A stretch of DNA of 64,000 nucleotides from Kordia aestuariivivens (lineage in GTDB: Bacteria; Bacteroidota; Bacteroidia; Flavobacteriales; Flavobacteriaceae): the NCBI RefSeq assembly GCF_014397005.1, contig NZ_JACGWS010000001.1, forward strand, positions 496,001 through 560,000. The letters are read 5' to 3'. A program made the position numbers and the translations under genes. The notes below the pieces were generated by a model. It saw only the letters and a list, made by a program, of their open reading frames with translations, was not told the origin of the DNA and did no database searches. Positions 1-64,000 of the stretch are shown here, piece after piece; positions within the stretch are counted from its first letter, which is position 1, and each line of letters starts with the position of its first letter.

Positions 1-390
1 AAACAAATCGGAGATCGCGGAAATAGAACGATATGTAACGTATTACAACATTCAGATCTAAAAACACGTGAACACTACATTCCATTGATGAAAAAAGCAG
101 TATTGGACAACAAACTAGAAGCAAGATTTTTGGTGCGTGCAGAAGACCGAATTGCAACCGACAAAGGACAATTGCAAATCTATGGCGGACAAATGAAATA
201 CTATCCGGAGACAAAAAGTTTCAATCTGTGGCCAGTTTTCGATCCTGTAAACATTGACAAAAGACGCGCAAAAATTGGACTCGAACCTATTGCAATCTTC
301 CTAAAAAACAGATTTAATTTTGAATGGAATTTGGAAGAACAACTCAAAAGAACAGCAGCATTTGAGAAAGAACGATTGAAAAAGGAATAG
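1..390 (+). CDS. DUF6624-like protein, 3' part only
   Basis: The reading frame is open from the first base of the window and ends at a TAA at 388-390, so this is the C-terminal 129 residues of a longer protein whose start lies upstream. The visible part has an N-R-T-I-C-N-V-L-Q-H-S-D stretch near residue 8 and a DRIATDKGQLQIYG stretch near residue 76. These match the LIxQHAD and DR...G..QxYG signatures I associate with the DUF6624 family, which has no known function. The internal TTG/ATG at 85-90 is not a real start, because homologous sequence continues upstream of it. The tail is lysine- and glutamate-rich and looks helical. Confidence 0.7.
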   Translation, partial: KQIGDRGNRTICNVLQHSDLKTREHYIPLMKKAVLDNKLEARFLVRAEDRIATDKGQLQIYGGQMKYYPETKSFNLWPVFDPVNIDKRRAKIGLEPIAIFLKNRFNFEWNLEEQLKRTAAFEKERLKKE

Positions 391-511
391 GGAAAATGAC
401 TGAAAAAGAATCTAGAGAAAAGAGCCAAGAGAAAAGATATCATTTTGCAACTTGCTAAACGATAGTATATGTATTACAAACTTCATTCTAAAATAACTAT
501 GATGCACATCA

Positions 512-542
512 TTGGTTAAAATAAAGGTTCACTTTAGCTTTG
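512..542 (+). promoter_or_regulatory. Bacteroidota-type promoter for the FlgD-Ig/Ada-motif gene
   Basis: A TTG at 512-514 and TAGCTTTG at 535-542 are separated by 20 bp. This fits the Bacteroidota consensus TTG-N19/20-TAnnTTTG exactly. The predicted start of transcription near 547 leaves a leader of about 25 nt before the ATG at 573. Confidence 0.6.
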
Positions 543-572
543 ATATCATAAGTTTAATTAAAAAAAGCACTT

Positions 573-1820
573 ATGAAAACATCAACTATCACTGGGAACA
601 TAAAGACCAAAGAATTTCATAAGTCTAGTTGTTTCGCTATAAAGCGCATGCCAGAAGCCAATATGATTGCGCTAAATAGTATAAAACACGCTATTGATCA
701 CGGTTTTGATCCTTGTGGTCATTGTTTAGGTACAAAAGATGAAATAGTCAGAAGTTTAGACAAAAAATATAAAGGAAAAGTAAGTAGTCCTATATATTAT
801 TTTGGATATTTTCATGGTATCTTCAACGGACTTTCAACGAATGATTACAGTGGTATAGAAGCAAACATAGGTGACAAAATTGAATTATTTGCAACGCTTC
901 ATCAATGTGCTTTTGAAAATGGCGAATGGAATTTTTCACCTGTTCAAAACCACAAAATAGACATAGCTTGTGATTATATTAACTTTCCATCACAGCAAAC
1001 GAATGCAGATGGGGCTGCAAAATGGAGTTATATCATACCACAAGGTTTTGAACCAGGAGATACTAGTATGAGCGCAAATTTTAATACGAGCGCAAATCTT
1101 ATATTGGCTACTGGGAGCGTTTTATTTTTTAGTGTGCCTGTAGGAATAAGTAATATTAGAATTTCGCCAAATCCTTTTGATCAAAAAACTAAAATATATT
1201 TTAAATTAAGTTATGATAAAAGGATTAAAGCTGATATCTACAGGAATACTTATTTCCAAAATCCATGGTCACATGTAAAAAATATTAGAAATTTTAATGA
1301 TGGAATCCTAAAGGCTAATGATGATGTTTGCTTAGAGTGGGACGGAAAAATTGATCATGGTTTTCGTGAAGGAGAATCAGTTATGCAAGGAAACTATGTT
1401 GTAAAAATTGAAGGCGAATTTGGAGAATCTGATTTTGAATATAAAGAAGGCTTGAAAAAGAAACTTGGAATACTTGGAGGTACAGACCCAAAACCAAATG
1501 AACCAACAGTATATGTCTCTGACATACGTTTTTCACCAAATCCATTCAGTATAGTAACAAGAGTAGAACTGAACTTTTTCTTAATAGACGATGCCAAAGT
1601 AAGTATACATATTCAACATGCAAACTGGCAATTTAAGGGCGATTGCGTTAAAGAGATTATTAATCATGTGTCTTTAAAAAAAGGTTCCCATTCATATACA
1701 TGGGATGGTACAAATAATAGAGGAAATAGAGTGGCTTTAGGAGAATACAAAGTAAGAATATTAGCAAATGAAATCCCTTTTGTTAAAAGAGGTTTACACA
1801 AAAAATGGAAAATACGATAA
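573..1820 (+). CDS. Ada-type zinc-motif protein with two FlgD-Ig-like domains
   Basis: This 415-residue protein has no signal peptide. Residues about 7-52 carry an FHKSSC...DPCGHC pattern (FHxxxC then PCxxC), the signature of the Ada metal-binding domain found in Ada methyltransferases and fused to some nucleases. Two FlgD-Ig-like repeats follow, at about 190-285 and 310-415. Each opens with SPNPF and closes with a WDG...G...G.Y.V/I motif. FlgD-Ig domains usually sit in extracytoplasmic or phage/tail-like proteins, so pairing them with a cytosolic-type zinc motif is unusual. Residues 60-190 match nothing I recognise. A promoter at 512-542 suggests single-gene transcription. The function is unknown. 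Confidence 0.75.
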   Translation: MKTSTITGNIKTKEFHKSSCFAIKRMPEANMIALNSIKHAIDHGFDPCGHCLGTKDEIVRSLDKKYKGKVSSPIYYFGYFHGIFNGLSTNDYSGIEANIGDKIELFATLHQCAFENGEWNFSPVQNHKIDIACDYINFPSQQTNADGAAKWSYIIPQGFEPGDTSMSANFNTSANLILATGSVLFFSVPVGISNIRISPNPFDQKTKIYFKLSYDKRIKADIYRNTYFQNPWSHVKNIRNFNDGILKANDDVCLEWDGKIDHGFREGESVMQGNYVVKIEGEFGESDFEYKEGLKKKLGILGGTDPKPNEPTVYVSDIRFSPNPFSIVTRVELNFFLIDDAKVSIHIQHANWQFKGDCVKEIINHVSLKKGSHSYTWDGTNNRGNRVALGEYKVRILANEIPFVKRGLHKKWKIR

Positions 1821-1822
1821 AG

Positions 1823-1838
1823 CCCTTATGAGTAAGGG
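1823..1838 (+). terminator. Weak hairpin after the FlgD-Ig gene
   Basis: CCCTTA (1823-1828), loop TGAG, and TAAGGG (1833-1838) form a short hairpin just after the stop codon. No immediate T-run follows, although a T-rich stretch lies about 20 bp on. It is a possible terminator between convergent genes. Confidence 0.35.
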
Positions 1839-1887
1839 AACAATAAATAATATTGTGTTTTGCTTTTCTTTAGTTGAAAAACTGTTT

Positions 1888-2286
1888 TTATTCCAACGAA
1901 TGTTCCGCAACTAATTTTACAAAATCTAAAGAACTAACCATGCCTTCTATTTTTCCTTCATGCATTGCAACAATATGATGCACTTTATGCCGTAGCATCA
2001 TTTTGGCAGCTGCCTGAGCACTTGAATTTATATGAACAACGTGAACACTTGAAGAAGTCATTACATGTTCCACAATGGCATTGTTATGTACTTCTTTATT
2101 TATATCTGTAGCAGTAACAATTCCTCTAATAATCATTTCAACAGGTGTTGTATCCTTAGAATACGAAACAATAGGAATTGCATGAATTCCTTTTTCCTTC
2201 ATGAATGTTCTAATTTCTTGAACGCTATTTTCTCCTGTCGCAGTAATGACTGGAGAAGACATAAAATCTTTTACTTGTATTCGCAT
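1888..2286 (-). CDS. CBS-domain pair protein
   Basis: This 132-residue protein consists only of two CBS motifs in tandem (about 5-60 and 68-128). Each has the usual xDxMxxxVxxV opening (VKDFMSSPVITATG and VEHVMTSSSVHVVH) and a G-I-V-T-A-T-D or G-M-V-S-S-L-D close. Such stand-alone Bateman modules bind adenine nucleotides and act as energy or redox sensors for partner proteins. It is divergent from the PPK2 pair that begins 330 bp away, whose enzymes handle nucleotides and polyphosphate. A functional link is conceivable but unproven. The ATG at 2284-2286 is the only sensible start. Confidence 0.85.
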   Translation of the reverse strand: MRIQVKDFMSSPVITATGENSVQEIRTFMKEKGIHAIPIVSYSKDTTPVEMIIRGIVTATDINKEVHNNAIVEHVMTSSSVHVVHINSSAQAAAKMMLRHKVHHIVAMHEGKIEGMVSSLDFVKLVAEHSLE

Positions 2287-2616
2287 AACTAGTGTTTTTA
2301 AGTTCGTAATAATAGTATGATAGTTTAAACAAAAAGCAAATGACAGCGCTTTGCATCTTCACTATGGTAAAATTATGAATATAGGTTCATACTGAATATG
2401 ATAAAAATCATGCTATGACAATCAGAATTTTTGTAAACTGCGCAGTGTAAAAATAACGAACCATAACAAGCAGTTGCAATCAACTGTGTATGCTGTATGT
2501 ACTTGGAAAACATTACTGATTTTCCGTTAGTTCGTTTTCTTTTATTATTTTAGAGCTAGCCATGCACAAACACGTTGGCAGCAAGCAAAAACTATATAAA
2601 AAAACTACTTAAGAAG
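2287..2616. other. Intergenic region with small palindromes and a short leader ORF
   Basis: No gene is recognised between the divergent CBS and PPK2 genes. Two small symmetric sites are visible: ACTGCGCAGT at 2437-2446, and a CAGTTG-CAAT-CAACTG hairpin at 2471-2486. A 16-codon ORF (ATG 2562 to TAA 2612) ends 4 bp before the PPK2 start at 2617 and could be a leader peptide or chance. No strong TAnnTTTG box was found. Confidence 0.4.
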
Positions 2617-3465
2617 ATGAACTTCACCGCAGACCATTTTAAAAAAGTAAAAACAAGGAATGATTTAATTAATCTTGCAAAAGAAAACAATATTCCAATT
2701 GATAAAACGCTAAGCAAATTAAAATATGAAGCGGAGTTAGTCGATTTACAAGCTGAATTTGTGAACCTTCAAAAATGGTTAGATCAGAAAAAAATGAGAG
2801 TTGCTGTAATCTTTGAAGGTAGAGATGCTGCGGGTAAAGGAGGCGCAATAAAGCGATTTAAAGAACACTTAAACCCAAGAACATCAAGAGTTGTAGCATT
2901 GACAAAACCAACTGAAGTAGAAAAAGGACAATGGTATTTTAGGCGATACATAAAGGTTTTGCCTAATCCTGGAGAAATTGTGTTTTTTGATAGAAGCTGG
3001 TACAACCGAGCTGTTGTAGAACCTGTAATGGACTTTTGCTCTAAAGGCGAATACAAAAAATTTATTATGCAAGTTCCTGAATTTGAGCATTTACTATATG
3101 AAGACAATTTAAAAATCATCAAGTTTTGGTTTTCTATATCTAAAGATGAACAAAAAAAGAGGTTTGATGCGCGATTAAGTAATCCATTAAAAAAATGGAA
3201 ATTTAGTCCCGTAGATGTCAAAGGGCAAGAACTATGGGAAAAATACACGTACTATAAAGAACAGATGTTCAGTAAAACACATACAAATTTTTGTCCTTGG
3301 ATTATCGTGAAAACGAATGATAAAAAGCAAGCAAGGCTAGAAAGTATGCGCTATGTGCTATCGCAATTTGATTATGATGGAAAAGGAGAATCAAAAATAT
3401 CGCTGCTGCCCGATCCTAATATAATTATGAGATATCACAGAAGTGCTATTCAAATTGATATGTAA
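2617..3465 (+). CDS. ppk2: Polyphosphate kinase 2 family, class I type (first copy)
   Basis: PPK2 enzymes transfer phosphate between polyphosphate and nucleotides in the cytoplasm. The Walker A motif FEGRDAAGKGG (about residue 66), the lid/Walker B motif FFDRSWYNRAVVEP (about 123) and the overall size (282 residues) fit single-domain class I PPK2, which mainly converts ADP to ATP. The frame stays open back to a TTG at 2575. I prefer the ATG at 2617 because the 37 residues from this Met to the KY motif align without a gap to the N-terminus of the second copy (MNFTADHF against MKLTEEDI). The second copy follows 19 bp downstream, so the two are probably co-transcribed. Family assignment is very safe; substrate class is inferred. 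Confidence 0.9.
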   Translation: MNFTADHFKKVKTRNDLINLAKENNIPIDKTLSKLKYEAELVDLQAEFVNLQKWLDQKKMRVAVIFEGRDAAGKGGAIKRFKEHLNPRTSRVVALTKPTEVEKGQWYFRRYIKVLPNPGEIVFFDRSWYNRAVVEPVMDFCSKGEYKKFIMQVPEFEHLLYEDNLKIIKFWFSISKDEQKKRFDARLSNPLKKWKFSPVDVKGQELWEKYTYYKEQMFSKTHTNFCPWIIVKTNDKKQARLESMRYVLSQFDYDGKGESKISLLPDPNIIMRYHRSAIQIDM

Positions 3466-3484
3466 AACCAAAACAACGAACAAG

Positions 3485-4246
3485 ATGAAATTAACAGAGG
3501 AAGACATTACGCTTCTTAATTCTAAAATAGGGTTACATGCACTTTTGAAAAACAAAAAAGTAAACATTCCTAAAGTTTTAGAAGAAGTAAAATATATCAA
3601 TCACCTAAAAAAACAACAAGAAGAATTAATAAAGCTTCAAAATTGGGTCATAAGAGAAAACAAAAAAGTAGTTATTCTTTTTGAAGGAAGAGATGCTGCT
3701 GGTAAAGGAGGCGCCATACGACGAATTACGGAATATATAAATCCAAGACACTTTAAAATAGTTGCACTAAACATTCCTACCAGCGATGAAAGAAATCAAT
3801 GGTTTTTTCAACGCTACATCAACCAGTTGCCCAAACCAGGAGAAATTGTATTCTTTGATAGAAGTTGGTACAACAGAGCCGTAGTGGAACCTGTAAATAG
3901 CTTCTGCACGGAAAAAGAATATAAAATTTTCATGTCTCAGGTCAATGGTTTTGAGAAAATGCTCATTCAGTCTGATACCTATCTCATTAAATTCTATTTC
4001 TCAATCTCAAAGAAAGAACAGGCAAAACGTTTCAAGGAAATAAAAGAAAGTACTTTAAAACGGTGGAAAATGTCTTCTGTGGATGAAAAAGCCCAAGCGT
4101 TGTGGGATCAATATACATCGTATAAAGAGAAAATGTTTAAGCTTACAAATACCAAACATGCCCCTTGGAAAATAATTGATGCCAACAAAAAATCGAGTGC
4201 TCGATTAGAAGCAATTGAACATATTTTGGCAACAATTCTTTATTAA
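3485..4246 (+). CDS. ppk2: Polyphosphate kinase 2 family, class I type (second copy)
   Basis: This is a 253-residue paralogue of the gene just upstream, with the same FEGRDAAGKGG Walker A motif (about residue 66) and FFDRSWYNRAVVEP motif (about 123), both intact. The frame extends up to 3443 inside the previous gene. The ATG at 3485 gives a normal 19-bp spacer and an N-terminus that aligns with the first copy. The two proteins are clearly diverged (for example HFKIVALNIPTSDERNQWFF against TSRVVALTKPTEVEKGQWYF), so this is an old duplication rather than a recent repeat. Two PPK2 copies could form a hetero-oligomer or split ADP- and GDP-type work. That split is inference. Confidence 0.9.
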   Translation: MKLTEEDITLLNSKIGLHALLKNKKVNIPKVLEEVKYINHLKKQQEELIKLQNWVIRENKKVVILFEGRDAAGKGGAIRRITEYINPRHFKIVALNIPTSDERNQWFFQRYINQLPKPGEIVFFDRSWYNRAVVEPVNSFCTEKEYKIFMSQVNGFEKMLIQSDTYLIKFYFSISKKEQAKRFKEIKESTLKRWKMSSVDEKAQALWDQYTSYKEKMFKLTNTKHAPWKIIDANKKSSARLEAIEHILATILY

Positions 4247-4378
4247 TAACCGCACATATTTAAAAGGACATTGAACTTGTTTATTCTAGTTCAAATAGCT
4301 AAACAAGATAATTAATCTTGACAGCTGGTAACTTGCTAATCATTAATGAATTATAATATTTAATTATAAAAATAAGAA

Positions 4379-4678
4379 ATGGGAAGATTAATATGTGAAA
4401 AGCATGGAGAACAATCATTTTTTGAAACTTGCGAGCATCACTACGTGGATATTATAAATGGCGTGAAATCTGAAGTTTATACTATTCAAATATTAAATCT
4501 CAAAATATGTACAAATTGTTATAATACGTATCATTTCGGAGAGATTAGTAAATTAAATATTGAAGAAATGTTAAGTACATCCGAAGCAGGTAAAAATGAA
4601 AAACTAGTGACTGAAAAATACAATTCGATTGGTAGAAAAGGGTTTTGTTCAGAATGTTACTTAGAACTTACAAGCTGA
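4379..4678 (+). CDS. Small cysteine-rich protein, unknown
   Basis: This 99-residue protein belongs to no family I recognise. It has CEKHG near residue 6, CEHH near 18, CTNC near 41 and CSEC near 92, enough paired Cys/His to bind one or two zinc ions. It lacks a signal peptide or membrane segment and is presumably cytoplasmic. It is flanked by 130 bp of AT-rich DNA with a TTGAACT/AGTTCAA inverted repeat at 4271-4294. It ends 30 bp before the convergent methyltransferase gene. The ATG at 4379 is the first in frame. Coding status is supported by the frame length and ordered Cys pairs. Confidence 0.6.
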   Translation: MGRLICEKHGEQSFFETCEHHYVDIINGVKSEVYTIQILNLKICTNCYNTYHFGEISKLNIEEMLSTSEAGKNEKLVTEKYNSIGRKGFCSECYLELTS

Positions 4679-4707
4679 TCTCAATACTAAAACCTCAATA
4701 CTCACTA

Positions 4708-5475
4708 CTAACTCTTAAAACAAACCGGAATAATCTCACCTTCCATCAAACAATACTTTTCGAGTTCTTCAGGAGTAAAAGTCGCCGTATAATCAACTTC
4801 TTCGACTTTGAATCCTACACTTCGAAGCTTATCAAAATAATCAAGTCCGTACACACGCACATGATCGTACTGACCGAAGATTTTCGTGCGTTCCTTTTCA
4901 TCTGTAATAGAATCGTCTTCAAACGTAACTTCGCGATCTAAATCTTGTGGAATCTGTAAAATAGCCATGCCGCCAGATTTTAAAATTCGATACAACTCTT
5001 GCATCGCTTTCGTATCATCCGGAATATGTTCTAGTACATGATTACACAAAATGGTATCAAACGAATTATCTTCAAAAGGTAAATTGCAAATATCAGCTTT
5101 CACATCTGCCAACGGCGACAACAAATCCGTCGTTGTGTAGTCTAAATTTTCTTGCTTTCGGAAACGTTTATAAAAAGCTTGCTCAGGCGCCACATGCAAT
5201 ACTTTCTGTGGTTTGGTAAAGAAATCGGTTTCTCGCTGTAAATACAGCCAAAGTAATCTGTGACGTTCCAAAGACAAGGTGCTTGGCGATAATGCATTTT
5301 CACGATTGATCGCATAACCATACGACAAAAAAGTTCGGAAACTCTTCCCGTCAATTGGATCGGTAAAGGTATTTCCTTTCAAAACAAATGTAATAATTGG
5401 GCGAACCCAATAACTCATCTTAATTAAAAGTGGTCTTGGAATATTGTTTAATATGTATTTAAAAAGCTTTCTCAC
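4708..5475 (-). CDS. Class I SAM-dependent methyltransferase
   Basis: This 255-residue protein has a Methyltransf_11-type core. The LCNHVLEHIPDD motif (about residue 148) is the classic post-II motif, followed by LYRILKSGGMAILQIP. Residues 1-100, rich in aromatic residues, precede the Rossmann fold and match no family I know. The substrate cannot be told. The gene starts with GTG at 5475, overlapping the map stop codon by 4 bp, so it is the last gene of the HAD-map-methyltransferase operon and probably translationally coupled. It is convergent with the small Cys-rich gene. Confidence 0.85.
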   Translation of the reverse strand: MRKLFKYILNNIPRPLLIKMSYWVRPIITFVLKGNTFTDPIDGKSFRTFLSYGYAINRENALSPSTLSLERHRLLWLYLQRETDFFTKPQKVLHVAPEQAFYKRFRKQENLDYTTTDLLSPLADVKADICNLPFEDNSFDTILCNHVLEHIPDDTKAMQELYRILKSGGMAILQIPQDLDREVTFEDDSITDEKERTKIFGQYDHVRVYGLDYFDKLRSVGFKVEEVDYTATFTPEELEKYCLMEGEIIPVCFKS

Positions 5476-6284
5476 GAAAGGTCTTGTCTGAATTCTGCTT
5501 CTTCATCACTTTCAATACCTAAGGCTTCATAAATATACTTGAAAGTAGATAACAATTCTGGTTTTCCGTTTACAAGCGCAACATCATGTTCAAAATGCGC
5601 ACTTGGTTTTCCATCGCGTGTCAAAATTGTCCAACCATCACGCAAATGCTTAATATCTTTCGTTCCCATGTTTGTCATAGGTTCAATAGCAACGACCATT
5701 CCTTCAATAAATTTCTTTCCACGACCGCGACGTCCGTAGTTTGGCATTTCAGGATCTTCATGCATCTTTTTTCCCAATCCATGACCAACCAATTCACGTA
5801 CTACTCCATAACCGTGTGCTTCTGTAAATTGCTGAATAGCGTGTCCAACATCACCAACTCGATTTCCAAGTTTAAACTCGCGAATCCCAACATATAAAGA
5901 TTCTTTGGTGACTTGCAACAGTTTTTTCACTTCAATTGACACTTCTCCCACAGGGAAAGAATACGCATGATCGCCATAAAAATCATTCTTAATAGCGCCG
6001 CAATCCACAGAAATAATATCACCTTCTTGTAAGGGTGTGTTATTTGGAATTCCATGCACAACTTGTGCATTTGGACTTACGCAAAGTGTATTGGGAAAGT
6101 CGTACAATCCTAAAAATCCAGGAATTGCACCTTGCTCACGAATAAATTCTTCGGCAAGTTTATCTAAATATAATGTAGTTACGCCAGGTTTAATTTCGCT
6201 GGCTAACATTCCTAATGTCTTTGAAACTACCAACGCACTTTCGCGCATCAATTCTATTTCTTCTCGTGTTTTTTGTATGATCAT
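5472..6284 (-). CDS. map: Type I methionine aminopeptidase
   Basis: It removes the N-terminal methionine from new proteins in the cytoplasm. The 270-residue length and all metal and catalytic residues are present: H77, D94 (SVDCGA), D105 (FYGDHA), H167 (GHGLG), H174, E200 (IEPM) and E231 (FEHDV). There is no N-terminal zinc-finger extension. Its ATG overlaps the upstream HAD gene stop by 4 bp, and its own stop overlaps the downstream methyltransferase start, so this is a tightly coupled three-gene operon. map is normally found with ribosomal or translation genes (secY, infA), so this placement with a HAD protein and a methyltransferase may mark a second copy. Confidence 0.95.
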   Translation of the reverse strand: MIIQKTREEIELMRESALVVSKTLGMLASEIKPGVTTLYLDKLAEEFIREQGAIPGFLGLYDFPNTLCVSPNAQVVHGIPNNTPLQEGDIISVDCGAIKNDFYGDHAYSFPVGEVSIEVKKLLQVTKESLYVGIREFKLGNRVGDVGHAIQQFTEAHGYGVVRELVGHGLGKKMHEDPEMPNYGRRGRGKKFIEGMVVAIEPMTNMGTKDIKHLRDGWTILTRDGKPSAHFEHDVALVNGKPELLSTFKYIYEALGIESDEEAEFRQDLS

Positions 6285-6685
6285 TTCTTCAGAAAGGAAA
6301 ACAATCCTTTTTTCTTTTTTAATTCTACTTTAGGCATTTCGTTGGTGAGCAATTGATAAATTTCGCCCCAACCGATAAATCCGCCAATATTTCTATCGTC
6401 AATAAAATAGTCTGCGTTAATCTTTCTACTTATTTTCCCTTCAAATACTTCTTCGGGATAACTATTATTTACTGCATAAAAAACAATGCCATTTTCTTTG
6501 CAAAACTCTACAGCTTGCGCCAAATGCTTCCCGCTTCTATACGTCCATAAAATCAGTCGATGTCCATCTTGCTCTAATCGTTTCAGCGTTTCAAAAGCAA
6601 ATATTTTTGGCGTACCAACTTTAGGATAAGCGTCTTCTACAATAGTACCATCAAAATCAACGGCAATAAGTAAGCTTTCTTTCAT
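6281..6685 (-). CDS. HAD-superfamily hydrolase-like protein
   Basis: This 134-residue protein opens with the HAD motif I AVDFDGTIVED (residues about 7-17), whose first Asp is the nucleophile. ILWTYRSGK (about 46) fits motif II, and ADYFIDDRNIGG (about 98-109) fits motif IV. The cap domain is minimal. Similar short proteins are common in Bacteroidota and are called hydrolases of unknown substrate. I use the third possible start, ATG 6685; ATG 6688 and GTG 6691 are also in frame. A TAGCTTTG box at 6709-6716 places transcription about 15 nt upstream. It is the first gene of the operon with map. Confidence 0.8.
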   Translation of the reverse strand: MKESLLIAVDFDGTIVEDAYPKVGTPKIFAFETLKRLEQDGHRLILWTYRSGKHLAQAVEFCKENGIVFYAVNNSYPEEVFEGKISRKINADYFIDDRNIGGFIGWGEIYQLLTNEMPKVELKKKKGLFSFLKK

Positions 6686-6708
6686 CATCACTTCCTATTT
6701 TGTGCATG

Positions 6709-6716
6709 CAAAGCTA
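6709..6716 (-). promoter_or_regulatory. -7 promoter box of the HAD-map-methyltransferase operon
   Basis: The minus strand reads TAGCTTTG, an exact TAnnTTTG match, 24 bp upstream of the HAD start. No clear TTG -33 box stands at the expected distance, so the promoter is weak or incomplete by sequence. Confidence 0.4.
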
Positions 6717-6731
6717 CAAAGAATTCCTGTG

Positions 6732-7313
6732 TTATTCAGCATAGCTGTGTTTATACTCTTTACCAGATAAAATGCTAAGCATATCTTCTTCCAAAGAAAC
6801 TATGGGCGATTCTACAATTCGGTTGATTTCTTTTCCATCACGGTAAAATATAAACGTAGGAACGTTGGTAATATTGAATCCATCTTCCAAGTGTTCAGGT
6901 GTTACTTTTTCTTCGTCAACCGTAATCAATTCTAAACTTTTATCGTCCACTTTCATAATGTCTAAAAGCTTATAAAAATGAGGTACTTCTCGTTGACTAT
7001 CTTCACACCAAGTTCCCATAAATATTTTTACGTTGACATCTGCAAGTAATGGTTTTACTTTGTCAAGCGTTACTTTGTCTGCTGGATAAGTAGCATACGT
7101 TGGACTGAACCAACTATCATACGGCGCAGCCGAAATTGACGCGCGTGTTTGAATTCCTGTCAAAATTGGCAGCTTTTCTTCTTCTTCGGAAGCAATTGAA
7201 TCTGTTTGCTCGGTAGTTGCAGTTGTTTCCGTAGTTGGGATTTTAATTTCTTTCTTTTCGTTTTTACACGCAAAAAAGCTTAAGGCAACAACTATATATA
7301 AGAGTTTTTTCAT
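6732..7313 (-). CDS. Thioredoxin-like lipoprotein
   Basis: This 193-residue protein has a lipoprotein signal (ALSFFAC, cysteine at 16), a low-complexity Thr/Glu linker (about 25-45), and a thioredoxin-like fold from about 85. The active-site region reads MGTWCEDSQREVP, so only the first cysteine of CxxC is present (CxxS), and NVPTFIFYRDG carries the cis-Pro loop. A monothiol arrangement suggests thiol binding or isomerase work rather than a simple disulfide reductase. The protein should sit in the periplasm, anchored to a membrane. It begins 36 bp after the gpmI stop and is probably co-transcribed with it. Confidence 0.85.
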   Translation of the reverse strand: MKKLLYIVVALSFFACKNEKKEIKIPTTETTATTEQTDSIASEEEEKLPILTGIQTRASISAAPYDSWFSPTYATYPADKVTLDKVKPLLADVNVKIFMGTWCEDSQREVPHFYKLLDIMKVDDKSLELITVDEEKVTPEHLEDGFNITNVPTFIFYRDGKEINRIVESPIVSLEEDMLSILSGKEYKHSYAE

Positions 7314-7348
7314 GTTTAATAAGATTTGAATTTTGTTTGCTAATTTTC

Positions 7349-8866
7349 TTAAAGTAACGATTTTTGAGTCATTAATGCTGGTTGAGGGATTCCGATCATT
7401 TCCAAAATAGTTGGAGCAATATCGCCCAAAACACCATCTTTTATATGCTTAATGTCTTCATCGACCAAAATAATAGGTACAGGATTCGTGGTGTGTGCTG
7501 TGTTTGGACTTCCGTCCGGATTGATCATCGTGTCACAATTTCCGTGATCCGCAATTACAATCGTGCTATAACCATGTTTTTGTGCCACTTCAATAATAGA
7601 TTTGGCACATACGTCCACAACTTCACAGGCTTTTACAGCAGCTTGAAAGTTTCCGGTATGTCCTACCATATCTGGATTGGCAAAATTTAAACATATAAAA
7701 TCAGTTTCCTCGTTTTCCAATTCTGGAATAATCGTATCGCGAATATCGTAGGCGCTCATTTCTGGTTGTAAATCGTAAGTTGCCACTTTTGGTGACGGAC
7801 ATAACAATCGTTTTTCACCTTCAAAAGGCGTTTCTTGTCCACCGTTGAAAAAGAACGTTACATGTGGATATTTTTCTGTTTCCGCAATGCGAATTTGCTT
7901 TTTACCATGTTTGGCTAAAACTTCGCCGAGCGTATCTTTAATATTGTCTTTATTGAATACTACATGAACATTTTTATACGAAGCGTCATAATTAGTTAAT
8001 GTTACATAGTAGAGTGGAAGCGCTTTCATGTCAAACGCTGGAAAATCTTGCTGCGACAATACTTCTGTTAATTCGCGCCCACGATCGGTTCTAAAGTTGA
8101 AAAAGATCACAACATCATCCGCTTTAATTTTTGCAACAGCTTCATTATGTGCATCCGCCAAAATAATTGGCTTGATGAATTCATCTGTCACGCCAGCATC
8201 ATAACTCTCTTGAATACTTTCCGTAATATTTGTAGTTAGCGTTCCTTTTCCGTGTACTAAAGCATTGTATGCTAATTGAACGCGTTCCCAGCGTTTATCT
8301 CTATCCATAGCGAAGTAACGACCTGTAACTGTGGCTAACGTTGCATTGGAATTTTGGCAAAATGCTTCTGTTTGTGCAATGAAACCTTTTCCAGATTTCG
8401 GATCTACATCTCTACCATCGGTAAACGCATGAACAAATACATTTTCTACTTCATGCTCATTTGCTATATTCAGCAAACCTTCTAAATGCGTGATGTGTGA
8501 ATGCACGCCACCATCAGAAACCAACCCTAATAAGTGAACTGCTTTATTGTGCTTTTTCGCATGTTGCAATGCTTCTTGTAAAACCACTTCATCTTTCAGG
8601 GTATTATTTTGAATTGCTAAGTTGATTTTGGCTAAATCTTGATACACAATGCGTCCTGCGCCTAAGTTCATGTGTCCAACTTCACTATTTCCCATTTGTC
8701 CTTCTGGCAAACCTACATTCATTCCATCCGTTAACAAATTTGCGTTTGGATAGTTTTTATATAGACTATTGATAAATGGAACATTTGCGTTTGCGATTGC
8801 AGAAACTGCTGGATTGGGCGATTTTCCCCATCCGTCCAAAATCATTAAAATAACTTTCTTATTCAT
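7349..8866 (-). CDS. gpmI: 2,3-bisphosphoglycerate-independent phosphoglycerate mutase
   Basis: This cytosolic glycolytic enzyme interconverts 3- and 2-phosphoglycerate using two metal ions and a phosphoserine intermediate. At 505 residues it is full length. DGWGK (11-15) carries the first metal ligand. Ser61 in GQMGNSEVGHMNLG is the nucleophile. VSDGGVHSH, GRDVDP, RYFAMDRDKRW and VIADHGNCD follow in the usual order. A good promoter lies at 9042-9072, which implies a leader of about 170 nt. The thioredoxin-like lipoprotein follows in the same direction. Confidence 0.97.
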   Translation of the reverse strand: MNKKVILMILDGWGKSPNPAVSAIANANVPFINSLYKNYPNANLLTDGMNVGLPEGQMGNSEVGHMNLGAGRIVYQDLAKINLAIQNNTLKDEVVLQEALQHAKKHNKAVHLLGLVSDGGVHSHITHLEGLLNIANEHEVENVFVHAFTDGRDVDPKSGKGFIAQTEAFCQNSNATLATVTGRYFAMDRDKRWERVQLAYNALVHGKGTLTTNITESIQESYDAGVTDEFIKPIILADAHNEAVAKIKADDVVIFFNFRTDRGRELTEVLSQQDFPAFDMKALPLYYVTLTNYDASYKNVHVVFNKDNIKDTLGEVLAKHGKKQIRIAETEKYPHVTFFFNGGQETPFEGEKRLLCPSPKVATYDLQPEMSAYDIRDTIIPELENEETDFICLNFANPDMVGHTGNFQAAVKACEVVDVCAKSIIEVAQKHGYSTIVIADHGNCDTMINPDGSPNTAHTTNPVPIILVDEDIKHIKDGVLGDIAPTILEMIGIPQPALMTQKSLL

Positions 8867-9302
8867 TCGAGATAAATTGATTTAAAAAAATAAAAATAAG
8901 TGTATTTCATTACATAATAACAACGCGAACTTAAAAAACCAATCTTTTTAGCAAAGGTTTATCATATTCATAACGAAACGCTGCTTTTTTCATAAAAACG
9001 GCAAAAATGTGCTTTACTATCAAAGCATTATAAAACTTGGACAAATTTACTTTGATACTGATTCTTTTTCAAAATTTTTAATGATTTAAAAAATACAGCT
9101 ACAAAAGAAATCCTTAAAGCTTTCTATATATACTGTTAACGCCGTTTCAGTTTTTGTGATGGTTTTAACAGATATATGACTGAATCGTTAAAGAAGTGTT
9201 ATAATAGAAAAAAGCTTGCAACAATTTTTGCTGACTGTCGTCTCTTAAGAGTAATCAAATTACAAAAATCAACAATCATCAATTCAAAAAACAACAAACA
9301 TT
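8867..9302. other. Intergenic region between divergent gpmI and the ankyrin gene
   Basis: These 436 bp hold no gene I can support. The gpmI promoter lies at 9042-9072. The stretch 9176-9361 is open in one frame but starts inside AT-rich leader DNA and overlaps the ankyrin gene out of frame, so it is not called. No hairpin with a T-run or riboswitch-like fold was recognised. Confidence 0.5.
9042..9072 (-). promoter_or_regulatory. Promoter for gpmI
   Basis: The minus strand shows TTG at 9072-9070, 20 bp, then TAAATTTG at 9049-9042. This is a full match to the Bacteroidota consensus. The expected transcription start is near 9037. Confidence 0.55.
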
Positions 9303-9695
9303 ATGAAAAAAACAATTTTTATGATTGCTCTTATAGTAGGAGCTTCATTCACTACGGCTAACGCAACAGAAGGAAACAACGAAACTGCAACATCAAACGA
9401 AGTAACTGTAACAACAGTGGTAAAAGTAAATCCATTTTGTATTGCAATTGCAAAAGGAGATTTTGATACCGTTAAAAAAATGATCCAATTCGGAGAAAAT
9501 GTAAACAAAACATCCAATGGAAAAACACCATTAATGTATGCAGCACGTTACAACAGAGTTGAAATTGCTTCATTATTATTGAAAAATGGTGCAAAATTAG
9601 ATTCTAAAGATAAAAATGGACATACAGCTATTGATTATGCAAAATTATCAAAAGCACTAGACGTTAAAAAAGTATTGGTGGAAGCATCAAAGTAA
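9303..9695 (+). CDS. Secreted ankyrin-repeat protein
   Basis: This 130-residue protein has a classical signal peptide (MKKTIFMIALIVGASFTTANA, cleavage after about residue 21). After a Thr/Val-rich linker come about three ankyrin repeats (residues 42-128), with the motifs GKTPLMYAARYNRVEIASLL and the GHTAIDYA helix-turn-helix. Small exported ankyrin proteins are common in Flavobacteriaceae and probably bind periplasmic partners; no partner is visible here. It stands alone with a strong hairpin terminator 22 bp after the stop. The next gene is on the other strand. Confidence 0.88.
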   Translation: MKKTIFMIALIVGASFTTANATEGNNETATSNEVTVTTVVKVNPFCIAIAKGDFDTVKKMIQFGENVNKTSNGKTPLMYAARYNRVEIASLLLKNGAKLDSKDKNGHTAIDYAKLSKALDVKKVLVEASK

Positions 9696-9716
9696 AAAGC
9701 TAGATTACCTAATGTG

Positions 9717-9746
9717 AAAAGCCGTTTCTGTGAAGAAACGGCTTTT
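9717..9746 (+). terminator. Strong, probably bidirectional terminator
   Basis: A perfect 13-bp stem, AAAAGCCGTTTCT (9717-9729) with AGAAACGGCTTTT (9734-9746), closes a GTGA loop. The flanking A-run and T-run allow it to end both the ankyrin gene (+) and the RiPP precursor gene (-). Confidence 0.85.
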
Positions 9747-9776
9747 CTTGTATTTAAACTTTTAATAGAAAGTAAA

Positions 9777-9938
9777 TTAATCAGGCCATTTCTGACACAC
9801 ATTCCCGCCATAGCATATTGTGATTCGTACTGTTGGTTCTGGACATAGATTCGTGCGCATTCCGCCTGTTACTTCGGTTGCAATCAACGTACTAATTTGT
9901 TTTTTGTTTAACTGTAAATGACTCGTCTTTTTTTTCAT
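9777..9938 (-). CDS. GG-leader RiPP precursor (class I lanthipeptide-like)
   Basis: A 53-residue ORF runs from ATG 9938 to TAA 9777, below the usual length cut-off for gene callers. Its N-terminal half reads MKKKTSHLQLNKKQISTLI, then ATEVTGG. This matches the Bacteroidota natural-product leader (K-rich start, LxLNKxxIxxL, ending in a double glycine), which is cut by C39-type ABC transporters. The core after GG is 27 residues with three cysteines, four threonines and no serine, so lanthionine rings are chemically possible. No LanB, LanC, radical-SAM or exporter gene lies in the window, making this an orphan precursor. A perfect palindrome lies 69 bp upstream (10007-10022) and a strong terminator downstream. 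The family call is by motif only. Confidence 0.7.
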   Translation of the reverse strand: MKKKTSHLQLNKKQISTLIATEVTGGMRTNLCPEPTVRITICYGGNVCQKWPD

Positions 9939-10006
9939 GGTTTTGATATATTAAGTTAATAACAATCAGCAATATAGAGATAAAAAGAGAAGAAGCGTTA
10001 CTGTTT

Positions 10007-10022
10007 TACCATCATGATGGTA
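10007..10022. promoter_or_regulatory. Perfect 16-bp palindrome upstream of the RiPP precursor
   Basis: TACCATCA followed by its exact inverse TGATGGTA forms an operator-like site. It sits 69 bp upstream of the precursor start and about 117 bp downstream of the M48 gene stop. A dimeric regulator could bind it; no regulator gene is adjacent. Confidence 0.35.
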
Positions 10023-10138
10023 TTGTTGGAAACACAATATTGAGAATTGAGTAGTAATATGTTAGATTATATGAGTCAAGAAAAAAGAGTATAGAACCAA
10101 GAAAAAATAGTCAAGAGCAAAAGGCTAACAGCTAACAG

Positions 10139-10900
10139 TTACTGTCTATATTCAGCAATCGCTTCTTTAATTCTTTGGATTCTATTTTCAGGATCGGGAT
10201 GTGTGCTTTGAAATTCTGGAACTCTATTTGGACCTGCGGCAGATTTTAAAATTTTCATCACTTCAATCATTGCTTCTGGTTCATACCCTGAATTTATCAT
10301 CAATAAAACGCCAAGTTCGTCGCTTTCCAATTCGTCTTCACGACCATTTTTTAATAAGGTATTTTGTGCGTAGCCGCCAACCATGTTTCCCATATCAGCA
10401 CCAACAGAAGCGCCCGTGGAAATTGTTTGCCAAAAATCGGTTTCTGCAATGCGTTCCGCAGAATGTCTACCCAAAACATGTCCAATTTCATGACCTAAAA
10501 CACCAGCTAACTGATCATCATCAAGTTTGCTATACAATGCATTAGTGATAAAAATTTGTCCGCCAGGCAATGCAAACGCATTAATAGCTCTATTGTCGGC
10601 AAGTAAATGAAATTCAAATTTATAATCAGATTGTTTCGCCATGCTCATCTCAACCAATCTTTCGCCAATCATATCTACACGTGCTTGTGCGCCCGCATCA
10701 GGATACAATCCGCCGTGTTGTTGCGCCATTGCATCACGATTGGCAAAACCAAGTTGAATTTCTTGGTCAGTAGTCATATTGATGGTCTGCACACGATTTG
10801 TATATGGATTTGTTTCTTGGCTTGCACATTTCTTAAAAAAAGCAAAACCGACAATAGCGAGTCCAATCAACAAACGAATTTTTAATCTATTTCCTCTCAT
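10139..10900 (-). CDS. M48-family zinc metallopeptidase, membrane-anchored
   Basis: This 253-residue protein has an N-terminal hydrophobic segment (about 8-22) ending in FFKKCAS, which could be a lipobox or a membrane anchor. The catalytic HEIGHVLGRH (about 137) supplies the two zinc His and the catalytic Glu; EDELESDELGV (about 185) supplies the third ligand. These periplasmic proteases resemble BepA/LoiP, which do quality control of outer-membrane proteins. It ends in STHPDPENRIQRI, another typical M48 feature. It follows the M15 gene by 39 bp in the same direction, so the PD40, M15 and M48 genes probably form one transcript. Confidence 0.9.
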   Translation of the reverse strand: MRGNRLKIRLLIGLAIVGFAFFKKCASQETNPYTNRVQTINMTTDQEIQLGFANRDAMAQQHGGLYPDAGAQARVDMIGERLVEMSMAKQSDYKFEFHLLADNRAINAFALPGGQIFITNALYSKLDDDQLAGVLGHEIGHVLGRHSAERIAETDFWQTISTGASVGADMGNMVGGYAQNTLLKNGREDELESDELGVLLMINSGYEPEAMIEVMKILKSAAGPNRVPEFQSTHPDPENRIQRIKEAIAEYRQ

Positions 10901-10939
10901 AATAAGTTGCTTAGATGCTTATAAAAGTACAAAACCTTC

Positions 10940-11668
10940 CTATAAAAGCTCCGGGTTGATATCCAGAATGTTTTCTTTTATGTATGAATTGATAAAGTTT
11001 TCGTTGAAATGCTCACTTCCCATTAATTTTTCAGCTTGCAACATTTCTTTGATATTTAATTTCTGATATTCTTGCAACATCGGTTTGGATAATGGCGCAT
11101 AACTATAATGCCAAGGTTCATATTTAAAACCTTTCCGATCCGCTTTATCTGTATACACAATGTAGAAATCATACGTGTTTGCGTTCGTTTCTAGCCATTC
11201 GCGAAGTTTGCAAAATGGTCCGTCGCCGTGAAACTTTTTAGGAATCAATACATCACCACTATAACTAGTATTTTTATCAATAATATCAATATCGGTTGCC
11301 CAATGATGTCTGGAAGTTCCCGGAATGGTAGAATATGCTATAATTTTTTCAATTGCTTTTATAGGCGATAAACCTTGCTGTGTAAACCGTTTGTACTTTC
11401 GTTCCCAAATTCGGTTTTGATGTGCATAATTTCGATAGCTTGAAACTACATGAATTTCAATTCCGTCTTTAGCTGCGGCGGAAGACATTTTTACAAATGC
11501 ATCATACGCTTCTTTTCGTAACGAAAATCCTTTACCAAAAACCATTGGTTTTCCTTTTCCGATAAGTTCCAATGTCGTCGAATTTTGGGTGTTAAATGCC
11601 ATACTCGGTAAACTATGCAAGGCAACAGTTCCGAGTCCGAGAAGCTTAATAAAATTTGATCTATTCAA
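10940..11668 (-). CDS. M15-family D-Ala-D-Ala carboxypeptidase-like peptidase
   Basis: This exported 242-residue protein (signal peptide about 1-24, ending SMAFN) has the LAS-peptidase signature. SRHHWATDIDI (about 125) has the His and Asp zinc ligands, and EPWHYSY (about 192) has the catalytic/third-ligand WH motif. Such enzymes trim peptidoglycan stem peptides in the periplasm. The signal reads MNRSNFIKLL, which resembles a Tat motif but has RS instead of RR, so Sec export is more likely. The gene overlaps the upstream PD40 gene by 8 bp, which implies translational coupling. Confidence 0.88.
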   Translation of the reverse strand: MNRSNFIKLLGLGTVALHSLPSMAFNTQNSTTLELIGKGKPMVFGKGFSLRKEAYDAFVKMSSAAAKDGIEIHVVSSYRNYAHQNRIWERKYKRFTQQGLSPIKAIEKIIAYSTIPGTSRHHWATDIDIIDKNTSYSGDVLIPKKFHGDGPFCKLREWLETNANTYDFYIVYTDKADRKGFKYEPWHYSYAPLSKPMLQEYQKLNIKEMLQAEKLMGSEHFNENFINSYIKENILDINPELL

Positions 11669-12629
11669 GTTGAATTGATTTTAGTAATTTTTCAAACGGA
11701 AGATAGTAAATTTTTGAAGTTCCATTGCTTCCTGTAGTAACAACTTCTTTGAGTTGTTTTATAGATAGTTGATTGTAAGTCGCTTGAATAGTAGTTTTTT
11801 CACTCGTAAAAAAGAAATACTTCTGGTCAAAAGAGACAAACGGACAGTAATCTATTTGATTGGAATTAATCAATTTTCCTAAATGAACCGCTTCTTGCCA
11901 GGTATTGTTTTTGTTGAAACTGATATACAAATCGCCTTTTCCTAAACTTCCTTTTCGTCCGTAAGATCCAAAAATGATAAAAGATTCATCGGGACTTATA
12001 TACGCATTGTATTCGTATGTTTTTGTATTCACGCCAGCGCCTAAACTTACAGGTGTTTGATAGGTTCCGTTTTTAAATTCACTTTTGTAAATATCTTCTT
12101 TTCCTTTTGCGTCAGCACGTTCAGCAGTAAAATAAATAGTTCCGTTTGAAGCAATTGATGGATAATATTCGTTTTTATCTGTATTGATGGTTTCTGGCAA
12201 TCGCGTTGGATTGTTCCAGGTGCCGTTTTCTTTTGTTACAACCCACAAATCATAATCATTTTCAGAAGTTTTTTCAGTTCCTTTTGGACGTTTAGACGCG
12301 AAAAATAACTGTGTTCCATCTGGAGAAAATGCAGGTTCAATATCATGGTAGCTTCCGGAGAAAGAAGCAACTGCAAAAGCGGTCCATGTGCCGTTTACTT
12401 TCTTGGAAGTCAAAATGGTTCTAAACGCACTCTTTGGTGTATCTAGCGTAAAGAAAATTTCATCATTCGTGGGAGAAATTGTGATGTCTCTCATATTAAT
12501 ATTTGAAAATTCAGGTAGCTGAATGAAGATTTCAGGTGTATCAAAATTTGCCTTAAAAGTGATTTTTGTTTGATCTTGCGCAAGCAAACTACTACTGATG
12601 AATCCGAGTAGAAGTATAATTTTTTTCAT
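11661..12629 (-). CDS. Secreted PD40/TolB-like beta-propeller protein
   Basis: This 322-residue protein begins with a signal peptide (MKKIILLLGFISSSLLAQ). It holds repeated WD40-like PD40 units: FSPDGTQLFFASKRP (about 104), ASNGTIYFTAERA, ISPDESFIIFGS and VSFDQKYFFFTSE. These build a beta-propeller as in TolB or the OmpA-associated PorE-like proteins of Bacteroidota. It lacks an OmpA domain. It is the first gene of the likely operon with the M15 and M48 peptidases. This suggests a periplasmic role in envelope or peptidoglycan handling, though the exact task is unknown. Confidence 0.8.
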   Translation of the reverse strand: MKKIILLLGFISSSLLAQDQTKITFKANFDTPEIFIQLPEFSNINMRDITISPTNDEIFFTLDTPKSAFRTILTSKKVNGTWTAFAVASFSGSYHDIEPAFSPDGTQLFFASKRPKGTEKTSENDYDLWVVTKENGTWNNPTRLPETINTDKNEYYPSIASNGTIYFTAERADAKGKEDIYKSEFKNGTYQTPVSLGAGVNTKTYEYNAYISPDESFIIFGSYGRKGSLGKGDLYISFNKNNTWQEAVHLGKLINSNQIDYCPFVSFDQKYFFFTSEKTTIQATYNQLSIKQLKEVVTTGSNGTSKIYYLPFEKLLKSIQLE

Positions 12630-12719
12630 AATACGATGAATTTGATTGAGGGAGTAAGGAATGCAAAAAGTACTTTTTTTAGATCGTAATTGCCGTTAAA
12701 AAGTCGTTAATCTTTCTGA

Positions 12720-13169
12720 TTAGAATGTTTTTACCATGATAAAGTGCAATCCTATTTTTGGAATCGTAAAAGGCTCACCATATTTTTCATAGCCTAATTT
12801 TTCATAAAAACGAACCGCAATTTCACGCGCGTTCATCCACATAGCGGTTCCGCCACGAGCGAGAATCATTTCTTCCGCTTTTTTTACCAATGCATCACCA
12901 ATACCTCTTTTTTGAAAATTGGTCAACACTGCCATGCCTCGAAGTTGAAAAGGATTTTCTGAGGTAAATTGGGGATGTGCTTTTTCTAACAAAGTAACTA
13001 CGCCCACTAATTGAGTATCGATATAATAGCCTAAGTGGAAAGTGGTTGGTAAATCATCTCCATCAAAACGGCAAGAATCTATTGGTTTTCCTTCCCGCAA
13101 TACAGGATGTCTTACATTATAAGCAGTTTTGGCGGTAATCTCTTTAATGATAAAATGGGTGTCTTTCAT
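12720..13169 (-). CDS. GNAT-family N-acetyltransferase
   Basis: This 149-residue cytosolic protein has a GNAT acetyl-CoA site at LRGMAVLTNFQKRGIGDALV (motif A, Q/RxxGxG/A, about residues 84-103) and a motif B ending NAREIAVRFYEKLGYEK. The LREGKPIDSCRFDGDD segment resembles the ElaA/YkkB-like branch, but the substrate cannot be told. The frame also offers a GTG two codons upstream; I prefer ATG 13169. A structured repeat copy lies 27 bp upstream (13196-13224). Confidence 0.85.
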   Translation of the reverse strand: MKDTHFIIKEITAKTAYNVRHPVLREGKPIDSCRFDGDDLPTTFHLGYYIDTQLVGVVTLLEKAHPQFTSENPFQLRGMAVLTNFQKRGIGDALVKKAEEMILARGGTAMWMNAREIAVRFYEKLGYEKYGEPFTIPKIGLHFIMVKTF

Positions 13170-13195
13170 AATCACAAAAAATTAGTGCAACTCGA

Positions 13196-13224
13196 TTTTG
13201 AGAAGTCTATAAGACGAACTCAAA
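13196..13224 (+). repeat. Structured hairpin repeat, copy 1
   Basis: TTTTGAG ... CTCAAA encloses GTCT-ATA-AGAC. It has the same nested-stem architecture as copies at 13929-13958 and 14016-14045. The outer stem shows a G-C pair where copies 2 and 3 have A-T, a compensatory change. Confidence 0.6.
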
Positions 13225-13328
13225 GTGGTTAGTTAAACTAACATATTTTTTTAAAACACTCAAAAGTATAACTAATTTAGGAGTTCAGTTTTACAGAAAT
13301 AAATTAATTTTGAATAAAAAGTTTACAA

Positions 13329-13754
13329 ATGCAAATTACTTTTAAATTGCTCAAAGGCTCAGCAGCGGAAATCATTTTGCCATATTTGGACATCATGAAT
13401 CAACAAAAAGTGCCAATGGATTTACTGAAAGCGCGTTTTGCCGAAATGTTAACGCAGCATTATGAAGCTTTCGGTATTTATGATAATGATCAACTTATTG
13501 GTTGTTTTGGATTGTGGAGCATGACGCGTCATTATTGTGGAAAAAGCTTTGAACCCGATCATGTGTATATTGAAGAAGCCTACCGAAGTAAAGGAATTGG
13601 GAAGCAATTGTTTGAATGGATTGAAGTTTATGGGAAAGAAAAAGGTGTTACAACCATAGAATTGAATACCTATGTGCAAAATTTTCCATCACATAAGTTC
13701 TATTATAATCAAGGATTTAACGCGCTAGGCTATCATTTTTTGAAAAAAATCTAA
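13329..13754 (+). CDS. GNAT-family N-acetyltransferase
   Basis: This 141-residue protein has the acetyl-CoA loop at YIEEAYRSKGIGKQLFEW (about residues 81-98, RxxGIG) and a C-terminal NFPSHKFYYNQGFNALGYHF typical of GNAT motif B. Substrate unknown. It is divergent from another acetyltransferase gene 160 bp away; the two sequences are not close paralogues. A TAATTTTG box at 13305-13312 may serve as its promoter. The tRNA-Gly gene follows 50 bp after the stop. Confidence 0.85.
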   Translation: MQITFKLLKGSAAEIILPYLDIMNQQKVPMDLLKARFAEMLTQHYEAFGIYDNDQLIGCFGLWSMTRHYCGKSFEPDHVYIEEAYRSKGIGKQLFEWIEVYGKEKGVTTIELNTYVQNFPSHKFYYNQGFNALGYHFLKKI

Positions 13755-13786
13755 AAAAATATTAGGAAAAGGTGTTAGTATTTTTT

Positions 13787-13794
13787 TATATTTG
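13787..13794 (+). promoter_or_regulatory. -7 promoter box for tRNA-Gly
   Basis: TATATTTG matches TAnnTTTG exactly and ends 10 bp before the tRNA. This places transcription start a few bases upstream of the mature 5' end. A TTG -33 box is not obvious. Confidence 0.55.
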
Positions 13795-13804
13795 CACCCG
13801 CAAT

Positions 13805-13877
13805 GCGAAAGTAGCTCAGTTGGTAGAGCGTCAGCCTTCCAAGCTGAATGTCGCCGGTTCGAACCCGGTCTTTCGCT
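13805..13877 (+). tRNA. tRNA-Gly (anticodon TCC)
   Basis: These 73 nt form a full cloverleaf. The acceptor stem is GCGAAAG/CTTTCGC, with a GCTC D-stem, anticodon stem TCAGC/GCTGA with loop CTTCCAA (anticodon TCC at 13838-13840), and a T-arm with the GGTTCGAACC core. The discriminator base is U (T at 13877) and CCA is not encoded. It stands alone rather than in a tRNA cluster. Confidence 0.95.
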
Positions 13878-13928
13878 CTTCAAAAGCCGATTCAAATGAG
13901 TCGGCTTTTTTTATTAGTGAAAACTCAG

Positions 13929-13958
13929 TTTTAAGAAGTCTGCAAGACGCACTTAAAA
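13929..13958 (+). repeat. Structured hairpin repeat, copy 2
   Basis: TTTTAAG, AA, GTCT, GCA, AGAC, GCA, CTTAAAA: two nested stems with a triloop. It is nearly identical to copy 3, 87 bp downstream. Confidence 0.7.
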
Positions 13959-13973
13959 TTGTAAGTTGAACTA

Positions 13974-13993
13974 ATCCCGCTGAAAAGCGGGAT
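13974..13993 (+). repeat. ATCYCG-type tetraloop hairpin repeat, copy 1
   Basis: ATCCCGCT-GAAA-AGCGGGAT is a perfect 8-bp stem with a GAAA tetraloop, between structured repeat copies 2 and 3. Relatives with covarying stems lie at 21185-21204 and 21236-21255. Confidence 0.7.
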
Positions 13994-14015
13994 CTCATGT
14001 TGATATGAAATCTAG

Positions 14016-14045
14016 TTTTAAGAAGTCTGCAAGACGAACTTACAA
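14016..14045 (+). repeat. Structured hairpin repeat, copy 3
   Basis: It has the same nested stems as copy 2, with one mismatch in the outer stem (CTTACAA). It abuts the 3' end of the pepE gene. Confidence 0.65.
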
Positions 14046-14047
14046 TT

Positions 14048-14752
14048 TTATAGAAATACAACTTCCGAACCCGTTTCTAGTTCATACGGTGTTTTTTCAT
14101 ATTCAAAGATTCTTGCGGTCAGTGGACCTTCAAGCGTATTTTTATCGCCAATGACACGAATCCAGCTTCCTTCTCTAATTCCAACAACGGGAAGTGTATT
14201 AAACTTATGAAACTCTTTAATTCTAGTTTCGCGCGTTTCGCCCATGTGTTTGCTGCCTTCTATCGGATCTAAATAATGAGGATTTATATTAAAAGGAACA
14301 ACGCCCAAGGTTTTAAAACTTGGTGGATAAATGATTGGCATATCATTCGTCGTTTGCATCGTAAGTCCACAAATATTACTTCCTGCACTTGTACCTAAAT
14401 AGGGCGTTCCATCCAAAATTGCTTCTCGTAATGGTTGCATGACTTTATGTTTGTATAATTGAGAAACTAACAAAAACGTATTTCCTCCGCCTGTAAAAAT
14501 ACCTTTTGCATTGGCAATGGCTTCTACAGGATTTTTAAATTCATGAATCCCGCGAACCGTTTTTCCAATCTTTTCAAAAGCTTTGGCAGCCGCAGCAGTA
14601 TATTCGTCATGTGTAATTCCGCCAGGGCGTGCATAGGGAAGAAATAAAATTTCTTCCGTATCTTTATAGAACGAAGTAAGTTCGTCAAGTAAATAGACTA
14701 AGTAACCACTTCCGTGGACGGTTGAAGTACTGGCAATAATTATATTTTTCAT
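14048..14752 (-). CDS. pepE: Dipeptidase E (S51 alpha-aspartyl dipeptidase)
   Basis: It hydrolyses N-terminal Asp-Xaa dipeptides in the cytoplasm. The 234-residue protein carries GIFTGGGNTFLLVSQL (about 84-99) and the nucleophile elbow YLGTSAGSNI with the catalytic Ser (about residue 122). GVVPFNINPHYLDP follows, with the His of the triad, as in the Salmonella enzyme. It is full length with the ATG at 14752. It stands alone on the minus strand between the repeat cluster and a divergent gene. Confidence 0.93.
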   Translation of the reverse strand: MKNIIIASTSTVHGSGYLVYLLDELTSFYKDTEEILFLPYARPGGITHDEYTAAAAKAFEKIGKTVRGIHEFKNPVEAIANAKGIFTGGGNTFLLVSQLYKHKVMQPLREAILDGTPYLGTSAGSNICGLTMQTTNDMPIIYPPSFKTLGVVPFNINPHYLDPIEGSKHMGETRETRIKEFHKFNTLPVVGIREGSWIRVIGDKNTLEGPLTARIFEYEKTPYELETGSEVVFL

Positions 14753-14905
14753 GATGCTTCCGAGCTAATTTTTACTGAAATGTAAAAGTAATGATTAAAT
14801 GGATTTAACAAAAGTTTAATGTACGTTGGGATTTTTTTAAGGACAATTGTTCATTTATTTATGCCGTATTTACAACCACACTATTTAACCAACAATACCA
14901 AACCT

Positions 14906-15667
14906 ATGAAACAACAATTACTCATATTCTGTCTTTTTATTTCGACACTACTGCTTGCGCAAGATAGCGAACGTAAAATTTTACGTGGCGCAGTAATTTA
15001 CAGAAACGTCAATGTTGTTGGAGTAAATATTGTAAATAATACCACAAGTAAAGGAACTACCACGAATCAGAAAGGTGAATTTGAAATTCTTGTGAAGAAA
15101 GATGATATTTTAGTTTTTTCTTCTGTGCAATACACCATTAGGGAAATTGTAATTACGGATAAAATTATCAAGAATAATCGCTTGGTTGTTGAGGTTAATG
15201 AAAAAATTGAAGAATTAGATGAAGTTGTCATTAGTCCAGAAAATAAAGATAAGTTTTTAGATTTTCAAGAAGAACAAATCGAAAAGTATAAAGATTATCA
15301 ATTTGCTTCTGACCGCTACTCACAAGTGAAAAATGAGGCATTAGGACAAACAAACTTTCAAGGAGCGAACGTTTTAGGACTTGTTGGAATGTTACTAAAT
15401 TCTATTATTGGAAAAGGTAAAAAGAAAGAAAAAGAAAAGGCTATTTACGAGCGTACGAGTTTTAATGAAGTCCGTTATCGCTATAAAGATGAATTTTTCA
15501 CAGATAATTTAAGTATCCCTAAAGATAAAATAAGTGCGTTTTTATATTATTGCGATGATCAAATGCCTTCAGAAGATATTTTTACGAATAAAAACGAATT
15601 TTTAATGATCGATTTTATGGTGAAGCAAAGCAAAAACTTTCTAGAATCTATCAAAAAGAAAGACTAA
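14906..15667 (+). CDS. Secreted CarboxypepD-regulatory-like domain protein
   Basis: This 253-residue protein starts at ATG 14906, giving a signal peptide (MKQQLLIFCLFISTLLLAQ). The frame is open to 14819 but that extension ruins the signal. After it comes a CarboxypepD_reg-like beta-sandwich (about 25-105): ILRGAVIYRNVNVVGVNIVN, TNQKGEFEILVKKDDILVFSSVQY, then the usual LDEVVISP close. This is the N-terminal domain of TonB-dependent receptors and OM anchors, but no barrel follows. The remaining 140 residues are charged, with a short hydrophobic segment (about 164-176). Probably periplasmic or outer-membrane associated; function unknown. Confidence 0.8.
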   Translation: MKQQLLIFCLFISTLLLAQDSERKILRGAVIYRNVNVVGVNIVNNTTSKGTTTNQKGEFEILVKKDDILVFSSVQYTIREIVITDKIIKNNRLVVEVNEKIEELDEVVISPENKDKFLDFQEEQIEKYKDYQFASDRYSQVKNEALGQTNFQGANVLGLVGMLLNSIIGKGKKKEKEKAIYERTSFNEVRYRYKDEFFTDNLSIPKDKISAFLYYCDDQMPSEDIFTNKNEFLMIDFMVKQSKNFLESIKKKD

Positions 15668-15716
15668 TTAAACTTGAAACAAAAAGTAACAGATGTAATT
15701 TGGAATGCTTTTTGAA

Positions 15717-15724
15717 TATCTTTG
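15717..15724 (+). promoter_or_regulatory. -7 promoter box for the DUF6702/M1 peptidase genes
   Basis: TATCTTTG (an exact TAnnTTTG match) lies 29 bp upstream of the ATG at 15754. The nearest TTG (15700-15702) is only 14 bp upstream, so the -33 element is poor. Confidence 0.4.
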
Positions 15725-15753
15725 TCACAAGAAAATAAAAGAGACAAATCTCA

Positions 15754-16254
15754 ATGAAAATTCAAAAAATACTATTGCTATTTCTTGCCATTCCGCTACT
15801 ATCGTTTGTAACGGTACATAAATTCTACGTAAGTGTTACTAATATTGAGCACAGCAAAGCCGATAAAGCATTACAAATAACAACCAGAATATTTATCGAT
15901 GATTTTCAAAAATTATTAGAAGAGCGTTACGATTTGAAGGAAGAGTTGACCACTGAAAAGGCAACAGAAGAAGTGGAAAAAATGATGAAAAAGTACCTCA
16001 CGAAGAAGTTGAAAATTTGGGTAAATGGTGAATTGAAAACATTCCACTTTATCGGAAAAAAATACGAAGATGATGTTGCGGTTTGTTATTTAGAAATTAC
16101 AGGTGTTGAAAGCGTAACTTCTCTCGAAGTTGAAAACGCTATTTTATATGAAATAGAAGAAGATCAGCAGAACTTAGTGCACGTAAAAATCAACAATCAG
16201 CGGAAAAGCTTATTATTAGTAAAAGAAAATGATAAAGGTTTGTTAAATTTTTAA
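15754..16254 (+). CDS. DUF6702 family secreted protein
   Basis: This 166-residue protein has a signal peptide (about 1-20, ending LSFVTV). Its body carries HKFYVSVTNIEHSKADKALQ, then ITTRIFIDDFQKLLEERY, the conserved opening I associate with DUF6702 of Bacteroidota. No catalytic residues are evident. In Flavobacteriaceae this family usually sits directly before an M1 peptidase, as here: the aminopeptidase starts 62 bp downstream and is probably co-expressed. It may help the exported peptidase; that is inference from neighbourhood. Confidence 0.8.
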   Translation: MKIQKILLLFLAIPLLSFVTVHKFYVSVTNIEHSKADKALQITTRIFIDDFQKLLEERYDLKEELTTEKATEEVEKMMKKYLTKKLKIWVNGELKTFHFIGKKYEDDVAVCYLEITGVESVTSLEVENAILYEIEEDQQNLVHVKINNQRKSLLLVKENDKGLLNF

Positions 16255-16316
16255 CAAAAAACACTTAAAATAGTTACTTTTCGGGGTTAAAAATACAAAC
16301 CTATTTTATAAGCCTA

Positions 16317-18590
16317 ATGAAACGTATACACTTCTACATTCTCGCCCTACTTTTTATGGGATCAAACTTTGCCTTAGCTCAAGATAGTCAAGATGACAAA
16401 AAAGAGCCAGGACATACCAACAACAACAAGTTCAAACAACTCTATCAAGAGTTCTCTACACCAAACATGTACAGAACTGCTTCGGGAGCGCCAGGAAAAG
16501 CTTACTATCAGCAACAAGCTGATTATGAAATGGATATAGAGCTTGATGATAAGAACAAAAAATTATATGGTGTTGAGACTATTACATATACAAACAACTC
16601 TCCTGACAATTTAGAATACCTTTGGGTACAATTAGATCAAAATGTCCGCGCTAAAAATTCGCCAGCAAGACTTAAAAACGGTTCGAGTATTCCGCGTTTA
16701 CAAAGAACTTCAACATTTGTAAGTAGTTATGTGGGCGATACTTTTGATGGAGGTTTCAATATTGATTATGTAAAAGATTCAAAAGGGAAACCAATGAAAT
16801 ACACCATCAATCAAACGATGATGCGTATTGATTTGCCAAAAGGATTAAATTCGGGCGATAAAATTTCGTTTTCTATCAAATGGTGGTATAATATCAATAA
16901 CCACGTAACGAACAGAGGTCGTTCTGGATATGAATTTTTTGAAAAAGATGGAAATTATGCATATGTAATTGCTCAATTTTTCCCAAGAATGGCAGTCTAC
17001 AATGATGTAGAAGGATGGCAAAATTATCAATTCTGGGGAAATGGTGAATTTGCATTACCATTCGGAGATTATAAAGTAAATATTACAGTTCCTGCAGATC
17101 ACGTGCTGGATGCAACAGGAAAATTACAGAATAGAAAAAGTGTATTTACAAAAGAAATGATGAATCGTTTTGAGCGTGCACAAGAATCGTACGACAAGCC
17201 AGTCATCATTGTAACACAAGAAGAAGCGGAAGCAGCTGAAAAAGGTTTTTCTACAAAAAAGAAAACATGGAAATTCCATGCGGAAAACGTAAGAGACTTT
17301 GGATTTGCAACTTCGCGTAAATTTATTTGGGACATGCAAGCCGTTGATATCAATGGTAAAAAAGTAATGGCAGTCTCAATGTATCCAAAAGAAGGAAATC
17401 CACTTTGGGAAGAATACTCTACGAAAGCTGTAGCAAGTACACTTAAAACATTTTCAAATCATACATTTACATATCCATATCACAAAGCGATTTCTGTACA
17501 CGCTAAAAATCAAGGAATGGAATATCCTATGATTTGCTGGAATTACGGACGTCCAAATGAAGACGGAAGTTACTCTGAACGTGTAAAGTTTGGAATGATC
17601 AGTGTCATTATTCACGAAGTAGGACATAACTTTTTCCCAATGATTGTAAACTCTGATGAGCGTCAATGGGGATGGATGGATGAAGGTTTAGATACATTCA
17701 TGCAATATTTAGCAGAGCAAGAATTTGCAAAGGAGCATCCAGAATCTGTAAAATATTCAGGAGGAAAATATCCTTCTCGTAGAGGTGAGCCCTCTAAAAT
17801 TGTACCTTACATGAAAGGAAGTCAAGATAGATTATCACCAATCATGTCAAATCCGGAAAACGTACATCAATTAGGACCTAACGCTTATGGAAAGCCAGCA
17901 ACAGGATTAAATATCTTGCGTGAAACTATTATGGGACCAGAAGCATTTGATCATGCATTTAAAACGTATGCTCAACGTTGGATGTTTAAACACCCAAGTC
18001 CAGAAGATTTCTTTAGAACAATGGAAGATGCTTCAGGAATCGATTTAGATTGGTTCTGGAGAGGTTGGTTCTATACAACTGACTATGTTGATATCGCAAT
18101 TGAAGAAGTGAAAAAATTCCAAGTTGGAACGCGTACAACGAATAGAGGTAGTTACGTTTACTTTATCCCTGAAGGTGACGAGCGTTACAAAAAAGAAAAC
18201 GAAGGGAAAGCAGTATTAGATACTGAAGGAAATGAGCCATTAAAAGAATATTTAATGGATAACTTCACGAAGGAAGAAAGAGCTACAATGGACAATCCTA
18301 AGTACTTCTATGAAGTATTATTCAGCAAGCCAGGCGGATTGGTTATGCCAATTATTGTTGAGTGTACGTATGAAGATGGTACTACGGAACTAATAAAATA
18401 TCCTGTTCAAATTTGGAGAAAAAATGATAACAATGCTAAAATTGTAATTGCTTCAAGCAAGCAAATCAAAAATCTTCAATTAGATCCTAAACTTGAAACT
18501 GCAGATATTGATACATCAAACAATACGTGGCCAAGTAAAGAAGGGAAAACTGACTTCAATGAATTCAAAAAGGATAAGATGAAGCAATAG
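16317..18590 (+). CDS. Secreted M1-family zinc aminopeptidase
   Basis: This 757-residue protein has a signal peptide (about 1-21, ending ALAQ). The gluzincin motif HEVGHNFFPM (about residue 432) supplies the zinc His pair and catalytic Glu; WMDEGLDTFMQYLAEQEF (about 454) supplies the third ligand. The exopeptidase-type GAMEN box is replaced by KNQGMEYPMICW (about 396), common in this Bacteroidota branch. The C-terminal third (GIDLDWFWRGWFYTTDY onward) is the usual helical or beta tail. It likely degrades peptides in the periplasm. A strong terminator follows (18621-18646). Confidence 0.92.
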   Translation: MKRIHFYILALLFMGSNFALAQDSQDDKKEPGHTNNNKFKQLYQEFSTPNMYRTASGAPGKAYYQQQADYEMDIELDDKNKKLYGVETITYTNNSPDNLEYLWVQLDQNVRAKNSPARLKNGSSIPRLQRTSTFVSSYVGDTFDGGFNIDYVKDSKGKPMKYTINQTMMRIDLPKGLNSGDKISFSIKWWYNINNHVTNRGRSGYEFFEKDGNYAYVIAQFFPRMAVYNDVEGWQNYQFWGNGEFALPFGDYKVNITVPADHVLDATGKLQNRKSVFTKEMMNRFERAQESYDKPVIIVTQEEAEAAEKGFSTKKKTWKFHAENVRDFGFATSRKFIWDMQAVDINGKKVMAVSMYPKEGNPLWEEYSTKAVASTLKTFSNHTFTYPYHKAISVHAKNQGMEYPMICWNYGRPNEDGSYSERVKFGMISVIIHEVGHNFFPMIVNSDERQWGWMDEGLDTFMQYLAEQEFAKEHPESVKYSGGKYPSRRGEPSKIVPYMKGSQDRLSPIMSNPENVHQLGPNAYGKPATGLNILRETIMGPEAFDHAFKTYAQRWMFKHPSPEDFFRTMEDASGIDLDWFWRGWFYTTDYVDIAIEEVKKFQVGTRTTNRGSYVYFIPEGDERYKKENEGKAVLDTEGNEPLKEYLMDNFTKEERATMDNPKYFYEVLFSKPGGLVMPIIVECTYEDGTTELIKYPVQIWRKNDNNAKIVIASSKQIKNLQLDPKLETADIDTSNNTWPSKEGKTDFNEFKKDKMKQ

Positions 18591-18620
18591 TAAGAGTCTT
18601 ATTTTAAAAATAAACACATA

Positions 18621-18646
18621 AAAAACCAGCTTAATTGCTGGTTTTT
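18621..18646 (+). terminator. Terminator after the M1 peptidase gene
   Basis: AAAAACCAGC (18621-18630), loop TTAATT, and GCTGGTTTTT (18637-18646) form a perfect 10-bp stem with a T-run. Confidence 0.88.
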
Positions 18647-18669
18647 TTATTACATACTATTTACTTGTT

Positions 18670-18677
18670 TATATTTG
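18670..18677 (+). promoter_or_regulatory. -7 promoter box for tatA
   Basis: TATATTTG matches TAnnTTTG, 19 bp upstream of the tatA ATG and just after the terminator. No TTG lies at the expected -33 distance. Confidence 0.5.
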
Positions 18678-18696
18678 TAGAATAATTGAACGAAGT

Positions 18697-18969
18697 ATGG
18701 CATTATTTATTAGTGGAGGAGAGATAGTTGTAATCATGCTCATTGTAGTAATGGTATTTGGTGCGGACAAAATTCCTGAGATCGCGAGAGGCTTAGGAAA
18801 AGGAATGCGACAGCTAAAAGATGCAACGAACGAAATAAAGCACGAAATCCAAAAAAGTGCAGAAGACAATGGTATTGACACTGATATTGCGGGTGATGTT
18901 CAAAAAGAAATTAATAAAGTAAAAGAGGATATCGAAGACATGTCAGGTCCTATCAAAAGGCAACTTTAA
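18697..18969 (+). CDS. tatA: Twin-arginine translocase subunit TatA/TatE
   Basis: This 90-residue protein has the TatA plan: a short N-terminus, one membrane helix (about 8-22, GGEIVVIMLIVVMVFG), the FGADKIPEIARGLGKGM hinge and amphipathic helix, and a charged tail. TatA multimers form the pore for folded proteins with RR signal peptides. Candidate substrates in this window are the gene at 53417 (MNRRNFI) and the dienelactone hydrolase (GRRQFVERL). tatC is not in the window. The stop codon overlaps the PAP2 start by one base (TAATG). Confidence 0.93.
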   Translation: MALFISGGEIVVIMLIVVMVFGADKIPEIARGLGKGMRQLKDATNEIKHEIQKSAEDNGIDTDIAGDVQKEINKVKEDIEDMSGPIKRQL

Positions 18970-19532
18970 TGCTGGATGAATTAATTACATATGATCAAGA
19001 ATTATTAATCTACATAAACAATCTCGGCGAAATTCACTTTCATAGTTTTTGGGTTTTCGTGACGAACTTTATCTATTGGGTTCCATTATTACTTTTTGTT
19101 TTCTATAAAATTTATAAAAAATTTCCAAAACATCAAGCAAAATACATTATTGGTTACGGACTTTTCATCCTATTTTTCTCCTTATTACTAGTTGAACTTG
19201 TAAAAATTGGAATTGAACGTATTCGTCCTTGCAATGATCCTTTGGTTGCGCCATTTATCAATATTATCATAAAGCCAGAAAATTATAGTTTCTTCTCAGG
19301 ACATGCCACCGTTTCTTTTGCGCTAACTACGTATTTATTTTTAATCCTTAGAAAAGTATTCTCTTGGATATATTTGTTGTTTGCATGGCCTTTATTTTTC
19401 ATATACAGTCGCTTGTATTTTGGGGTGCATTATCCTTCAGATATTTTAATTGGAATGCTTGTCGGAATTGTAATTGGAGTTGCATTTTATCGAATTTATA
19501 ATGCGCGCATAGTAAAATTACGAATTTATTAA
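18969..19532 (+). CDS. PAP2-family membrane phosphatase
   Basis: This 187-residue integral membrane protein has about five hydrophobic helices. The acid-phosphatase signature is present: KIGIERIRPCND (KxxxxxxRP, about 77-84), YSFFSGHATVSF (PSGH-like, here FSGH, about 110) and SRLYFGVHYPSDILIGM (SRxxxxxHxxxD, about 147-158). It probably dephosphorylates undecaprenyl pyrophosphate or phosphatidic acid derivatives on the periplasmic face. It overlaps the tatA stop by one base and is translationally coupled to it. Confidence 0.9.
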   Translation: MLDELITYDQELLIYINNLGEIHFHSFWVFVTNFIYWVPLLLFVFYKIYKKFPKHQAKYIIGYGLFILFFSLLLVELVKIGIERIRPCNDPLVAPFINIIIKPENYSFFSGHATVSFALTTYLFLILRKVFSWIYLLFAWPLFFIYSRLYFGVHYPSDILIGMLVGIVIGVAFYRIYNARIVKLRIY

Positions 19533-19569
19533 TATATTCGTTAAAATTTTAACCAATCAACAATAAAGC

Positions 19570-21087
19570 ATGAAAAATCTTAACCTAGGATTAGCCATCG
19601 TTATGACGGCTCTAGGCGTAGTTTCTTGTTCTAAAGATGCACCAATCATCGATAACTTAGAAGAAGAAAACAATGTTGTTTTAGTACAACGTACGCCACT
19701 TTCACCAACACAAATCAATGCAAAAATCAATGAAACCATTGCAAGTCGTGAAAAATTTGAATGGACAAACACGGACGCGCACATGATATGGAGTGCAACA
19801 GTTCATGGAGATCAAATCCTTACCATTGGGTATGGAGCTAATGATACTGATTTTACCAAAGAAAACTCTAATGCTAACGCAATTAAAGACCTGTTAATTG
19901 CGCGGATTGCAGCTGTTGAAGCTGGAGGACAAAAGAAAACAAGCGATTTCCTAATTGATGAAGATGACAAACTCAACATCATTGATGTCAAAATAGAAGA
20001 CTTAGCAACTGTTGAAGATTTATTATCTCAAAAAGGAATTCGTTACATTGAACCAGCTGGGTATAGATATCTTGACCATGAAGTAACAGCTAAATCTGGA
20101 GCAGGATGCGGATATGATTCTGAAACGTTAAACTCTGCCGATTATACAACTGTTGCGCCAGGTGCAAAAGTGCCTTGGACGTTTTATGAGCACGGTATTC
20201 CATCTGCATGGAACTACAGTACAGGTGCTGGCGTTGGAATTGGAGTGATTGATACTGGATTAACACCAAACAATTCATTAATGAACGGGAACTTCAATGA
20301 TGGATATTCATCTGGACGATACGTTCAAAAATATGGTACTTATGTAGATTCGTGGTGGCCTTGGTCATCAAGAACAGATGGAGTAAATGACAAATGTGGA
20401 CATGGAACAAGCATGACTTCAGTAGCAACTGCACCAAGAAATAACAATGGAATGCCAGTTGGTGTTGCTTATAATGCAAATTTAATTAGCTATCGTGGAA
20501 CCAAAAATGTACTTTTAGATGGTTATCATGAGCAAAAAGGTGTTGCAAATGCACTAAAAGCACTTGGAAACAGAAGCGACGTAAAAATAATTTCGATGTC
20601 TATTGGACACATCTTTTCAGTAGGTAGAATAGAGGATGCCGTGCGATATGCAAATAATAGAGGAAAATTAATCTTCGCAGCGGGCGGTACTTCCACAACT
20701 TTTACTAACTTTGTTGGAGTTATATTTCCAGCATCAATGGATGAGACAGTTGCTGTAACAGGAGTAACGGACGCTAACTACTATAAAGAGTGTGATATAT
20801 GTCACAAAGGAAGTAAAATTGATTTTACCGTAGTGATGCAGCGTGATGGTAACGGAAGTAGAACAACACCAGTATTAAGTTACTACAACGGACAAACAGA
20901 TTATGTTGGAGGTTCGTCAGTAGCAACAGCAACAACAGCAGGAATTGCGGCTTTAGTATGGTCGAGACATCCTAGTTGGACAAAAACACAAGTATTAAAC
21001 AGATTGAAACAATCTGCAGATTTCTATCCAAACAAAAATTCCCAATATGGATATGGAAATATAAACGCATTGCAAGCCGTTCAATAA
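19570..21087 (+). CDS. Subtilisin-like (S8) serine protease lipoprotein
   Basis: This 505-residue protein begins with a lipoprotein signal (GVVSC, Cys at 20), then a propeptide-like region (about 40-170). The catalytic domain has the Asp in GVGIGVIDTGL (about 226), His in KCGHGTSMTSV (about 278) and Ser in GGSSVATATTAGIAALVW (about 448). All three residues are intact. It lacks a T9SS C-terminal domain, so it should stay lipid-anchored. A terminator follows at 21123-21148 and then a cluster of hairpin repeats. Confidence 0.93.
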   Translation: MKNLNLGLAIVMTALGVVSCSKDAPIIDNLEEENNVVLVQRTPLSPTQINAKINETIASREKFEWTNTDAHMIWSATVHGDQILTIGYGANDTDFTKENSNANAIKDLLIARIAAVEAGGQKKTSDFLIDEDDKLNIIDVKIEDLATVEDLLSQKGIRYIEPAGYRYLDHEVTAKSGAGCGYDSETLNSADYTTVAPGAKVPWTFYEHGIPSAWNYSTGAGVGIGVIDTGLTPNNSLMNGNFNDGYSSGRYVQKYGTYVDSWWPWSSRTDGVNDKCGHGTSMTSVATAPRNNNGMPVGVAYNANLISYRGTKNVLLDGYHEQKGVANALKALGNRSDVKIISMSIGHIFSVGRIEDAVRYANNRGKLIFAAGGTSTTFTNFVGVIFPASMDETVAVTGVTDANYYKECDICHKGSKIDFTVVMQRDGNGSRTTPVLSYYNGQTDYVGGSSVATATTAGIAALVWSRHPSWTKTQVLNRLKQSADFYPNKNSQYGYGNINALQAVQ

Positions 21088-21122
21088 GAACAGTTGGCAT
21101 ATTTAGTTTAGTAAATAGGGAG

Positions 21123-21152
21123 AAACTCTTGTCGTATGGCAAGAGTTTTTTT
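21123..21152 (+). terminator. Terminator after the subtilase gene
   Basis: AAACTCTTG (21123-21131) pairs with CAAGAGTTT (21140-21148) around an 8-nt loop, followed by more T. Confidence 0.8.
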
Positions 21153-21185
21153 AATTTAAAGCTTTCCTAAAAAGCTTTAAATTAA
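21151..21185. repeat. 15-bp perfect inverted repeat
   Basis: TTAATTTAAAGCTTT (21151-21165), loop CCTAA, and AAAGCTTTAAATTAA (21171-21185). It is AT-rich and runs straight into the first ATCTCGTC hairpin. Part of it (AAGCTTnGAATTAA) recurs before the second hairpin. Confidence 0.7.
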
Positions 21186-21204
21186 TCTCGTCGCAGGACG
21201 AGAT
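21185..21204 (+). repeat. ATCYCG-type tetraloop hairpin repeat, copy 2
   Basis: ATCTCGTC-GCAG-GACGAGAT is a perfect 8-bp stem. It is preceded by TTAA and followed by CACATCGAA. Confidence 0.7.
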
Positions 21205-21235
21205 CACATCGAACTAGCAAAAAAGCTTAGAATTA

Positions 21236-21255
21236 ATCTCGTCGAAGGACGAGAT
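21236..21255 (+). repeat. ATCYCG-type tetraloop hairpin repeat, copy 3
   Basis: ATCTCGTC-GAAG-GACGAGAT has the same stem as copy 2 but a different tetraloop. It is followed by CTCAACAT, as copy 1 at 13974 is followed by CTCATGTT. Confidence 0.7.
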
Positions 21256-21288
21256 CTCAACATTTTCTTTTGAATATTTTTATAAGCT

Positions 21289-22014
21289 TTACAAAATCAA
21301 TTCCTTAATCTTATTGGCATAACTGCGACTAACCTTGAGTTTTTGATTGTTTTTGAGAATCAAAATATAACTCTTTCCATATTTTGAAACTTCTTTTATA
21401 GACAGAAGATTTACAATGACACTTCGGTGGATCCGAAGAAATTGTTCAGGATTTAGTTTTTCTTCTAACTGTGAAATTCCTCTATTACTTAAATAACCTT
21501 CTTTAGCATCATAAATTTTAGAATAACTTCCGTAGGCTTCAATATAATTAATATCTGCGGTGGCTAAGGTGACGTATTTAGTGCCTTTTTCCACAATAAT
21601 CCGATCAGGAAATGTGGGTTTAGAAAGAATGTGCTCATTAGCCAACGGAACAATATGGCTTGGCGAATTGTCTTTAAGTTTACTAATGGCTTTGTCAAAA
21701 CGTTCTTTGGTATAGGGTTTCAATAAATAATCAACGGCGTGCACTTCAAACGCTTTGAGCGCATATTTATCATACGCAGTACTAAAAATAATAGTGGGTA
21801 TTTCATCTAAATGTTCTAACACATCAAAGCCCGTAAGTCCTGGCATTTGAATATCCATAAACACCAAATCAGGTTTAAATTCATTGATAATTTTTATAGC
21901 ATCCACACCATTATTAGCTTCGCCTACTAAGATCAATTCCTTGTGATACTCCAAATATTCTTTGATGAGCGTTCTACCAGATTTCTCATCATCTACAATG
22001 ACTACTTTCTTCAT
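21289..22014 (-). CDS. LytTR-type response regulator
   Basis: This 241-residue protein has a receiver domain (1-120) with acidic residues DDEKSG (9-10), phospho-acceptor Asp in LVFMDIQMPG (about 54), Thr in FSTAYD and Lys in LLKPYTKERF (about 108). A C-terminal LytTR DNA-binding domain (about 140-241) carries ITYIEAYGSYSK-like and LRIHRSVIVN motifs. It works with the LytS-like kinase just upstream, whose stop overlaps its start by 4 bp. The target could be its own operon or the divergent outer-membrane gene at 23921; that is inference. Confidence 0.92.
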   Translation of the reverse strand: MKKVVIVDDEKSGRTLIKEYLEYHKELILVGEANNGVDAIKIINEFKPDLVFMDIQMPGLTGFDVLEHLDEIPTIIFSTAYDKYALKAFEVHAVDYLLKPYTKERFDKAISKLKDNSPSHIVPLANEHILSKPTFPDRIIVEKGTKYVTLATADINYIEAYGSYSKIYDAKEGYLSNRGISQLEEKLNPEQFLRIHRSVIVNLLSIKEVSKYGKSYILILKNNQKLKVSRSYANKIKELIL

Positions 22015-23066
22015 AATTCAAAATATACTTTAAGACCCGAAGGTACGTTGTCAGAAAACTCTAAAGTAGAGTTGTACATCTTCTGCAATCGCTTTTGTGT
22101 ATTGCTCAAACCAACGCCAAGGTTGAAAATATTCTCTTTATTTTTGATGCCAACACCAGTATCACTGATTTCAAAAATTAACTTATCTTCCTTTTCGCTG
22201 ATGATGATATCAATTTTTCCACCTTCAACTAATGGAGAGATTCCGTGCTTCACAGAGTTTTCAACCAATGGCTGTAAAATCATGGGTGGAATCTTTTTTG
22301 AAAGTAAATCATCTGGGACATTGATATTTATTTTAAGTCTGTCTTCAAATCTTCGTTGTTCAAGTTTTAGGTATTTTTTTACAAAATCGAGTTCTTCTTC
22401 GAGTGTGACAAAATCTTCACGACTCGCTTTCAGTTGATATCTGAAAAGATCAGAAAGTTCAGCAATCATTTCACGTGTTGTTTCCATCTCTTTCGGAACA
22501 CTGGCATTAATCGTATTAAACACATTATACAAAAAGTGTGGATTCAATTGTGCTTTGATGGCGCTGAGTTCACTTTTGAGTGCAACATTTTTTAGTTCAA
22601 TCTCGTACTGCATTTTACGTTGATTAATGACGTAATATTCATACGCATGTAACAATGAAAATTGTATCAAATAGATAAGTGTCGGAATGTAAATATCCCA
22701 AACTTGTCCAGGGCCGCTCATGTGCCAATAGCCTAAAGATTCACAAATAAGATAGAATATTTTCCATGAGAAAAGTACAAAAAATGGCAAGCCAAGAAAA
22801 TGTAAAAGCAGTCGTTGCCATAATTTCCACTGTCTGAAAATTCTAAAAATAAAGATCCAAACGACAGAAGTTGCAAAAAGCATAATGATATATTGCAATC
22901 CTTCATTATTAAACCAACTTTCTAAATTCAGTAAATCTGAATACACTCTAAACTCCTCAGTTCTATTAAACCAAAGTGTGATGTGATATCCTATAGATAA
23001 CACGAGATATGTTCCCAAAAGAGCCGCAATATCAAAAATTTTAATACCAAAAATACGTTTATTCAT
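22011..23066 (-). CDS. LytS-like sensor histidine kinase
   Basis: This 351-residue protein has four hydrophobic membrane segments (about 12-30, 55-75, 83-105, 115-140) and no large periplasmic domain. The His_kinase domain carries the phospho-acceptor in AIKAQLNPHFLYNVFNTINAS (about 175), then the ATPase part with PPMILQPLVENSVKHG (N-box) and FEISDTGVGIKN (G-box). It should phosphorylate the LytTR regulator encoded next. The preceding secreted protein gene ends 3 bp before its start, giving a three-gene operon. Confidence 0.92.
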   Translation of the reverse strand: MNKRIFGIKIFDIAALLGTYLVLSIGYHITLWFNRTEEFRVYSDLLNLESWFNNEGLQYIIMLFATSVVWIFIFRIFRQWKLWQRLLLHFLGLPFFVLFSWKIFYLICESLGYWHMSGPGQVWDIYIPTLIYLIQFSLLHAYEYYVINQRKMQYEIELKNVALKSELSAIKAQLNPHFLYNVFNTINASVPKEMETTREMIAELSDLFRYQLKASREDFVTLEEELDFVKKYLKLEQRRFEDRLKININVPDDLLSKKIPPMILQPLVENSVKHGISPLVEGGKIDIIISEKEDKLIFEISDTGVGIKNKENIFNLGVGLSNTQKRLQKMYNSTLEFSDNVPSGLKVYFEL

Positions 23067-23069
23067 AAG

Positions 23070-23732
23070 TTAGTTTTTACTGGTAGCCCACCACATTTTC
23101 TTAGTAAATGGGTTATAGCTTATTTTTAAGAAACCATACGGGATTTTTATTGCATACGCACCTTTTATGTTGAGCGAATGTCCATCTTGCCATGCTTCCG
23201 CTTTGCCATCTTTAAAATAAAAAATGATTCCATTTGAAAATTCAAGACGCATGTCGTGACCTGTTTCTTCATCATAGCTAAAATACTTTACTTTCAGTAA
23301 ATATACTGTATGATTCTTCTTTTTATCTAGTTTAGTATCAACAACATAATCTCTATCTGTAGGACGACTAAAGTGATCTTTTGGTGGAGTTTCCCCGTTG
23401 TTTTTAGCAACTTTTTTATACGTTCTGTTTGTCTTTCCTAAGACTAATTTCCCACTATTAAGCTCATATACATCTGGTTTCTTATTCCATGATACAAATA
23501 CAAATAAAGTAATTGGAGTTTCGATTTTATATACTTTTAATCGCTCCAAATCAGTTGGATTTAAAATAGTTTTGCCTTCTGAATCTTGCACTAAAAAACC
23601 AGTTTCCGGTGGATAACTAATGGTTTCTTGATCGCTTAATACGACCTTTAAATAACTATATTCATTAGTTTCAGCGTTGCATGTGTCTAAAATAAAAAAT
23701 AGTGAAATGATTGAGATCCATATAGTATTCAT
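23070..23732 (-). CDS. Secreted protein of a two-component operon, unknown
   Basis: This 220-residue protein starts at ATG 23732, giving a signal peptide (MNTIWISIISLFFILDTCNA). A longer frame to 23771 exists, but a promoter (23757-23790) lies inside that stretch. The body is rich in Lys, Tyr and Thr with beta-strand character (for example KIETPITLFVFVSWNKKP and KNHTVYLLKVKYFSYD), and I recognise no domain. Its stop is 3 bp from the kinase start, so it may be a periplasmic accessory sensor or effector of this LytS/LytTR pair. That role is inference. Confidence 0.75.
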   Translation of the reverse strand: MNTIWISIISLFFILDTCNAETNEYSYLKVVLSDQETISYPPETGFLVQDSEGKTILNPTDLERLKVYKIETPITLFVFVSWNKKPDVYELNSGKLVLGKTNRTYKKVAKNNGETPPKDHFSRPTDRDYVVDTKLDKKKNHTVYLLKVKYFSYDEETGHDMRLEFSNGIIFYFKDGKAEAWQDGHSLNIKGAYAIKIPYGFLKISYNPFTKKMWWATSKN

Positions 23733-23756
23733 GATGATTTGTTTTATCGTTTCTTC

Positions 23757-23790
23757 CAAAACTACAATCATTGTTTGGTGTTTGAAACAA
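23757..23790 (-). promoter_or_regulatory. Promoter for the secreted protein/kinase/regulator operon
   Basis: The minus strand reads TTG (23790-23788), 23 bp, then TAGTTTTG (23764-23757). The -7 box is exact and the spacing is at the long end. Predicted transcription start is near 23752, 20 nt before the ATG. Confidence 0.45.
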
Positions 23791-23920
23791 ACTTCTGACG
23801 AGTCGCCCTATACATGCACGAATGGTCCAAAGGCGGTTCATGACTTCTAGAGGACAGTTCGTCAGTTTTCTATTTGGTTAATGAATGTTGATGTCCATAT
23901 TTGCTCAAAATTTAATCATT

Positions 23921-26335
23921 ATGAATACAAAATACACGTTGATAATTTTCATTCTCTTGCTGTCTTTTACGAAATCTGTGTACGGTCAAACACAAGAAAC
24001 ATTAGTAATAAAAGGTAGTGTAATTTCAGAAACGAACGAACCTTTGCCTTTTGTCAATGTATTATTAAATACTTCGGAAGGAATACTCATCAAAGCAACG
24101 ATTACCGATAGTGAGGGAAACTTCGTGATCAAAGATTTAAAACTTGCAAAATATCTTTTAGAAGTATCTTTCGTTGGATATGAAACGATACAAACCGAGG
24201 TAAATATTGCAAAGTCAACAACTGTAGTAGCTCCAATTCAAATGAAGGTTTCTACAGAATCTTTAGATCAAGTTACGATTGTAGCCGAAAAACCAATCAT
24301 TCAGGTTGAACCTGATAAAACAATTTTTAATGTTGCGGGTACAGTTGGAAGCGCAGGTAATAACGGACTTGAAATCTTGCGAAAAGCACCTGGCGTACGA
24401 TTAGATAATAATAACAACGTAATCGTGGAAGGAAAAGCGGGCGTACTAATCTACATCGATGATCGTCAAAGTTTTTTGCAAGGCGATGACTTGACAGCTT
24501 TTTTGCAATCGTTACAGGCAGATACGATTGAAAGTATTGAAATCATTACGCAACCATCGTCTAAATATGATGCTGCTGGAGCTGCAGGAATCATCAACAT
24601 AAAACTAAAAAGAGAAAAAGGATTGGGAACACGCGGAAGTATTTCCAGCACAGTAACTGTTGGTGATTTTGCGCGGACAAACAATTCCGTATCTGTCAAT
24701 ACGCGACTCAAAAAGTGGACTATCTTTGGTTCGTATTCCAATTACATAGGTCGTTCCACAGGATTTATAAATTTATACAGAACACAAGGAACTAAAATTT
24801 TTGATGCGCAAAACGATTCAGAATATGATGGTTTTTCAAATAACTTTAGAACTGGCGCAGATTATTACGTTTCTAAACAAAGTACCTTAGGAACTGTGAT
24901 ATCGGTAAACTTACGAGATTCTGAATCGCGTTCAAACAGTAGAACACCCATCATAGATAGATTTACAGGAGTTACAGACAGTATTTTGCGTTCGCCGAGT
25001 AGTTCAGAGAATAACAGTATCAATCTTAGCGCAAATCTCAATTATCGCTACAAAGATACGTTAGGTAAAAGTTTTAGTGTCGATTTAGATTACAGACGTT
25101 ACAGTCGTGAGCGCTTCAACAATCAGCCTAACTTTTATGTAACTCCAACGGGCGAAGTGCTCAATGCGATCATTACGAATCAGGAAACGCCGATTGACAT
25201 TGATATTTATGCTGCCAAAGTAGATTATGGTCAAAAACTAGGGAAAGGTACGTTTGAAACTGGTTTCAAGGTTTCTCAGGTGGTGACCGATAATACATTT
25301 AATTTCTTTGATGTAATTGGAGGAAATAGCAATCTCAATTTAGATCGCAGTAATCAATTTAACTATGATGAAAAAATTTACGCGGTCTATTCAAAATATA
25401 ATTTCGGATTCAACAATTGGAAATTTCAAGGCGGATTGCGTGTGGAAATAACAGATTCTCAAGGAAACTTAACCGCCGAAAACATAAATCAAAATCAAAC
25501 AGTTTCCAGAAAATATACAGATTTTTTTCCTTCGGCTGGAATTACGTATCAAGCTGGCGCAAACAATTCTTTAGCACTTAGTTACAGTCGACGTATTCAA
25601 CGACCTGATTATCAAGTTTTAAATCCTTTTGAATATCAATTGGATGAATTAAGTTTTAGTCGTGGAAATCCTTTTTTACAACCACAATATACCGATAACT
25701 TTAAACTTTCGCACACCTATAAATACACCTTAACAACAAGCATAAGTTATTCGTATGTATCTGATTTTTTTGCACAAGTAACCGAAGCTGTTGGAGAAAA
25801 TAGAAACTTTTTGAGCACGCGTAATGTAGCAGATCAAGAAGTATATAATTTGAGCATTTCGTACCCTTTCAAAGTAAACAATTGGTGGCGCGCATACGCA
25901 AATGTATATGGATCATATAACAAATACACTGCGACAAATCCAACTTTTATTTCAACAGAACAAGAAACATTTGGGTTCTATGCTCAGAACACATTTTCCT
26001 TACCAAAAGACATAAAATTGGAAGTAAGCGGTTGGTATAGCAGTCCATCAATTTGGGGCGGAACGTACGAAACAAAAAGTTTGGGTTCACTCAATCTTGC
26101 AGTTCAAAAATCGTGGAAAAACTGGACAGGAAAAATCACAGTGAATGATGTGTTGTATACAATTCCATGGCAAGGTGTCACACAATTTGGCGATTTAATG
26201 ATAGATGGTCGCGGTGGTAATGACAGTCGCAATATAAATTTTTACATTCGATATTCATTTGGGAATAGTGAAGTAAAAGAAGCTAGAAACCGCGATGGAA
26301 GTTTAGAAGATGAAAAAAACCGAATTGGTGGTTAG
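23921..26335 (+). CDS. Outer-membrane beta-barrel protein (TonB-dependent-receptor type)
   Basis: This 804-residue protein starts at ATG 23921 with a signal peptide (about 1-22, ending SVYGQ); the frame also opens at 23885. A CarboxypepD-regulatory beta-sandwich (about 28-110, LVIKGSVISETNEPLPFVNV) comes first. A plug-like domain follows (about 130-225, GLEILRKAPGVRLDNNNNV, SSKYDAAGAAGIINIKLK), then a large barrel of alternating aromatic strands ending in INFYIRYSFG. This fits the OMP_b-brl_3 family, related to TonB receptors. Substrate unknown. It faces the LytS/LytTR operon across a 188-bp promoter region, so control by that pair is plausible. Confidence 0.9.
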   Translation: MNTKYTLIIFILLLSFTKSVYGQTQETLVIKGSVISETNEPLPFVNVLLNTSEGILIKATITDSEGNFVIKDLKLAKYLLEVSFVGYETIQTEVNIAKSTTVVAPIQMKVSTESLDQVTIVAEKPIIQVEPDKTIFNVAGTVGSAGNNGLEILRKAPGVRLDNNNNVIVEGKAGVLIYIDDRQSFLQGDDLTAFLQSLQADTIESIEIITQPSSKYDAAGAAGIINIKLKREKGLGTRGSISSTVTVGDFARTNNSVSVNTRLKKWTIFGSYSNYIGRSTGFINLYRTQGTKIFDAQNDSEYDGFSNNFRTGADYYVSKQSTLGTVISVNLRDSESRSNSRTPIIDRFTGVTDSILRSPSSSENNSINLSANLNYRYKDTLGKSFSVDLDYRRYSRERFNNQPNFYVTPTGEVLNAIITNQETPIDIDIYAAKVDYGQKLGKGTFETGFKVSQVVTDNTFNFFDVIGGNSNLNLDRSNQFNYDEKIYAVYSKYNFGFNNWKFQGGLRVEITDSQGNLTAENINQNQTVSRKYTDFFPSAGITYQAGANNSLALSYSRRIQRPDYQVLNPFEYQLDELSFSRGNPFLQPQYTDNFKLSHTYKYTLTTSISYSYVSDFFAQVTEAVGENRNFLSTRNVADQEVYNLSISYPFKVNNWWRAYANVYGSYNKYTATNPTFISTEQETFGFYAQNTFSLPKDIKLEVSGWYSSPSIWGGTYETKSLGSLNLAVQKSWKNWTGKITVNDVLYTIPWQGVTQFGDLMIDGRGGNDSRNINFYIRYSFGNSEVKEARNRDGSLEDEKNRIGG

Positions 26336-26358
26336 GAGTCTATTTAATAGTTCAAACC

Positions 26359-26468
26359 GTCATTTCGAGTGAAATTTCAAAGAAATTTAGTGTCGAGAAA
26401 TTTTTGAAAGAACATGTTTCTCGATACAATTTTTCTTCATTGTATTGCGAAAAACCACTCGAAATGAC
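26359..26468. repeat. 110-bp nested inverted-repeat element
   Basis: GTCATTTCGAGTG (26359-26371) is the exact inverse of CACTCGAAATGAC (26456-26468). Inside lies a second inverted pair, TCGAGAAA (26393-26400) and TTTCTCGA (26417-26424). It resembles REP/BIME-type elements and lies between convergent genes, where it may also act as a transcription stop. Confidence 0.75.
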
Positions 26469-26522
26469 CATAGTGGATACCTAAAAAAGTAATTTCACTC
26501 ATAAACTCATAAACTCATAAAC

Positions 26523-27164
26523 CTACTTCACCCGACTAATCGTCAAACCATCTCTAATAGGTAAAACGACCGTTTCTATGCGAGGATCTTCTTTTAAAAG
26601 TGTATTGTACTCTATAAGCGCTTCGGTGGAAATGTCGTTCTTCTGTAAAGGCTCCAATACTTTTCCGCTCCAGAGTACATTATCAGATAAAATAATTCCG
26701 TTTGGACGCATCTTGTCAATAATGGCATGAAAATATGCGGGATAATTGGGTTTATCAGCATCAATAAAAACCAAATCGAATGTCGTTTCTAGTGTTGGAA
26801 TAATAGCTAATGCATCGCCTGTATATTGGTGAATTTGCTTTCCGTACTCAGAAGCATCAAAATACTTGCGTTGAAAATCGTGGAGTTCCTCGTTAATATC
26901 TATCGTATGCAATTCGCCCTCTTTTTGCATTCCTTCTGCCAAGCACAATGCGGAATATCCTGTGTAGGTGCCAATTTCTAAAATGGTTTTTGGACGAATC
27001 AATTTAGACAACATACTCAATAACCTTCCTTGATAATGTCCGCTAAGCATGCGCGGCTGTAAAATTTTCTGATACGTTTCGCGTGTCAACGCTTTTAACA
27101 AATCGGGTTCATTCTCTGAATGTGCTACAACGTAAGCATCTAAAGCTTCTGGAATAAAATGCAT
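26523..27164 (-). CDS. O-methyltransferase (Methyltransf_3 family)
   Basis: This 213-residue cytosolic SAM-dependent enzyme resembles catechol/caffeoyl-CoA O-methyltransferases. LSGHYQGRLLSMLSKLIRP (about 40-58) precedes motif I, ILEIGTYTGYSALCLAEG. The metal-binding Asp lies in FDLVFIDADKPNYPAYF (about 140), followed by ILSDNVLWSGKVL. The substrate (a catechol, an acyl-CoA or rRNA) cannot be told. A TACTTTTG box at 27188-27181 on the minus strand lies 17 bp upstream and may be the -7 element. The gene stands alone. Confidence 0.9.
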   Translation of the reverse strand: MHFIPEALDAYVVAHSENEPDLLKALTRETYQKILQPRMLSGHYQGRLLSMLSKLIRPKTILEIGTYTGYSALCLAEGMQKEGELHTIDINEELHDFQRKYFDASEYGKQIHQYTGDALAIIPTLETTFDLVFIDADKPNYPAYFHAIIDKMRPNGIILSDNVLWSGKVLEPLQKNDISTEALIEYNTLLKEDPRIETVVLPIRDGLTISRVK

Positions 27165-27291
27165 AACTCGTGAATTTGTGCAAAAGTATCAATTAAATAG
27201 AAACTAAAATTTGAAAATGACCTAAAACTATGCTCAAACTATCGATAAAGTGCATGTTTGTGCATAAATATTGACGCTTGCCAGTTTATTT

Positions 27292-27322
27292 TTGCCCACG
27301 TAAAAAAAGGGTTATATTTTTG
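27292..27322 (+). promoter_or_regulatory. Promoter for the DUF3857/transglutaminase gene
   Basis: TTG (27292-27294), 20 bp, TATTTTTG (27315-27322): a full consensus match. Expected transcription start is near 27327, about 30 nt before the ATG. Confidence 0.6.
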
Positions 27323-27357
27323 ACTTACAAGATTCACAAGAAAATTAAACCATTACT

Positions 27358-30300
27358 ATGAGAAAAGCATATTGGCTAATTGTATTTACTTTTTTGATCT
27401 CCCTAAACTGTATAGCACAAACTCAAGAAAAAGAATACTGGAATGCACTATTGCAAAACGATCGCAAAAAAGCACTCAAAGAATTTAAAAAAGCAACTTC
27501 CAACAACGACATTGAAGCACACATTACACAACAAATTTTAAATGTTGAAAACGGAAGGTTATCCGGAGATGACACGTTCATTAGCAAAGTAATCAATGAT
27601 AAAGACTTTGAAATGTACTTGTATGGATTATGGAATGAAACGTATTTTTTCAATCTATACATTGATACGGGATTCAATCCGACAATTGTGAAGAATGTAA
27701 AAGATGTCAGTGAAATGGAATTCAAAAATCAAACGTTGAAAGACGCTATGAATTACATGAATGCCATTATTAGCAGACATGAAAATAATTGGGATGATTA
27801 CCATGAAAACATTGCAAAAATGGATTTCATCAACGCTTGGCAATATTGTGGTGTTTTTGAAAACCTAAACGAAAGTGGACTCGATGAGGTATATGGACCA
27901 GAAATGAACGCTTCTTCAAAAGAAGATTTCAACGCAAATAGCAATGGTTTTGTAAATTGGTATACACCAAAATTTCAAGGCGGAGACGGATATAATTTTT
28001 ATACAAACCATGATGAATATGGAAATGGTGTAAATTATGCACAAACATTTGTCACCTCAAATGAAGCTAAAAAAGTAGTATTGCGTGTAGGAAATTCGTC
28101 AGCTTTTAAAGTTTGGTTGAATGATGAAATACTATACACAAACACCGAAGATGTTACAACCGATTTAGATGCGTATGCAGTTGCGTTTACCTTGCCAAAA
28201 GGAACAAGTAGATTGTTAATTAAAAATGCAGAAGGCAACTCCATAAGCTATTTTATTGCCAGACTTACAGACGAAAACGGAACGCCTATTAAAGATGTAA
28301 CGTATAGTAGTAAAGTGCAGGAATATACAAAAGGAACAAAAGCAAATCCTGTAAAAGTTGAAAGTGCTGTAGAACGTTTCTTTAAAGCGAAAAGAGCTGC
28401 AAATCCAAATAACTTTTTCTATGATTACTGTTTGATCAGAATGTATTTAAGAAACTCCAATTACAAAGAAGCTAGAAAAGTAATTGCGCCACTTTTAAAA
28501 GCATATCCAAAGAGTTCGTTGCTTAGAAAAATAAACATTGGGATTCTATCTTTAGAAAAAGATTACACGACCATCAAAGAAATCAACAAAAACTTAGAAT
28601 TAGACGATCCAGATTATTACTTATCGCTTACTTATAAGTTTCGAGATACCGATGAATTGTTTCGTATGGACATTAATGAAATGGAGAAATTCATAAAACG
28701 TTTTTCAGAAGCAACAGATGTAAAAGTATTCAAAATATCTTCGGAAGTGTTATGGCAAATACGAAACTCTGACCAAAGAGGCTTAGAGCAAAGCATGAAA
28801 AAATTAGTCAAAGCGGCTGATGGTTATCCAAAACTATTAAGCACGTATGCGCCTTTATATGCTTCCATTTTGAAAGATGAAGAAAAAACAATTGACATCT
28901 TAGAAGATTTAACTAAAAAACACTTCAACTATCCAGCAATCAGTAGTTTGGCGTATTACTATGAAAAGCAAAACAAAAAAGATAAAGCCTTAAAACTCTA
29001 CAAAGAAATTTATAAAAACTCAAAAGGTGACAACTTTTCCATCAAAGACATCATTGAAAAATTGCACAAATACGATCGTCATGAAGAATCGTTGCCGTAT
29101 ATCAAAGAGTTAAAAGAAAACTTTCCATATTCGTTTGTAGCAGACAGATACGAAGGTGATGTATATATCAAACTAGGCGAAAAAGACAAAGCTGTTGCGG
29201 CATACAAAGCTTCTTTATTACATAATATGGAAAACTCGTCGTTGCGTAAAAAAATTCAAGACATTCAAAATCAAAAAGATTTCTTAGAAGAATTACACGA
29301 GCCAAAAATATATGATTACATCGCTAAAGAAAAAGGAAAACTCAAAGAAAGTAGATACGGATATACCATTTTACTAGATGACAAAGATGTGGTATTATTC
29401 AAAGAAGGTGGTGGAAAAACACGTTTCACTTCTATGTATGAAATCACGGCGGAAGAAGGTGTTGGCACATTTAAAGAATACAACTTAGGATTATCAGGAA
29501 GTTACAGTATCATCAAATCTGAAATTGTAAAAAAAGATGGTTCGGTTGCGCCAGCAGACAGTCAAGGTTCCAACTTAGTATTCAACGGATTGGAAATAGG
29601 CGATGTCATTCACTTAGATTACGAAATCAATTTTAGTGGAAATGGTAGATTCTACAAAGATTACACAGATTCTTTTCAGTTTGATTCTTTTGTACCTTGT
29701 TTAAAATCAAATTACAGCATCCTAATTCCTAAAGAACAAGAAATATCATTTAAAGTTGTTAATGGCGAACTAAAACACCGCAAAGAAGCAAAAGGAGATT
29801 ACACATTATACACTTGGGAATTATTCACAGAAAAAGTACTTCCTGAGCAAGAATACTTCATGCCAAGAGAAGTTGATTTAGCACTTTTCTTGCACATTAG
29901 TACGATTGGTTCTTGGGATGATATAGCAAAATGGTATTCAGATTTAGTGCGAACGCAAATCGACGTAAACACTACGGTTGAAGAAGTATTCAAAGAATTA
30001 TTTCCTGAAAAAGATATTACTAAAATTTCAGAAGAAGAGCGCGCTAAGCGAATCTATTACTACATCACAACAAACTTAAATTACAGTTACGTAAGTTTCA
30101 GACAAAGCGGATTCATTCCACAAAAACCATCAAAAACAATCAAAACAAAACTAGGTGATTGTAAAGATTTCTCAACCTTATTTGTAGCATTGGCTAAAAA
30201 AGCACAACTAGACACCAACTTGGTATTGGTCTTAACATCTGATTATGGACAAAACGCATTGGTATTGCCAAGTCAAGATTTCAATCACTGTATTGCAGAA

Positions 30301-31113
30301 GTAACACTAAATGGCGAATCGCAATTCTTAGAATTGACAGACAAAAACCTTCCGTTCAAGGCTTTGCCAATAAGCTTACAAGGCGCAACCGCATTAAAAA
30401 TTCCGTATGATGCAAGTACAAATGAAAAGTACGATTTAATGAAATTGAAAAATGTAAAAAGAACGCCAAGTATTTTTAGAAACACGGTAAAAGTTACAAT
30501 TGAAGCTGACAAACAAACCTTAGAATCGGTGACTTCTCTAGAAGGTGAAGTGGTTTCTTTCTACTCTGGAGTATTGACAAATCGTAGTTATGATTTAATG
30601 AAAAACGATTTGCAAGACGACTTAAAAGGTAGAATTGGCGGAAACATTACCATAGATACCATTACAGATATCACGGCTATAAAAGAAAGTGAAGTATTCA
30701 AATTTAGAACGGTTGCTACGCTTGAAGAAAAAGCAAAGAAAATTGGTTCTATCAGTGTCGTTCAAATACCAAACATTTCAAATGCATACAACAATAGTAT
30801 CATTAATTTTGAAACCAGAAACTATCCAATTGAGTACATTCAATATGAAAATGTAGACCAATACATTACGGAATACCAATTGTACATTCCGGAAGGAAAA
30901 AAATTCATTGAATATCCTAAAAACATTGCGTTAACATACAAAGGACATTCTTATAAAATGTCGTACGAACTCAAAAATGACAATCGTTTAGATATAAAAG
31001 TAGAAGCAAATGTTGACAAAGGAAACCTAATCCTTCCAGAAGAATACGAAGCATTCAAAAAATATGTAGCACAAACCATTGAAGGGAAAGAAGGATTTAT
31101 TGGCTACAAATAA
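27358..31113 (+). CDS. Secreted TPR-DUF3857-transglutaminase-like protein
   Basis: This 1251-residue protein has a signal peptide (about 1-20, ending CIAQ). The first half (about 30-640) is mostly helical with TPR-like hairpins (for example YEKQNKKDKALKLYKEIYKN). DUF3857 follows (about 690-860), then a transglutaminase-like core with catalytic Cys in KLGDCKDFSTLFVALAKKA (about 938), His in DFNHCIAEV (about 978) and Asp in FLELTDK. The C-terminus is a beta-rich DUF-type tail. Length is typical for Bacteroidota members. Its biochemical role is undefined; cross-linking or peptidase action in the periplasm is possible. A 13-bp hairpin follows the stop. Confidence 0.88.
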   Translation: MRKAYWLIVFTFLISLNCIAQTQEKEYWNALLQNDRKKALKEFKKATSNNDIEAHITQQILNVENGRLSGDDTFISKVINDKDFEMYLYGLWNETYFFNLYIDTGFNPTIVKNVKDVSEMEFKNQTLKDAMNYMNAIISRHENNWDDYHENIAKMDFINAWQYCGVFENLNESGLDEVYGPEMNASSKEDFNANSNGFVNWYTPKFQGGDGYNFYTNHDEYGNGVNYAQTFVTSNEAKKVVLRVGNSSAFKVWLNDEILYTNTEDVTTDLDAYAVAFTLPKGTSRLLIKNAEGNSISYFIARLTDENGTPIKDVTYSSKVQEYTKGTKANPVKVESAVERFFKAKRAANPNNFFYDYCLIRMYLRNSNYKEARKVIAPLLKAYPKSSLLRKINIGILSLEKDYTTIKEINKNLELDDPDYYLSLTYKFRDTDELFRMDINEMEKFIKRFSEATDVKVFKISSEVLWQIRNSDQRGLEQSMKKLVKAADGYPKLLSTYAPLYASILKDEEKTIDILEDLTKKHFNYPAISSLAYYYEKQNKKDKALKLYKEIYKNSKGDNFSIKDIIEKLHKYDRHEESLPYIKELKENFPYSFVADRYEGDVYIKLGEKDKAVAAYKASLLHNMENSSLRKKIQDIQNQKDFLEELHEPKIYDYIAKEKGKLKESRYGYTILLDDKDVVLFKEGGGKTRFTSMYEITAEEGVGTFKEYNLGLSGSYSIIKSEIVKKDGSVAPADSQGSNLVFNGLEIGDVIHLDYEINFSGNGRFYKDYTDSFQFDSFVPCLKSNYSILIPKEQEISFKVVNGELKHRKEAKGDYTLYTWELFTEKVLPEQEYFMPREVDLALFLHISTIGSWDDIAKWYSDLVRTQIDVNTTVEEVFKELFPEKDITKISEEERAKRIYYYITTNLNYSYVSFRQSGFIPQKPSKTIKTKLGDCKDFSTLFVALAKKAQLDTNLVLVLTSDYGQNALVLPSQDFNHCIAEVTLNGESQFLELTDKNLPFKALPISLQGATALKIPYDASTNEKYDLMKLKNVKRTPSIFRNTVKVTIEADKQTLESVTSLEGEVVSFYSGVLTNRSYDLMKNDLQDDLKGRIGGNITIDTITDITAIKESEVFKFRTVATLEEKAKKIGSISVVQIPNISNAYNNSIINFETRNYPIEYIQYENVDQYITEYQLYIPEGKKFIEYPKNIALTYKGHSYKMSYELKNDNRLDIKVEANVDKGNLILPEEYEAFKKYVAQTIEGKEGFIGYK

Positions 31114-31125
31114 AAACCACAATAG

Positions 31126-31162
31126 TTAGGAATAAAGATGATTCTGTTGTCTTTATTCCTAA
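31126..31162 (+). terminator. 13-bp hairpin after the DUF3857 gene
   Basis: TTAGGAATAAAGA (31126-31138) and TCTTTATTCCTAA (31150-31162) pair perfectly around an 11-nt loop. The downstream T-run is weak, so it may be a partial terminator, letting some transcripts reach kynU. Confidence 0.6.
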
Positions 31163-31216
31163 ATGTGTTTCTTAGAAAAAAAGGAATCCGTATTTTTGGT
31201 AAAAATAGCATTCAGT

Positions 31217-32476
31217 ATGTTTCAAAATACATTGGCGTTCGCGAAAGCACAAGACGCAATAGATCCTCTAAAAAGCTACCGAACTAAATTTCACATTCCA
31301 AAAGATGCTGCTGGCAACGAATGGCTATATTTTTGCGGAAATTCACTCGGATTGCAGCCAAAAGTAACCCAAGAGTACATTCAGCAAGAACTGAACGATT
31401 GGGCAAACTTAGGCGTAGAAGGACATTTTGATGCAAAAAACCCGTGGATGCCATACCATGAATTCCTCACGGAAAACATGGCGAAAATACTAGGAGCAAA
31501 GCCAATTGAAGTCGTGATTATGAATACATTGACTACGAATCTGCATCTATTGATGGTTTCTTTCTATCAACCTACCAAAACAAAATACAAAATTGTCATT
31601 GAAAGCGACGCATTTCCATCTGATCGCTATGCGGTAGAATCGCAACTAAAATTTCATGGATTCGATCCAAAAGAAGGACTATTAGAATGGAAGCCAAGAG
31701 CTGGCGAACAATTACTTCGTATGGAAGACTTGGAAACCATGCTAGAGGAACAAGGCGACGAAATTGCATTGTTGATGATTGGTGGCGTAAACTATTACAC
31801 AGGACAATACTTAGATATCAAAAAAATATGTGAACGCGGTCATGCAAAAGGTGCTATGGTCGGAATCGATTTGGCGCATGGTGCAGGAAACATTCAACCC
31901 GAATTACATGATTCAGGAGTTGACTTTGCCGTTTGGTGTACGTACAAATATCTAAACTCAGGTCCAGGAAGTTTAGGAGGATTATTTGTCCACGAACGTC
32001 ATGCACACAACAAAGAACTGAACCGATTTACAGGTTGGTGGGGACACGATAAAAATACACGTTTCAATATGCGTTACGACTTTAATCCAATTCCAGGTGC
32101 AGAAAGTTGGCAGTTGAGCAATCCGCCAATCCTATCCATGGCAGCTATTAAAGCATCGTTGGATATGTTCAATGAAGTTGGAATGGACGCATTACGCGAA
32201 AAATCAGAGAAACTTACAGGATATTTTGAATACCTAATCAATGAAGTTGCTTCAGATCGAATCAAAATCATTACGCCTTCAAATCCAGCAGAACGCGGTT
32301 GCCAACTATCGATTCAAGTTAAAAATGCTGACAAATCATTACATCAAAAATTAATTGACAAACATATCATTTCCGATTGGCGCGAACCCGACGTAATTCG
32401 TTGTGCGCCAGTTCCATTATACAATACCTTTGAAGATGTATACCGTATGGTAGACGAACTAAAAAAATGTTTATAA
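31217..32476 (+). CDS. kynU: Kynureninase
   Basis: This PLP enzyme cleaves kynurenine or 3-hydroxykynurenine to (3-hydroxy)anthranilate and alanine. The 419-residue protein has YFCGNSLGLQPK (about 30-41), the substrate-pocket IGVDLAHGAGN-like motif (here VGIDLAHGAGN, about 216) and the PLP lysine in WCTYKYLNSGPGSLGG (about 243). I start at ATG 31217 (MFQNTLAF). The frame runs to 31163, but that abuts the hairpin and adds a segment absent from homologues I recall. It is followed after 1 bp by kmo, so the two pathway steps are one operon. Confidence 0.94.
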   Translation: MFQNTLAFAKAQDAIDPLKSYRTKFHIPKDAAGNEWLYFCGNSLGLQPKVTQEYIQQELNDWANLGVEGHFDAKNPWMPYHEFLTENMAKILGAKPIEVVIMNTLTTNLHLLMVSFYQPTKTKYKIVIESDAFPSDRYAVESQLKFHGFDPKEGLLEWKPRAGEQLLRMEDLETMLEEQGDEIALLMIGGVNYYTGQYLDIKKICERGHAKGAMVGIDLAHGAGNIQPELHDSGVDFAVWCTYKYLNSGPGSLGGLFVHERHAHNKELNRFTGWWGHDKNTRFNMRYDFNPIPGAESWQLSNPPILSMAAIKASLDMFNEVGMDALREKSEKLTGYFEYLINEVASDRIKIITPSNPAERGCQLSIQVKNADKSLHQKLIDKHIISDWREPDVIRCAPVPLYNTFEDVYRMVDELKKCL

Positions 32477-32477
32477 C

Positions 32478-33881
32478 ATGAAGAAGAAAGAAAATATACT
32501 GATTGTAGGCGCAGGATTATGCGGTTCTTTATTAGCACTGCGTTTAGGACAACGTGGCTACAAAGTAACAGTCATGGAAAGTCGTCCAGACTTGCGAAAA
32601 GTAGATATTTCTGTGGGAAGATCGATTAATTTAGCATTTTCAGACAGAGGAATCAAAGCCATGAACATGGTTGGACTCACAGATAAAGTAATGCCGTTAT
32701 GCATTCCGATGCGCGGACGTTTGGTACATGATGTACAAGGAAATACATTTATGGCAAACTATTCTGGTCGTGAAGACGAATATATCAACTCCATTTCTAG
32801 AGGCGATTTGAATTCTTTATTATTAACAGAAGCAGAAGAACATGAAGCTGTTGATATAGTATTCAACAAAGAATGTACAGGAATTGACATTGAAGAAAAT
32901 ATAGCAACATTTCACTGTTACGAGACAAAAAAAGAAATGCAACTTAAAGCTGATGTGATCATTGGAACAGATGGCGCAGGTTCTATTTTACGTAAAAGTT
33001 ATTACTTAGAGCGTAAATTTTTATTCAGCTATTCGCAGAACTTTCTCAATCATGGATATAAAGAATTAAGCATTCCAGCGACAAAAACTGGCGGTTTCCG
33101 TACCGAAAAAAATGCGTTGCATATCTGGCCAAGAGGTAATTTTATGATCATCGCTTTGCCAAACCTAGATGGAAGTTTTACGGTAACGTTGTTTTTATCA
33201 TACGATGAAGGCGAATATAATTTTAACAATCTGACCACAAAAGAAATTGTACAAGAATTTTTTGAAAAGGAATTTCCAGATTTAGTGCCGTTAATTCCTG
33301 AATTAACTACAGAATACTTTGAAAACCCAACAGCACCATTAGGAACGGTAAAATGTTCTCCTTGGTCGTACAAAAACAACACCTTATTAATGGGCGATGC
33401 AGCACATGCAATTGTTCCGTTTTACGGACAAGGTATGAACGCATCTTTTGAAGATGTTGTGGTGTTAAACGAAGTATTAGATCAGTATGAAGGCGATTGG
33501 GAAAAGGTCTTTAAAGTGTATGAGAAAACACGTAAAAAAGATACAGATGCCATTGCAGATTTAGCGATTGACAATTATTACGAAATGCGCGATCATGTTG
33601 CGAATCCGATCTTTAAAGAAAAACGAAAATTAGAAATTGATTTAGAAAAAGCATTTCCAGAAACGTATTTTTCTAAATATTCAATGGTAACCTTCAATGA
33701 AGACATTCCATACAGTAAAGCTATGGAAATTGGACGTGCGCAAGATAAAGCGTTACTCAATTTAATTATCGATGACGAAATTGACACAACTGCGGATTTA
33801 CAAGAAATTCTTAAAAAAGTACAAGAAGAAACCAACGAAATTTTAGACGAAGATAATGTGGCGAAAACGATGAAGCATTAA
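32478..33881 (+). CDS. kmo: Kynurenine 3-monooxygenase
   Basis: This FAD- and NADPH-dependent hydroxylase turns kynurenine into 3-hydroxykynurenine. The 467-residue protein has the dinucleotide fold GAGLCG (11-16), the DISVGRSINLAFSDRG region typical of KMO (about 41-56) and the second FAD motif LLMGDAAHAIVPFYGQGMNA (about 303-322). The C-terminal helical segment is likely the membrane-associating tail, though no strong membrane helix is seen. It starts 1 bp after the kynU stop. With the RidA/ALDH/ACMSD-like genes at 50-55 kb, it suggests oxidative tryptophan breakdown or NAD synthesis. Confidence 0.93.
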   Translation: MKKKENILIVGAGLCGSLLALRLGQRGYKVTVMESRPDLRKVDISVGRSINLAFSDRGIKAMNMVGLTDKVMPLCIPMRGRLVHDVQGNTFMANYSGREDEYINSISRGDLNSLLLTEAEEHEAVDIVFNKECTGIDIEENIATFHCYETKKEMQLKADVIIGTDGAGSILRKSYYLERKFLFSYSQNFLNHGYKELSIPATKTGGFRTEKNALHIWPRGNFMIIALPNLDGSFTVTLFLSYDEGEYNFNNLTTKEIVQEFFEKEFPDLVPLIPELTTEYFENPTAPLGTVKCSPWSYKNNTLLMGDAAHAIVPFYGQGMNASFEDVVVLNEVLDQYEGDWEKVFKVYEKTRKKDTDAIADLAIDNYYEMRDHVANPIFKEKRKLEIDLEKAFPETYFSKYSMVTFNEDIPYSKAMEIGRAQDKALLNLIIDDEIDTTADLQEILKKVQEETNEILDEDNVAKTMKH

Positions 33882-33886
33882 TTTCT

Positions 33887-34414
33887 TTATGGTTGCTTCA
33901 ACTCTTTAATAATTGCTTCAACACCTTTTTGAAAACCAGTAAAATAATCGTCTTTTTTAAACTCAGGGACGATTGTTTTATTGATAATAGCGAGCGTTTC
34001 ATCATCGGTGAGTTTTTCCATGATGCCATCACCATTTTGAATCCAAATACGGCGATCTTTCATATACAATGCTATCAATACGCCATTATTTTTACCTTCT
34101 TGACCTACGCCCCAATTATTGGCTAAGTCTAGTGAATACTCTTCCAAACCACTATATTCTTGTATAGAAGTGAGGGTAACAATAGAAATTTGATTGCTAG
34201 TCTCGGCTTCGTGTTGTTTCACTAAATTCAGTAAAATGGCTTCTTGTTCGTCTGACAAAATATTATCAAAATCATTGATAAATCCGGTCGGAATAGGAAA
34301 AACAGTGTCTGCGCGATTTTCTGCTGTAGCTGCAGTATAATGCGGCTTGTGTGTTGCTTCACAGCTAACACAAAGTGTAACCAACAGGGTAAGCAGGAGA
34401 CTTTTGAATTGCAT
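33887..34414 (-). CDS. TPM-domain lipoprotein
   Basis: This 175-residue protein has a lipoprotein signal (LLVTLCVSC, Cys at about 18) and a TPM domain (about 45-170): TGFINDFDNILSDEQEAIL, then TSNQISIVTLTSI, NNWGVGQEGKNNGVLIA and RRIWIQNGDGIMEKLTDDE. TPM (TPM_phosphatase) proteins occur in photosystem repair (TLP18.3) and in membrane-anchored bacterial proteins of unclear role. Unlike many bacterial members it has no C-terminal membrane helix. It is convergent with kmo, only 5 bp apart, without a visible terminator between them. Confidence 0.88.
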   Translation of the reverse strand: MQFKSLLLTLLVTLCVSCEATHKPHYTAATAENRADTVFPIPTGFINDFDNILSDEQEAILLNLVKQHEAETSNQISIVTLTSIQEYSGLEEYSLDLANNWGVGQEGKNNGVLIALYMKDRRIWIQNGDGIMEKLTDDETLAIINKTIVPEFKKDDYFTGFQKGVEAIIKELKQP

Positions 34415-34504
34415 AGTAGGTTATTAAGATCTGTTTGGGTAGTTGCAATATAAGAAATTACTTCTAATCGCTAATGAAAATTAACATTTGAATGTTTGCT
34501 GCAT

Positions 34505-35233
34505 TTAGAAAGTGGCATCAAACTCTAACCAGTTTAGTGGTTTTTGCAATTGTTTAGTGCTAAACTCCAAATGCAACACGCGACGTTGCTTATGATTCGT
34601 AGTACGTTCAGAAGCATGTAAAATTAGTGGTTTCATGAGCATCACGCCACCTTTTTCAACCTCACAAACATGTTCGGCTTCTGTGTTCCAATCGATGGTT
34701 TCAGGTCTGTAAATTCCTTTTAGGTGTGATGTTGGAATGACTTTTAAAGCGCCATTTCTTTTTTCTGTTTTGTCTAAATGAATGCGAATCGTGACAATGT
34801 TTTCTAAAATATTTAACGGCGGTTGTACACCATATTGCCCTTTTTTAAAGGTCCAATTCTTATAGTTTGAAACGTCAACTTTTCGATCTACAGAAACACT
34901 CAAATCTTGATGATATGCAACAAACCAATTAGATTCGCTCGGTTTGTCAAAATAGATCGCTTTGGTTAAAAAATAAGTTTCGTTAAAAAGGATTTTTAGC
35001 AACGCGTGAAATTCCTCGGTAAACAACAATGGTTTTAATTCGGGAATTTTGGTAATCACTTGCCGGATCGCAAATAGATTCGTCGAACTTTCATCGAGTT
35101 TTTTATCAGCAGCAGCTTTTTCAATGCATGAAATGAGTGCGTCAATTTCTGCATTCGAATACATTCGATCTAAAACAGAAAAACCTTTTTCTTCAAGCGT
35201 TGATTTGTAGTGTGGATTTTCAATCAAAAGCAA
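34505..35233 (-). CDS. Phytanoyl-CoA dioxygenase family protein
   Basis: This predicted Fe(II)/2-oxoglutarate oxygenase (about 242 residues) has the facial triad HxD...H: FVAYHQDLSVSV (about residue 109) and MKPLILHASERTTNHKQRRVLHLEF (about 205), where the later Arg binds 2-oxoglutarate. The substrate is unknown; relatives act on fatty acyl-CoA or small amino acids. No ATG precedes the fold. The first start is a TTG at 35233, two bases from the upstream gene's stop codon, which fits coupled translation from that gene. The start is therefore less certain than the family. Confidence 0.85.
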   Translation of the reverse strand: MLLIENPHYKSTLEEKGFSVLDRMYSNAEIDALISCIEKAAADKKLDESSTNLFAIRQVITKIPELKPLLFTEEFHALLKILFNETYFLTKAIYFDKPSESNWFVAYHQDLSVSVDRKVDVSNYKNWTFKKGQYGVQPPLNILENIVTIRIHLDKTEKRNGALKVIPTSHLKGIYRPETIDWNTEAEHVCEVEKGGVMLMKPLILHASERTTNHKQRRVLHLEFSTKQLQKPLNWLEFDATF

Positions 35234-35235
35234 TG

Positions 35236-36027
35236 TTAGTTTAATAATTTCAACTGTTCATCAATTTGGTCATGGAGTGCGGTAAGTTGTGCATCGTATT
35301 TGTTGGTGTCTTCACTGAGTGATTTTTTAAACAATTCAAATGCTTCCAATCGCAATTCCGCATAGCGTATCAATTTTTTATTTTGTACTACTAAATCATC
35401 TGGTAAACCTTCTATCGTATTCGCTTCTTTGATAAGTACTATATTTTCTTTCCATGCAGGAATGACTTTATCGTTCAGTTCTAAAATGAGCGAAAAACTA
35501 CTTTCAGTATCCATATGACTATAAAAAGCCAATGATTCATTTTCATTTTTTACAAACTGATCAATTTTAGTATTATAAGAATCTTGCATTTCAAAATCAG
35601 TAGTTGCATAATCATATCCAAAAAGACAAACTACTAAAACCAATAATGATATAAAACCAATTCCTGCGGCTCTCCAACGCGAAAAGAACGCATATTCATT
35701 TTCTTCGTGTTGCTTAAAAATAGCACCGAATATTTTTTCTACAATCAAATATATTGCACCTGTATAAATTGCAGGAATAACTACTTTAGGAATTTTTTCT
35801 ATGATATGTTCAGGAATAGAAAAAATAAGTGCTAACACAGTAATCATAGCAACAATTGAAATAATAAGCGCCTTGTTTCCTTTTTCAGTTTGATCAAGTG
35901 CTTTGTAGTTTTCTCTAATCAAATAACCTGCGGCTATTGGCCCGCCAATAAAGGTGGCAATACCAATGGCTTTTTGAGAATAAAATGTTAGCTCTTTTGT
36001 GTTGATTTCTTTTTGTCTAGTTTGCAT
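35236..36027 (-). CDS. Membrane protein, unknown
   Basis: This 263-residue protein has four hydrophobic segments (about 16-34, 52-70, 80-102, 128-148), followed by a soluble helical half (about 150-263) with acidic and Lys-rich coiled-coil character ending in LTALHDQIDEQLKLLN. The opening FYSQKAIGIATFIGGPIAAGY resembles membrane helices of small flavobacterial proteins, but I recognise no family. It ends 2 bp before the PhyH-like gene and is probably co-transcribed. A TATCTTTG box 21 bp upstream supports this as the start of the operon. Confidence 0.7.
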   Translation of the reverse strand: MQTRQKEINTKELTFYSQKAIGIATFIGGPIAAGYLIRENYKALDQTEKGNKALIISIVAMITVLALIFSIPEHIIEKIPKVVIPAIYTGAIYLIVEKIFGAIFKQHEENEYAFFSRWRAAGIGFISLLVLVVCLFGYDYATTDFEMQDSYNTKIDQFVKNENESLAFYSHMDTESSFSLILELNDKVIPAWKENIVLIKEANTIEGLPDDLVVQNKKLIRYAELRLEAFELFKKSLSEDTNKYDAQLTALHDQIDEQLKLLN

Positions 36028-36047
36028 TGAGAGGAATTATGAGAAAT

Positions 36048-36081
36048 CAAAGATAGTGAATGCGAGTTGTTTTTATAGCAA
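36048..36081 (-). promoter_or_regulatory. Promoter for the membrane protein/PhyH operon
   Basis: The minus strand reads TTG (36081-36079), 23 bp, TATCTTTG (36055-36048). The -7 box is exact and the spacing long. It lies 21 bp upstream of the ATG at 36027. Confidence 0.45.
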
Positions 36082-36124
36082 TGTATTTGTAGAATGCATG
36101 TAGAATTATTTTCTTTTTGTTATA

Positions 36125-36514
36125 TTATTTTTTGCGATAAAACCAATATGAAATCACAGTTGTAAATAGTTGGGCAGTCAAAAAAATAATTGCAATTTCA
36201 AACTCAGAAGTATTATGGACATTGTTAAAAATAAGTAAACCAAGCGTAAGTATCAGCGGTGAAAAGTACGCAAGTATATGATAAGATGGCTTTTTTACGA
36301 CAATAAACTGAGTTGTCGATGTTATGGCAAAATACAGTGCATAAAACAGACTGCCTATTAAGACTAAAATTACAGCTTTCGGAAAAGCAGGATCATCACC
36401 AATCCGTATTTTTACATAGATAATAGTAGAGATTATCATGGTCACACAGAACAATACTATACTTGCGCCATAAATTTTTAGCACACGTTTAAAGTTATTT
36501 TTTGGAGTGTTCAT
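36125..36514 (-). CDS. Small membrane protein, unknown
   Basis: This predicted four-helix membrane protein of 129 residues from ATG 36514 (138 from ATG 36541) has hydrophobic stretches near 10-30, 42-64, 71-92 and 95-118. The N-terminus MNTPKNNFKRVLKIYG and the short KK tail place both ends in the cytoplasm. No family is recognised. No terminator or promoter is evident around it. It sits in a run of same-strand accessory genes (33.9-40.6 kb) with little functional theme. Coding status rests on the uninterrupted hydrophobic pattern. Confidence 0.6.
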   Translation of the reverse strand: MNTPKNNFKRVLKIYGASIVLFCVTMIISTIIYVKIRIGDDPAFPKAVILVLIGSLFYALYFAITSTTQFIVVKKPSYHILAYFSPLILTLGLLIFNNVHNTSEFEIAIIFLTAQLFTTVISYWFYRKK

Positions 36515-36602
36515 TGCATGATGTATTAAGAATTTGAACATTTTTTAATTGCTCAATATTCTGAGTAAATAGTTTATATGCTCTAGAATTGGGTATAGCG
36601 TT

Positions 36603-37256
36603 TTACCAAAACTTCCACCATTTTTTAGCGGTTTGTGTTGATGCTTGTTGTGGCGAAATATGTCCAACAATATAATAATCATCTCCTACAGCTTGTGGCG
36701 ATGCGGTAAATGTGTCATTGAGACCAATACCAAAATTTTGATGCGGTTTATTCAGCAATTGACATGTGAGAATACTATTTTCATAATTTTCAACTCTTAC
36801 CCAAATTAATTCAGGTTTTAAGTCCCCAATTGGTGGTAGCAATACTTGAATATCATCTGGGAAACCTTCGGCTCTAAATTGATGAAAAGTCTCAGAAGTT
36901 CTAAATGCTTCCAAATGCGATTTTGCATAGACAGACATAATATCGTTCGGAAGTTGTAAGCTGTGTTTAGCGACTCCTTTATCAGTGAGGATTGTAATTT
37001 CTCCAGCGTTTATAAAATCATCAAAGCGACAGATAATACGCGTATTTTCGTCAACAGGAGATTTTTGGAATACAATTTCGTCTTCAACAACATTAAAAAG
37101 CTTAATTACATCAAGTGTAATTCCCGCCGTATGATCTATGTATACATAACCAAATAGATTACTTCCTTTAAATTCTCCTAATAACTTTGCAAACGAAGCG
37201 TCAAGTTCGTTGATACGAATCCAGCGATTTGCCAATTGTACATGTGCGTCTTTCAT
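36603..37256 (-). CDS. Uncharacterised cytosolic protein
   Basis: This 217-residue soluble protein lacks a signal or membrane helix. The C-terminal half reads FPDDIQVLLPPIGDLKPELIW, then VRVENYENSILTCQLLNKPHQNFGIGLNDTF (about 130-180). This resembles the layout of small DUF2314-like proteins, which share an E.iWVrv...G.l.N.P...lkvGd pattern. I cannot assign a family firmly. An N-terminal beta-rich half (about 25-120) is unrelated to anything I know. The ATG at 37256 follows a 64-bp gap after the zinc-ribbon gene. Confidence 0.6.
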   Translation of the reverse strand: MKDAHVQLANRWIRINELDASFAKLLGEFKGSNLFGYVYIDHTAGITLDVIKLFNVVEDEIVFQKSPVDENTRIICRFDDFINAGEITILTDKGVAKHSLQLPNDIMSVYAKSHLEAFRTSETFHQFRAEGFPDDIQVLLPPIGDLKPELIWVRVENYENSILTCQLLNKPHQNFGIGLNDTFTASPQAVGDDYYIVGHISPQQASTQTAKKWWKFW

Positions 37257-37320
37257 AAATTTGAGTAAAGATGTAGTGTTTAAAATTCAATATACATCTT
37301 TTTTTAAAACTTAATACAAG

Positions 37321-37767
37321 CTACTTTTTTGAATGCGTAAGCTTGCTCAATTTTTCAAGGTTTTGAGTCAATAATTGATATGTTGAAGTATTTGGTGGAG
37401 TTTCCTGCAATTGAATACGATGCCAATGAATATACGTTTCGTAGTCAATTGTAGTTAGCAATGTTGCTCGTAAGTTTTTCCAAGATTTGTTGTCACGTAG
37501 CGCAGGAACTTCAAAATCATAATGAACTTGCTTCATTGCGTTTTTACATTGCGGACAGGAAACTTTTATTTTTTCATACGCTGCATTGATATATTTTACA
37601 ATATCTATTTGCGAAGTTGCTTCGTAATAATCACTCATTAAGTTTGAAAAATCATCATCCACAGGGTTTTTTATGTCTTCTTTTGAAGCACGTTTAAATC
37701 CTTTTTGACATTTTAAACAAATATAATGTCGCTTGTAATTTTTAGCAGGAAGCCATTCGAAGCCCAT
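37321..37767 (-). CDS. Zinc-ribbon-like protein, unknown
   Basis: This 148-residue protein has two CxxC knuckles, YICLKCQKGF (about 16-25) and VSCPQCKNAM (about 73-82). Together they can bind one zinc ion, with a 50-residue insert between them. The C-terminal part (DNKSWKNLRATLLTTIDYE, YIHWHRIQLQETPPNTSTY) is helical. I know no named family. It probably is a small cytosolic nucleic-acid- or protein-binding protein. It precedes the DUF2314-like gene in the same direction, and the two may be co-expressed. Confidence 0.6.
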   Translation of the reverse strand: MGFEWLPAKNYKRHYICLKCQKGFKRASKEDIKNPVDDDFSNLMSDYYEATSQIDIVKYINAAYEKIKVSCPQCKNAMKQVHYDFEVPALRDNKSWKNLRATLLTTIDYETYIHWHRIQLQETPPNTSTYQLLTQNLEKLSKLTHSKK

Positions 37768-37811
37768 GATTATTTATAAGTCGTTGATTTTATAAATATA
37801 GGAATTGTAAT

Positions 37812-39656
37812 TTATTTACTTAATGCTTTTAAGATGCGTTCTTCATTGAGGACGATATCGCGGAACAGCACATACGGGAACTTTTCGTATTTCGATTCTT
37901 TGAAAGCTTCGTGTATATTTAGCAGCGTTGACGCAGTAACTAACGATAAATTCATTTCGGTGTCCATTTCACAATCAGTTACAAAATCGTCACTAAACTC
38001 CGGTGCGACCAATAAAATTTTGACAATGCGTAAATCATTCTTCAATGCTAAATTTTGATACGATTTCAATTGTCTTGAAACGGAACTAAATTTATTATAA
38101 CCTTTCTCCTTACTTGTTTTACATTCAACAATAATAATTTCGTTGTTATCTAAATTCAAAAGAATATCCATCATATCCTTTTTAGTGTTCAATTGTTTCT
38201 TAAAATCTTCGTCAACATTAAACCCTAAACCTTCAAAAATATTTCTAGTCAACTCTTCAAACTTTAATCCAAGTTCACTTTCTTTGACTGTAATTCCGTT
38301 ATCTTTCAATGTATTTAAATCTCTGTAAGCAACATTTTCATAGTTTTCTAAATACAAGTTTTCGACATCTTTGTAATGTTCTAAAATATTTAAAATATCA
38401 TCACCACGTTGCTTGATTCTATTATCTAAAATGAATTTTTTTAAATCTTCTTTACTAATTAAATCTAAAATATCGCGCGGCTTAATATTGTAATCTAGCA
38501 GAAAATCAGCTTTTAAAACATATTCATCCTGTAATTGAAATTGACTTTTAATTTCCTTGTTTAATTTTGGTAATGATTCGTTAAGTTCAGTCAATAATTT
38601 ATCAAAACCATCAACCGAGATTCCAACTTTTTCATCGCGTTCTACATTGTCAAAATGAGTGATTAAATTTTCAATTTTTTCATCTAAGGTACTTCCTTTT
38701 AGGTTTTTAATGTTCAGCCCTTTTTCACACAATTCATTCAACGTTCGTTTTCGTTCGGTAAGTGTACTTCCGTTTTTATAAATATCTGAATATAAAAGAT
38801 TTGAAAAAGAAACACCTTCTTTAATAATTTCTTCGATTTTGTCAGAATACAACAATTTTCTATCAATATTATGCTCCTTGGCGATTTGATTAATAATTGG
38901 TTCGCGTAAAAGTTTAAGTGTTCTGCGATAGAATTTTTCGGCAACTTCTTTTTCTCTTACTCTTCGTAAAATTCGAACCATTTCATCAGCTACATAAATG
39001 GTATTTTCTTTATTAGAATAAAAAATAACTCCAATGTTTTTTAAACTTTTAATAACATCTTGAATGTCTAATTTTTTAATAGGAAGAATAGAATAATTGA
39101 TCAGTTTTGTTTCTTCTTGCGAAAGTCCTAATTGTTTTGAAAGTGTGAGTAGAATTGATAATTCATCAGAACTTATTTTAGATTCTCTATTATTGTCTAT
39201 ATCATTATAATAAGCCACATACAAACACGATTTATAAATTCGATAATCTCTTTTTCTTATTTCAGATAAATCTGATTTATCACTTTCAAAATCTTTATTA
39301 AGTGTTTTAATTCTAGATTCTAAGTGTTTAATTTCTGCTTCGTACAAGCGTGAAAACCAATCTTGTTTCATGATACAATTTCCATCTCTAATAATAATAT
39401 CTATTAAGATATCTAATTGCGAAGTAATATCTTGAAATTCACATTTTACATGTGTTTGAAACTCTTTAGAAGTGAGCGAAAATATTTTTGAAATGTTTTG
39501 GTTATCAACAGCTTTTAAACCTTTATCAGATGAACTTAAAATGGTGTCAATCTCTTTACCGTTTTTTGGATTTTTAGAAATAATAAGATCAATTACTTTG
39601 ATAAAAGAATTCTTTTCAATAGAACCAAGTTTATCCAATATCTTATCTAGTTTCAT
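37812..39656 (-). CDS. Large protein with C-terminal PD-(D/E)XK (Mrr-like) nuclease fold
   Basis: This 614-residue cytosolic protein is rich in Lys, Asp and Asn. Residues about 465-590 fit an Mrr-type restriction-endonuclease-like fold: GLKFEELTRNIFEGLGF, then DMMDILLNLDNNEIIIVECKTSKEKGY. The Asp of MDI and the E-x-K of VECK form the D...ExK triad. The N-terminal 450 residues show mostly helical, charged sequence; a stretch near 145-180 (ADNDIDNNRESKISSDEL-like) resembles an EF-hand or TerB-like loop but is not decisive. A methylase or helicase partner is absent nearby. It could be a stand-alone DNA-damage or defence effector; that is inference. Confidence 0.75.
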   Translation of the reverse strand: MKLDKILDKLGSIEKNSFIKVIDLIISKNPKNGKEIDTILSSSDKGLKAVDNQNISKIFSLTSKEFQTHVKCEFQDITSQLDILIDIIIRDGNCIMKQDWFSRLYEAEIKHLESRIKTLNKDFESDKSDLSEIRKRDYRIYKSCLYVAYYNDIDNNRESKISSDELSILLTLSKQLGLSQEETKLINYSILPIKKLDIQDVIKSLKNIGVIFYSNKENTIYVADEMVRILRRVREKEVAEKFYRRTLKLLREPIINQIAKEHNIDRKLLYSDKIEEIIKEGVSFSNLLYSDIYKNGSTLTERKRTLNELCEKGLNIKNLKGSTLDEKIENLITHFDNVERDEKVGISVDGFDKLLTELNESLPKLNKEIKSQFQLQDEYVLKADFLLDYNIKPRDILDLISKEDLKKFILDNRIKQRGDDILNILEHYKDVENLYLENYENVAYRDLNTLKDNGITVKESELGLKFEELTRNIFEGLGFNVDEDFKKQLNTKKDMMDILLNLDNNEIIIVECKTSKEKGYNKFSSVSRQLKSYQNLALKNDLRIVKILLVAPEFSDDFVTDCEMDTEMNLSLVTASTLLNIHEAFKESKYEKFPYVLFRDIVLNEERILKALSK

Positions 39657-39748
39657 ATAGTGTAGTTTTGTGTAAACATAACGGAAACTACAAATACAAT
39701 TTTACGGTTTCCCGCAATCACACAAAATAAAATTCATTAAACCTAAAA

Positions 39749-40636
39749 CTACCCAAGATGTTCCTTAAAAAACGCAATGGTTCGTTCCCAAGCTAAAGTA
39801 GCTGCTTTTTTATCGTAACGCGGCGTGGTATTGTTATGAAAGCCATGATTTACATTTGGGTAAAAATGTGCCGTATGTACTATTTCATTTGCTTTCAATA
39901 CTTTTTCAAACGCTTCCCAACCTGCGTTTACACGTTTGTCCAATTCGGCATATTGAAGTAATAATGGCGCTTTAATTTTTGCAGCATCTTCATCATTTGG
40001 TTGTCTGCCATAAAAAGGAACAGCCGCCGCCAAATCGTCTAGTTTTACAGCCATCATATTTGAAATCCAACCGCCAAAACAGAATCCGACAACACCAATT
40101 TTTCCGTTACAATTTGGGTGTTTCTTTAAGTATTCAAACGCAGCAATAAAATCTTCGAGCATTTCGTTGCGATCACGTTTCTTTTGCATGGTTCTTCCAT
40201 CGTCGTCATTTCCGGGATAACCGCCTAAAGGTGTTAATGCATCTGGTGCCAAACTAATAAAACCATCCAACGCAGTGCGTCTTCCAACATCTTCAATATA
40301 CGGATTCAACCCTCTATTTTCATGAACGACAATTACGCCAGGAACTTTTTTAGAAATATCTTTTGGTAAGGAAAGCAATCCTTTAATCGTTCCGCCACCT
40401 TTTGGAGAATCGTAGGTGATATAATCAGATTGCAAACTTGGATGATCTTTCGGAACTGTGATTGTATCCGTGTAATTTGGTGTCATAAAACTTAGCAATG
40501 AACCAACGGTAACACTTCCTACGGCATACAAAGAAAGTCGTTCCACAAATTGTCGTCGCCCGATTTTACTGTGCGCATAATCGTCATACAAATCAAAAAC
40601 TTCTTGTTTGATGTCTTCTTTCTTTAGCTTGCTCAT
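39749..40636 (-). CDS. Dienelactone-hydrolase-family esterase, Tat-type signal
   Basis: This 295-residue alpha/beta-hydrolase has all three catalytic residues: Cys in IGVVGFCFGGW (about 183), Asp in YAELDKRVN (about 228) and His in NVNHGFHNN (about 262). VIVVHENRGLNPYIEDVGRR (about 98) is the usual oxyanion region. The N-terminus carries KIGRRQFVERLSLYAVGSV (about 20-38), a twin-arginine signal followed by a hydrophobic stretch, so export by TatABC is likely although the RR starts late. The natural substrate is uncertain. It is divergent from nothing; a MITE-like element lies directly upstream. Confidence 0.9.
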   Translation of the reverse strand: MSKLKKEDIKQEVFDLYDDYAHSKIGRRQFVERLSLYAVGSVTVGSLLSFMTPNYTDTITVPKDHPSLQSDYITYDSPKGGGTIKGLLSLPKDISKKVPGVIVVHENRGLNPYIEDVGRRTALDGFISLAPDALTPLGGYPGNDDDGRTMQKKRDRNEMLEDFIAAFEYLKKHPNCNGKIGVVGFCFGGWISNMMAVKLDDLAAAVPFYGRQPNDEDAAKIKAPLLLQYAELDKRVNAGWEAFEKVLKANEIVHTAHFYPNVNHGFHNNTTPRYDKKAATLAWERTIAFFKEHLG

Positions 40637-41078
40637 AATCGTAGAATTTTGGTTGTCCTAAAGTTATGCAATTTGTCAGACTTTTTAAACAGTGATAGAT
40701 TGTTTTATTTTTTTACATTAAATTAACCTGAGTTCGATATAAAATTCAAAGGCGATTTTCATCTTTTCCGCAGTATAGCAGGAATTTTTCGTTAAGAATT
40801 TTTGAAGCCTTGGAAAAAATTTAGAAAAATTCATGCGGTTTTAGTTTTCAATAAAAGAAAAACTAAAAATACCTCTGGAAAAGCGCACTTTCTTTTGTTG
40901 AAGCCTGTGCTGAACTTGATTCAGTATTCTTTGTGCGAGCAAAGAAAAAGAAAATAAAAAACTGATTTTCAGTATTTTAAAGTTTGTGTAGTAAGTATTG
41001 ACTAAATTTTATTTAAATGAAACTTATATCGAACTCACGTTAAATTATAATACAATAATGCGTTTGGATTATGAACAA
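40637..41078. other. Intergenic region carrying the MITE-like element
   Basis: These 442 bp have no ORF. They hold the TIR-bounded element at 40723-41043 described separately. Outside it only AT-rich DNA is seen. Both flanking genes read on the minus strand. Confidence 0.5.
40723..41043. mobile_element. MITE-like element with 20-bp terminal inverted repeats
   Basis: TTAACCTGAGTTCGATATAA (40723-40742) is matched at 19 of 20 positions by the inverse of 41024-41043. The 321-bp interior has no ORF. It contains a stretch (about 40790-40950) that recurs at 42840-42985. Small size, TIRs and lack of a gene fit a miniature inverted-repeat transposable element. Target-site duplication is not clear. 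Confidence 0.65.
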
Positions 41079-42068
41079 CTAATTCAATTCATTCTCTGTA
41101 TTTTCACCTTTACTCCAACAGTCTAAATTGTAGATAGTCGTTTCTGCAATATTAGTTAATGCTTCTTCTGTTAAAAATGCATGATGTCCTGTAATCAATA
41201 CATTTGGCATTTTATTTAACGTACTAAGCATCATGTCATCGGGAATGTTATCAGAATGATCTTTAAAGAAAATATTCTTTTCATTTTCATAAACATCGAT
41301 TCCTAAAGCGCCTATTTTACCACTTTTTAAAGCATTAATTACATGTTCAGTATGAATAACACGACCTCTTGCAGTATTGATAATTACAACACCATCTTTC
41401 ATTTTAGAGAGTAAACTTTCATCAATTAATTGGTGTGTTTCCGTGTTTAATGGAACATGCAAGGAAATGATATCAGCTTGTTCACATACATCTTGTAATG
41501 GTAGATACTCCAAGTTGTACTGAGTAATCAAATCGTGATTTTCTTCAATATCATGCGCTATTAATTTACAGCCAAAACCATGCATAATTTTACACATAAT
41601 GGAACCTATTTTACCAGTGCCAATAATACCAACGGTTTTGTTATTCAAATCAAACCCAATTAAATTATTGATATCAAAATTATAACGTTCAACACGTTTA
41701 TTGGAGGCTATTAATTTTCTATTGAGTGTCAATAACAAACTTGCAGCATGTTCAGCAATTGCATACGGTGAATACGCAGGAACATTTGCTACTTTAATAC
41801 GTGATTTTGAAGCGGCTGTTAAATTTACATTGTCATAACCCGCAGAACGTAGTGTGATATACTTTACACCAAAAGCTTTTAGTTTTTCAATCGTAATAAA
41901 ACTAGCTTCATCTGCAGAAAATATAGATATAGCATCATAGCCAACTGCTTTCATAGCTGTTTCTGACGATAAAGCTTCTTTAATAAAAGTGAGTGTATGT
42001 TTTCCTTTATTGGCGTTTACTAAATAAGGCGCTATAAAATCTTGGGTACTATAAACGAGTACTTTCAT
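41079..42068 (-). CDS. D-2-hydroxyacid dehydrogenase (D-lactate dehydrogenase-like)
   Basis: This 329-residue NAD-dependent enzyme resembles fermentative D-lactate dehydrogenase (LdhA), which reduces pyruvate to D-lactate in the cytosol. The NAD-fold GIIGTGKIGSIMCKIMHGFG (about 150-169), Arg in INTARGRVIHT (about 234), Glu in GIDVYENEKN (about 264) and His in LITGHHAFL (about 295) are in place. It starts 4 bp after the lipoprotein stop, so the two are co-transcribed from the promoter at 42725-42755. The pairing of a fermentation enzyme with a lipoprotein is unexpected. The gene pair is bracketed by related repeats (40723-41043 and 42781-42990). Confidence 0.9.
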   Translation of the reverse strand: MKVLVYSTQDFIAPYLVNANKGKHTLTFIKEALSSETAMKAVGYDAISIFSADEASFITIEKLKAFGVKYITLRSAGYDNVNLTAASKSRIKVANVPAYSPYAIAEHAASLLLTLNRKLIASNKRVERYNFDINNLIGFDLNNKTVGIIGTGKIGSIMCKIMHGFGCKLIAHDIEENHDLITQYNLEYLPLQDVCEQADIISLHVPLNTETHQLIDESLLSKMKDGVVIINTARGRVIHTEHVINALKSGKIGALGIDVYENEKNIFFKDHSDNIPDDMMLSTLNKMPNVLITGHHAFLTEEALTNIAETTIYNLDCWSKGENTENELN

Positions 42069-42072
42069 AATA

Positions 42073-42705
42073 TCATTTTTTTCGGATAAGTTCTTCTTGT
42101 TCTAAGGATTTAATAATCGCAGTAACATAATTTGTAACTGTAGTACTGATCTGTTTGGGATCAACAATATTGTATGATGCTACCCAAACGAGCGATTTAT
42201 CACTATCTTCTTTTAAATTGTATAAGGAAGCTTCAATATGATACACTTTATACTTATTATAATAGCCTTCCACTAAGTAAACATCTTGATGTAAATAGTA
42301 ATAACGCCCAAAACGTCTCCAGTAATAATCTGTTCTGTATCGATCTCCGCTATAAGTTTCTTTTTCATCAACTCCTTTTACTGCTGAAATTAAAATAGCA
42401 TCAAATCCCTGTTTAGAAACTCTGCTGATTTCTTGTTCAATAGCTTCCTGGGTTTGTTTTAAGTTCGTAAATGAAGGTTTAAATACCGTATAACTTTCCA
42501 CAGCTACGATACCTCTATCTGCAAGTTCGTTCTTTAATTGTTCTTCAAATATTTGTCGCGCAGTTAGGTTTTCGGTAAGTCCAACAATCAACACTTTTTT
42601 AGGTTGATAATTGGTATATTCTTTATTGGTCCAAGTATCTGTCATTCTTGCAGTTGAACAGCTTGCCAAAAGTAATAATGTCAATGTGTAATAAAGTACT
42701 TTCAT
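42073..42705 (-). CDS. Lipoprotein, unknown (DUF4136-like)
   Basis: This 210-residue protein has a lipobox LLASC (Cys at 16). The mature part contains KKVLIVGLTENLTARQIFEEQL (about 36-57) with a repeated FDAILISAVKGVDEKE element, and a tyrosine-rich loop (YYWRRFGRYYYLHQDVYLVEGYY, about 128-150, described here in two pieces). The layout resembles the DUF4136/LptM-like lipoprotein group but I am not certain. It likely faces the periplasm. It is the first gene of an operon with the D-lactate-dehydrogenase-like gene. Confidence 0.75.
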   Translation of the reverse strand: MKVLYYTLTLLLLASCSTARMTDTWTNKEYTNYQPKKVLIVGLTENLTARQIFEEQLKNELADRGIVAVESYTVFKPSFTNLKQTQEAIEQEISRVSKQGFDAILISAVKGVDEKETYSGDRYRTDYYWRRFGRYYYLHQDVYLVEGYYNKYKVYHIEASLYNLKEDSDKSLVWVASYNIVDPKQISTTVTNYVTAIIKSLEQEELIRKK

Positions 42706-42724
42706 AATTTCTATTCTTTATTGA

Positions 42725-42755
42725 CAAAACTATTTGATTTCCTGAAGGACAGCAA
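42725..42755 (-). promoter_or_regulatory. Promoter for the lipoprotein-dehydrogenase operon
   Basis: On the minus strand: TTG (42755-42753), 20 bp, TAGTTTTG (42732-42725), an exact consensus. Expected start near 42720, 15 nt before the ATG. Confidence 0.6.
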
Positions 42756-42780
42756 TGATATATATCAGCGAAGGTTACTA

Positions 42781-42990
42781 TTTAGTGAGTTCGGTCTAAA
42801 ATTGTGCGCAACGGATTCTTTTTCCGAAGTGTAGTAAACATTTTTCGTTAAGAATTTTTGAAGCCTTGGAGAAAATTTAGAAAAATGTTTGCGGTTTTAG
42901 CTTTTTCAGCTAAAAACACCTCTGGAAAAAGCGCACTTTCTTTTGTTTCTGTTTTCTTTGTGCGAGCAAAGAAAATGAAAATAAGAATTT
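42781..42990. repeat. Truncated relative of the MITE-like element
   Basis: TGAGTTCGGTCTAAAATT at the left end resembles the left TIR of 40723-41043. TTTTTCGTTAAGAATTTTTG and AAGCCTTGG (from 42841) and ACCTCTGGAAAAGCGCACTT-like sequence are shared in the same orientation. The right TIR is not found, so this copy looks decayed or partial. It fills most of the 343-bp gap upstream of the dehydrogenase operon. Confidence 0.6.
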
Positions 42991-43048
42991 GATAATAGAG
43001 TTTTAATTCAAAATATTTTTGAAGTAGAATTTATGTTAATAATTTAAA

Positions 43049-44221
43049 TTAAAGCGCTGTTTTAGTTCCATCGTGAAGTAATCGAAACATCACATCATTC
43101 TCAATTAACAAACCTTCCGATTGTGAATTTGGCCAACTCTTATTATAATCTTTTGGATGTTTTACATCAATTCCAATGATTTTTCCGTTGAAGAATGATT
43201 TCACTTTCGATTGCAAGGTATGTCCAACAACCACCGATTTTGCGTTGAATATTTCTAACTGCGAATCAATTTGTACTTGTGACAAATCTTCTCTAAAATA
43301 ACCGCGATACCACGAAATTCCTTTGCGTGTGGAAGTGATCAATTGTGCTGTCGTTTTTTGAGGTTTTGGAAAATACGCTGTATAATAATGATTGCGCGAA
43401 ATCGTATTTATTTCTTCCAAACTTAAACCTAATTCAGCAACTTCAGGATGAATGCCGCCATGGACAAAAATATGTCCGTTGATTTTTTCAATGGCGTTTT
43501 TGCTCGCTAACCATTTCCCTAAAAATGATTCCTGACTGTACAAATCGTGTTGTTGTTTGCCTAAAATTGCCGAAACGCCTAAATACTTTTGAGAAGCCGC
43601 GCCAAACTTTGCTTGCATGTTTTTCAATTCGTGATTCCCGATGATAAAATGAACCAATCCACCGTGGTTTTTCGCTTCCTGTTCCAGTTTATAAACAAAC
43701 CATAAAACTTGCGTGGTAGAAAATCCACGATCGACAAAATCGCCCACCAACACCAAATGCCCTTTTCCGAATGTCCAATTCAAATCTGTGTCAATCACTT
43801 GGTGTTGCATCAAGAAATCGCGAAAGGTTTTATAACCACTTTCAATGTCTGAAATCGCCAAAATTGGATTGCCGTCGTTGTAAACAGTTTGTGGTGTTTC
43901 AAGTGTTGCATCAATCGTAAAATCGAACGTAGTATCTTCTAACGGAAAATAACAACTGCCCGGAATTGCTTCATTCAAGGCATAACTTTTAGTTGCTGTG
44001 TAAAAACCATCTTTTTTATTTCCTCTGAGATACTTCACGCTAAGTGTACTATCATTTTCATAAAATACATACGGACCTTCTTTGTCAAGATTCATGCGCG
44101 AAGGATGATCGCCATAGTGAAGTGACGCGCCGTGATACAACCCGAACGCAATCGCGCTCAGCGCTAAAAATAAAATGGTTACTGTGATATGTTTTACATA
44201 TCGTGCTATTCGTTTTTTCAT
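43049..44221 (-). CDS. Calcineurin-like metallophosphoesterase, membrane-anchored
   Basis: This 390-residue protein starts at ATG 44221 with a membrane anchor or signal (about 8-28). The frame reaches 44272, but a promoter overlaps that part. The PPP-type phosphatase motifs are present but with a deviant first one: AISDIESGYKTF (usual GDxHG), LVGDFVDRG (about 163), FIIGNHELKN (about 204), HIFVHGGIHPEV (about 257) and VVGHTLQ (about 335). It resembles the Shewanella-like phosphatases, whose role is mostly unknown. Probably periplasmic-facing. Confidence 0.85.
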   Translation of the reverse strand: MKKRIARYVKHITVTILFLALSAIAFGLYHGASLHYGDHPSRMNLDKEGPYVFYENDSTLSVKYLRGNKKDGFYTATKSYALNEAIPGSCYFPLEDTTFDFTIDATLETPQTVYNDGNPILAISDIESGYKTFRDFLMQHQVIDTDLNWTFGKGHLVLVGDFVDRGFSTTQVLWFVYKLEQEAKNHGGLVHFIIGNHELKNMQAKFGAASQKYLGVSAILGKQQHDLYSQESFLGKWLASKNAIEKINGHIFVHGGIHPEVAELGLSLEEINTISRNHYYTAYFPKPQKTTAQLITSTRKGISWYRGYFREDLSQVQIDSQLEIFNAKSVVVGHTLQSKVKSFFNGKIIGIDVKHPKDYNKSWPNSQSEGLLIENDVMFRLLHDGTKTAL

Positions 44222-44245
44222 GATGATGGATTTAAAATGTTTCCA

Positions 44246-44274
44246 CAAACTTATTTGGGAAACACTTCTCACAA
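44246..44274 (-). promoter_or_regulatory. Promoter for the metallophosphoesterase gene
   Basis: On the minus strand: TTG (44274-44272), 18 bp, TAAGTTTG (44253-44246). The predicted transcription start near 44241 supports ATG 44221 over the upstream start. Confidence 0.55.
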
Positions 44275-44393
44275 AAGGATTTGGGTTGAACAGTTCCTCA
44301 AAAGTGACACAAACTATTTTTGTGTTGTTGAAATGATTTCATCACAGATTTTGGTCAAAAGAACCTCAATATTAGGTCGTTTATCAACTTCTT

Positions 44394-44423
44394 TTGTCAG
44401 CGAATCGTTTTCGGTTACATTTG
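44394..44423 (+). promoter_or_regulatory. Promoter for the LytS-like kinase, apparently leaderless
   Basis: TTG (44394-44396), 19 bp, TACATTTG (44416-44423): full consensus. The box ends 4 bp before the ATG at 44428, so transcription should begin at or next to the start codon. Confidence 0.55.
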
Positions 44424-44427
44424 TAAT

Positions 44428-45255
44428 ATGCTACTTAAAAAACACTATAAAAAAATAATATTCATCATTGGATCTTTGATATTATTATATCCGTTAGTCA
44501 TCTCTATTTATGAAATAATTACGACGGACAAAGACTCGGTGGTTTTCTTAGAAAATTATCATCCTCTAATTAGTTTAGGGCTTTTTGACCTATACATCAT
44601 GTTATTTATGGCGATGTTAGCCTATGGATTATTTTGGTTGTTCATGCGAATTCGATCTATTTTGATGTTAAAAAAGGAACAGCAACAAATGGAATTGTCA
44701 CATTTGCAAAGTCAGGTAAATCCACATTTTTTCTTCAATATGTTGAATAATTTATACGGTTTGGTCGATAAGGATTCAAAGAAAGCACAAGCGTTGATTT
44801 TGAAACTGTCCGACATGATGCGCTACAGTATTTACGATGGACAAAAAAGCAGCGTGACCATTGCAGAAGAAGTTGAATATCTGAAGAATTATATTGAATT
44901 ACACAAAATGCGCTATCACAAAGAAATAGCGATTCAATTCAATACAGACATTCAAGATGAAACAGCGAAAGTAATGCCGTTGTTGTTTATAATTTTGTTG
45001 GAAAATGCTTTTAAGCACGGCGTGGAAAACCTGCATGAACATGCTTTTGTAAATGTAAATTTGATTGCGAATCAGAAGGAAATTCACTTTACGGTGGAGA
45101 ACAATTTTGATGCAGAAGCAATTACGGACGAAACAGGAATTGGGTTGAAAAACCTCAAAAGGCGACTCGAATTGGTCTATCCAAAAAAACATTCTGTATC
45201 TTTTACGAGCGAAAACCAAGTATACAAATCGCAACTAACTATTCAAGGTTCATGA
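44428..45255 (+). CDS. LytS-like sensor histidine kinase
   Basis: This 275-residue protein has two membrane helices (about 9-29 and 47-72) with little between them, so it senses through the membrane or short loops. The His_kinase domain has its phospho-acceptor in LQSQVNPHFFFNMLNNLYGL (about 94), then PLLFIILLENAFKHGVENL (N-box) and DETGIGLKNLKRRLEL (G-box). It pairs with the LytTR regulator 232 bp downstream, although a REP-like inverted repeat lies between them. The promoter reaches the start codon, so the mRNA may be leaderless. It is shorter than the kinase at 22011. Confidence 0.9.
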   Translation: MLLKKHYKKIIFIIGSLILLYPLVISIYEIITTDKDSVVFLENYHPLISLGLFDLYIMLFMAMLAYGLFWLFMRIRSILMLKKEQQQMELSHLQSQVNPHFFFNMLNNLYGLVDKDSKKAQALILKLSDMMRYSIYDGQKSSVTIAEEVEYLKNYIELHKMRYHKEIAIQFNTDIQDETAKVMPLLFIILLENAFKHGVENLHEHAFVNVNLIANQKEIHFTVENNFDAEAITDETGIGLKNLKRRLELVYPKKHSVSFTSENQVYKSQLTIQGS

Positions 45256-45309
45256 TTAGTTATGTAAGATCAGTTTGATATAAAATCTTAGCTTAATGTA
45301 AATGTCAAA

Positions 45310-45370
45310 TCGAGCGCAGTCGAGATTTAATAGAAACGATAGCGTACTTTAGCTTCTCGACTGCGCTCGA
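45310..45370. repeat. TCGAGCGCAGTCGAGA inverted-repeat pair
   Basis: TCGAGCGCAGTCGAGA (45310-45325) and its exact inverse TCTCGACTGCGCTCGA (45355-45370) flank 29 bp. The outer context is GTCAAA on the left and GTGACA on the right. It lies between a kinase and its regulator gene. Confidence 0.8.
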
Positions 45371-45487
45371 AGTGACAAGAATTGATTTTAATAAACGCTA
45401 TTATTTTAGTATCGAAATTCTTATGTAGAACTAACATTATTTAACAAGGCAGTTTCACAATCTATTCAAAATTTTAATTAAAGAAAT

Positions 45488-46192
45488 ATGGCGAACATAA
45501 GCTATTTAATTATTGACGACGAACACATTGCGCACGATATCATAAAAGGATATTGTGATTTGTTGCCGAATATGGAATTGAAAAAGCATTGTTACAACGC
45601 ACTTGAAGCGATGGAATATTTAAACGAACATTCCGTAGACTTAATTTTCCTCGACTTAAACATGCCAAAACTCAAAGGATTCGATTTTCTAAAAACCTTG
45701 GTTTCGCCACCAAAAGTAATTGTCACAACGGCGTATCAAGAATATGCCTTGGAAGGTTACGAATTGAACATTTCCGATTACTTACTCAAACCATTTTCCT
45801 TTGAACGTTTTCTAAAAGCAATCAACAAAACCGTGAGTGTTTCATCGCAAGTGAAATCTACTGTAGTGGAAAAAAGGAGTGAAGCGTCACAAAGTATCTT
45901 CTTAAGAGCGCAAAGCAAATACGTACAGGTGTTCATGAACACCATTCATTATGTGGAAGCTTCTGGGAACTATACCAAAGTCGTCACAGCAACGGAAACC
46001 ATTACCATTCGTGAAAAGCTTTCAGACATTATATCACAATTGCCAAGCGAAGATTTTCTGCAAGTACACAAATCGTTTGCCGTTGCCAAAAAGCACATCA
46101 ACAGTATTGAAGGCAATCGAATTATGATTGGTGAACATATAATTCCTATTGGGAAAATGTATAAGGTGAATGTGAATGGGTTGGTAAGGTGA
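45488..46192 (+). CDS. LytTR-type response regulator
   Basis: This 234-residue protein has a receiver domain (about 4-120) with acidic pair DDEH (about 10), phospho-Asp in LIFLDLNMPKL (about 55), Thr in VTTAYQ and Lys in LLKPFSFERFL (about 106). The LytTR DNA-binding domain (about 135-234) contains HYVEASGNYTKVV and FLQVHKSFAVAKKHI. It is the partner of the kinase at 44428. Its last 90 bp are duplicated in decayed form at 46814-46903, on the far side of a toxin-antitoxin module. Confidence 0.92.
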   Translation: MANISYLIIDDEHIAHDIIKGYCDLLPNMELKKHCYNALEAMEYLNEHSVDLIFLDLNMPKLKGFDFLKTLVSPPKVIVTTAYQEYALEGYELNISDYLLKPFSFERFLKAINKTVSVSSQVKSTVVEKRSEASQSIFLRAQSKYVQVFMNTIHYVEASGNYTKVVTATETITIREKLSDIISQLPSEDFLQVHKSFAVAKKHINSIEGNRIMIGEHIIPIGKMYKVNVNGLVR

Positions 46193-46207
46193 GATTATTG
46201 AAAAACA

Positions 46208-46522
46208 TTACTTGTTGTGCTGTAATATTTTCAAAAGCTTTTTTGGATCTTGTCGATTGTCCCAAAAAGCAGTAATTATGATTTGTTTATCTGTAACTTT
46301 ATAAAAAATACTAAAATTTCCTAAGGAAGCAACTCGTATGTCTTTAAAATCAGTTGCTTTAGAAATAAACGGTTCTTTTGCAATTTGATGGTTTCTTTCT
46401 GAAACTAACTTTACAAGTTTTTTTGAATAGTTGCTAGACTTGTTTCTTTTAGCCCAGTATTCTAAAATCCCGACAAATTGAAGGTCTGCTGTTCTTGTCC
46501 AAACTACTGTTCGTTTAGCCAT
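46208..46522 (-). CDS. RelE/ParE-family toxin
   Basis: This 104-residue protein has the RelE/ParE fold: WTRTADLQFVGILEYWAKRN (about 8-27), then ISKATDFKDIRVASLGNFSIFYKV (about 55-78) and IITAFWDNRQDPKKL. This branch likely acts as a ParE-type gyrase poison or a RelE-type ribosome-dependent RNase; the sequence alone does not decide. Its start overlaps the antitoxin end by 19 bp, the classic toxin-after-antitoxin arrangement. A duplicated LytTR tail flanks the pair. Confidence 0.85.
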   Translation of the reverse strand: MAKRTVVWTRTADLQFVGILEYWAKRNKSSNYSKKLVKLVSERNHQIAKEPFISKATDFKDIRVASLGNFSIFYKVTDKQIIITAFWDNRQDPKKLLKILQHNK

Positions 46523-46746
46523 TGAAGATTTCGTTTATCCATAGCTTCTTGAGAAATAAGCTTTCCGTTCTTTATATCTTCCTCACTCATTTCAAGCATT
46601 ATTTTTTGTTCGTTCGTCAATTCTACTATTTTTGATTCAGCTGCACTTGAAGAAACTAGTGTGTCAAGTGCTTCTAAAAATCCTTTGTTTTTAATTGAAA
46701 GGATTTTATCGATCAGCTCATTTCGTATTTTATCAATTGTTGCCAT
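46504..46746 (-). CDS. Antitoxin of a RelE/ParE module
   Basis: This 80-residue protein is encoded directly before the toxin with a 19-bp overlap. It is mostly helical and acidic in the middle, with KIVELTNEQKIMLEMSEEDIKNG (about 37-59), and ends AMDKRNLQWLNEQ, the type of C-terminal helix that clamps a RelE/ParE toxin. The N-terminal DKIRNELIDKILSIKNKGFLE helices likely dimerise; no clear HTH or ribbon-helix-helix is seen. The family is not named with certainty, but context makes the role likely. Confidence 0.75.
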   Translation of the reverse strand: MATIDKIRNELIDKILSIKNKGFLEALDTLVSSSAAESKIVELTNEQKIMLEMSEEDIKNGKLISQEAMDKRNLQWLNEQ

Positions 46747-46813
46747 TTCTACGTTGTTATTGTATATATTAAATATGCGAAATTCAATTGAGTTTTCCTA
46801 ATATGGTAGAAAA

Positions 46814-46903
46814 TATTAACAGTATTGAAGGCAACCGAATTATGATGCTATAATTCCTATCGGGAAAATGTATAAGATGAATGTGAATTTGTTGTTGAAG
46901 TGA
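46814..46903 (+). pseudogene. Decayed copy of the LytTR regulator 3' end
   Basis: About 85 bp from 46818 match the last part of the LytTR gene at 46100-46192 (for example AACAGTATTGAAGGCAA at 46818 and GGGAAAATGTATAAG near 46862). There are several substitutions and a 7-bp deletion that brings an early stop. It ends TGA at 46901-46903, in the same orientation as the parent. The toxin-antitoxin genes lie between parent and copy. Confidence 0.75.
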
Positions 46904-46907
46904 TTTT

Positions 46908-47540
46908 TTATTTCAAAATTGGAATAAGTTCGTTAAAATTTGAAATGCAATAGTTCGCATAGTCTGATTTTTCTTGACCAAACTTAGCTACTTGTACTGT
47001 ATGTAACCCAAGTTCAAAACCCGCTTTTAATTCTGAATTCGGATTGTCTCCAATAATATAAACTAATTGTGGTTCAATTTTCCTCTCTAAAAGAATACTC
47101 TGAAAGATTCCTTTCTTAAAAACTCTTTCAGAACTAAGAATGTTATCAATATAAACTTCACTGAACTTTTGTTTAATTCCTAAATAATGAATTTTAGCAT
47201 GTTGCAGTTTTGAAAATCCAGTAGTGACGAGTATTTTTTCTTGTTTTAAATTTTCAACCACACTAAAATCATCAAAGGTTCGTATGTTTAGTTTGTACTC
47301 ATGTTCATTGATAAAACGCGCAAATTCAGTATTTTGATGTTTGTCAAACTTATATTTCTCAGCTACAAAATCAAAAGGATATTTCCATAACTCAGGAATA
47401 ATTTGTGCAGTCAGTGCTGTTCCAAATTTATTGATAAGCAACGGTTCTAACTGATCAAAAATTGGTTTTACAGATTCTTTTTTTATGGATTTAGTCTCAA
47501 AAATAGTATCATCTAAATCGAAAATTAATAATTTATTCAT
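46908..47540 (-). CDS. HAD-superfamily phosphatase-like protein
   Basis: This 210-residue cytosolic hydrolase has motif I FDLDDTIFETK (residues 7-17), motif II LVTTGFSKLQHAK (about 104) and motif III/IV in VYIIGDNPNSELKAGFELGL (about 166-185). A helical cap lies between about 20 and 95. Substrate unknown; relatives act on phosphoglycolate or nucleotides. It starts at ATG 47540 and ends 5 bp after the decayed LytTR tail on the opposite strand. Confidence 0.85.
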   Translation of the reverse strand: MNKLLIFDLDDTIFETKSIKKESVKPIFDQLEPLLINKFGTALTAQIIPELWKYPFDFVAEKYKFDKHQNTEFARFINEHEYKLNIRTFDDFSVVENLKQEKILVTTGFSKLQHAKIHYLGIKQKFSEVYIDNILSSERVFKKGIFQSILLERKIEPQLVYIIGDNPNSELKAGFELGLHTVQVAKFGQEKSDYANYCISNFNELIPILK

Positions 47541-47649
47541 TGGATTTGGAATGATTCGTGTCGGGAAATTAACGATTACTTTTTATCATAGTACTAAGTT
47601 AATTAAATTAGCCACTTCTTTATTAAGTGCTGTATTTTTAAATCTCTAA

Positions 47650-48504
47650 CTACAAACGCTCTTTCACACCTTTTCTCCAAAAATAGATTCCAAAGACCAA
47701 TGTTACAATCGCAAACATAATCCCATTCTCACCAAGCCAATGCTCGGTTTCTTCAAACGTTCTAGTCAACGGAGGAAATATTTTCTGAACATACACATTA
47801 CTTACTGAGTGGAAGATTACTCCAGGCCATAAACTCTTAGATTTAAAAGCAAAGTAGGTCATAATAAATGACATCGAAATTACAAAAACAAAAAAAGTTA
47901 TAAATTCCAAAGTGACATTTTCACTGTAATATACTAATATTGGCCAATGCCAGAGTGCCCAGATAAATCCAACAAAAAAGGAAACACCTGTAAAAGATAG
48001 CACCTTTCTTGATTCATAGATTAAAAAACCTCGCCACCCTATTTCTTCTCCTAAAACCGTTGCCATTGCCCTTATAACGCCTACAGTTCCTAGCAAAATA
48101 ACACCTATAATTATGACAAATGTTGGTTTTAATGTTCCAATTCCAACTAATCCAAGTTCTGTAGCCCATTCCATAATGTTCTCTTCATTCGACAATCCTC
48201 CTAATCCAAAAATCCAGATGAGTACATAGGTAATCAAAACATACAAAGCAGGAATGAAATAAGACCATCGAATATATTTCCAATGTCCCCAATTCCAATT
48301 CAGAGAAGAAATAGTGCGTCCTCTCAATTTTAACGTGATGATTGCTGCTATTGCCGGACACCACATAAGCGCACCGACATAAATTCGTGAAGGATACAAA
48401 TTAACGATTGCGTAATGAAACACAGCACTAATCACTGTGACAATCGCTAAGAAGATAAAAATGGTGTTCCAAGCTTCTTTGTGTTCTGGAGTTTTTACAA
48501 ACAT
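47650..48504 (-). CDS. CPBP-family intramembrane metalloprotease
   Basis: This 284-residue protein has about eight hydrophobic segments. The CPBP (Rce1/Abi) signatures are visible: LGEEIGWRGFLIYESRK (motif 1, EExxxR, about residue 152), FIWALWHWPILVYY (motif 2, FxxxH, about 181) and GVIFHSVSNVY (motif 3, HxxxN, about 240). Such proteases process CAAX-like or bacteriocin-related proteins and are often found in immunity or signalling roles. No bacteriocin gene is adjacent here. It starts at ATG 48504 in a monocistronic setting. Confidence 0.92.
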   Translation of the reverse strand: MFVKTPEHKEAWNTIFIFLAIVTVISAVFHYAIVNLYPSRIYVGALMWCPAIAAIITLKLRGRTISSLNWNWGHWKYIRWSYFIPALYVLITYVLIWIFGLGGLSNEENIMEWATELGLVGIGTLKPTFVIIIGVILLGTVGVIRAMATVLGEEIGWRGFLIYESRKVLSFTGVSFFVGFIWALWHWPILVYYSENVTLEFITFFVFVISMSFIMTYFAFKSKSLWPGVIFHSVSNVYVQKIFPPLTRTFEETEHWLGENGIMFAIVTLVFGIYFWRKGVKERL

Positions 48505-48683
48505 GAATGTTCTTTTAGTTGGTTTTGAGTATAACGAATGGATAGTAACTTTGTTACATGATGTCTAACAGCGCTAACAAGTCTAGAAACCTAAACTGTC
48601 TAAAAACCTCATTTTAAAGAATCCGCAATAAAATCATAATTTTTATGTGTTTTATTGAATAATTCGCAACAAAAATACTCCCG

Positions 48684-48880
48684 AAACCTTCTCGCAGCAA
48701 TGCGACAAGCTTTCCAACGCATTTGAAACGTCCCTGCAGACGTGCGAGAAGCTTTCCGACGTATTTGAAACGTCCTCGCAGACCTGCAACTAGCTTTCCA
48801 ATGTGTTTGAAACGTTCCCGCAGTCGTGCGACAAGCTTTCCAACGCGTCGGAAACGTTCCTGCAGACCTGCAACAAGCTC
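48684..48880. repeat. 42-bp tandem repeat array
   Basis: Four full units (48702-48743, 48744-48785, 48786-48827, 48828-48869) and partial units at both ends share GCGACAAGCTTTCCAACGC, TTTGAAACGT and CTGCAGAC-type blocks. 42 bp equals 14 codons, so open frames appear on both strands; none is a convincing gene. The array fills the middle of a 542-bp gap (48505-49046). Confidence 0.8.
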
Positions 48881-49017
48881 CCTTTTACTAAAGAAATACA
48901 GCTGCAAGCTAATAACAAGCTTTTAAATACCTTTAAAATGTACGTTCAATCCTACTAAAAGATATAAAGTCTAGAAATCCAATTCTCTAAAAATCTAAGC
49001 AAGTCTAACAAAAAATG

Positions 49018-49025
49018 TATCTTTG
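49018..49025 (+). promoter_or_regulatory. -7 promoter box for the DUF1697 gene
   Basis: TATCTTTG lies 21 bp upstream of ATG 49047. It overlaps the alternative TTG at 49023, which argues against that start. Confidence 0.45.
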
Positions 49026-49046
49026 AAACGCACACAACCAACCAAC

Positions 49047-49571
49047 ATGATTTACATCGCCATCTTACGCGGAATTAACGTTTCAGGAAGTAAAAAACTG
49101 CCCATGGCGGAACTCCGTACGTTACTATCAACACTTGGTTTTACAGATGTACAAACCTATATTCAAAGTGGAAATGTAGTGTTCAAAGCAGCGAAACAAC
49201 ATCAAGAAAAATTAGGTAATCAAATCGCGGAAGCAATCAAAAAGCAATACGATTATGAAGTTCCTGTGTTGGTAAAAACAATTGACCAATGGAAAACGGC
49301 AATCGCTAACAATCCATTTGCGGAAGCAGACATTTCAAAACAAGGAATTACATTTTTAGCAACAATTCCCTCAGCAACAACGATTGAAATTGACAGCAAA
49401 GATGATCGTTTCGAAATCATCAATTCAGAAATCTATTTAGACTGTCCAGGCGGTTTTGGACGCACCAAACTCACCAACAATTTCTTTGAGCGTAAACTCA
49501 AAATACGAGCAACCACCAGAAACTGGAAAACGATTTACAAATTGTTAGATCTCGCGGAAGCGATGGAGTAA
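49047..49571 (+). CDS. DUF1697 family protein
   Basis: This 174-residue protein has the conserved opening IAILRGINVSGSKKLPMAELR (about 4-24, LRGINVGG-like), then GFTDVQTYIQSGNVVF (about 32-47), both typical of DUF1697. The family has no established activity, though the fold is ferredoxin-like. A longer frame begins with TTG at 49023 but a promoter box covers it. It is a stand-alone gene after the tandem repeat array. Confidence 0.9.
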   Translation: MIYIAILRGINVSGSKKLPMAELRTLLSTLGFTDVQTYIQSGNVVFKAAKQHQEKLGNQIAEAIKKQYDYEVPVLVKTIDQWKTAIANNPFAEADISKQGITFLATIPSATTIEIDSKDDRFEIINSEIYLDCPGGFGRTKLTNNFFERKLKIRATTRNWKTIYKLLDLAEAME

Positions 49572-49615
49572 ATAAATGTTAAATGCTAAATTTTAAATAT
49601 AATGAAGTTGTCACA

Positions 49616-49631
49616 TCGAGCGCAGTCGAGA
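49616..49631. repeat. Single arm of the TCGAGCGCAGTCGAGA repeat
   Basis: One full 16-bp arm is preceded by GTCACA, without an inverse partner nearby. It belongs to the same repeat family as 45310, 50065, 52238 and 58337. Confidence 0.7.
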
Positions 49632-49695
49632 TGCATCAAAACTTAATAGATTCTTGACTTTGCAATAACTGACAAAGTGTTTAATCAAAAAAACA

Positions 49696-50007
49696 ATGAA
49701 AACATACTATGTATATATCTTAAAATGTAAAGATGAATTATTTTATGTTGGAATGACAAACAATCTTGAAAGAAGAATAAATGAGCATCATGAAGGATTG
49801 AACAGAGAATGTTTTACATATAAAAGAAGACCTTTAGCATTAGTTTTTCAACAAGGATTCAATGAGGTTGAACAAGCAATCTATTTTGAAAAGAAAATTA
49901 AAAAATGGAGTAGTCAAAAGAAAGCAGCATTGATAGATGGAAACAACAATATGCTTCAAATATTATCAGAATGTAGAAATGCAACACATTTTAAATACAA
50001 AGAATAA
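49696..50007 (+). CDS. GIY-YIG nuclease-family protein
   Basis: This 103-residue protein is a bare GIY-YIG domain of the UPF0213 type: YYVYILKCKDELFYVGMTNNLERRINEH (residues 4-31, described in two pieces YYVYILKC and YVGMTNNLERRINEHHEG) has the Y-VY and YVG elements. Arg in LERRINEH and Glu in VEQAIYFEKKIKKW are the expected catalytic residues. Such small proteins may be repair-related or domesticated from mobile elements; their role is unknown. It is flanked on both sides by repeats with palindromic arms, which is notable for a nuclease gene but may be chance. Confidence 0.9.
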   Translation: MKTYYVYILKCKDELFYVGMTNNLERRINEHHEGLNRECFTYKRRPLALVFQQGFNEVEQAIYFEKKIKKWSSQKKAALIDGNNNMLQILSECRNATHFKYKE

Positions 50008-50064
50008 TAGTAAATTGCAGCTGCTGTCATATCGAGTATTAATAATGGAATCAAAATTGTCATA

Positions 50065-50115
50065 TCGAGCGCAGTCGAGATACATGTAATTTACAAGGTT
50101 CTCGACTGCGCTCGA
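50065..50115. repeat. TCGAGCGCAGTCGAGA inverted-repeat pair
   Basis: Arms at 50065-50080 and 50100-50115 are exact inverses around a 19-bp centre. It is flanked by GTCATA and CTGACA. It lies between the GIY-YIG and RidA genes. Confidence 0.8.
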
Positions 50116-50158
50116 ACTGACAAAGCTCAAGCACTATATTAGATTTGAATAATGCTCT

Positions 50159-50180
50159 GTGTAAACAAAATAACGAATAA
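50159..50180 (+). repeat. 22-bp repeat upstream of RidA, identical to 52385-52406
   Basis: GTGTAAACAAAATAACGAAT followed by AA occurs 101 bp upstream of the RidA ATG. The identical sequence is found at 52385-52406 before the SDR gene. Between 50185 and 50255 further short direct repeats (GAGCAAAGCGA) are seen. Confidence 0.6.
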
Positions 50181-50259
50181 ACAATAGGAGCAAAGCGACG
50201 TAACAAATCAACAAAAACTGAGCAAAGCGAAGTAACAAGCAACAAATAAACAAGGAGTA

Positions 50260-50664
50260 ATGCAAGAAAAAAAAGTAACACCAAGAGGCGCATATCCACA
50301 TACAAAACGCGTGGGCGACTTTATATTTGTATCAGGCACAAGTTCACGACGACCAGATAATACGATTGCTGGCGTGGATATCATTGACGAAATGGGCACG
50401 AAACACTTAAACATCGGTACGCAAACGCGCGAAGTCCTAAAAAACATTGAAAAGAACTTGCAAAGTATAGGCGCAAGTTTGGCTGATGTGGTGGATGTCA
50501 CTTCGTTTTTAGTCAACATGAATGACTTTGCTGGCTACAATAAAGCGTATGGCGAATTCTTCGACAAAGAAACAGGCCCAACACGAACGACGGTTGCGGT
50601 ACATCAATTGCCACATCCAGATTTGGTAGTGGAAATCAAAGTAATGGCATACCAAAAACAATAA
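50260..50664 (+). CDS. RidA-family protein, possibly 2-aminomuconate deaminase
   Basis: This 134-residue RidA/YjgF fold protein has [14 protein letters not shown] (about 20-33) and the active-site Arg in [23 protein letters not shown] (about 108-130), with the conserved Glu of VEIKV. Standard RidA clears reactive enamines. Cluster members in kynurenine pathways act as 2-aminomuconate deaminases, and the adjacent ALDH and nearby ACMSD-like genes favour that role here. It starts with ATG 50260 and the ALDH follows 9 bp after the stop, so they are co-transcribed. Confidence 0.9.
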
Positions 50665-50673
50665 AACGATACA

Positions 50674-52119
50674 ATGCAGAAGATTCTCAACTATATAAAC
50701 GGAAGCTACGTTGCACCCAAAAGCAACGAATGGATTGACAATTACAATCCGTCCAATGGAGAAATCTACGGACAGATTCCGAATTCGTCTGCGGAAGATG
50801 TAGAAGCGGCGTATCAAGCAGCAAAAGCAGCCTTTCCAAGTTGGTCAAATACAACGTTGGACGAACGAAGTCGAATCCTTAGTAAAATAGCGGATTTAAT
50901 AGCAGAAAACATAGCAGACTTAGCGTATGCAGAATCTCTGGACAATGGAAAACCGTTAAGCTTAGCAACGCAAATAGATATTCCGAGAGCGACGAGTAAC
51001 TTTAAATTCTTCTCGCAAGCTATCACACAATTTTCAAGTGAAGCACACGAAAGTATTGGACACAACGCGATGAATTTCACCTTGCGACAATCAATCGGAG
51101 TTGTGGGTTGTATTTCTCCATGGAATTTACCGTTATATCTTTTTACATGGAAAATTGCACCAGCGTTGGCGACAGGAAATACGGTAGTTGCAAAACCGAG
51201 CGAAGTCACGCCGATGACAGCGTATCTATTAGGTGAGATTTGCACCAAAGCAGGATTGCCAAAAGGAGTTTTAAATATCGTTCACGGTTTGGGGCATACT
51301 ACCGGACAAGCCATTACGGAGCATCCAAACATCAAAGCAATCTCTTTTACAGGCGGAACTGCCACTGGCGCACACATTGCCAGAACTGCGGCGCCAATGT
51401 TTAAAAAGCTTTCGCTAGAATTGGGCGGGAAAAATCCAAACATCATCTTTGCGGATTGCGATTATGATGAAATGCTCAACGTTACGGTGCGTTCGTCGTT
51501 TGCGAATCAAGGACAAATCTGTTTATGTGGTTCTCGAATCTTTGTGGAAAGAAGCATCTATGACAAATTCAAAACGGACTTTGTGGCACGTGTAAAAGCT
51601 TTAAAAGTTGGAAATCCGTTTGATGAAACCACGAAAATAGGTGCGTTGGTTTCAAAGCCACATTTGGAAAAAGTAAAATCATACATCGACATTGCAAAAG
51701 AAGAAGGCGGCACTGTTTTATGTGGTGGAAATGAAGTTGTGGTTGAAGGATCTGAAAACGGATATTACTTAGAACCAACGGTGATTGAAGTGCAAACCGA
51801 TCAATGTCGCGTGAATCAAGAAGAAATATTTGGACCCATTGTGACGATGATGCCGTTTGATTCAGAAGAAGAAGTCTTAGCCATGGCAAATGGTGTTCGG
51901 TATGGATTATCAGCAACATTGTGGACAAACAACTTAAATCGCACGATGAATATGGCTAAAAAACTCGAAGCAGGAATCGTTTGGGTAAATACGTGGCTCA
52001 TGCGTGATTTGCGTACGCCTTTCGGCGGAATGAAAAACTCAGGCGTTGGTCGTGAAGGCGGCATGGAAGCATTACGTTTCTTCACGGAACCGAAAAATAT
52101 ATGTATCAAGTATAAGTAA
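50674..52119 (+). CDS. Aldehyde dehydrogenase, probably 2-aminomuconate 6-semialdehyde type
   Basis: This 481-residue NAD(P)-dependent enzyme has the NAD site VVAKPSEVTPMTAYLL and GFTGG-like SFTGGTATGAH, the general base Glu in KLSLELGGKNPNI (about 249) and the catalytic Cys in NQGQICLCGSRIFV (about 283). The IDIPRATSNFKFFSQAI and FGGMKNSGVGREGG regions match the ALDH8/hydroxymuconic-semialdehyde branch. It would oxidise 2-aminomuconate semialdehyde to 2-aminomuconate, which the RidA protein would then deaminate. The exact substrate is inferred from neighbours. Confidence 0.92.
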   Translation: MQKILNYINGSYVAPKSNEWIDNYNPSNGEIYGQIPNSSAEDVEAAYQAAKAAFPSWSNTTLDERSRILSKIADLIAENIADLAYAESLDNGKPLSLATQIDIPRATSNFKFFSQAITQFSSEAHESIGHNAMNFTLRQSIGVVGCISPWNLPLYLFTWKIAPALATGNTVVAKPSEVTPMTAYLLGEICTKAGLPKGVLNIVHGLGHTTGQAITEHPNIKAISFTGGTATGAHIARTAAPMFKKLSLELGGKNPNIIFADCDYDEMLNVTVRSSFANQGQICLCGSRIFVERSIYDKFKTDFVARVKALKVGNPFDETTKIGALVSKPHLEKVKSYIDIAKEEGGTVLCGGNEVVVEGSENGYYLEPTVIEVQTDQCRVNQEEIFGPIVTMMPFDSEEEVLAMANGVRYGLSATLWTNNLNRTMNMAKKLEAGIVWVNTWLMRDLRTPFGGMKNSGVGREGGMEALRFFTEPKNICIKYK

Positions 52120-52237
52120 TTAGATTTTTGGACATGTTAGATTTTTGGATTTTTAGACTTTTTAGTCAATTTTTTAAAAGTTAATAATAATGTCATGTCG
52201 AGTATTATTGAAATCAAAATAGGATTAAATTGTCAGT

Positions 52238-52290
52238 TCGAGCGCAGTCGAGAACTTTTTGTGCTAAAACTACATCTCGACTGCGCTCGA
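52238..52290. repeat. TCGAGCGCAGTCGAGA inverted-repeat pair
   Basis: Arms at 52238-52253 and 52275-52290 are exact inverses around 21 bp. The outer context is TGTCAG on the left and TGTGACA on the right. Confidence 0.8.
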
Positions 52291-52384
52291 TGTGACAAAT
52301 AGAGCAAAAACAAATAACAAAAAAGTTAAGAGTTAAAAGTGCAGTGTTAAGAGGAAAAGCAAATCAACACTTCGACTCCGCTCA

Positions 52385-52406
52385 GTGTAAACAAAATAAC
52401 GAATAA
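52385..52406 (+). repeat. 22-bp repeat upstream of SDR, identical to 50159-50180
   Basis: It is an exact second copy of the repeat before the RidA gene. It is preceded by GCTC, as in copy 1, and followed by a similar CAAAAA stretch. Confidence 0.6.
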
Positions 52407-52448
52407 CAAAAAACGAATCAACAAAACACACACACAACCAACCAAAAA

Positions 52449-53237
52449 ATGAATCTCAACTTACAACATAAAAACGCGCTCGTTTGCGGAAGTACACAAG
52501 GAATTGGAAAAGCAACAGCACAACAACTAGCAGCTTTAGGTGCAAACGTAACACTCACCGCTAGAAACGAAGAAAAGCTCAAAAATGTGTTAAGCGAATT
52601 AGACACTTCTAAAGGACAAACGCATGGTTACATCGTAGCAGACTTTCAAGATCCGGATGGATTGCGCAAAAAAATAGTAGCATTCATTGCTGAACATCAT
52701 ACATTTCATATTCTCATCAACAATACAGGCGGACCAGCTGGCGGACCTGTTTTCAATGCAAAACTTGACGAGTTTGAGCGTGCGTTTACGCAACACCTAA
52801 AATGCAATCATGTATTAGTGCAAAGTGTTGTAGCAGGCATGAAAGATGCAGGTTACGGACGTATTATCAATGTAATTTCTACCTCTGTAAAACAACCATT
52901 AGATGGTTTGGGCGTTTCCAATACCATTAGAGGTGCCGTAGCTAATTGGTCAAAAACCTTATCAAACGAATTAGGGCAATTTGGAATTACGGTAAACAAT
53001 GTATTGCCAGGCGCAACCGCTACGGAACGTTTAACAGAAATCATAAAAAACAAAGCCGCAAAAACGGGTAAAACAGAAGATGAGGTAAGTACAGCGATGA
53101 AAAATGCGGTGCCAGCCAAGCGTTTTGCAAAGCCTCAAGAAATTGCAAATGCCATTGCTTTCTTAGCAAGTGAAGCTGCTTCATACATCAACGGAATCAA
53201 TGTTCCTGTGGATGGTGGAAGAACGAAGTCATTGTAA
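52449..53237 (+). CDS. SDR-family oxidoreductase without the usual YxxxK
   Basis: This 262-residue Rossmann-fold protein has the cofactor loop GSTQGIGKATAQQLA (about 14-28) and NNTGGPAGGP (about 94), and ends NGINVPVDGGRTKSL. The classical catalytic Tyr-x-x-x-Lys is replaced: the position after SVKQPLDGLGVS reads NTIRG (about 160), so Tyr is missing and Arg replaces Lys. This pattern is known for a 3-oxoacyl-ACP-reductase-like SDR subgroup. It lies inside the aminomuconate cluster; its step in that pathway is not defined. Confidence 0.9.
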   Translation: MNLNLQHKNALVCGSTQGIGKATAQQLAALGANVTLTARNEEKLKNVLSELDTSKGQTHGYIVADFQDPDGLRKKIVAFIAEHHTFHILINNTGGPAGGPVFNAKLDEFERAFTQHLKCNHVLVQSVVAGMKDAGYGRIINVISTSVKQPLDGLGVSNTIRGAVANWSKTLSNELGQFGITVNNVLPGATATERLTEIIKNKAAKTGKTEDEVSTAMKNAVPAKRFAKPQEIANAIAFLASEAASYINGINVPVDGGRTKSL

Positions 53238-53416
53238 TTTTACGTATGTAAAAAGCATAAGCATGTTAATTAAAATCTTACAGCGTTAAGGGTAGAAATA
53301 CGTGACTTCGCATTTTTTTAACATTTGATTCACGATTTTGTTAAAAAAGTCTTAAATTAACAATCTGAAAAACACGTAAGCAATGTGCAAAACATTGCAA
53401 AATAATAACTAACCAT

Positions 53417-54001
53417 ATGAATAGAAGAAACTTTATTGTATCAAGTGTAATGGGTGCAGGTGCGCTCTCTATGTTCCCTAGTAGTGCTTTAGCTAGTAAT
53501 AACGGTATCTCAATTTCCAAAATAGGAAAAGGATTTGAGCGTCTGTTAAGTTCTGTTGAACACCTTTCTATTTCAAACTTATCAAGCGGAGTTGTGAACA
53601 CTCACGGACGATTGATGGCAGTTTTAAATGAAGAAGGATATTTGTACAACGCAACTGAAGTAGTAAAATTAAACAGCTCATGTTTTGCAATTCCACTTCA
53701 GAAAAAGCCAATGTTAGGTTTTGAAAGTAAAGAATTAGCATTAATAGTTAAAAACAATGGTGCTAGTAAATTTTACATTCTAAATGAAAAACTAGCGAAT
53801 GAGTTTAGCGGATTAGTTGAAGGCATCAGTCAAAATGCTGAATCACACGAATTGGATTTAGATGCAGCTTCGTTTGCATTTCCTGTGAAAGTGGTAGCGC
53901 AAAAACAAGGACGTGAAACTGCATTTGCTTATCAAAATAAGTTTGACAATACAATCACGTTGAAAAATACTCGAAAAAAATCAGAGATTCACATAAGTTA
54001 A
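53417..54001 (+). CDS. Tat-exported protein, unknown
   Basis: This 194-residue protein has a good twin-arginine signal: MNRRNFIVSSVMGAGALSMF with RRNFI, a moderately hydrophobic core, and a SALAS cleavage site near 27. The mature part has no Cys and is beta-rich, with GVVNTHGRLMAVLNEEGYLYN (about 55-75). No domain is recognised. It sits between the SDR and the ACMSD-like gene but has its own terminator at 54026-54077. Export of a folded protein fits the tatA gene at 18697. Confidence 0.75.
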   Translation: MNRRNFIVSSVMGAGALSMFPSSALASNNGISISKIGKGFERLLSSVEHLSISNLSSGVVNTHGRLMAVLNEEGYLYNATEVVKLNSSCFAIPLQKKPMLGFESKELALIVKNNGASKFYILNEKLANEFSGLVEGISQNAESHELDLDAASFAFPVKVVAQKQGRETAFAYQNKFDNTITLKNTRKKSEIHIS

Positions 54002-54025
54002 ATACCAACCAACCATATATTATAG

Positions 54026-54077
54026 TAGCCTTTATTCCTTTTGAAGATTCAAAAAGGAGTAAAGGCTATGTTTTTTT
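54026..54077 (+). terminator. Strong terminator after the Tat-exported protein gene
   Basis: A 17-bp stem (54026-54042 with 54052-54068, one G-T wobble) closes a 9-nt loop and is followed by nine T residues. Confidence 0.88.
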
Positions 54078-54237
54078 TTAACTTCCCTATATTAAAACGT
54101 TAAATACAGCACAATTTCTATAAGAAATAGTATTTTTATAGAATGAATTACGTGTGAAGGATTGTCCTTCGACTTCGCTCAGGAATCATTATGTCGAAAC
54201 GAAAGGCAATTGAAATCACGCCAAAAAAACTAACACC

Positions 54238-55326
54238 TTGAAACGAAAACTGCGTATAAACGGACACTCACATTTGTTGCCTTACCCAGAACAAATCCCT
54301 CAGTTTATGAAGGATAAAAAGATTTTTTGGGTAGATGATGAACGAAAATATATGTTGCAAGACGATTGGAAACGTCCTGTGACAGACTCTAGTTTTTTCT
54401 TGAATGAAAAGCTAGCTTGGATGGAACTCAATAAAATTGATCATGCGGTCATTTTAAACCTTTCGCAACTCTATGGAAATGGTTTGCGTTTGGAAGCGAT
54501 GAAACATGCGCTGCGTTTTCAGAATGATTTTAATGCAAAAGTACAACAAGATCATCCTTCAAAATTTACCTGCGGATTTGTGGTGCATCCAGGGTTTATA
54601 CATGGTGCATTATGGGAAATAGAACGTTGTGTGGAAGAGCTCGGCTTGCGCGTTTTATGCTTGCCAACACACTTTATGGATTCTATAGGACAGTGGCGAT
54701 CGGTGTTTGACGAAGAAAACGATCCAATTTTTGAATTGGCAAATAAATACAAACTCGCTATTGAAATTCATCCGTATGATGGCGACAAAATGATCAAATT
54801 AGAAAATGTAAACTGGCGTTTTCACTTAATTTGGATGTTGGCACAATGTGGCGATGCGTATCATTTTTATACTTTAAACGGAATGCAAGAACGTTTTCCG
54901 CATATCCGAACGTGTTTTGCACACGGTGGACAATTGGCGCAAATGAACTTAGGACGACGGATTCAAGGATTTGATGGACGACCAGATTTGTTTGAAGGAA
55001 AAGTACATCCGCGAAAAGCTGTTGGACATCCAAATATTTACTTTGATACCTTGGTACACGATACAGATTCTTTTAAATTAATGGTTGATCGTCAGGGAAG
55101 TAAGCAAATTATTATGGGATTAGACGATCCGTATCCGTTAGGAGAAATGGTAAGTGATGCGCAATCTTCATACCCTGGAAAACTCCTCGATTTATCAATG
55201 GAACGCGATATTATTGATCAAAAACAACACGATGACATTTGGGAAGACAATGTACTTCGATGGTTATTTGGTGAAGATGAAGCAGCTAAGAAAGATTTGG
55301 TTCGTAAAATACTTGGTGATGAATAA
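54238..55326 (+). CDS. ACMSD-like amidohydrolase (aminocarboxymuconate-semialdehyde decarboxylase)
   Basis: ACMSD decarboxylates 2-amino-3-carboxymuconate semialdehyde, diverting it from quinolinate and NAD synthesis. The 362-residue protein has metal ligands in INGHSHLLP (HxH, about 9-11), IEIHPYDG (about 179), FAHGGQL (about 227) and Asp in IMGLDDPYPLG (about 292), with CGFVVHPG and GRR.QGF motifs. The start must be TTG 54238: the first in-frame ATG would remove the HxH motif. A product would pass to the ALDH and RidA proteins encoded upstream. The call is by family and neighbourhood. Confidence 0.85.
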   Translation: MKRKLRINGHSHLLPYPEQIPQFMKDKKIFWVDDERKYMLQDDWKRPVTDSSFFLNEKLAWMELNKIDHAVILNLSQLYGNGLRLEAMKHALRFQNDFNAKVQQDHPSKFTCGFVVHPGFIHGALWEIERCVEELGLRVLCLPTHFMDSIGQWRSVFDEENDPIFELANKYKLAIEIHPYDGDKMIKLENVNWRFHLIWMLAQCGDAYHFYTLNGMQERFPHIRTCFAHGGQLAQMNLGRRIQGFDGRPDLFEGKVHPRKAVGHPNIYFDTLVHDTDSFKLMVDRQGSKQIIMGLDDPYPLGEMVSDAQSSYPGKLLDLSMERDIIDQKQHDDIWEDNVLRWLFGEDEAAKKDLVRKILGDE

Positions 55327-55435
55327 TGTAACAATTAATCAATGTAACAATGTGTTAATTTGAAAATGTGTCGATTTGAAAATGTAATCACAGCATGTTC
55401 TTTCAATCTTTCAATTCATTAATTATATTTTTTAA

Positions 55436-56575
55436 ATGACCGATGTAGCGCAATTTCATAACCTAGCACATATTTTTATTTCCTTTATTGGAGCGATTTT
55501 GTTATTGGCAATTTACTCGAATATTCGGAAGCGATTTCGTCAAATTTTAGAAGAAGACGATTCGCAAAAACGGGTAGATAGTGGATTGTTATACTTAAGT
55601 CTTGCCATGTTTGTTTGGGTAGTTTCCGGAATTTGGGCGTACGTTTCACAGCGATTTGAGTTCTCCGAAACCATGACGTATCAAGTTGGTGTGAATCTGT
55701 TATCGATTGTCAATAACTTGTTTTTACTCTTAGCGTTATTCTATTTTTATTACGCACCAAAATTCATCTACAACAATACCAAAAATGTAAAAATCATTGT
55801 CGGAATCATCATTGCAGTCACTTCAATTACCTTATTGATGTCAAGTGTGTATGGAAATGATAATATTTATCACAATATTAAACTCAATGCAATTCCCGAT
55901 TTAGTTTTGTCAGGATTTTTATGTTTTTTACTCTTAATTTCATTTTATAAAACCTTTGTACATCGTGGCTTAAAGACAGTTGCAATGATTTCTGTGATCA
56001 TCATGATTTTAATTTTTGTGTCACAGTTGCCTGAAGTATTTCTGAGTTTTAATGATGAGTTCACCACAAACCTCATCAAGATTATCGCAAAAACTTCGTT
56101 GATTTCTTTGTTTTTAGTATTGGCGACAAGTTGGGTAATTCAATTGGCAAACACGCCGCGACCAAACGAAATGCGCCTTAAATTCTTAGATTGGTCGTTG
56201 ATTCAACTCAGTATTCCATCCAAAAACATCAACAATGCACAAGTAGATTTTGGCTCAAAAACCACACAATATAAAAACCTATTAAAGTTTGCCATTCGTC
56301 GCGCACATGGAACTGGCGATTTGCAAAGTATTTTGGTCAGTGCTGGTGGCGAAATAAAAAACCAAACCTACCTGACGCGTATCATTGAAAATATCAACGA
56401 AATTTTACAACTCGAAACACATCAACAACTCGAACGTAGGGACTTATTTACGTTTTTAGGCGAAGGAAAATACCGATTGCGGATGATTCCGGAAAACATC
56501 ACGATTGATGAAGGTTTGCTGCATGAGTTCGTGCAGAGTGTTGAAAATGATCAATATAAAGCTATTTGTAATTAA
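55436..56575 (+). CDS. Polytopic membrane protein with a cytosolic tail, unknown
   Basis: This 379-residue protein has about seven hydrophobic helices (about 11-27, 50-70, 82-104, 117-135, 150-168, 180-202, 215-236). A soluble C-terminal half follows (about 240-379) with a basic, amphipathic start. The layout (7TM then a signalling-like tail) recalls 7TMR-type sensors, but no known output domain is recognised. Its first helix carries LAHIFISFIGAILLLAI. It lies 110 bp after the ACMSD-like gene and 115 bp before a peptide transporter gene, both in the same direction. Confidence 0.7.
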   Translation: MTDVAQFHNLAHIFISFIGAILLLAIYSNIRKRFRQILEEDDSQKRVDSGLLYLSLAMFVWVVSGIWAYVSQRFEFSETMTYQVGVNLLSIVNNLFLLLALFYFYYAPKFIYNNTKNVKIIVGIIIAVTSITLLMSSVYGNDNIYHNIKLNAIPDLVLSGFLCFLLLISFYKTFVHRGLKTVAMISVIIMILIFVSQLPEVFLSFNDEFTTNLIKIIAKTSLISLFLVLATSWVIQLANTPRPNEMRLKFLDWSLIQLSIPSKNINNAQVDFGSKTTQYKNLLKFAIRRAHGTGDLQSILVSAGGEIKNQTYLTRIIENINEILQLETHQQLERRDLFTFLGEGKYRLRMIPENITIDEGLLHEFVQSVENDQYKAICN

Positions 56576-56689
56576 TTGTGTCTCAGACACAAATCCGCAC
56601 AACTTATTATTTTTTACTATACTTAACGACATCACTTTAGTCTGAAGCATAGGAAGCACACATTTGTATTCTAATTAATTTTAAATACA

Positions 56690-58237
56690 ATGTCATCTGC
56701 TACTGCTTCCGATACTCGATTTGGACATCCAAAAGGATTATTTTACTTGTTTTTTGCTGAACTCTGGGAGCGTTTTTCGTTCTACGGAATGAAAGCCTTG
56801 CTGATTTTATACATGACCAAACAGTTATTGTTTAGTGATGATATGTCTATCGGGATTTTTGCGGCGTACATGTCATTAGTATATGTAACACCAGTTTTGG
56901 GTGGAATTATTGCCGATCATTATATTGGGTATCGAAAAGCAATTTTCCTTGGCGGAATTTTGATGGCGTTGGGACATTTTTTCTTAACGATAGAATTGCC
57001 TGTATTTTTCTACGGTTCGTTGGCGCTGATTATTGTCGGGAACGGATTTTTTAAACCAAACATTTCCACATTTGTCGGTGCTTTGTATAATGAAGAAGAC
57101 AAACGGCGCGATTCTGGCTTTACCATATTTTACATGGGAATCAACATTGGTGGCGCTGTTGCTCCATTATTATGCGCTTGGTTTGCAGAAGTGTATGGTT
57201 GGCATTATGGCTTTATGTTGGCAGGATTTGGAATGTTATTAGGATTGTTCTATTTCTATCGTGGAACAAATAAAAATGTATTTCAAGACAAAGGAAATGT
57301 GCCTGATCAGAAAGTGTACAACGAGAAGTTTCTGGGTTTAAATAAAGGACAATTAGTAACACTTGGCGCATTCTTGGCAGTTCCTGTATTTGCAATAATT
57401 GTCAAGTTTAATCAATACGAACATTATATCGTGTGGATTGCCACAATCGCGATTACAGGAATGATGATTTATATTTATCGTTCTGTGGGAACCATCGCGC
57501 GAAAGCGATTATTAGTCACCGCATATTTTACCATTTTAATGGCTTTATTTTGGGCAATTTTTGAACAAGCTGGAAGTTCCTTGACACTTTTTGCAGATCG
57601 GAATATTAACCTTGTCGGATTGAACGCGGCACAAACCAACAGTATCAATTCTGGATTTATCATTCTGTTAGCAATTCCGTTTTCGTGGTTGTGGACCGTT
57701 TTAATCAAGAAAAATAAAAACCCGAATTCAGCTATCAAAGCAGGATTAGGATTGTTCCTTTTAGGACTTGGATTTATTGTATTTGCCATGTCTGCCAATT
57801 CGGTAGATGCCTTTGCCAAAACGGACATGTGGTATTTATTTGTGGGTTATTTGATTTTAACCGTGGGCGAATTGTGTATTTCTCCGATTGGATTGTCTAA
57901 AATGACGGAACTTTCTCCAAAGAAATATTTAGCGTTCATTATGGGCGTGTTCTTTTCGGCTTCTTTCTATGGGCATTTCTTTGCTGGGAAGATTGCCAAA
58001 CTAACCACAGTTTCGGAAACAGAAGAAAACATGTTTGCAAGCGGAATTTTTGGGCAAATCACAGAAACAATTACAGGATTGACACCCAATTTTTCAGGAA
58101 CCAACGGAGCAGCATTTGAACAATTGTATCAATATGTGTCTGTATATGCTGTTTTTGGCGTATTAACAGCTGTTATTGGAATATTGGTCATGATGATATC
58201 ACCTTTTATTAAAAGGTTGATGAGCGGCGTTCATTAA
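56690..58237 (+). CDS. Proton-coupled oligopeptide transporter (POT/PTR2 family)
   Basis: This 515-residue MFS protein has about 12-14 helices. The POT hallmark ELWERFSFYGMKALLILYM (about 25-43, ExxERFxYYG type) and GIIADHYIGYRKAIFLG (about 75) are present, and GNGFFKPNISTFVGALY (about 118) is the POT signature. It imports di- and tripeptides with protons. Two Glu/Arg-rich sites (NQ.. and FFGKIAKL near the end) look normal for the bacterial branch. The next transcript stop is a hairpin with an inserted repeat (58249-58315). Confidence 0.93.
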   Translation: MSSATASDTRFGHPKGLFYLFFAELWERFSFYGMKALLILYMTKQLLFSDDMSIGIFAAYMSLVYVTPVLGGIIADHYIGYRKAIFLGGILMALGHFFLTIELPVFFYGSLALIIVGNGFFKPNISTFVGALYNEEDKRRDSGFTIFYMGINIGGAVAPLLCAWFAEVYGWHYGFMLAGFGMLLGLFYFYRGTNKNVFQDKGNVPDQKVYNEKFLGLNKGQLVTLGAFLAVPVFAIIVKFNQYEHYIVWIATIAITGMMIYIYRSVGTIARKRLLVTAYFTILMALFWAIFEQAGSSLTLFADRNINLVGLNAAQTNSINSGFIILLAIPFSWLWTVLIKKNKNPNSAIKAGLGLFLLGLGFIVFAMSANSVDAFAKTDMWYLFVGYLILTVGELCISPIGLSKMTELSPKKYLAFIMGVFFSASFYGHFFAGKIAKLTTVSETEENMFASGIFGQITETITGLTPNFSGTNGAAFEQLYQYVSVYAVFGVLTAVIGILVMMISPFIKRLMSGVH

Positions 58238-58248
58238 TCAAAAATGAG

Positions 58249-58315
58249 AAGACTGCTTTTAAAAGAAATAGATTGCTTCACGCTGTTCGCAATGACAACT
58301 TTTTTAAGCAGTCTT
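58249..58315 (+). terminator. Terminator stem with a repeat in its loop
   Basis: AAGACTGCTT (58249-58258) and AAGCAGTCTT (58306-58315) pair perfectly and are followed by a T-run. The 47-nt loop contains ATTGC...GCAAT, a separate small hairpin (GATTGCTTCACGCTG onward, ending CGCAATGACA) of a type scattered in flavobacterial genomes. Confidence 0.65.
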
Positions 58316-58336
58316 TTTTTATTACTCAATGTCACA

Positions 58337-58352
58337 TCGAGCGCAGTCGAGA
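58337..58352. repeat. Single arm of the TCGAGCGCAGTCGAGA repeat
   Basis: One 16-bp arm is preceded by GTCACA. No inverse partner lies within 300 bp. Confidence 0.7.
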
Positions 58353-58371
58353 TGTAATTTTATAGTATCAA

Positions 58372-58398
58372 AAAAGCCTCACAATTTGCGAGGCTTTT
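58372..58398. terminator. Terminator hairpin belonging to the T9SS tail remnant
   Basis: AAAAGCCTC (58372-58380) pairs with GAGGCTTTT (58390-58398). It is similar to the hairpin at 58657-58684 and occupies the same place relative to the remnant as that one does to the intact gene. Confidence 0.7.
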
Positions 58399-58433
58399 AA
58401 AAGATATTAACTAACTATTTACTTTAATCAGAA

Positions 58434-58490
58434 TTACTTCTTCACAATAAGTTTCGAATATGTGTTTCTAGTAATACTTTCTATTTCAAG
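58434..58490 (-). pseudogene. Remnant of a T9SS sorting-domain gene tail
   Basis: The minus strand reads ...TRNTYSKLIVKK-stop, against TGNSYTKLIVKK-stop of the intact gene. 24 bases at 58431-58454 are identical to 58711-58734. No matching coding sequence continues above about 58490, so only the last ~19 codons and the terminator are left. Confidence 0.7.
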
Positions 58491-58656
58491 GCAATGGTTC
58501 AAAAGTACTGAGGAAAGAAGTGAAAAAATAATGTTGTATCCTACAATTCCGTGAATTGTAGCGACTATGAATATATAGATATCTTTTTTGTAAGATCAAT
58601 AAAAGATATTAATATTTTGAGAATCAATTGACTATGTGTAAAAGATATCAAAATCA

Positions 58657-58684
58657 AAAAAGCCTCGCAATTGCGAGGCTTTTT
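58657..58684 (-). terminator. Perfect palindromic terminator of the T9SS gene
   Basis: AAAAAGCCTCGCAA and TTGCGAGGCTTTTT form a 14-bp palindrome with no unpaired loop bases in the sequence (the centre folds by opening AATT). Flanking A and T runs allow it to stop transcription in either direction. Confidence 0.8.
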
Positions 58685-58713
58685 CAAGATTTAGCACTAA
58701 TTTTTGATCCGAA

Positions 58714-60654
58714 TTACTTCTTCACAATAAGTTTTGTATAGCTATTTCCAGTTGTACTTTGTAGGTTAATGAAATAGCTCCCTGTTTTTAGATTAGAAAT
58801 ATCAATTGATTTTTGACCCGCTTGCATTTCAAAAGTTTTTACTTGTTGTCCAATTAAGTTGTACACAATTACTTTTGAAATTGTTTGTGTTGACTCAATC
58901 TGTAGGTTTCCAGTTGTTGGATTTGGATACAATGCAAAAGTAGCTTCTGATACATCAGGCGTACTCAATGTATTTGTAATTGTCATAGGTGTTGAAGCAC
59001 TGTATAAATCACATGCGCCAACAGTATGTGTTATTGTATATAAACCATCTGTAGACATTGATAAATCAATTTCTCCCGTAGTAGCATTGATTGATAATCC
59101 TGCTGGCGTTGCTGTAAATACACCTGTTACACCAGTTGTTCTTGTTGGTGTTGGATCAGGATCGTCCATTGCGTATGTACTTGTACTATAGGTAAACGCT
59201 GCAAAATCATTGTAATGCAAATCAATATAATTTTTAATCACTGTTGCATAATCATCTGCAAACGGAACTAAAGTTTGTGGTCGGCTATCGAAAAAGTTTC
59301 CGTTGTAGGTTCCTAAGTCACGTACACGTCGGTTTACTTCGGTCATAATTCCATCAATAGTTCCACCACCGCCAAGTCCATCGCTTGCAGTTGGTCCAGA
59401 TCCGTGACGCATATTATTATAGTAATCTCCAGCAAAGTATTGATTGCTATTAGGACGTGTATCATCACAGGCATCAGAACTACCTTGGTCAAAATCACTA
59501 GGAACTGTACGGTAACCAGAAGATACACCACAACCAGAATATCCTTGTGCGTTGTAAAAAGCACCGCCAGTATCTCTAAAAATTCCACCTAAGCTATTTG
59601 GTCCACGAACCAATTCTTCTTGTGTCAATCCACCTAAATTAGTACTTACTAAGTTTGTAATGGTAGAGTTGGAAACTCCGTTTAAGTGATTTGCAGTTGT
59701 ATTATTTAAATCAGAAGCAGAAATGTTGTATCCAGCTTCAATTCTTGGAACTGTATGACTTTGTCCATGTAAATCTATATACAAACCTTTTCCCCATTTG
59801 CTCATTACATCTGTACTTGCATCATCGATAAAATTATGAAATGCATTCCAATAAAACAATGCATCTGCGTCTCCACAAGTTGCTTCATTTTGTTCTCTGT
59901 TTGGATCTAGTTTACTTCTATGTAAGTTACTGATAATAATGTACGGATAACATCCAGTTTGGTCAAATACAGATTGTTGTATTTCACGAATTAAAATTTC
60001 TGTATTATCATCTCTTTCAACGCTTCCACCACAATTCCTATCTGGTAACGCACTGTCATTATCTGGATAAAAAGTTCCACCAATGGTTTGTCCAGATTGT
60101 AGTACTCCACCATGTGGTGCAGAAATAATGATTGGCATGTTTCCAGGAATGTATTCAATATAGTTGTTTCCACTTGTATCAAACTGAGAAACTCCAGGAA
60201 AAGGTGGTGGTGGCGGTGCAGCTTCTTCTATAGCAAAGTAAATTGTTTGTGAAATTTGAGAATTTGTAGCAGAAGTATCAAAAGTTCCGTCAAATGCCAA
60301 GGCTGTATCTCCGTCAGCAGTAATAGTTAGGTTTCCACCACCATTCCAGCCATCTCCATACGTGTCATATACAATTACGTAATATCCAGCAGTTGTACTA
60401 CTATTTATAGGGTAACTTACCGCAGTTGTAGTTTCATTATAAGGATTTACAGCAGAACCACTTCCGTCAAAACCATTGTCGATTGTTACCAATAGCATTC
60501 CAGCGGGATCGTAGAATTCAACTTTATTTTCGGTGGACCATTGTGGCCAATCTACCGTAAGGATCACATCTACATTTTGAGCAAAACCTGTGGCACTTAT
60601 CATTAAAAAAAGTGCAAAAATACTTTTGAATATAGGAAAAGTAGTTTTCTTCAT
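58714..60654 (-). CDS. T9SS-exported N-formylglutamate-amidohydrolase-like protein
   Basis: This 646-residue protein has a signal peptide (about 1-25, ending ATGFAQ) and a calcium-type lectin/beta-sandwich-like part (about 26-145, DTYGDGWNGGGNLTI). A catalytic domain follows (about 160-470): IISAPHGGVL (about 179), NLHRSKLDPNRE and LYIDLHGQSHTVPR, which resemble the zinc-binding pieces of N-formylglutamate amidohydrolases. The C-terminus (about 575-646) is a type A T9SS sorting domain (FALYPNPTTGNLQIES ... KLIVKK). It should be secreted across the outer membrane. Start ATG 60654; ATG 60660 is two codons upstream. The substrate is unknown. Confidence 0.85.
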   Translation of the reverse strand: MKKTTFPIFKSIFALFLMISATGFAQNVDVILTVDWPQWSTENKVEFYDPAGMLLVTIDNGFDGSGSAVNPYNETTTAVSYPINSSTTAGYYVIVYDTYGDGWNGGGNLTITADGDTALAFDGTFDTSATNSQISQTIYFAIEEAAPPPPPFPGVSQFDTSGNNYIEYIPGNMPIIISAPHGGVLQSGQTIGGTFYPDNDSALPDRNCGGSVERDDNTEILIREIQQSVFDQTGCYPYIIISNLHRSKLDPNREQNEATCGDADALFYWNAFHNFIDDASTDVMSKWGKGLYIDLHGQSHTVPRIEAGYNISASDLNNTTANHLNGVSNSTITNLVSTNLGGLTQEELVRGPNSLGGIFRDTGGAFYNAQGYSGCGVSSGYRTVPSDFDQGSSDACDDTRPNSNQYFAGDYYNNMRHGSGPTASDGLGGGGTIDGIMTEVNRRVRDLGTYNGNFFDSRPQTLVPFADDYATVIKNYIDLHYNDFAAFTYSTSTYAMDDPDPTPTRTTGVTGVFTATPAGLSINATTGEIDLSMSTDGLYTITHTVGACDLYSASTPMTITNTLSTPDVSEATFALYPNPTTGNLQIESTQTISKVIVYNLIGQQVKTFEMQAGQKSIDISNLKTGSYFINLQSTTGNSYTKLIVKK

Positions 60655-60776
60655 AGTCATTTATGTTTGTTAAGTAAGATTTATTTTGGGTGCAATTAAA
60701 TTAAATTCCTTACAATTGTGGTAGTGAATCAAATTCAACAACAATTATACGATAAAAGGCATAAAAAACCGACAAA

Positions 60777-61580
60777 ATGGACAGTAATTATTTCAAAATA
60801 AACAAAGAAACCTGGAATAAAAAGGTCGCTATTCACGCAAAAAGTGACATGTACGCAATGGAATCTTTTAAAAGTGGCAAGTCATCATTGATGAAATACG
60901 AATTGAATCGCTTCCCTAATGTAACAGGGAAATCATTATTACACTTGCAATGTCACTTTGGACAAGATACCTTGAGTTGGGCTCGCATGGGCGCAAAAGC
61001 AACAGGAATCGATTTGTCAGATGAAGCTATTAAACTTGCAAAATCGTTAAATACAGAACTGAATTTAGATGCGCAATTTCATAGTTGTAATGTGTATGAT
61101 GTAAACAATCATGTAACCGATACGTTTGATATTGTATTTACGAGTTATGGTGTGATTGGTTGGTTGCCCGATTTGAATAAATGGGCAGAAATTATCGCTT
61201 CACGTTTAAACGAAGGTGGAACGTTTTATATGGTAGAATTTCATCCGATAGTGTGGATGTTTAATTATTTAGAAACGCCGCCAACGTTAAAATATGCTTA
61301 CAATCAAGATGAAGTGATTTACGAAGAATATGAAGGTACGTACGCTGAAGATGGAGAAACAAAAATGGTGAGTAAAGAATACGCTTGGAATCACGGTTTT
61401 GGCGAAGTAATTAGCGCATTAATAAACGCAGGATTGACCATAGACTTATTTGAAGAACACGATGCGTCTCCGTACGATGTATTGCCCGATTTAATTAAAA
61501 ACTCAGCAGGTTTATACGAAACTAAAGATAAATTGTATCCGCTGATATACGAACTAAAAGCCACAAAAAAACCTCGCTAG
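60777..61580 (+). CDS. Class I SAM-dependent methyltransferase
   Basis: This 267-residue cytosolic methyltransferase has SAM-binding motif I in LLHLQCHFGQDTLSWARMGAK (about 53-73, GxD...), followed by TGIDLSDEAIKLAKSLN (motif II). IVFTSYGVIGWLPDLNKW (about 117) and EGGTFYMVEFHPIVWMF continue the fold. Substrate unknown. The stop codon TAG is part of the left arm of its terminator (61567-61597), so translation termination and hairpin overlap. It is divergent from the T9SS gene, 122 bp apart. Confidence 0.85.
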   Translation: MDSNYFKINKETWNKKVAIHAKSDMYAMESFKSGKSSLMKYELNRFPNVTGKSLLHLQCHFGQDTLSWARMGAKATGIDLSDEAIKLAKSLNTELNLDAQFHSCNVYDVNNHVTDTFDIVFTSYGVIGWLPDLNKWAEIIASRLNEGGTFYMVEFHPIVWMFNYLETPPTLKYAYNQDEVIYEEYEGTYAEDGETKMVSKEYAWNHGFGEVISALINAGLTIDLFEEHDASPYDVLPDLIKNSAGLYETKDKLYPLIYELKATKKPR

Positions 61581-61597
61581 TACGTAGCGAGGTTTTT
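61567..61597 (+). terminator. Terminator overlapping a stop codon
   Basis: AAAAACCTCGCTA (61567-61579) pairs with TAGCGAGGTTTTT (61585-61597) around GTACG. The methyltransferase stop codon TAG at 61578-61580 lies in the stem. Confidence 0.88.
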
Positions 61598-61617
61598 GTA
61601 TGGATATATTTTTGGAA

Positions 61618-62397
61618 TTAAAACTTAGCAAAAAGTTTATTCATTTTTACTTGTTCTTCATCAGCTAAAGCTGGATCAACTAAAATACGACCACTGTGCT
61701 CATCTGTGATGATTTTCTTTCTAGAAGCAATTTCTACTTGTACTTGTGGTGGAATTGTAAAATACGAACCTCCAGAAGCACCTCTTTCAATTTTTACAAC
61801 TGCTAAACCGTTACGTACATTGTGACGAATACGCTTATACGCTGCTAATAATCTTTCTTCAATTAATTTTTCGAACTCTTCAGACTTTCCTAAAAGGAAT
61901 TCTTCTTCTCTTTTTGTTTCTTCAAGAATTGCATTTAATTCTGCTTTCTTGTGCTTCAAGTGAGATTGTCTTTCGTCTAAACGTTCTTTTGTTTGTGCAA
62001 TGACAGCTTTCTTTTGATCAATAGAAACTTTAAATTCTTTGATGTGTTTTTCAGCCAATTGCATTTCTAACTCTTGGAATTCAACTTCTTTAGATAAAGC
62101 GTTGTATTCTCTGTTGTTACGAACATTCTTTTGTTGCTCTGTATATTTTTTGATTAAGGCTTTAGCCTCTTCAATAATATTCTTTTTACTTTTAATGTCT
62201 ACATCAACTTGATCAAGATCACCATTGAACTTTTCAAGTCTTGTATTTAATCCAGCTACTTCGTCTTCTAAATCTTCTACTTCTAAAGGAAGTTCTCCTC
62301 TTACATTTTTAATCTCGTCTACACGAGAGTCAATTAACTGTAAATCAAAAAGCGCGCGTAATTTTTCTTCGACCGTAACTTCTTTCTTCTTTGCCAT
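61618..62397 (-). CDS. Coiled-coil protein with a cysteine-less C4-zinc-ribbon remnant
   Basis: This 259-residue protein is a long coiled coil (about 5-190), with repeated Glu/Lys heptads such as EDLEDEVAGLNTRLEKFN. The C-terminus is where the C4 zinc ribbon (zf-RING_7) usually sits, after VVKIERG. The normal CxxC positions read ASGGS and DEHSG here, with none of the four cysteines left, while the rest of the fold (FTIPPQVQVEIASRKKI, GRILVD) is intact. The function is unknown in any member. It follows the Nif3-like gene by 2 bp and is probably co-transcribed with it. Confidence 0.88.
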   Translation of the reverse strand: MAKKKEVTVEEKLRALFDLQLIDSRVDEIKNVRGELPLEVEDLEDEVAGLNTRLEKFNGDLDQVDVDIKSKKNIIEEAKALIKKYTEQQKNVRNNREYNALSKEVEFQELEMQLAEKHIKEFKVSIDQKKAVIAQTKERLDERQSHLKHKKAELNAILEETKREEEFLLGKSEEFEKLIEERLLAAYKRIRHNVRNGLAVVKIERGASGGSYFTIPPQVQVEIASRKKIITDEHSGRILVDPALADEEQVKMNKLFAKF

Positions 62398-62399
62398 AT

Positions 62400-63494
62400 C
62401 TATGAATACTTGATTGGATTTGTATTTTCTGCTGATAAAATGAACGCAAAATTAGGAATTTTTTTCGTAAGATACTCAAATAAAAGATTTTTTGTATACT
62501 GCTCGCTTTCATAATGTCCAATATCAGCTAAAATTAACTGTCCTTCTGCCTTATAAAAATCATGGTATTTCAAGTCTGCCGTGACATACGCGTCTACGCC
62601 TGCACGTTTGGCATGTTCAATGGCAAAGCTGCCGCTTCCACCCAAAACAGCCACTTTTTGAATCATTTTTCCTGATAAAGCCGAATGTCTTACTACCGGA
62701 ACGTTCATTTTTGTCTTTAACAACGTCATGAAATGCATTTCAGTGATTGGTTTTTTTAGCGAACCAATCATGCCCATACCAATATGTTGATTGGTGTTTT
62801 CTAAGGTTGTAATCTCATACGCAACTTCTTCATACGGATGATTTTCATGAAGTGTTCGGATAATAGTACCTTCTAAATGTTTCGCAAACGTGATTCCTAA
62901 TTGAATTTCTTCTTCAAAATGTGTTTTACCTTTTGTGCCAACTGTCGGATTTGAAGCTTCATTTCCTTGAAAACTTCCCAAACCTTCTATATTAAAGCTA
63001 CAATGATCGTAGTTTCCGATACTTCCTCCGCCAACGGCAAATAAAGCATTGCGCAGCGTTTCAGCATCTTTCTTTGGTACAAACGTAATGAGTTTTTTAA
63101 TCGTTCCTTTTTGTGGAATTAAAATTGATTTATCGGTCAAGCCTAATTCATCACAGATACGATCGCTGACACCATTCCACGAATTGTCAAGCGCTGTGTG
63201 CATCGCGTAAATAGCAATGTCGTTTTTAATCGCTTTCAACACCACACGTTCCACATAGGTTTTTCCAGTAATCTTTTTTAAACCAGAAAATATAATTGGA
63301 TGAAAACTCACAATCATATTGCACTTATTTTTAATAGCTTCATCCACCACATTTTCAAGTGTATCCAATGAAATCAATACGCCCGAAACTTCTTGCGTGT
63401 TTGAACCAACCAGCAAACCTACATTGTCAAAATCTTCCGCGTAGGCGAGTGGACATAATTCTTCAATGTGTGAAATAATATCTTGAACGATCAT
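62400..63494 (-). CDS. Nif3-like dinuclear metal centre protein
   Basis: This 364-residue protein of the NIF3/YqfO family has the metal-binding His in VSFHPIIFSGLKKIT (about 64, HxxxxxG) and IYAMHTALDN (about 97), and the C-terminal GSFAIEHAKRAGVDAYVTADLKYHDF (about 306, with a His of the HxE/D site). The YqfO-type middle insert (about 130-240, with FVPKKDAETLRNALFAVGGG) is present, which makes it longer than bare NIF3. The biochemical role is not settled (GTP cyclohydrolase-like activity has been suggested for some). It is the first gene of the operon; the coiled-coil gene follows after 2 bp. Confidence 0.93.
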   Translation of the reverse strand: MIVQDIISHIEELCPLAYAEDFDNVGLLVGSNTQEVSGVLISLDTLENVVDEAIKNKCNMIVSFHPIIFSGLKKITGKTYVERVVLKAIKNDIAIYAMHTALDNSWNGVSDRICDELGLTDKSILIPQKGTIKKLITFVPKKDAETLRNALFAVGGGSIGNYDHCSFNIEGLGSFQGNEASNPTVGTKGKTHFEEEIQLGITFAKHLEGTIIRTLHENHPYEEVAYEITTLENTNQHIGMGMIGSLKKPITEMHFMTLLKTKMNVPVVRHSALSGKMIQKVAVLGGSGSFAIEHAKRAGVDAYVTADLKYHDFYKAEGQLILADIGHYESEQYTKNLLFEYLTKKIPNFAFILSAENTNPIKYS

Positions 63495-63510
63495 TTTTTG
63501 CGCTTTTATT

Positions 63511-63518
63511 CAAATATA
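63511..63518 (-). promoter_or_regulatory. -7 promoter box for the Nif3-like/coiled-coil operon
   Basis: The minus strand reads TATATTTG, 17 bp upstream of the ATG at 63494. No TTG is seen at the expected -33 distance. Confidence 0.45.
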
Positions 63519-63669
63519 AAAATTCAGATCAGAAAAACAGGTCATAAACATAGAAAAGCACACTTTTTATAACGCTTACGAATTTATTTTGACGCTTACG
63601 AACTATTTTATGGAAGTTAGCGATTGATGTCTTAATTTGAATGGATAAACCAATTAATTATATCAAATT

Positions 63670-64000
63670 ATGAACACAAACATACTTACGTTGCTATTTT
63701 TACTGTTTAATTTTTTTGCTTTTGCGCAGTCGCGAAACGGATTGATTTCGATTGAAGATGAACGCCTATTTAAAGTTGTTTTGGAAATTAATGAAAACAA
63801 TGTATTATCAAGAAGCAACGAATATTTTAGAATGCAAGCCATTAAAGTGGTTAGTGATGAACGTGTGAGCGACGACGACGAAATTCAAGCGTTTAAGAGC
63901 TTTTATTATATTGTAATTGCGGATTTTGAAGAATCGCCACAAGGAAAATTATACCAAACCGAAAATTTAATTTCGCCCCAAATTTCAGTATTCCCTGATA
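63670..64000 (+). CDS. Secreted protein, unknown, 5' part only
   Basis: An open frame starts at ATG 63670 and runs off the window end after 110 codons. The first 19 residues (MNTNILTLLFLLFNFFAFA, cleavage near FAFAQ) are a signal peptide. The mature part shows SIEDERLFKVVLEINENNVLS-type text, then YYIVIADFEESPQGKLYQT, predicted as a mixed alpha/beta fold. No domain is recognised. It lies divergent from the Nif3 operon. The end and full length are not visible. Confidence 0.6.
   Translation, partial: MNTNILTLLFLLFNFFAFAQSRNGLISIEDERLFKVVLEINENNVLSRSNEYFRMQAIKVVSDERVSDDDEIQAFKSFYYIVIADFEESPQGKLYQTENLISPQISVFPD

Follow-up and report, generated by a model that had tools for sequence, protein, structure and literature searches.

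The stretch of DNA analysed here, which we call the window, covers 64,000 nucleotides of a Kordia genome (C1:496001-560000, in an assembly of 5.46 Mb and 46 contigs). It contains a short gene on the minus strand whose product reads as the precursor of a secreted peptide. The features of this locus, in coordinates of the window, are as follows:

9303..9695, plus strand: ankyrin-like neighbour, a synteny marker, with a homolog beside the precursor in 11/11 loci
9716..9747, no strand: terminator-like hairpin with a perfect 14-bp stem between two convergent genes, seen in 10/11 ortholog loci
9777..9938, minus strand: putative precursor gene, 53 aa (ORF call; orthologs in 11/11 Kordia genomes; dN/dS)
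9777-9779, minus strand: stop codon of the precursor gene
9780-9860, minus strand: core of the precursor, 27 aa
9861-9938, minus strand: leader of the precursor, 26 aa, LxLxKx5L ... GG
9968..10030, minus strand: promoter region conserved in 11 orthologs (alignment; ortholog promoter model 59.2 bits)
9970-9976, minus strand: -7-like box TATATTG, within the conserved promoter region
9995..10021, minus strand: putative diverged operator copy, GATGGTAAAACAGTA in place of TACGGTnnnnCCGTA (best PWM position, 11/11 orthologs)
10007..10022, no strand: perfect 16-bp palindrome TACCATCATGATGGTA, perfect in the window species alone
10139..10900, minus strand: M48-like metallopeptidase neighbour, a synteny marker, with a homolog within 1.5 kb in 9/11 loci

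The names of the two neighbours are our own assumption: we take the first to be ankyrin-like from the look of its repeats, and the second is presumably M48-like from the look of its HExxH.

A preliminary description of the sequence had picked out a 53-residue ORF with a 27-residue core containing Cys and Thr, and this is what is found: the leader, MKKKTSHLQLNKKQISTLIATEVTGG, carries the LxLxKx5L motif in the stretch LQLNKKQISTL and ends in GG, while the core, MRTNLCPEPTVRITICYGGNVCQKWPD, holds 3 Cys and 3 Thr. An upstream frame that absorbed the ORF would have undone this reading, and there is none, as the open frame around it is 57 aa and no longer frame swallows it. The absence of a homologous leader from related genomes would also have counted against it, and here a protein search recovers one clear ortholog per genome in all 11 Kordia genomes, the window genome included (best E-values 1.8e-33 to 2.6e-13), the ten others being 60-69% identical to the window peptide and every one of the 11 keeping both the LxLxKx5L pattern and the GG at the leader end. 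The terminator that had been proposed is matched by a terminator-like hairpin, which is convergent with the ankyrin gene and can be recognised by eye in all but one of the ortholog loci. Rfam gave no match on 9000-11000.

The ortholog consensus is MKKK...LxLxKKx[IV]SxL......GG ... [ST]xxCPxxT[IV]x[IV]TxCYGxxxCQKWP, and the pooled Nei-Gojobori dN/dS over the 11 orthologs is 0.18 overall and 0.08 for CP..KWP, values that are approximate because synonymous sites are near saturation (pS 0.60-0.69). Every core has exactly three Cys, each of which can be paired with an upstream Ser/Thr in all 11 orthologs; three Ser/Thr positions are conserved, with a total of three Ser/Thr in nine cores, four in one and five in one. 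The position three residues ahead of the first Cys holds T in 7 orthologs and S in 4, while -1 and -2 are variable, and an invariant Ser/Thr at that place is the pattern that a dehydratable ring partner would show. Judged from its sequence, the ORF at 9777-9938 is a real gene and no chance frame.

A model of the core, at E<=0.01, matched 38 of 397 genomes of the family, three of which are Kordia (E<=3.9e-16) and the other 35 of which score no better than E 3.8e-4. Core homologs outside Kordia were considered and rejected, as the three of the 35 non-Kordia matches that were inspected proved to be a conserved non-coding repeat and no peptides. This non-coding stretch, ACCATAACATAAGTAGGTTAAGTT.ATGGTAGATTTGGGGC, lies beside terminator-like repeats at about position 1500 of the loci L221, L222 and L223 from three genomes of the family, occurs twice in L222 and in L223, and contains no tRNA and no Rfam match.

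The ORF has no match in Pfam. Comparison with precursor HMMs, which the preliminary description had proposed as a check, gave a partial answer: the NCBIfam model NF038153 (lant_leader_L1a) does match, but at 15.6 bits against a cut-off of 22 bits. The LanB-adjacent precursor MKKQHSKLRL..., discussed below, has no NF038153 match at E<=0.1, so the cut-off overlooks genuine cluster members. At E<=0.0014 the same model finds 10 to 32 matches in each of the 11 Kordia genomes and none in 14 control genomes, and in the window genome, where 150 of 235 candidates were scored, it marks at least 147 places at E<=10, none of them the window ORF.

An array profile was trained on the leaders of ORFs in the fetched stretches, with a threshold of 15 bits. 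It retains 181 distinct ORFs (2 of 183 fell under 15 bits and were excluded), one of them of the MLK type described below, while none of 8279 reversed and none of 8279 shuffled frames reaches the threshold. Two of the 147 places (C12:89283 and C12:93064) stand outside the array count, as do the weak or partial C1:294889, C23:110301, C43:217347, C45:7481 and C45:148610. The array precursors are spread over 22 of the 46 contigs, and with nine further precursors of the same leader found through promoter matches, the array comes to about 190 genes, about 180 by leader and 9 by promoter. The word "orphan", which the preliminary description had used, is thus valid for the neighbourhood of the window gene alone, as it is one of about 190 like genes genome-wide; the gene is unlinked to enzymes, yet no orphan. 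Two adjoining precursors at L011/L016 (C23:312.6-313 kb) have cores built of repeated CPxxT/CPI-type units.

In a relative, G002, the same search yields 98 precursors at 15 bits or more (87 places, with one partial, 3623482, left out). Between the window genome and G002 there are 54 reciprocal-best core pairs, 44 of them above 49, the highest score of a null in which shuffled cores were compared with every third G002 core, a maximum that is somewhat low. From these comparisons, roughly three quarters of the window genome's precursors appear to lack a clear G002 counterpart, both lists being incomplete. The window pair ranks 33rd of the 54 by core score, so its conservation is not exceptional among shared cores.

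That the window itself holds no LanB, LanC or C39 gene had been stated beforehand, and profile searches over the genome place no match to any of the three inside the 64 kb; the motif CxxxCxxC is missing from all 48 window ORFs that reach 150 aa, which is a motif check only and no radical-SAM search. The genome-wide search that had been called for does find one LanB, four LanC-like proteins and C39-ABC transporters. The LanB (PF04738) is the only one in the genome, as it is in each of the 11 Kordia genomes, and is 87-91% identical to eight Kordia records, the next being from Lacinutrix at 67% (its own record was possibly omitted). It lies on contig C16 in the order LanC-LanB-LanB(elimination)-HlyD-C39, with LanC upstream of LanB and the PF14028 elimination protein downstream, and the cluster also holds five precursors and two TPR-HTH_18 proteins along with HlyD and the C39-ABC transporter. 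The LanC has the motifs WCYG and CHG, presumably zinc ligands, and the C39 protein has DCGPTCL, which we take to include the catalytic Cys. The window precursor, on C1, is not adjacent to LanB or LanC, an adjacency that is usual in mined clusters and no chemical requirement.

Precursors with this leader type lie beside LanB at all 8 named Kordia LanB loci and at the window genome's own. A leader profile built from 15 of the 20 precursors listed beside LanB in other Kordia genomes scores the window orthologs at 17-25 bits, compared with -0.7 for the LanM precursor, -2.3 for the C1-C39 precursor and at most 0.4 for six MLK-type peptides. The background of 930 ORFs still includes true precursors read from upstream starts, and the 12 high scorers shown from it are such precursors or further precursor-like ORFs. 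Maturation elsewhere or by shared enzymes, one of the options originally offered, is therefore the favoured one, given that the C16 LanB/LanC/C39 cluster has precursors of its own with the same kind of leader, and the lanthipeptide-like RiPP reading is supported both by this leader homology and by the genome's LanB, LanC-like and C39-ABC proteins.

Two C39-ABC transporters are present in the genome, one inside the LanB cluster and one on C1, about 10 kb past the window end. Near the enzyme sets, ORFs that fit the leader profile are found in the LanB cluster and, once (23.6 bits), within the 18 kb surrounding the C1 transporter, so C16 is not the sole possible exporter. Just past the window end, at L143:6810-13749 (C1:560001-578000), there is a separate GG-peptide system with a precursor of a different leader, MSKLSFEALQQRADEVV...GG, together with an Rce1-like protease, an amidohydrolase-like protein, C39-ABC and HlyD.

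The 11 ortholog promoters have in common approximately AACACTACC..n..GATGGTAAAACAGTAA and a TAnnTT box. A genome-wide scan with a model of these promoters, in which 150 of 10681 candidates were scored, put the window gene's own promoter first and the promoter of a precursor on C46 second (E 3.2e-5); of the nine best non-self matches with loci, two are ahead of precursors and seven are not. These matches revealed the palindrome TAnGG-N5-CCGTA, and many array precursors share a palindromic operator of consensus GTTAAnTAnGG-N5-CCGTAA about 55 bp before the start codon. Its strict form, GG-N5-CCGTA, is upstream of 28 of 181 precursors, at 51-71 bp from the start codon in 26 of the 28, compared with none of 181 upstream regions of other ORFs (a number that equals the precursors by coincidence) and 0.28 per shuffled set. 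An operator PWM assigns 47 of the 181, some with a CCGAAAAC variant. A regulon model built from 26 sites, for which 150 of 9866 candidates across the genome were scored, finds at least 105 matches at E<=1; 29 of the 30 loci inspected lie 63-72 bp upstream of the start of a GG-leader peptide, and 12 of the 13 top matches not used in training precede GG-leader peptide genes. In G002 the strict form is much less frequent, being upstream of 6 of 96 precursors.

The window gene's own copy, which ends 22 bp ahead of the -7-like box, is degenerate, scoring 12.6 bits with a PWM that includes its own site and 7.9 with one that does not. Even without its own site, the PWM ranks the orthologous site, at -80 to -83, above every other position in the 200 bp upstream for all 11 orthologs, the shuffle p being 0.000 to 0.057 for each (the orthologs are not independent). 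On this sequence evidence the gene is likely a member of the operator group, with a membership weaker than that of strict members because its site is missing from the E<=1 matches of the regulon model (150 of 9866 candidates scored). The upstream palindrome to which the preliminary description had drawn attention is exact and lies 68 bp ahead of the start codon, but it is not the conserved element: only one of the 11 orthologs has it in perfect form, and perfect 16-bp palindromes occur four times in the window where shuffles give 2.55, so that it is unremarkable in itself and is ruled out as a regulatory site. What remains of that proposal is that the palindrome overlaps the shared operator, whose diverged copy is kept in 11 orthologs. 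A further candidate, AAAC[AT]GTA within 300 bp upstream, was found at 9 of 183 precursors, mostly at scattered distances. Reading this element as private to the window gene was wrong, since the ortholog promoter model showed CCGTA to be its common form.

A second short GG-leader type, MLKxI..L.....L.K..Q..I.GG, also contains Cys and carries the same operator as the LxLxK precursors; its loci in the window genome are L090, L101, L121, L147, L163, L166, L239 and L255, and such peptides make up four of the 29 operator-preceded GG-leader loci. A variant element ending in GCCGAAAACC and placed closer to the start codon (about -60 to -68 from its start) is seen at L008/L134, L119, L152, L160, L113 and L100 and is perhaps a second operator type. 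The operator was not found upstream of the sigma, TPR, LanC, AraC-type and C39-ABC genes or of the five LanB-adjacent precursors, the best PWM score among the upstream regions of enzymes, regulators and LanB-adjacent precursors being 8.7 bits, at -195 of one precursor; the LanB, LanC and C39 genes are all without it. Two TPR plus HTH_18 (AraC-type) proteins lie between LanB-cluster precursors (L038:11620-13386 and 13764-15656), and they are candidate regulators, despite having no copy of the operator ahead of their own genes.

The cores of the array were examined as a set, 2 of the 181 being dropped for want of a recognisable leader end, which left 179, of which 178 have Cys. In 169 of these 178, every Cys can be paired with an upstream Ser/Thr of its own, against 38 when the cores are reversed and 79 +/- 6 when they are shuffled. 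Ser/Thr are over-represented at distances of 3 to 6 and 10 residues ahead of Cys and under-represented at 4 to 8 and 10 residues behind it; they are also enriched 2 and 3 after Cys (z 5.2 and 2.0), and not enriched 1, 2 and 7 before. The signature is uneven, and Cys-poor core starts could explain part of the asymmetry, because the shuffle ignores position along the core. Cys counts are odd in 88 cores and even in 90, with no even bias. By their sequences the array cores look like lanthipeptides. An unmodified GG-leader peptide, a bacteriocin or signal that a C39 protein cuts and exports with its Cys free or in disulfides, would find two C39-ABC transporters in this genome and an operator that also serves MLK-type GG peptides with a leader unlike the LanB type; nevertheless we think it unlikely, as it leaves unaccounted for the odd Cys number of all 11 orthologous cores, the Ser/Thr kept at -3 of the first Cys, the array-wide asymmetry of Ser/Thr before Cys without an even-Cys bias, and the likeness of the leader to those beside LanB.

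It is also possible, if a little less probable still, that the peptide is modified by another set of enzymes: the LanM (DUF4135 plus LanC), the APH-HopA1-LanC trio, which we take to be akin to the enzymes of class V lanthipeptides, an isolated LanC, or an enzyme of the radical-SAM or YcaO kind that was not searched for. The genome offers such sets, since of its four LanC-like proteins one is within LanM, one beside the APH and HopA1 proteins and one on C17, and it has a C39-VKOR protein as well; in the available part of the TrRiPP survey (PMC11118758), Kordia is described as rich in lanthipeptides and rSAM-modified peptides. The window leader, however, is of the LxLxKx5L kind without a Pfam match, whereas the LanM sits beside a precursor of its own with a different, unrelated leader, and no leader-profile ORF is listed in the 12-kb stretches at the LanM, the class V-like trio, the C17 LanC and the C39-VKOR protein. 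The trio itself occupies L144:2953-6350 (C44:58000-70000) as APH-like, HopA1-like and LanC-like proteins in a row. As for a chance ORF without function, the shortness of the ORF and the absence of a curated family match above cut-off are all that speak for it, and 11 orthologs of 11, the dN/dS of 0.18 (0.08 in CP..KWP) and the conserved promoter and terminator leave it scarcely credible.

With good though incomplete confidence, and on sequence evidence alone, we thus read the window gene as one of an array of about 190 genes, and its product as the precursor of a secreted peptide of class I lanthipeptide type, matured in trans. The conservation, the leader class, the machinery with its single LanB, the array and the operator are observed; the steps that follow are inferred, and their chemistry, expression and function are untested. 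The LxLxKx5L leader would dock on the single split LanB (the PF04738 and PF14028 proteins of C16), which would dehydrate Ser/Thr of the core; LanC would close (methyl)lanthionine rings, three at most and one of them of the [S/T]xxC kind; and the C39 peptidase-ABC transporter and HlyD of the C16 cluster would cut after GG and export the core. One regulator may act on many loci through the operator 22 bp upstream of the -7 box, which 28 (strict) or about 47 (PWM) of the 181 precursors examined carry. Against this reading stand the lack of enzyme linkage, the unmet NF038153 cut-off, the enzyme genes without the operator and the absence of any experiment.

Parts of this picture are already published. 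In the part of Walker et al. 2020 (PMC7268733) available to us, Bacteroidetes class I LanA leaders are given with LxLxKx5L and GG and linked to C39, and the window gene resembles them in leader motif, GG end, Cys and Ser/Thr core, and genomic C39 and LanB/LanC; it differs from them and from NF038153 in being unlinked to enzymes, in scoring below the cut-off and in sharing one LanB with about 190 precursors. The richness of Kordia in RiPPs is not new either: PMC11118758, as far as it was accessible, gives counts of as many as 176 RiPP precursors for Bacteroidota genomes and names Kordia as an example, and the accessible portions of PMC7477175 and PMC10734526 mention a K. antarctica lanthipeptide cluster and Kordia RiPP clusters. 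In PMC11118758, its supplements excluded, we found no single-LanB accounting, shared operator or genus-conserved unlinked member, and neither the operator nor an array this large with a single LanB turned up in the literature searched, which excluded most subscription journals. The closest parallel is with ProcM and SyncM, where, according to the portion of PMC10783134 consulted, one enzyme serves many scattered substrates (29 to 83 precursors per strain). The Kordia array is like the prochlorosins and synechococsins in having one enzyme set for many precursors, which lie dispersed, alone or in tandem, and combine similar GG leaders with varied cores, but the prochlorosins use a class II LanM and Nif11-type leaders, whereas Kordia has a class I split LanB, about 190 precursors and a shared promoter operator of which that account, in the same portion, does not speak. 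By this analogy we would regard the array as working like the prochlorosin system without being a member of it, and as its class I counterpart.

More tentatively, and with rather less confidence than we attach to the reading of the window gene given above, we propose that Kordia has a class I trans-acting combinatorial system, in which one LanB/LanC/C39 set serves about 190 unlinked, fast-turning precursors, many with an operator that is absent from the enzyme genes, and in which the window peptide is a genus-core member with a diverged operator, perhaps a fixed signal for which the system is tuned. Its genus-wide constrained core and diverged operator copy suggest a fixed role, as a signal or a peptide with a defined target. 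If one LanB does handle about 190 diverse cores, Kordia would possess a naturally promiscuous pathway to class I lanthipeptides, which could serve in making peptide libraries and would be a clean case for asking why a bacterium maintains a large number of cheap peptide variants. The operator gives a sequence handle on precursor genes that are distant from their enzymes and leads to an unknown regulator, while the window peptide, recognisable in all of the Kordia genomes studied, offers a defined product for probing the purpose of the system.
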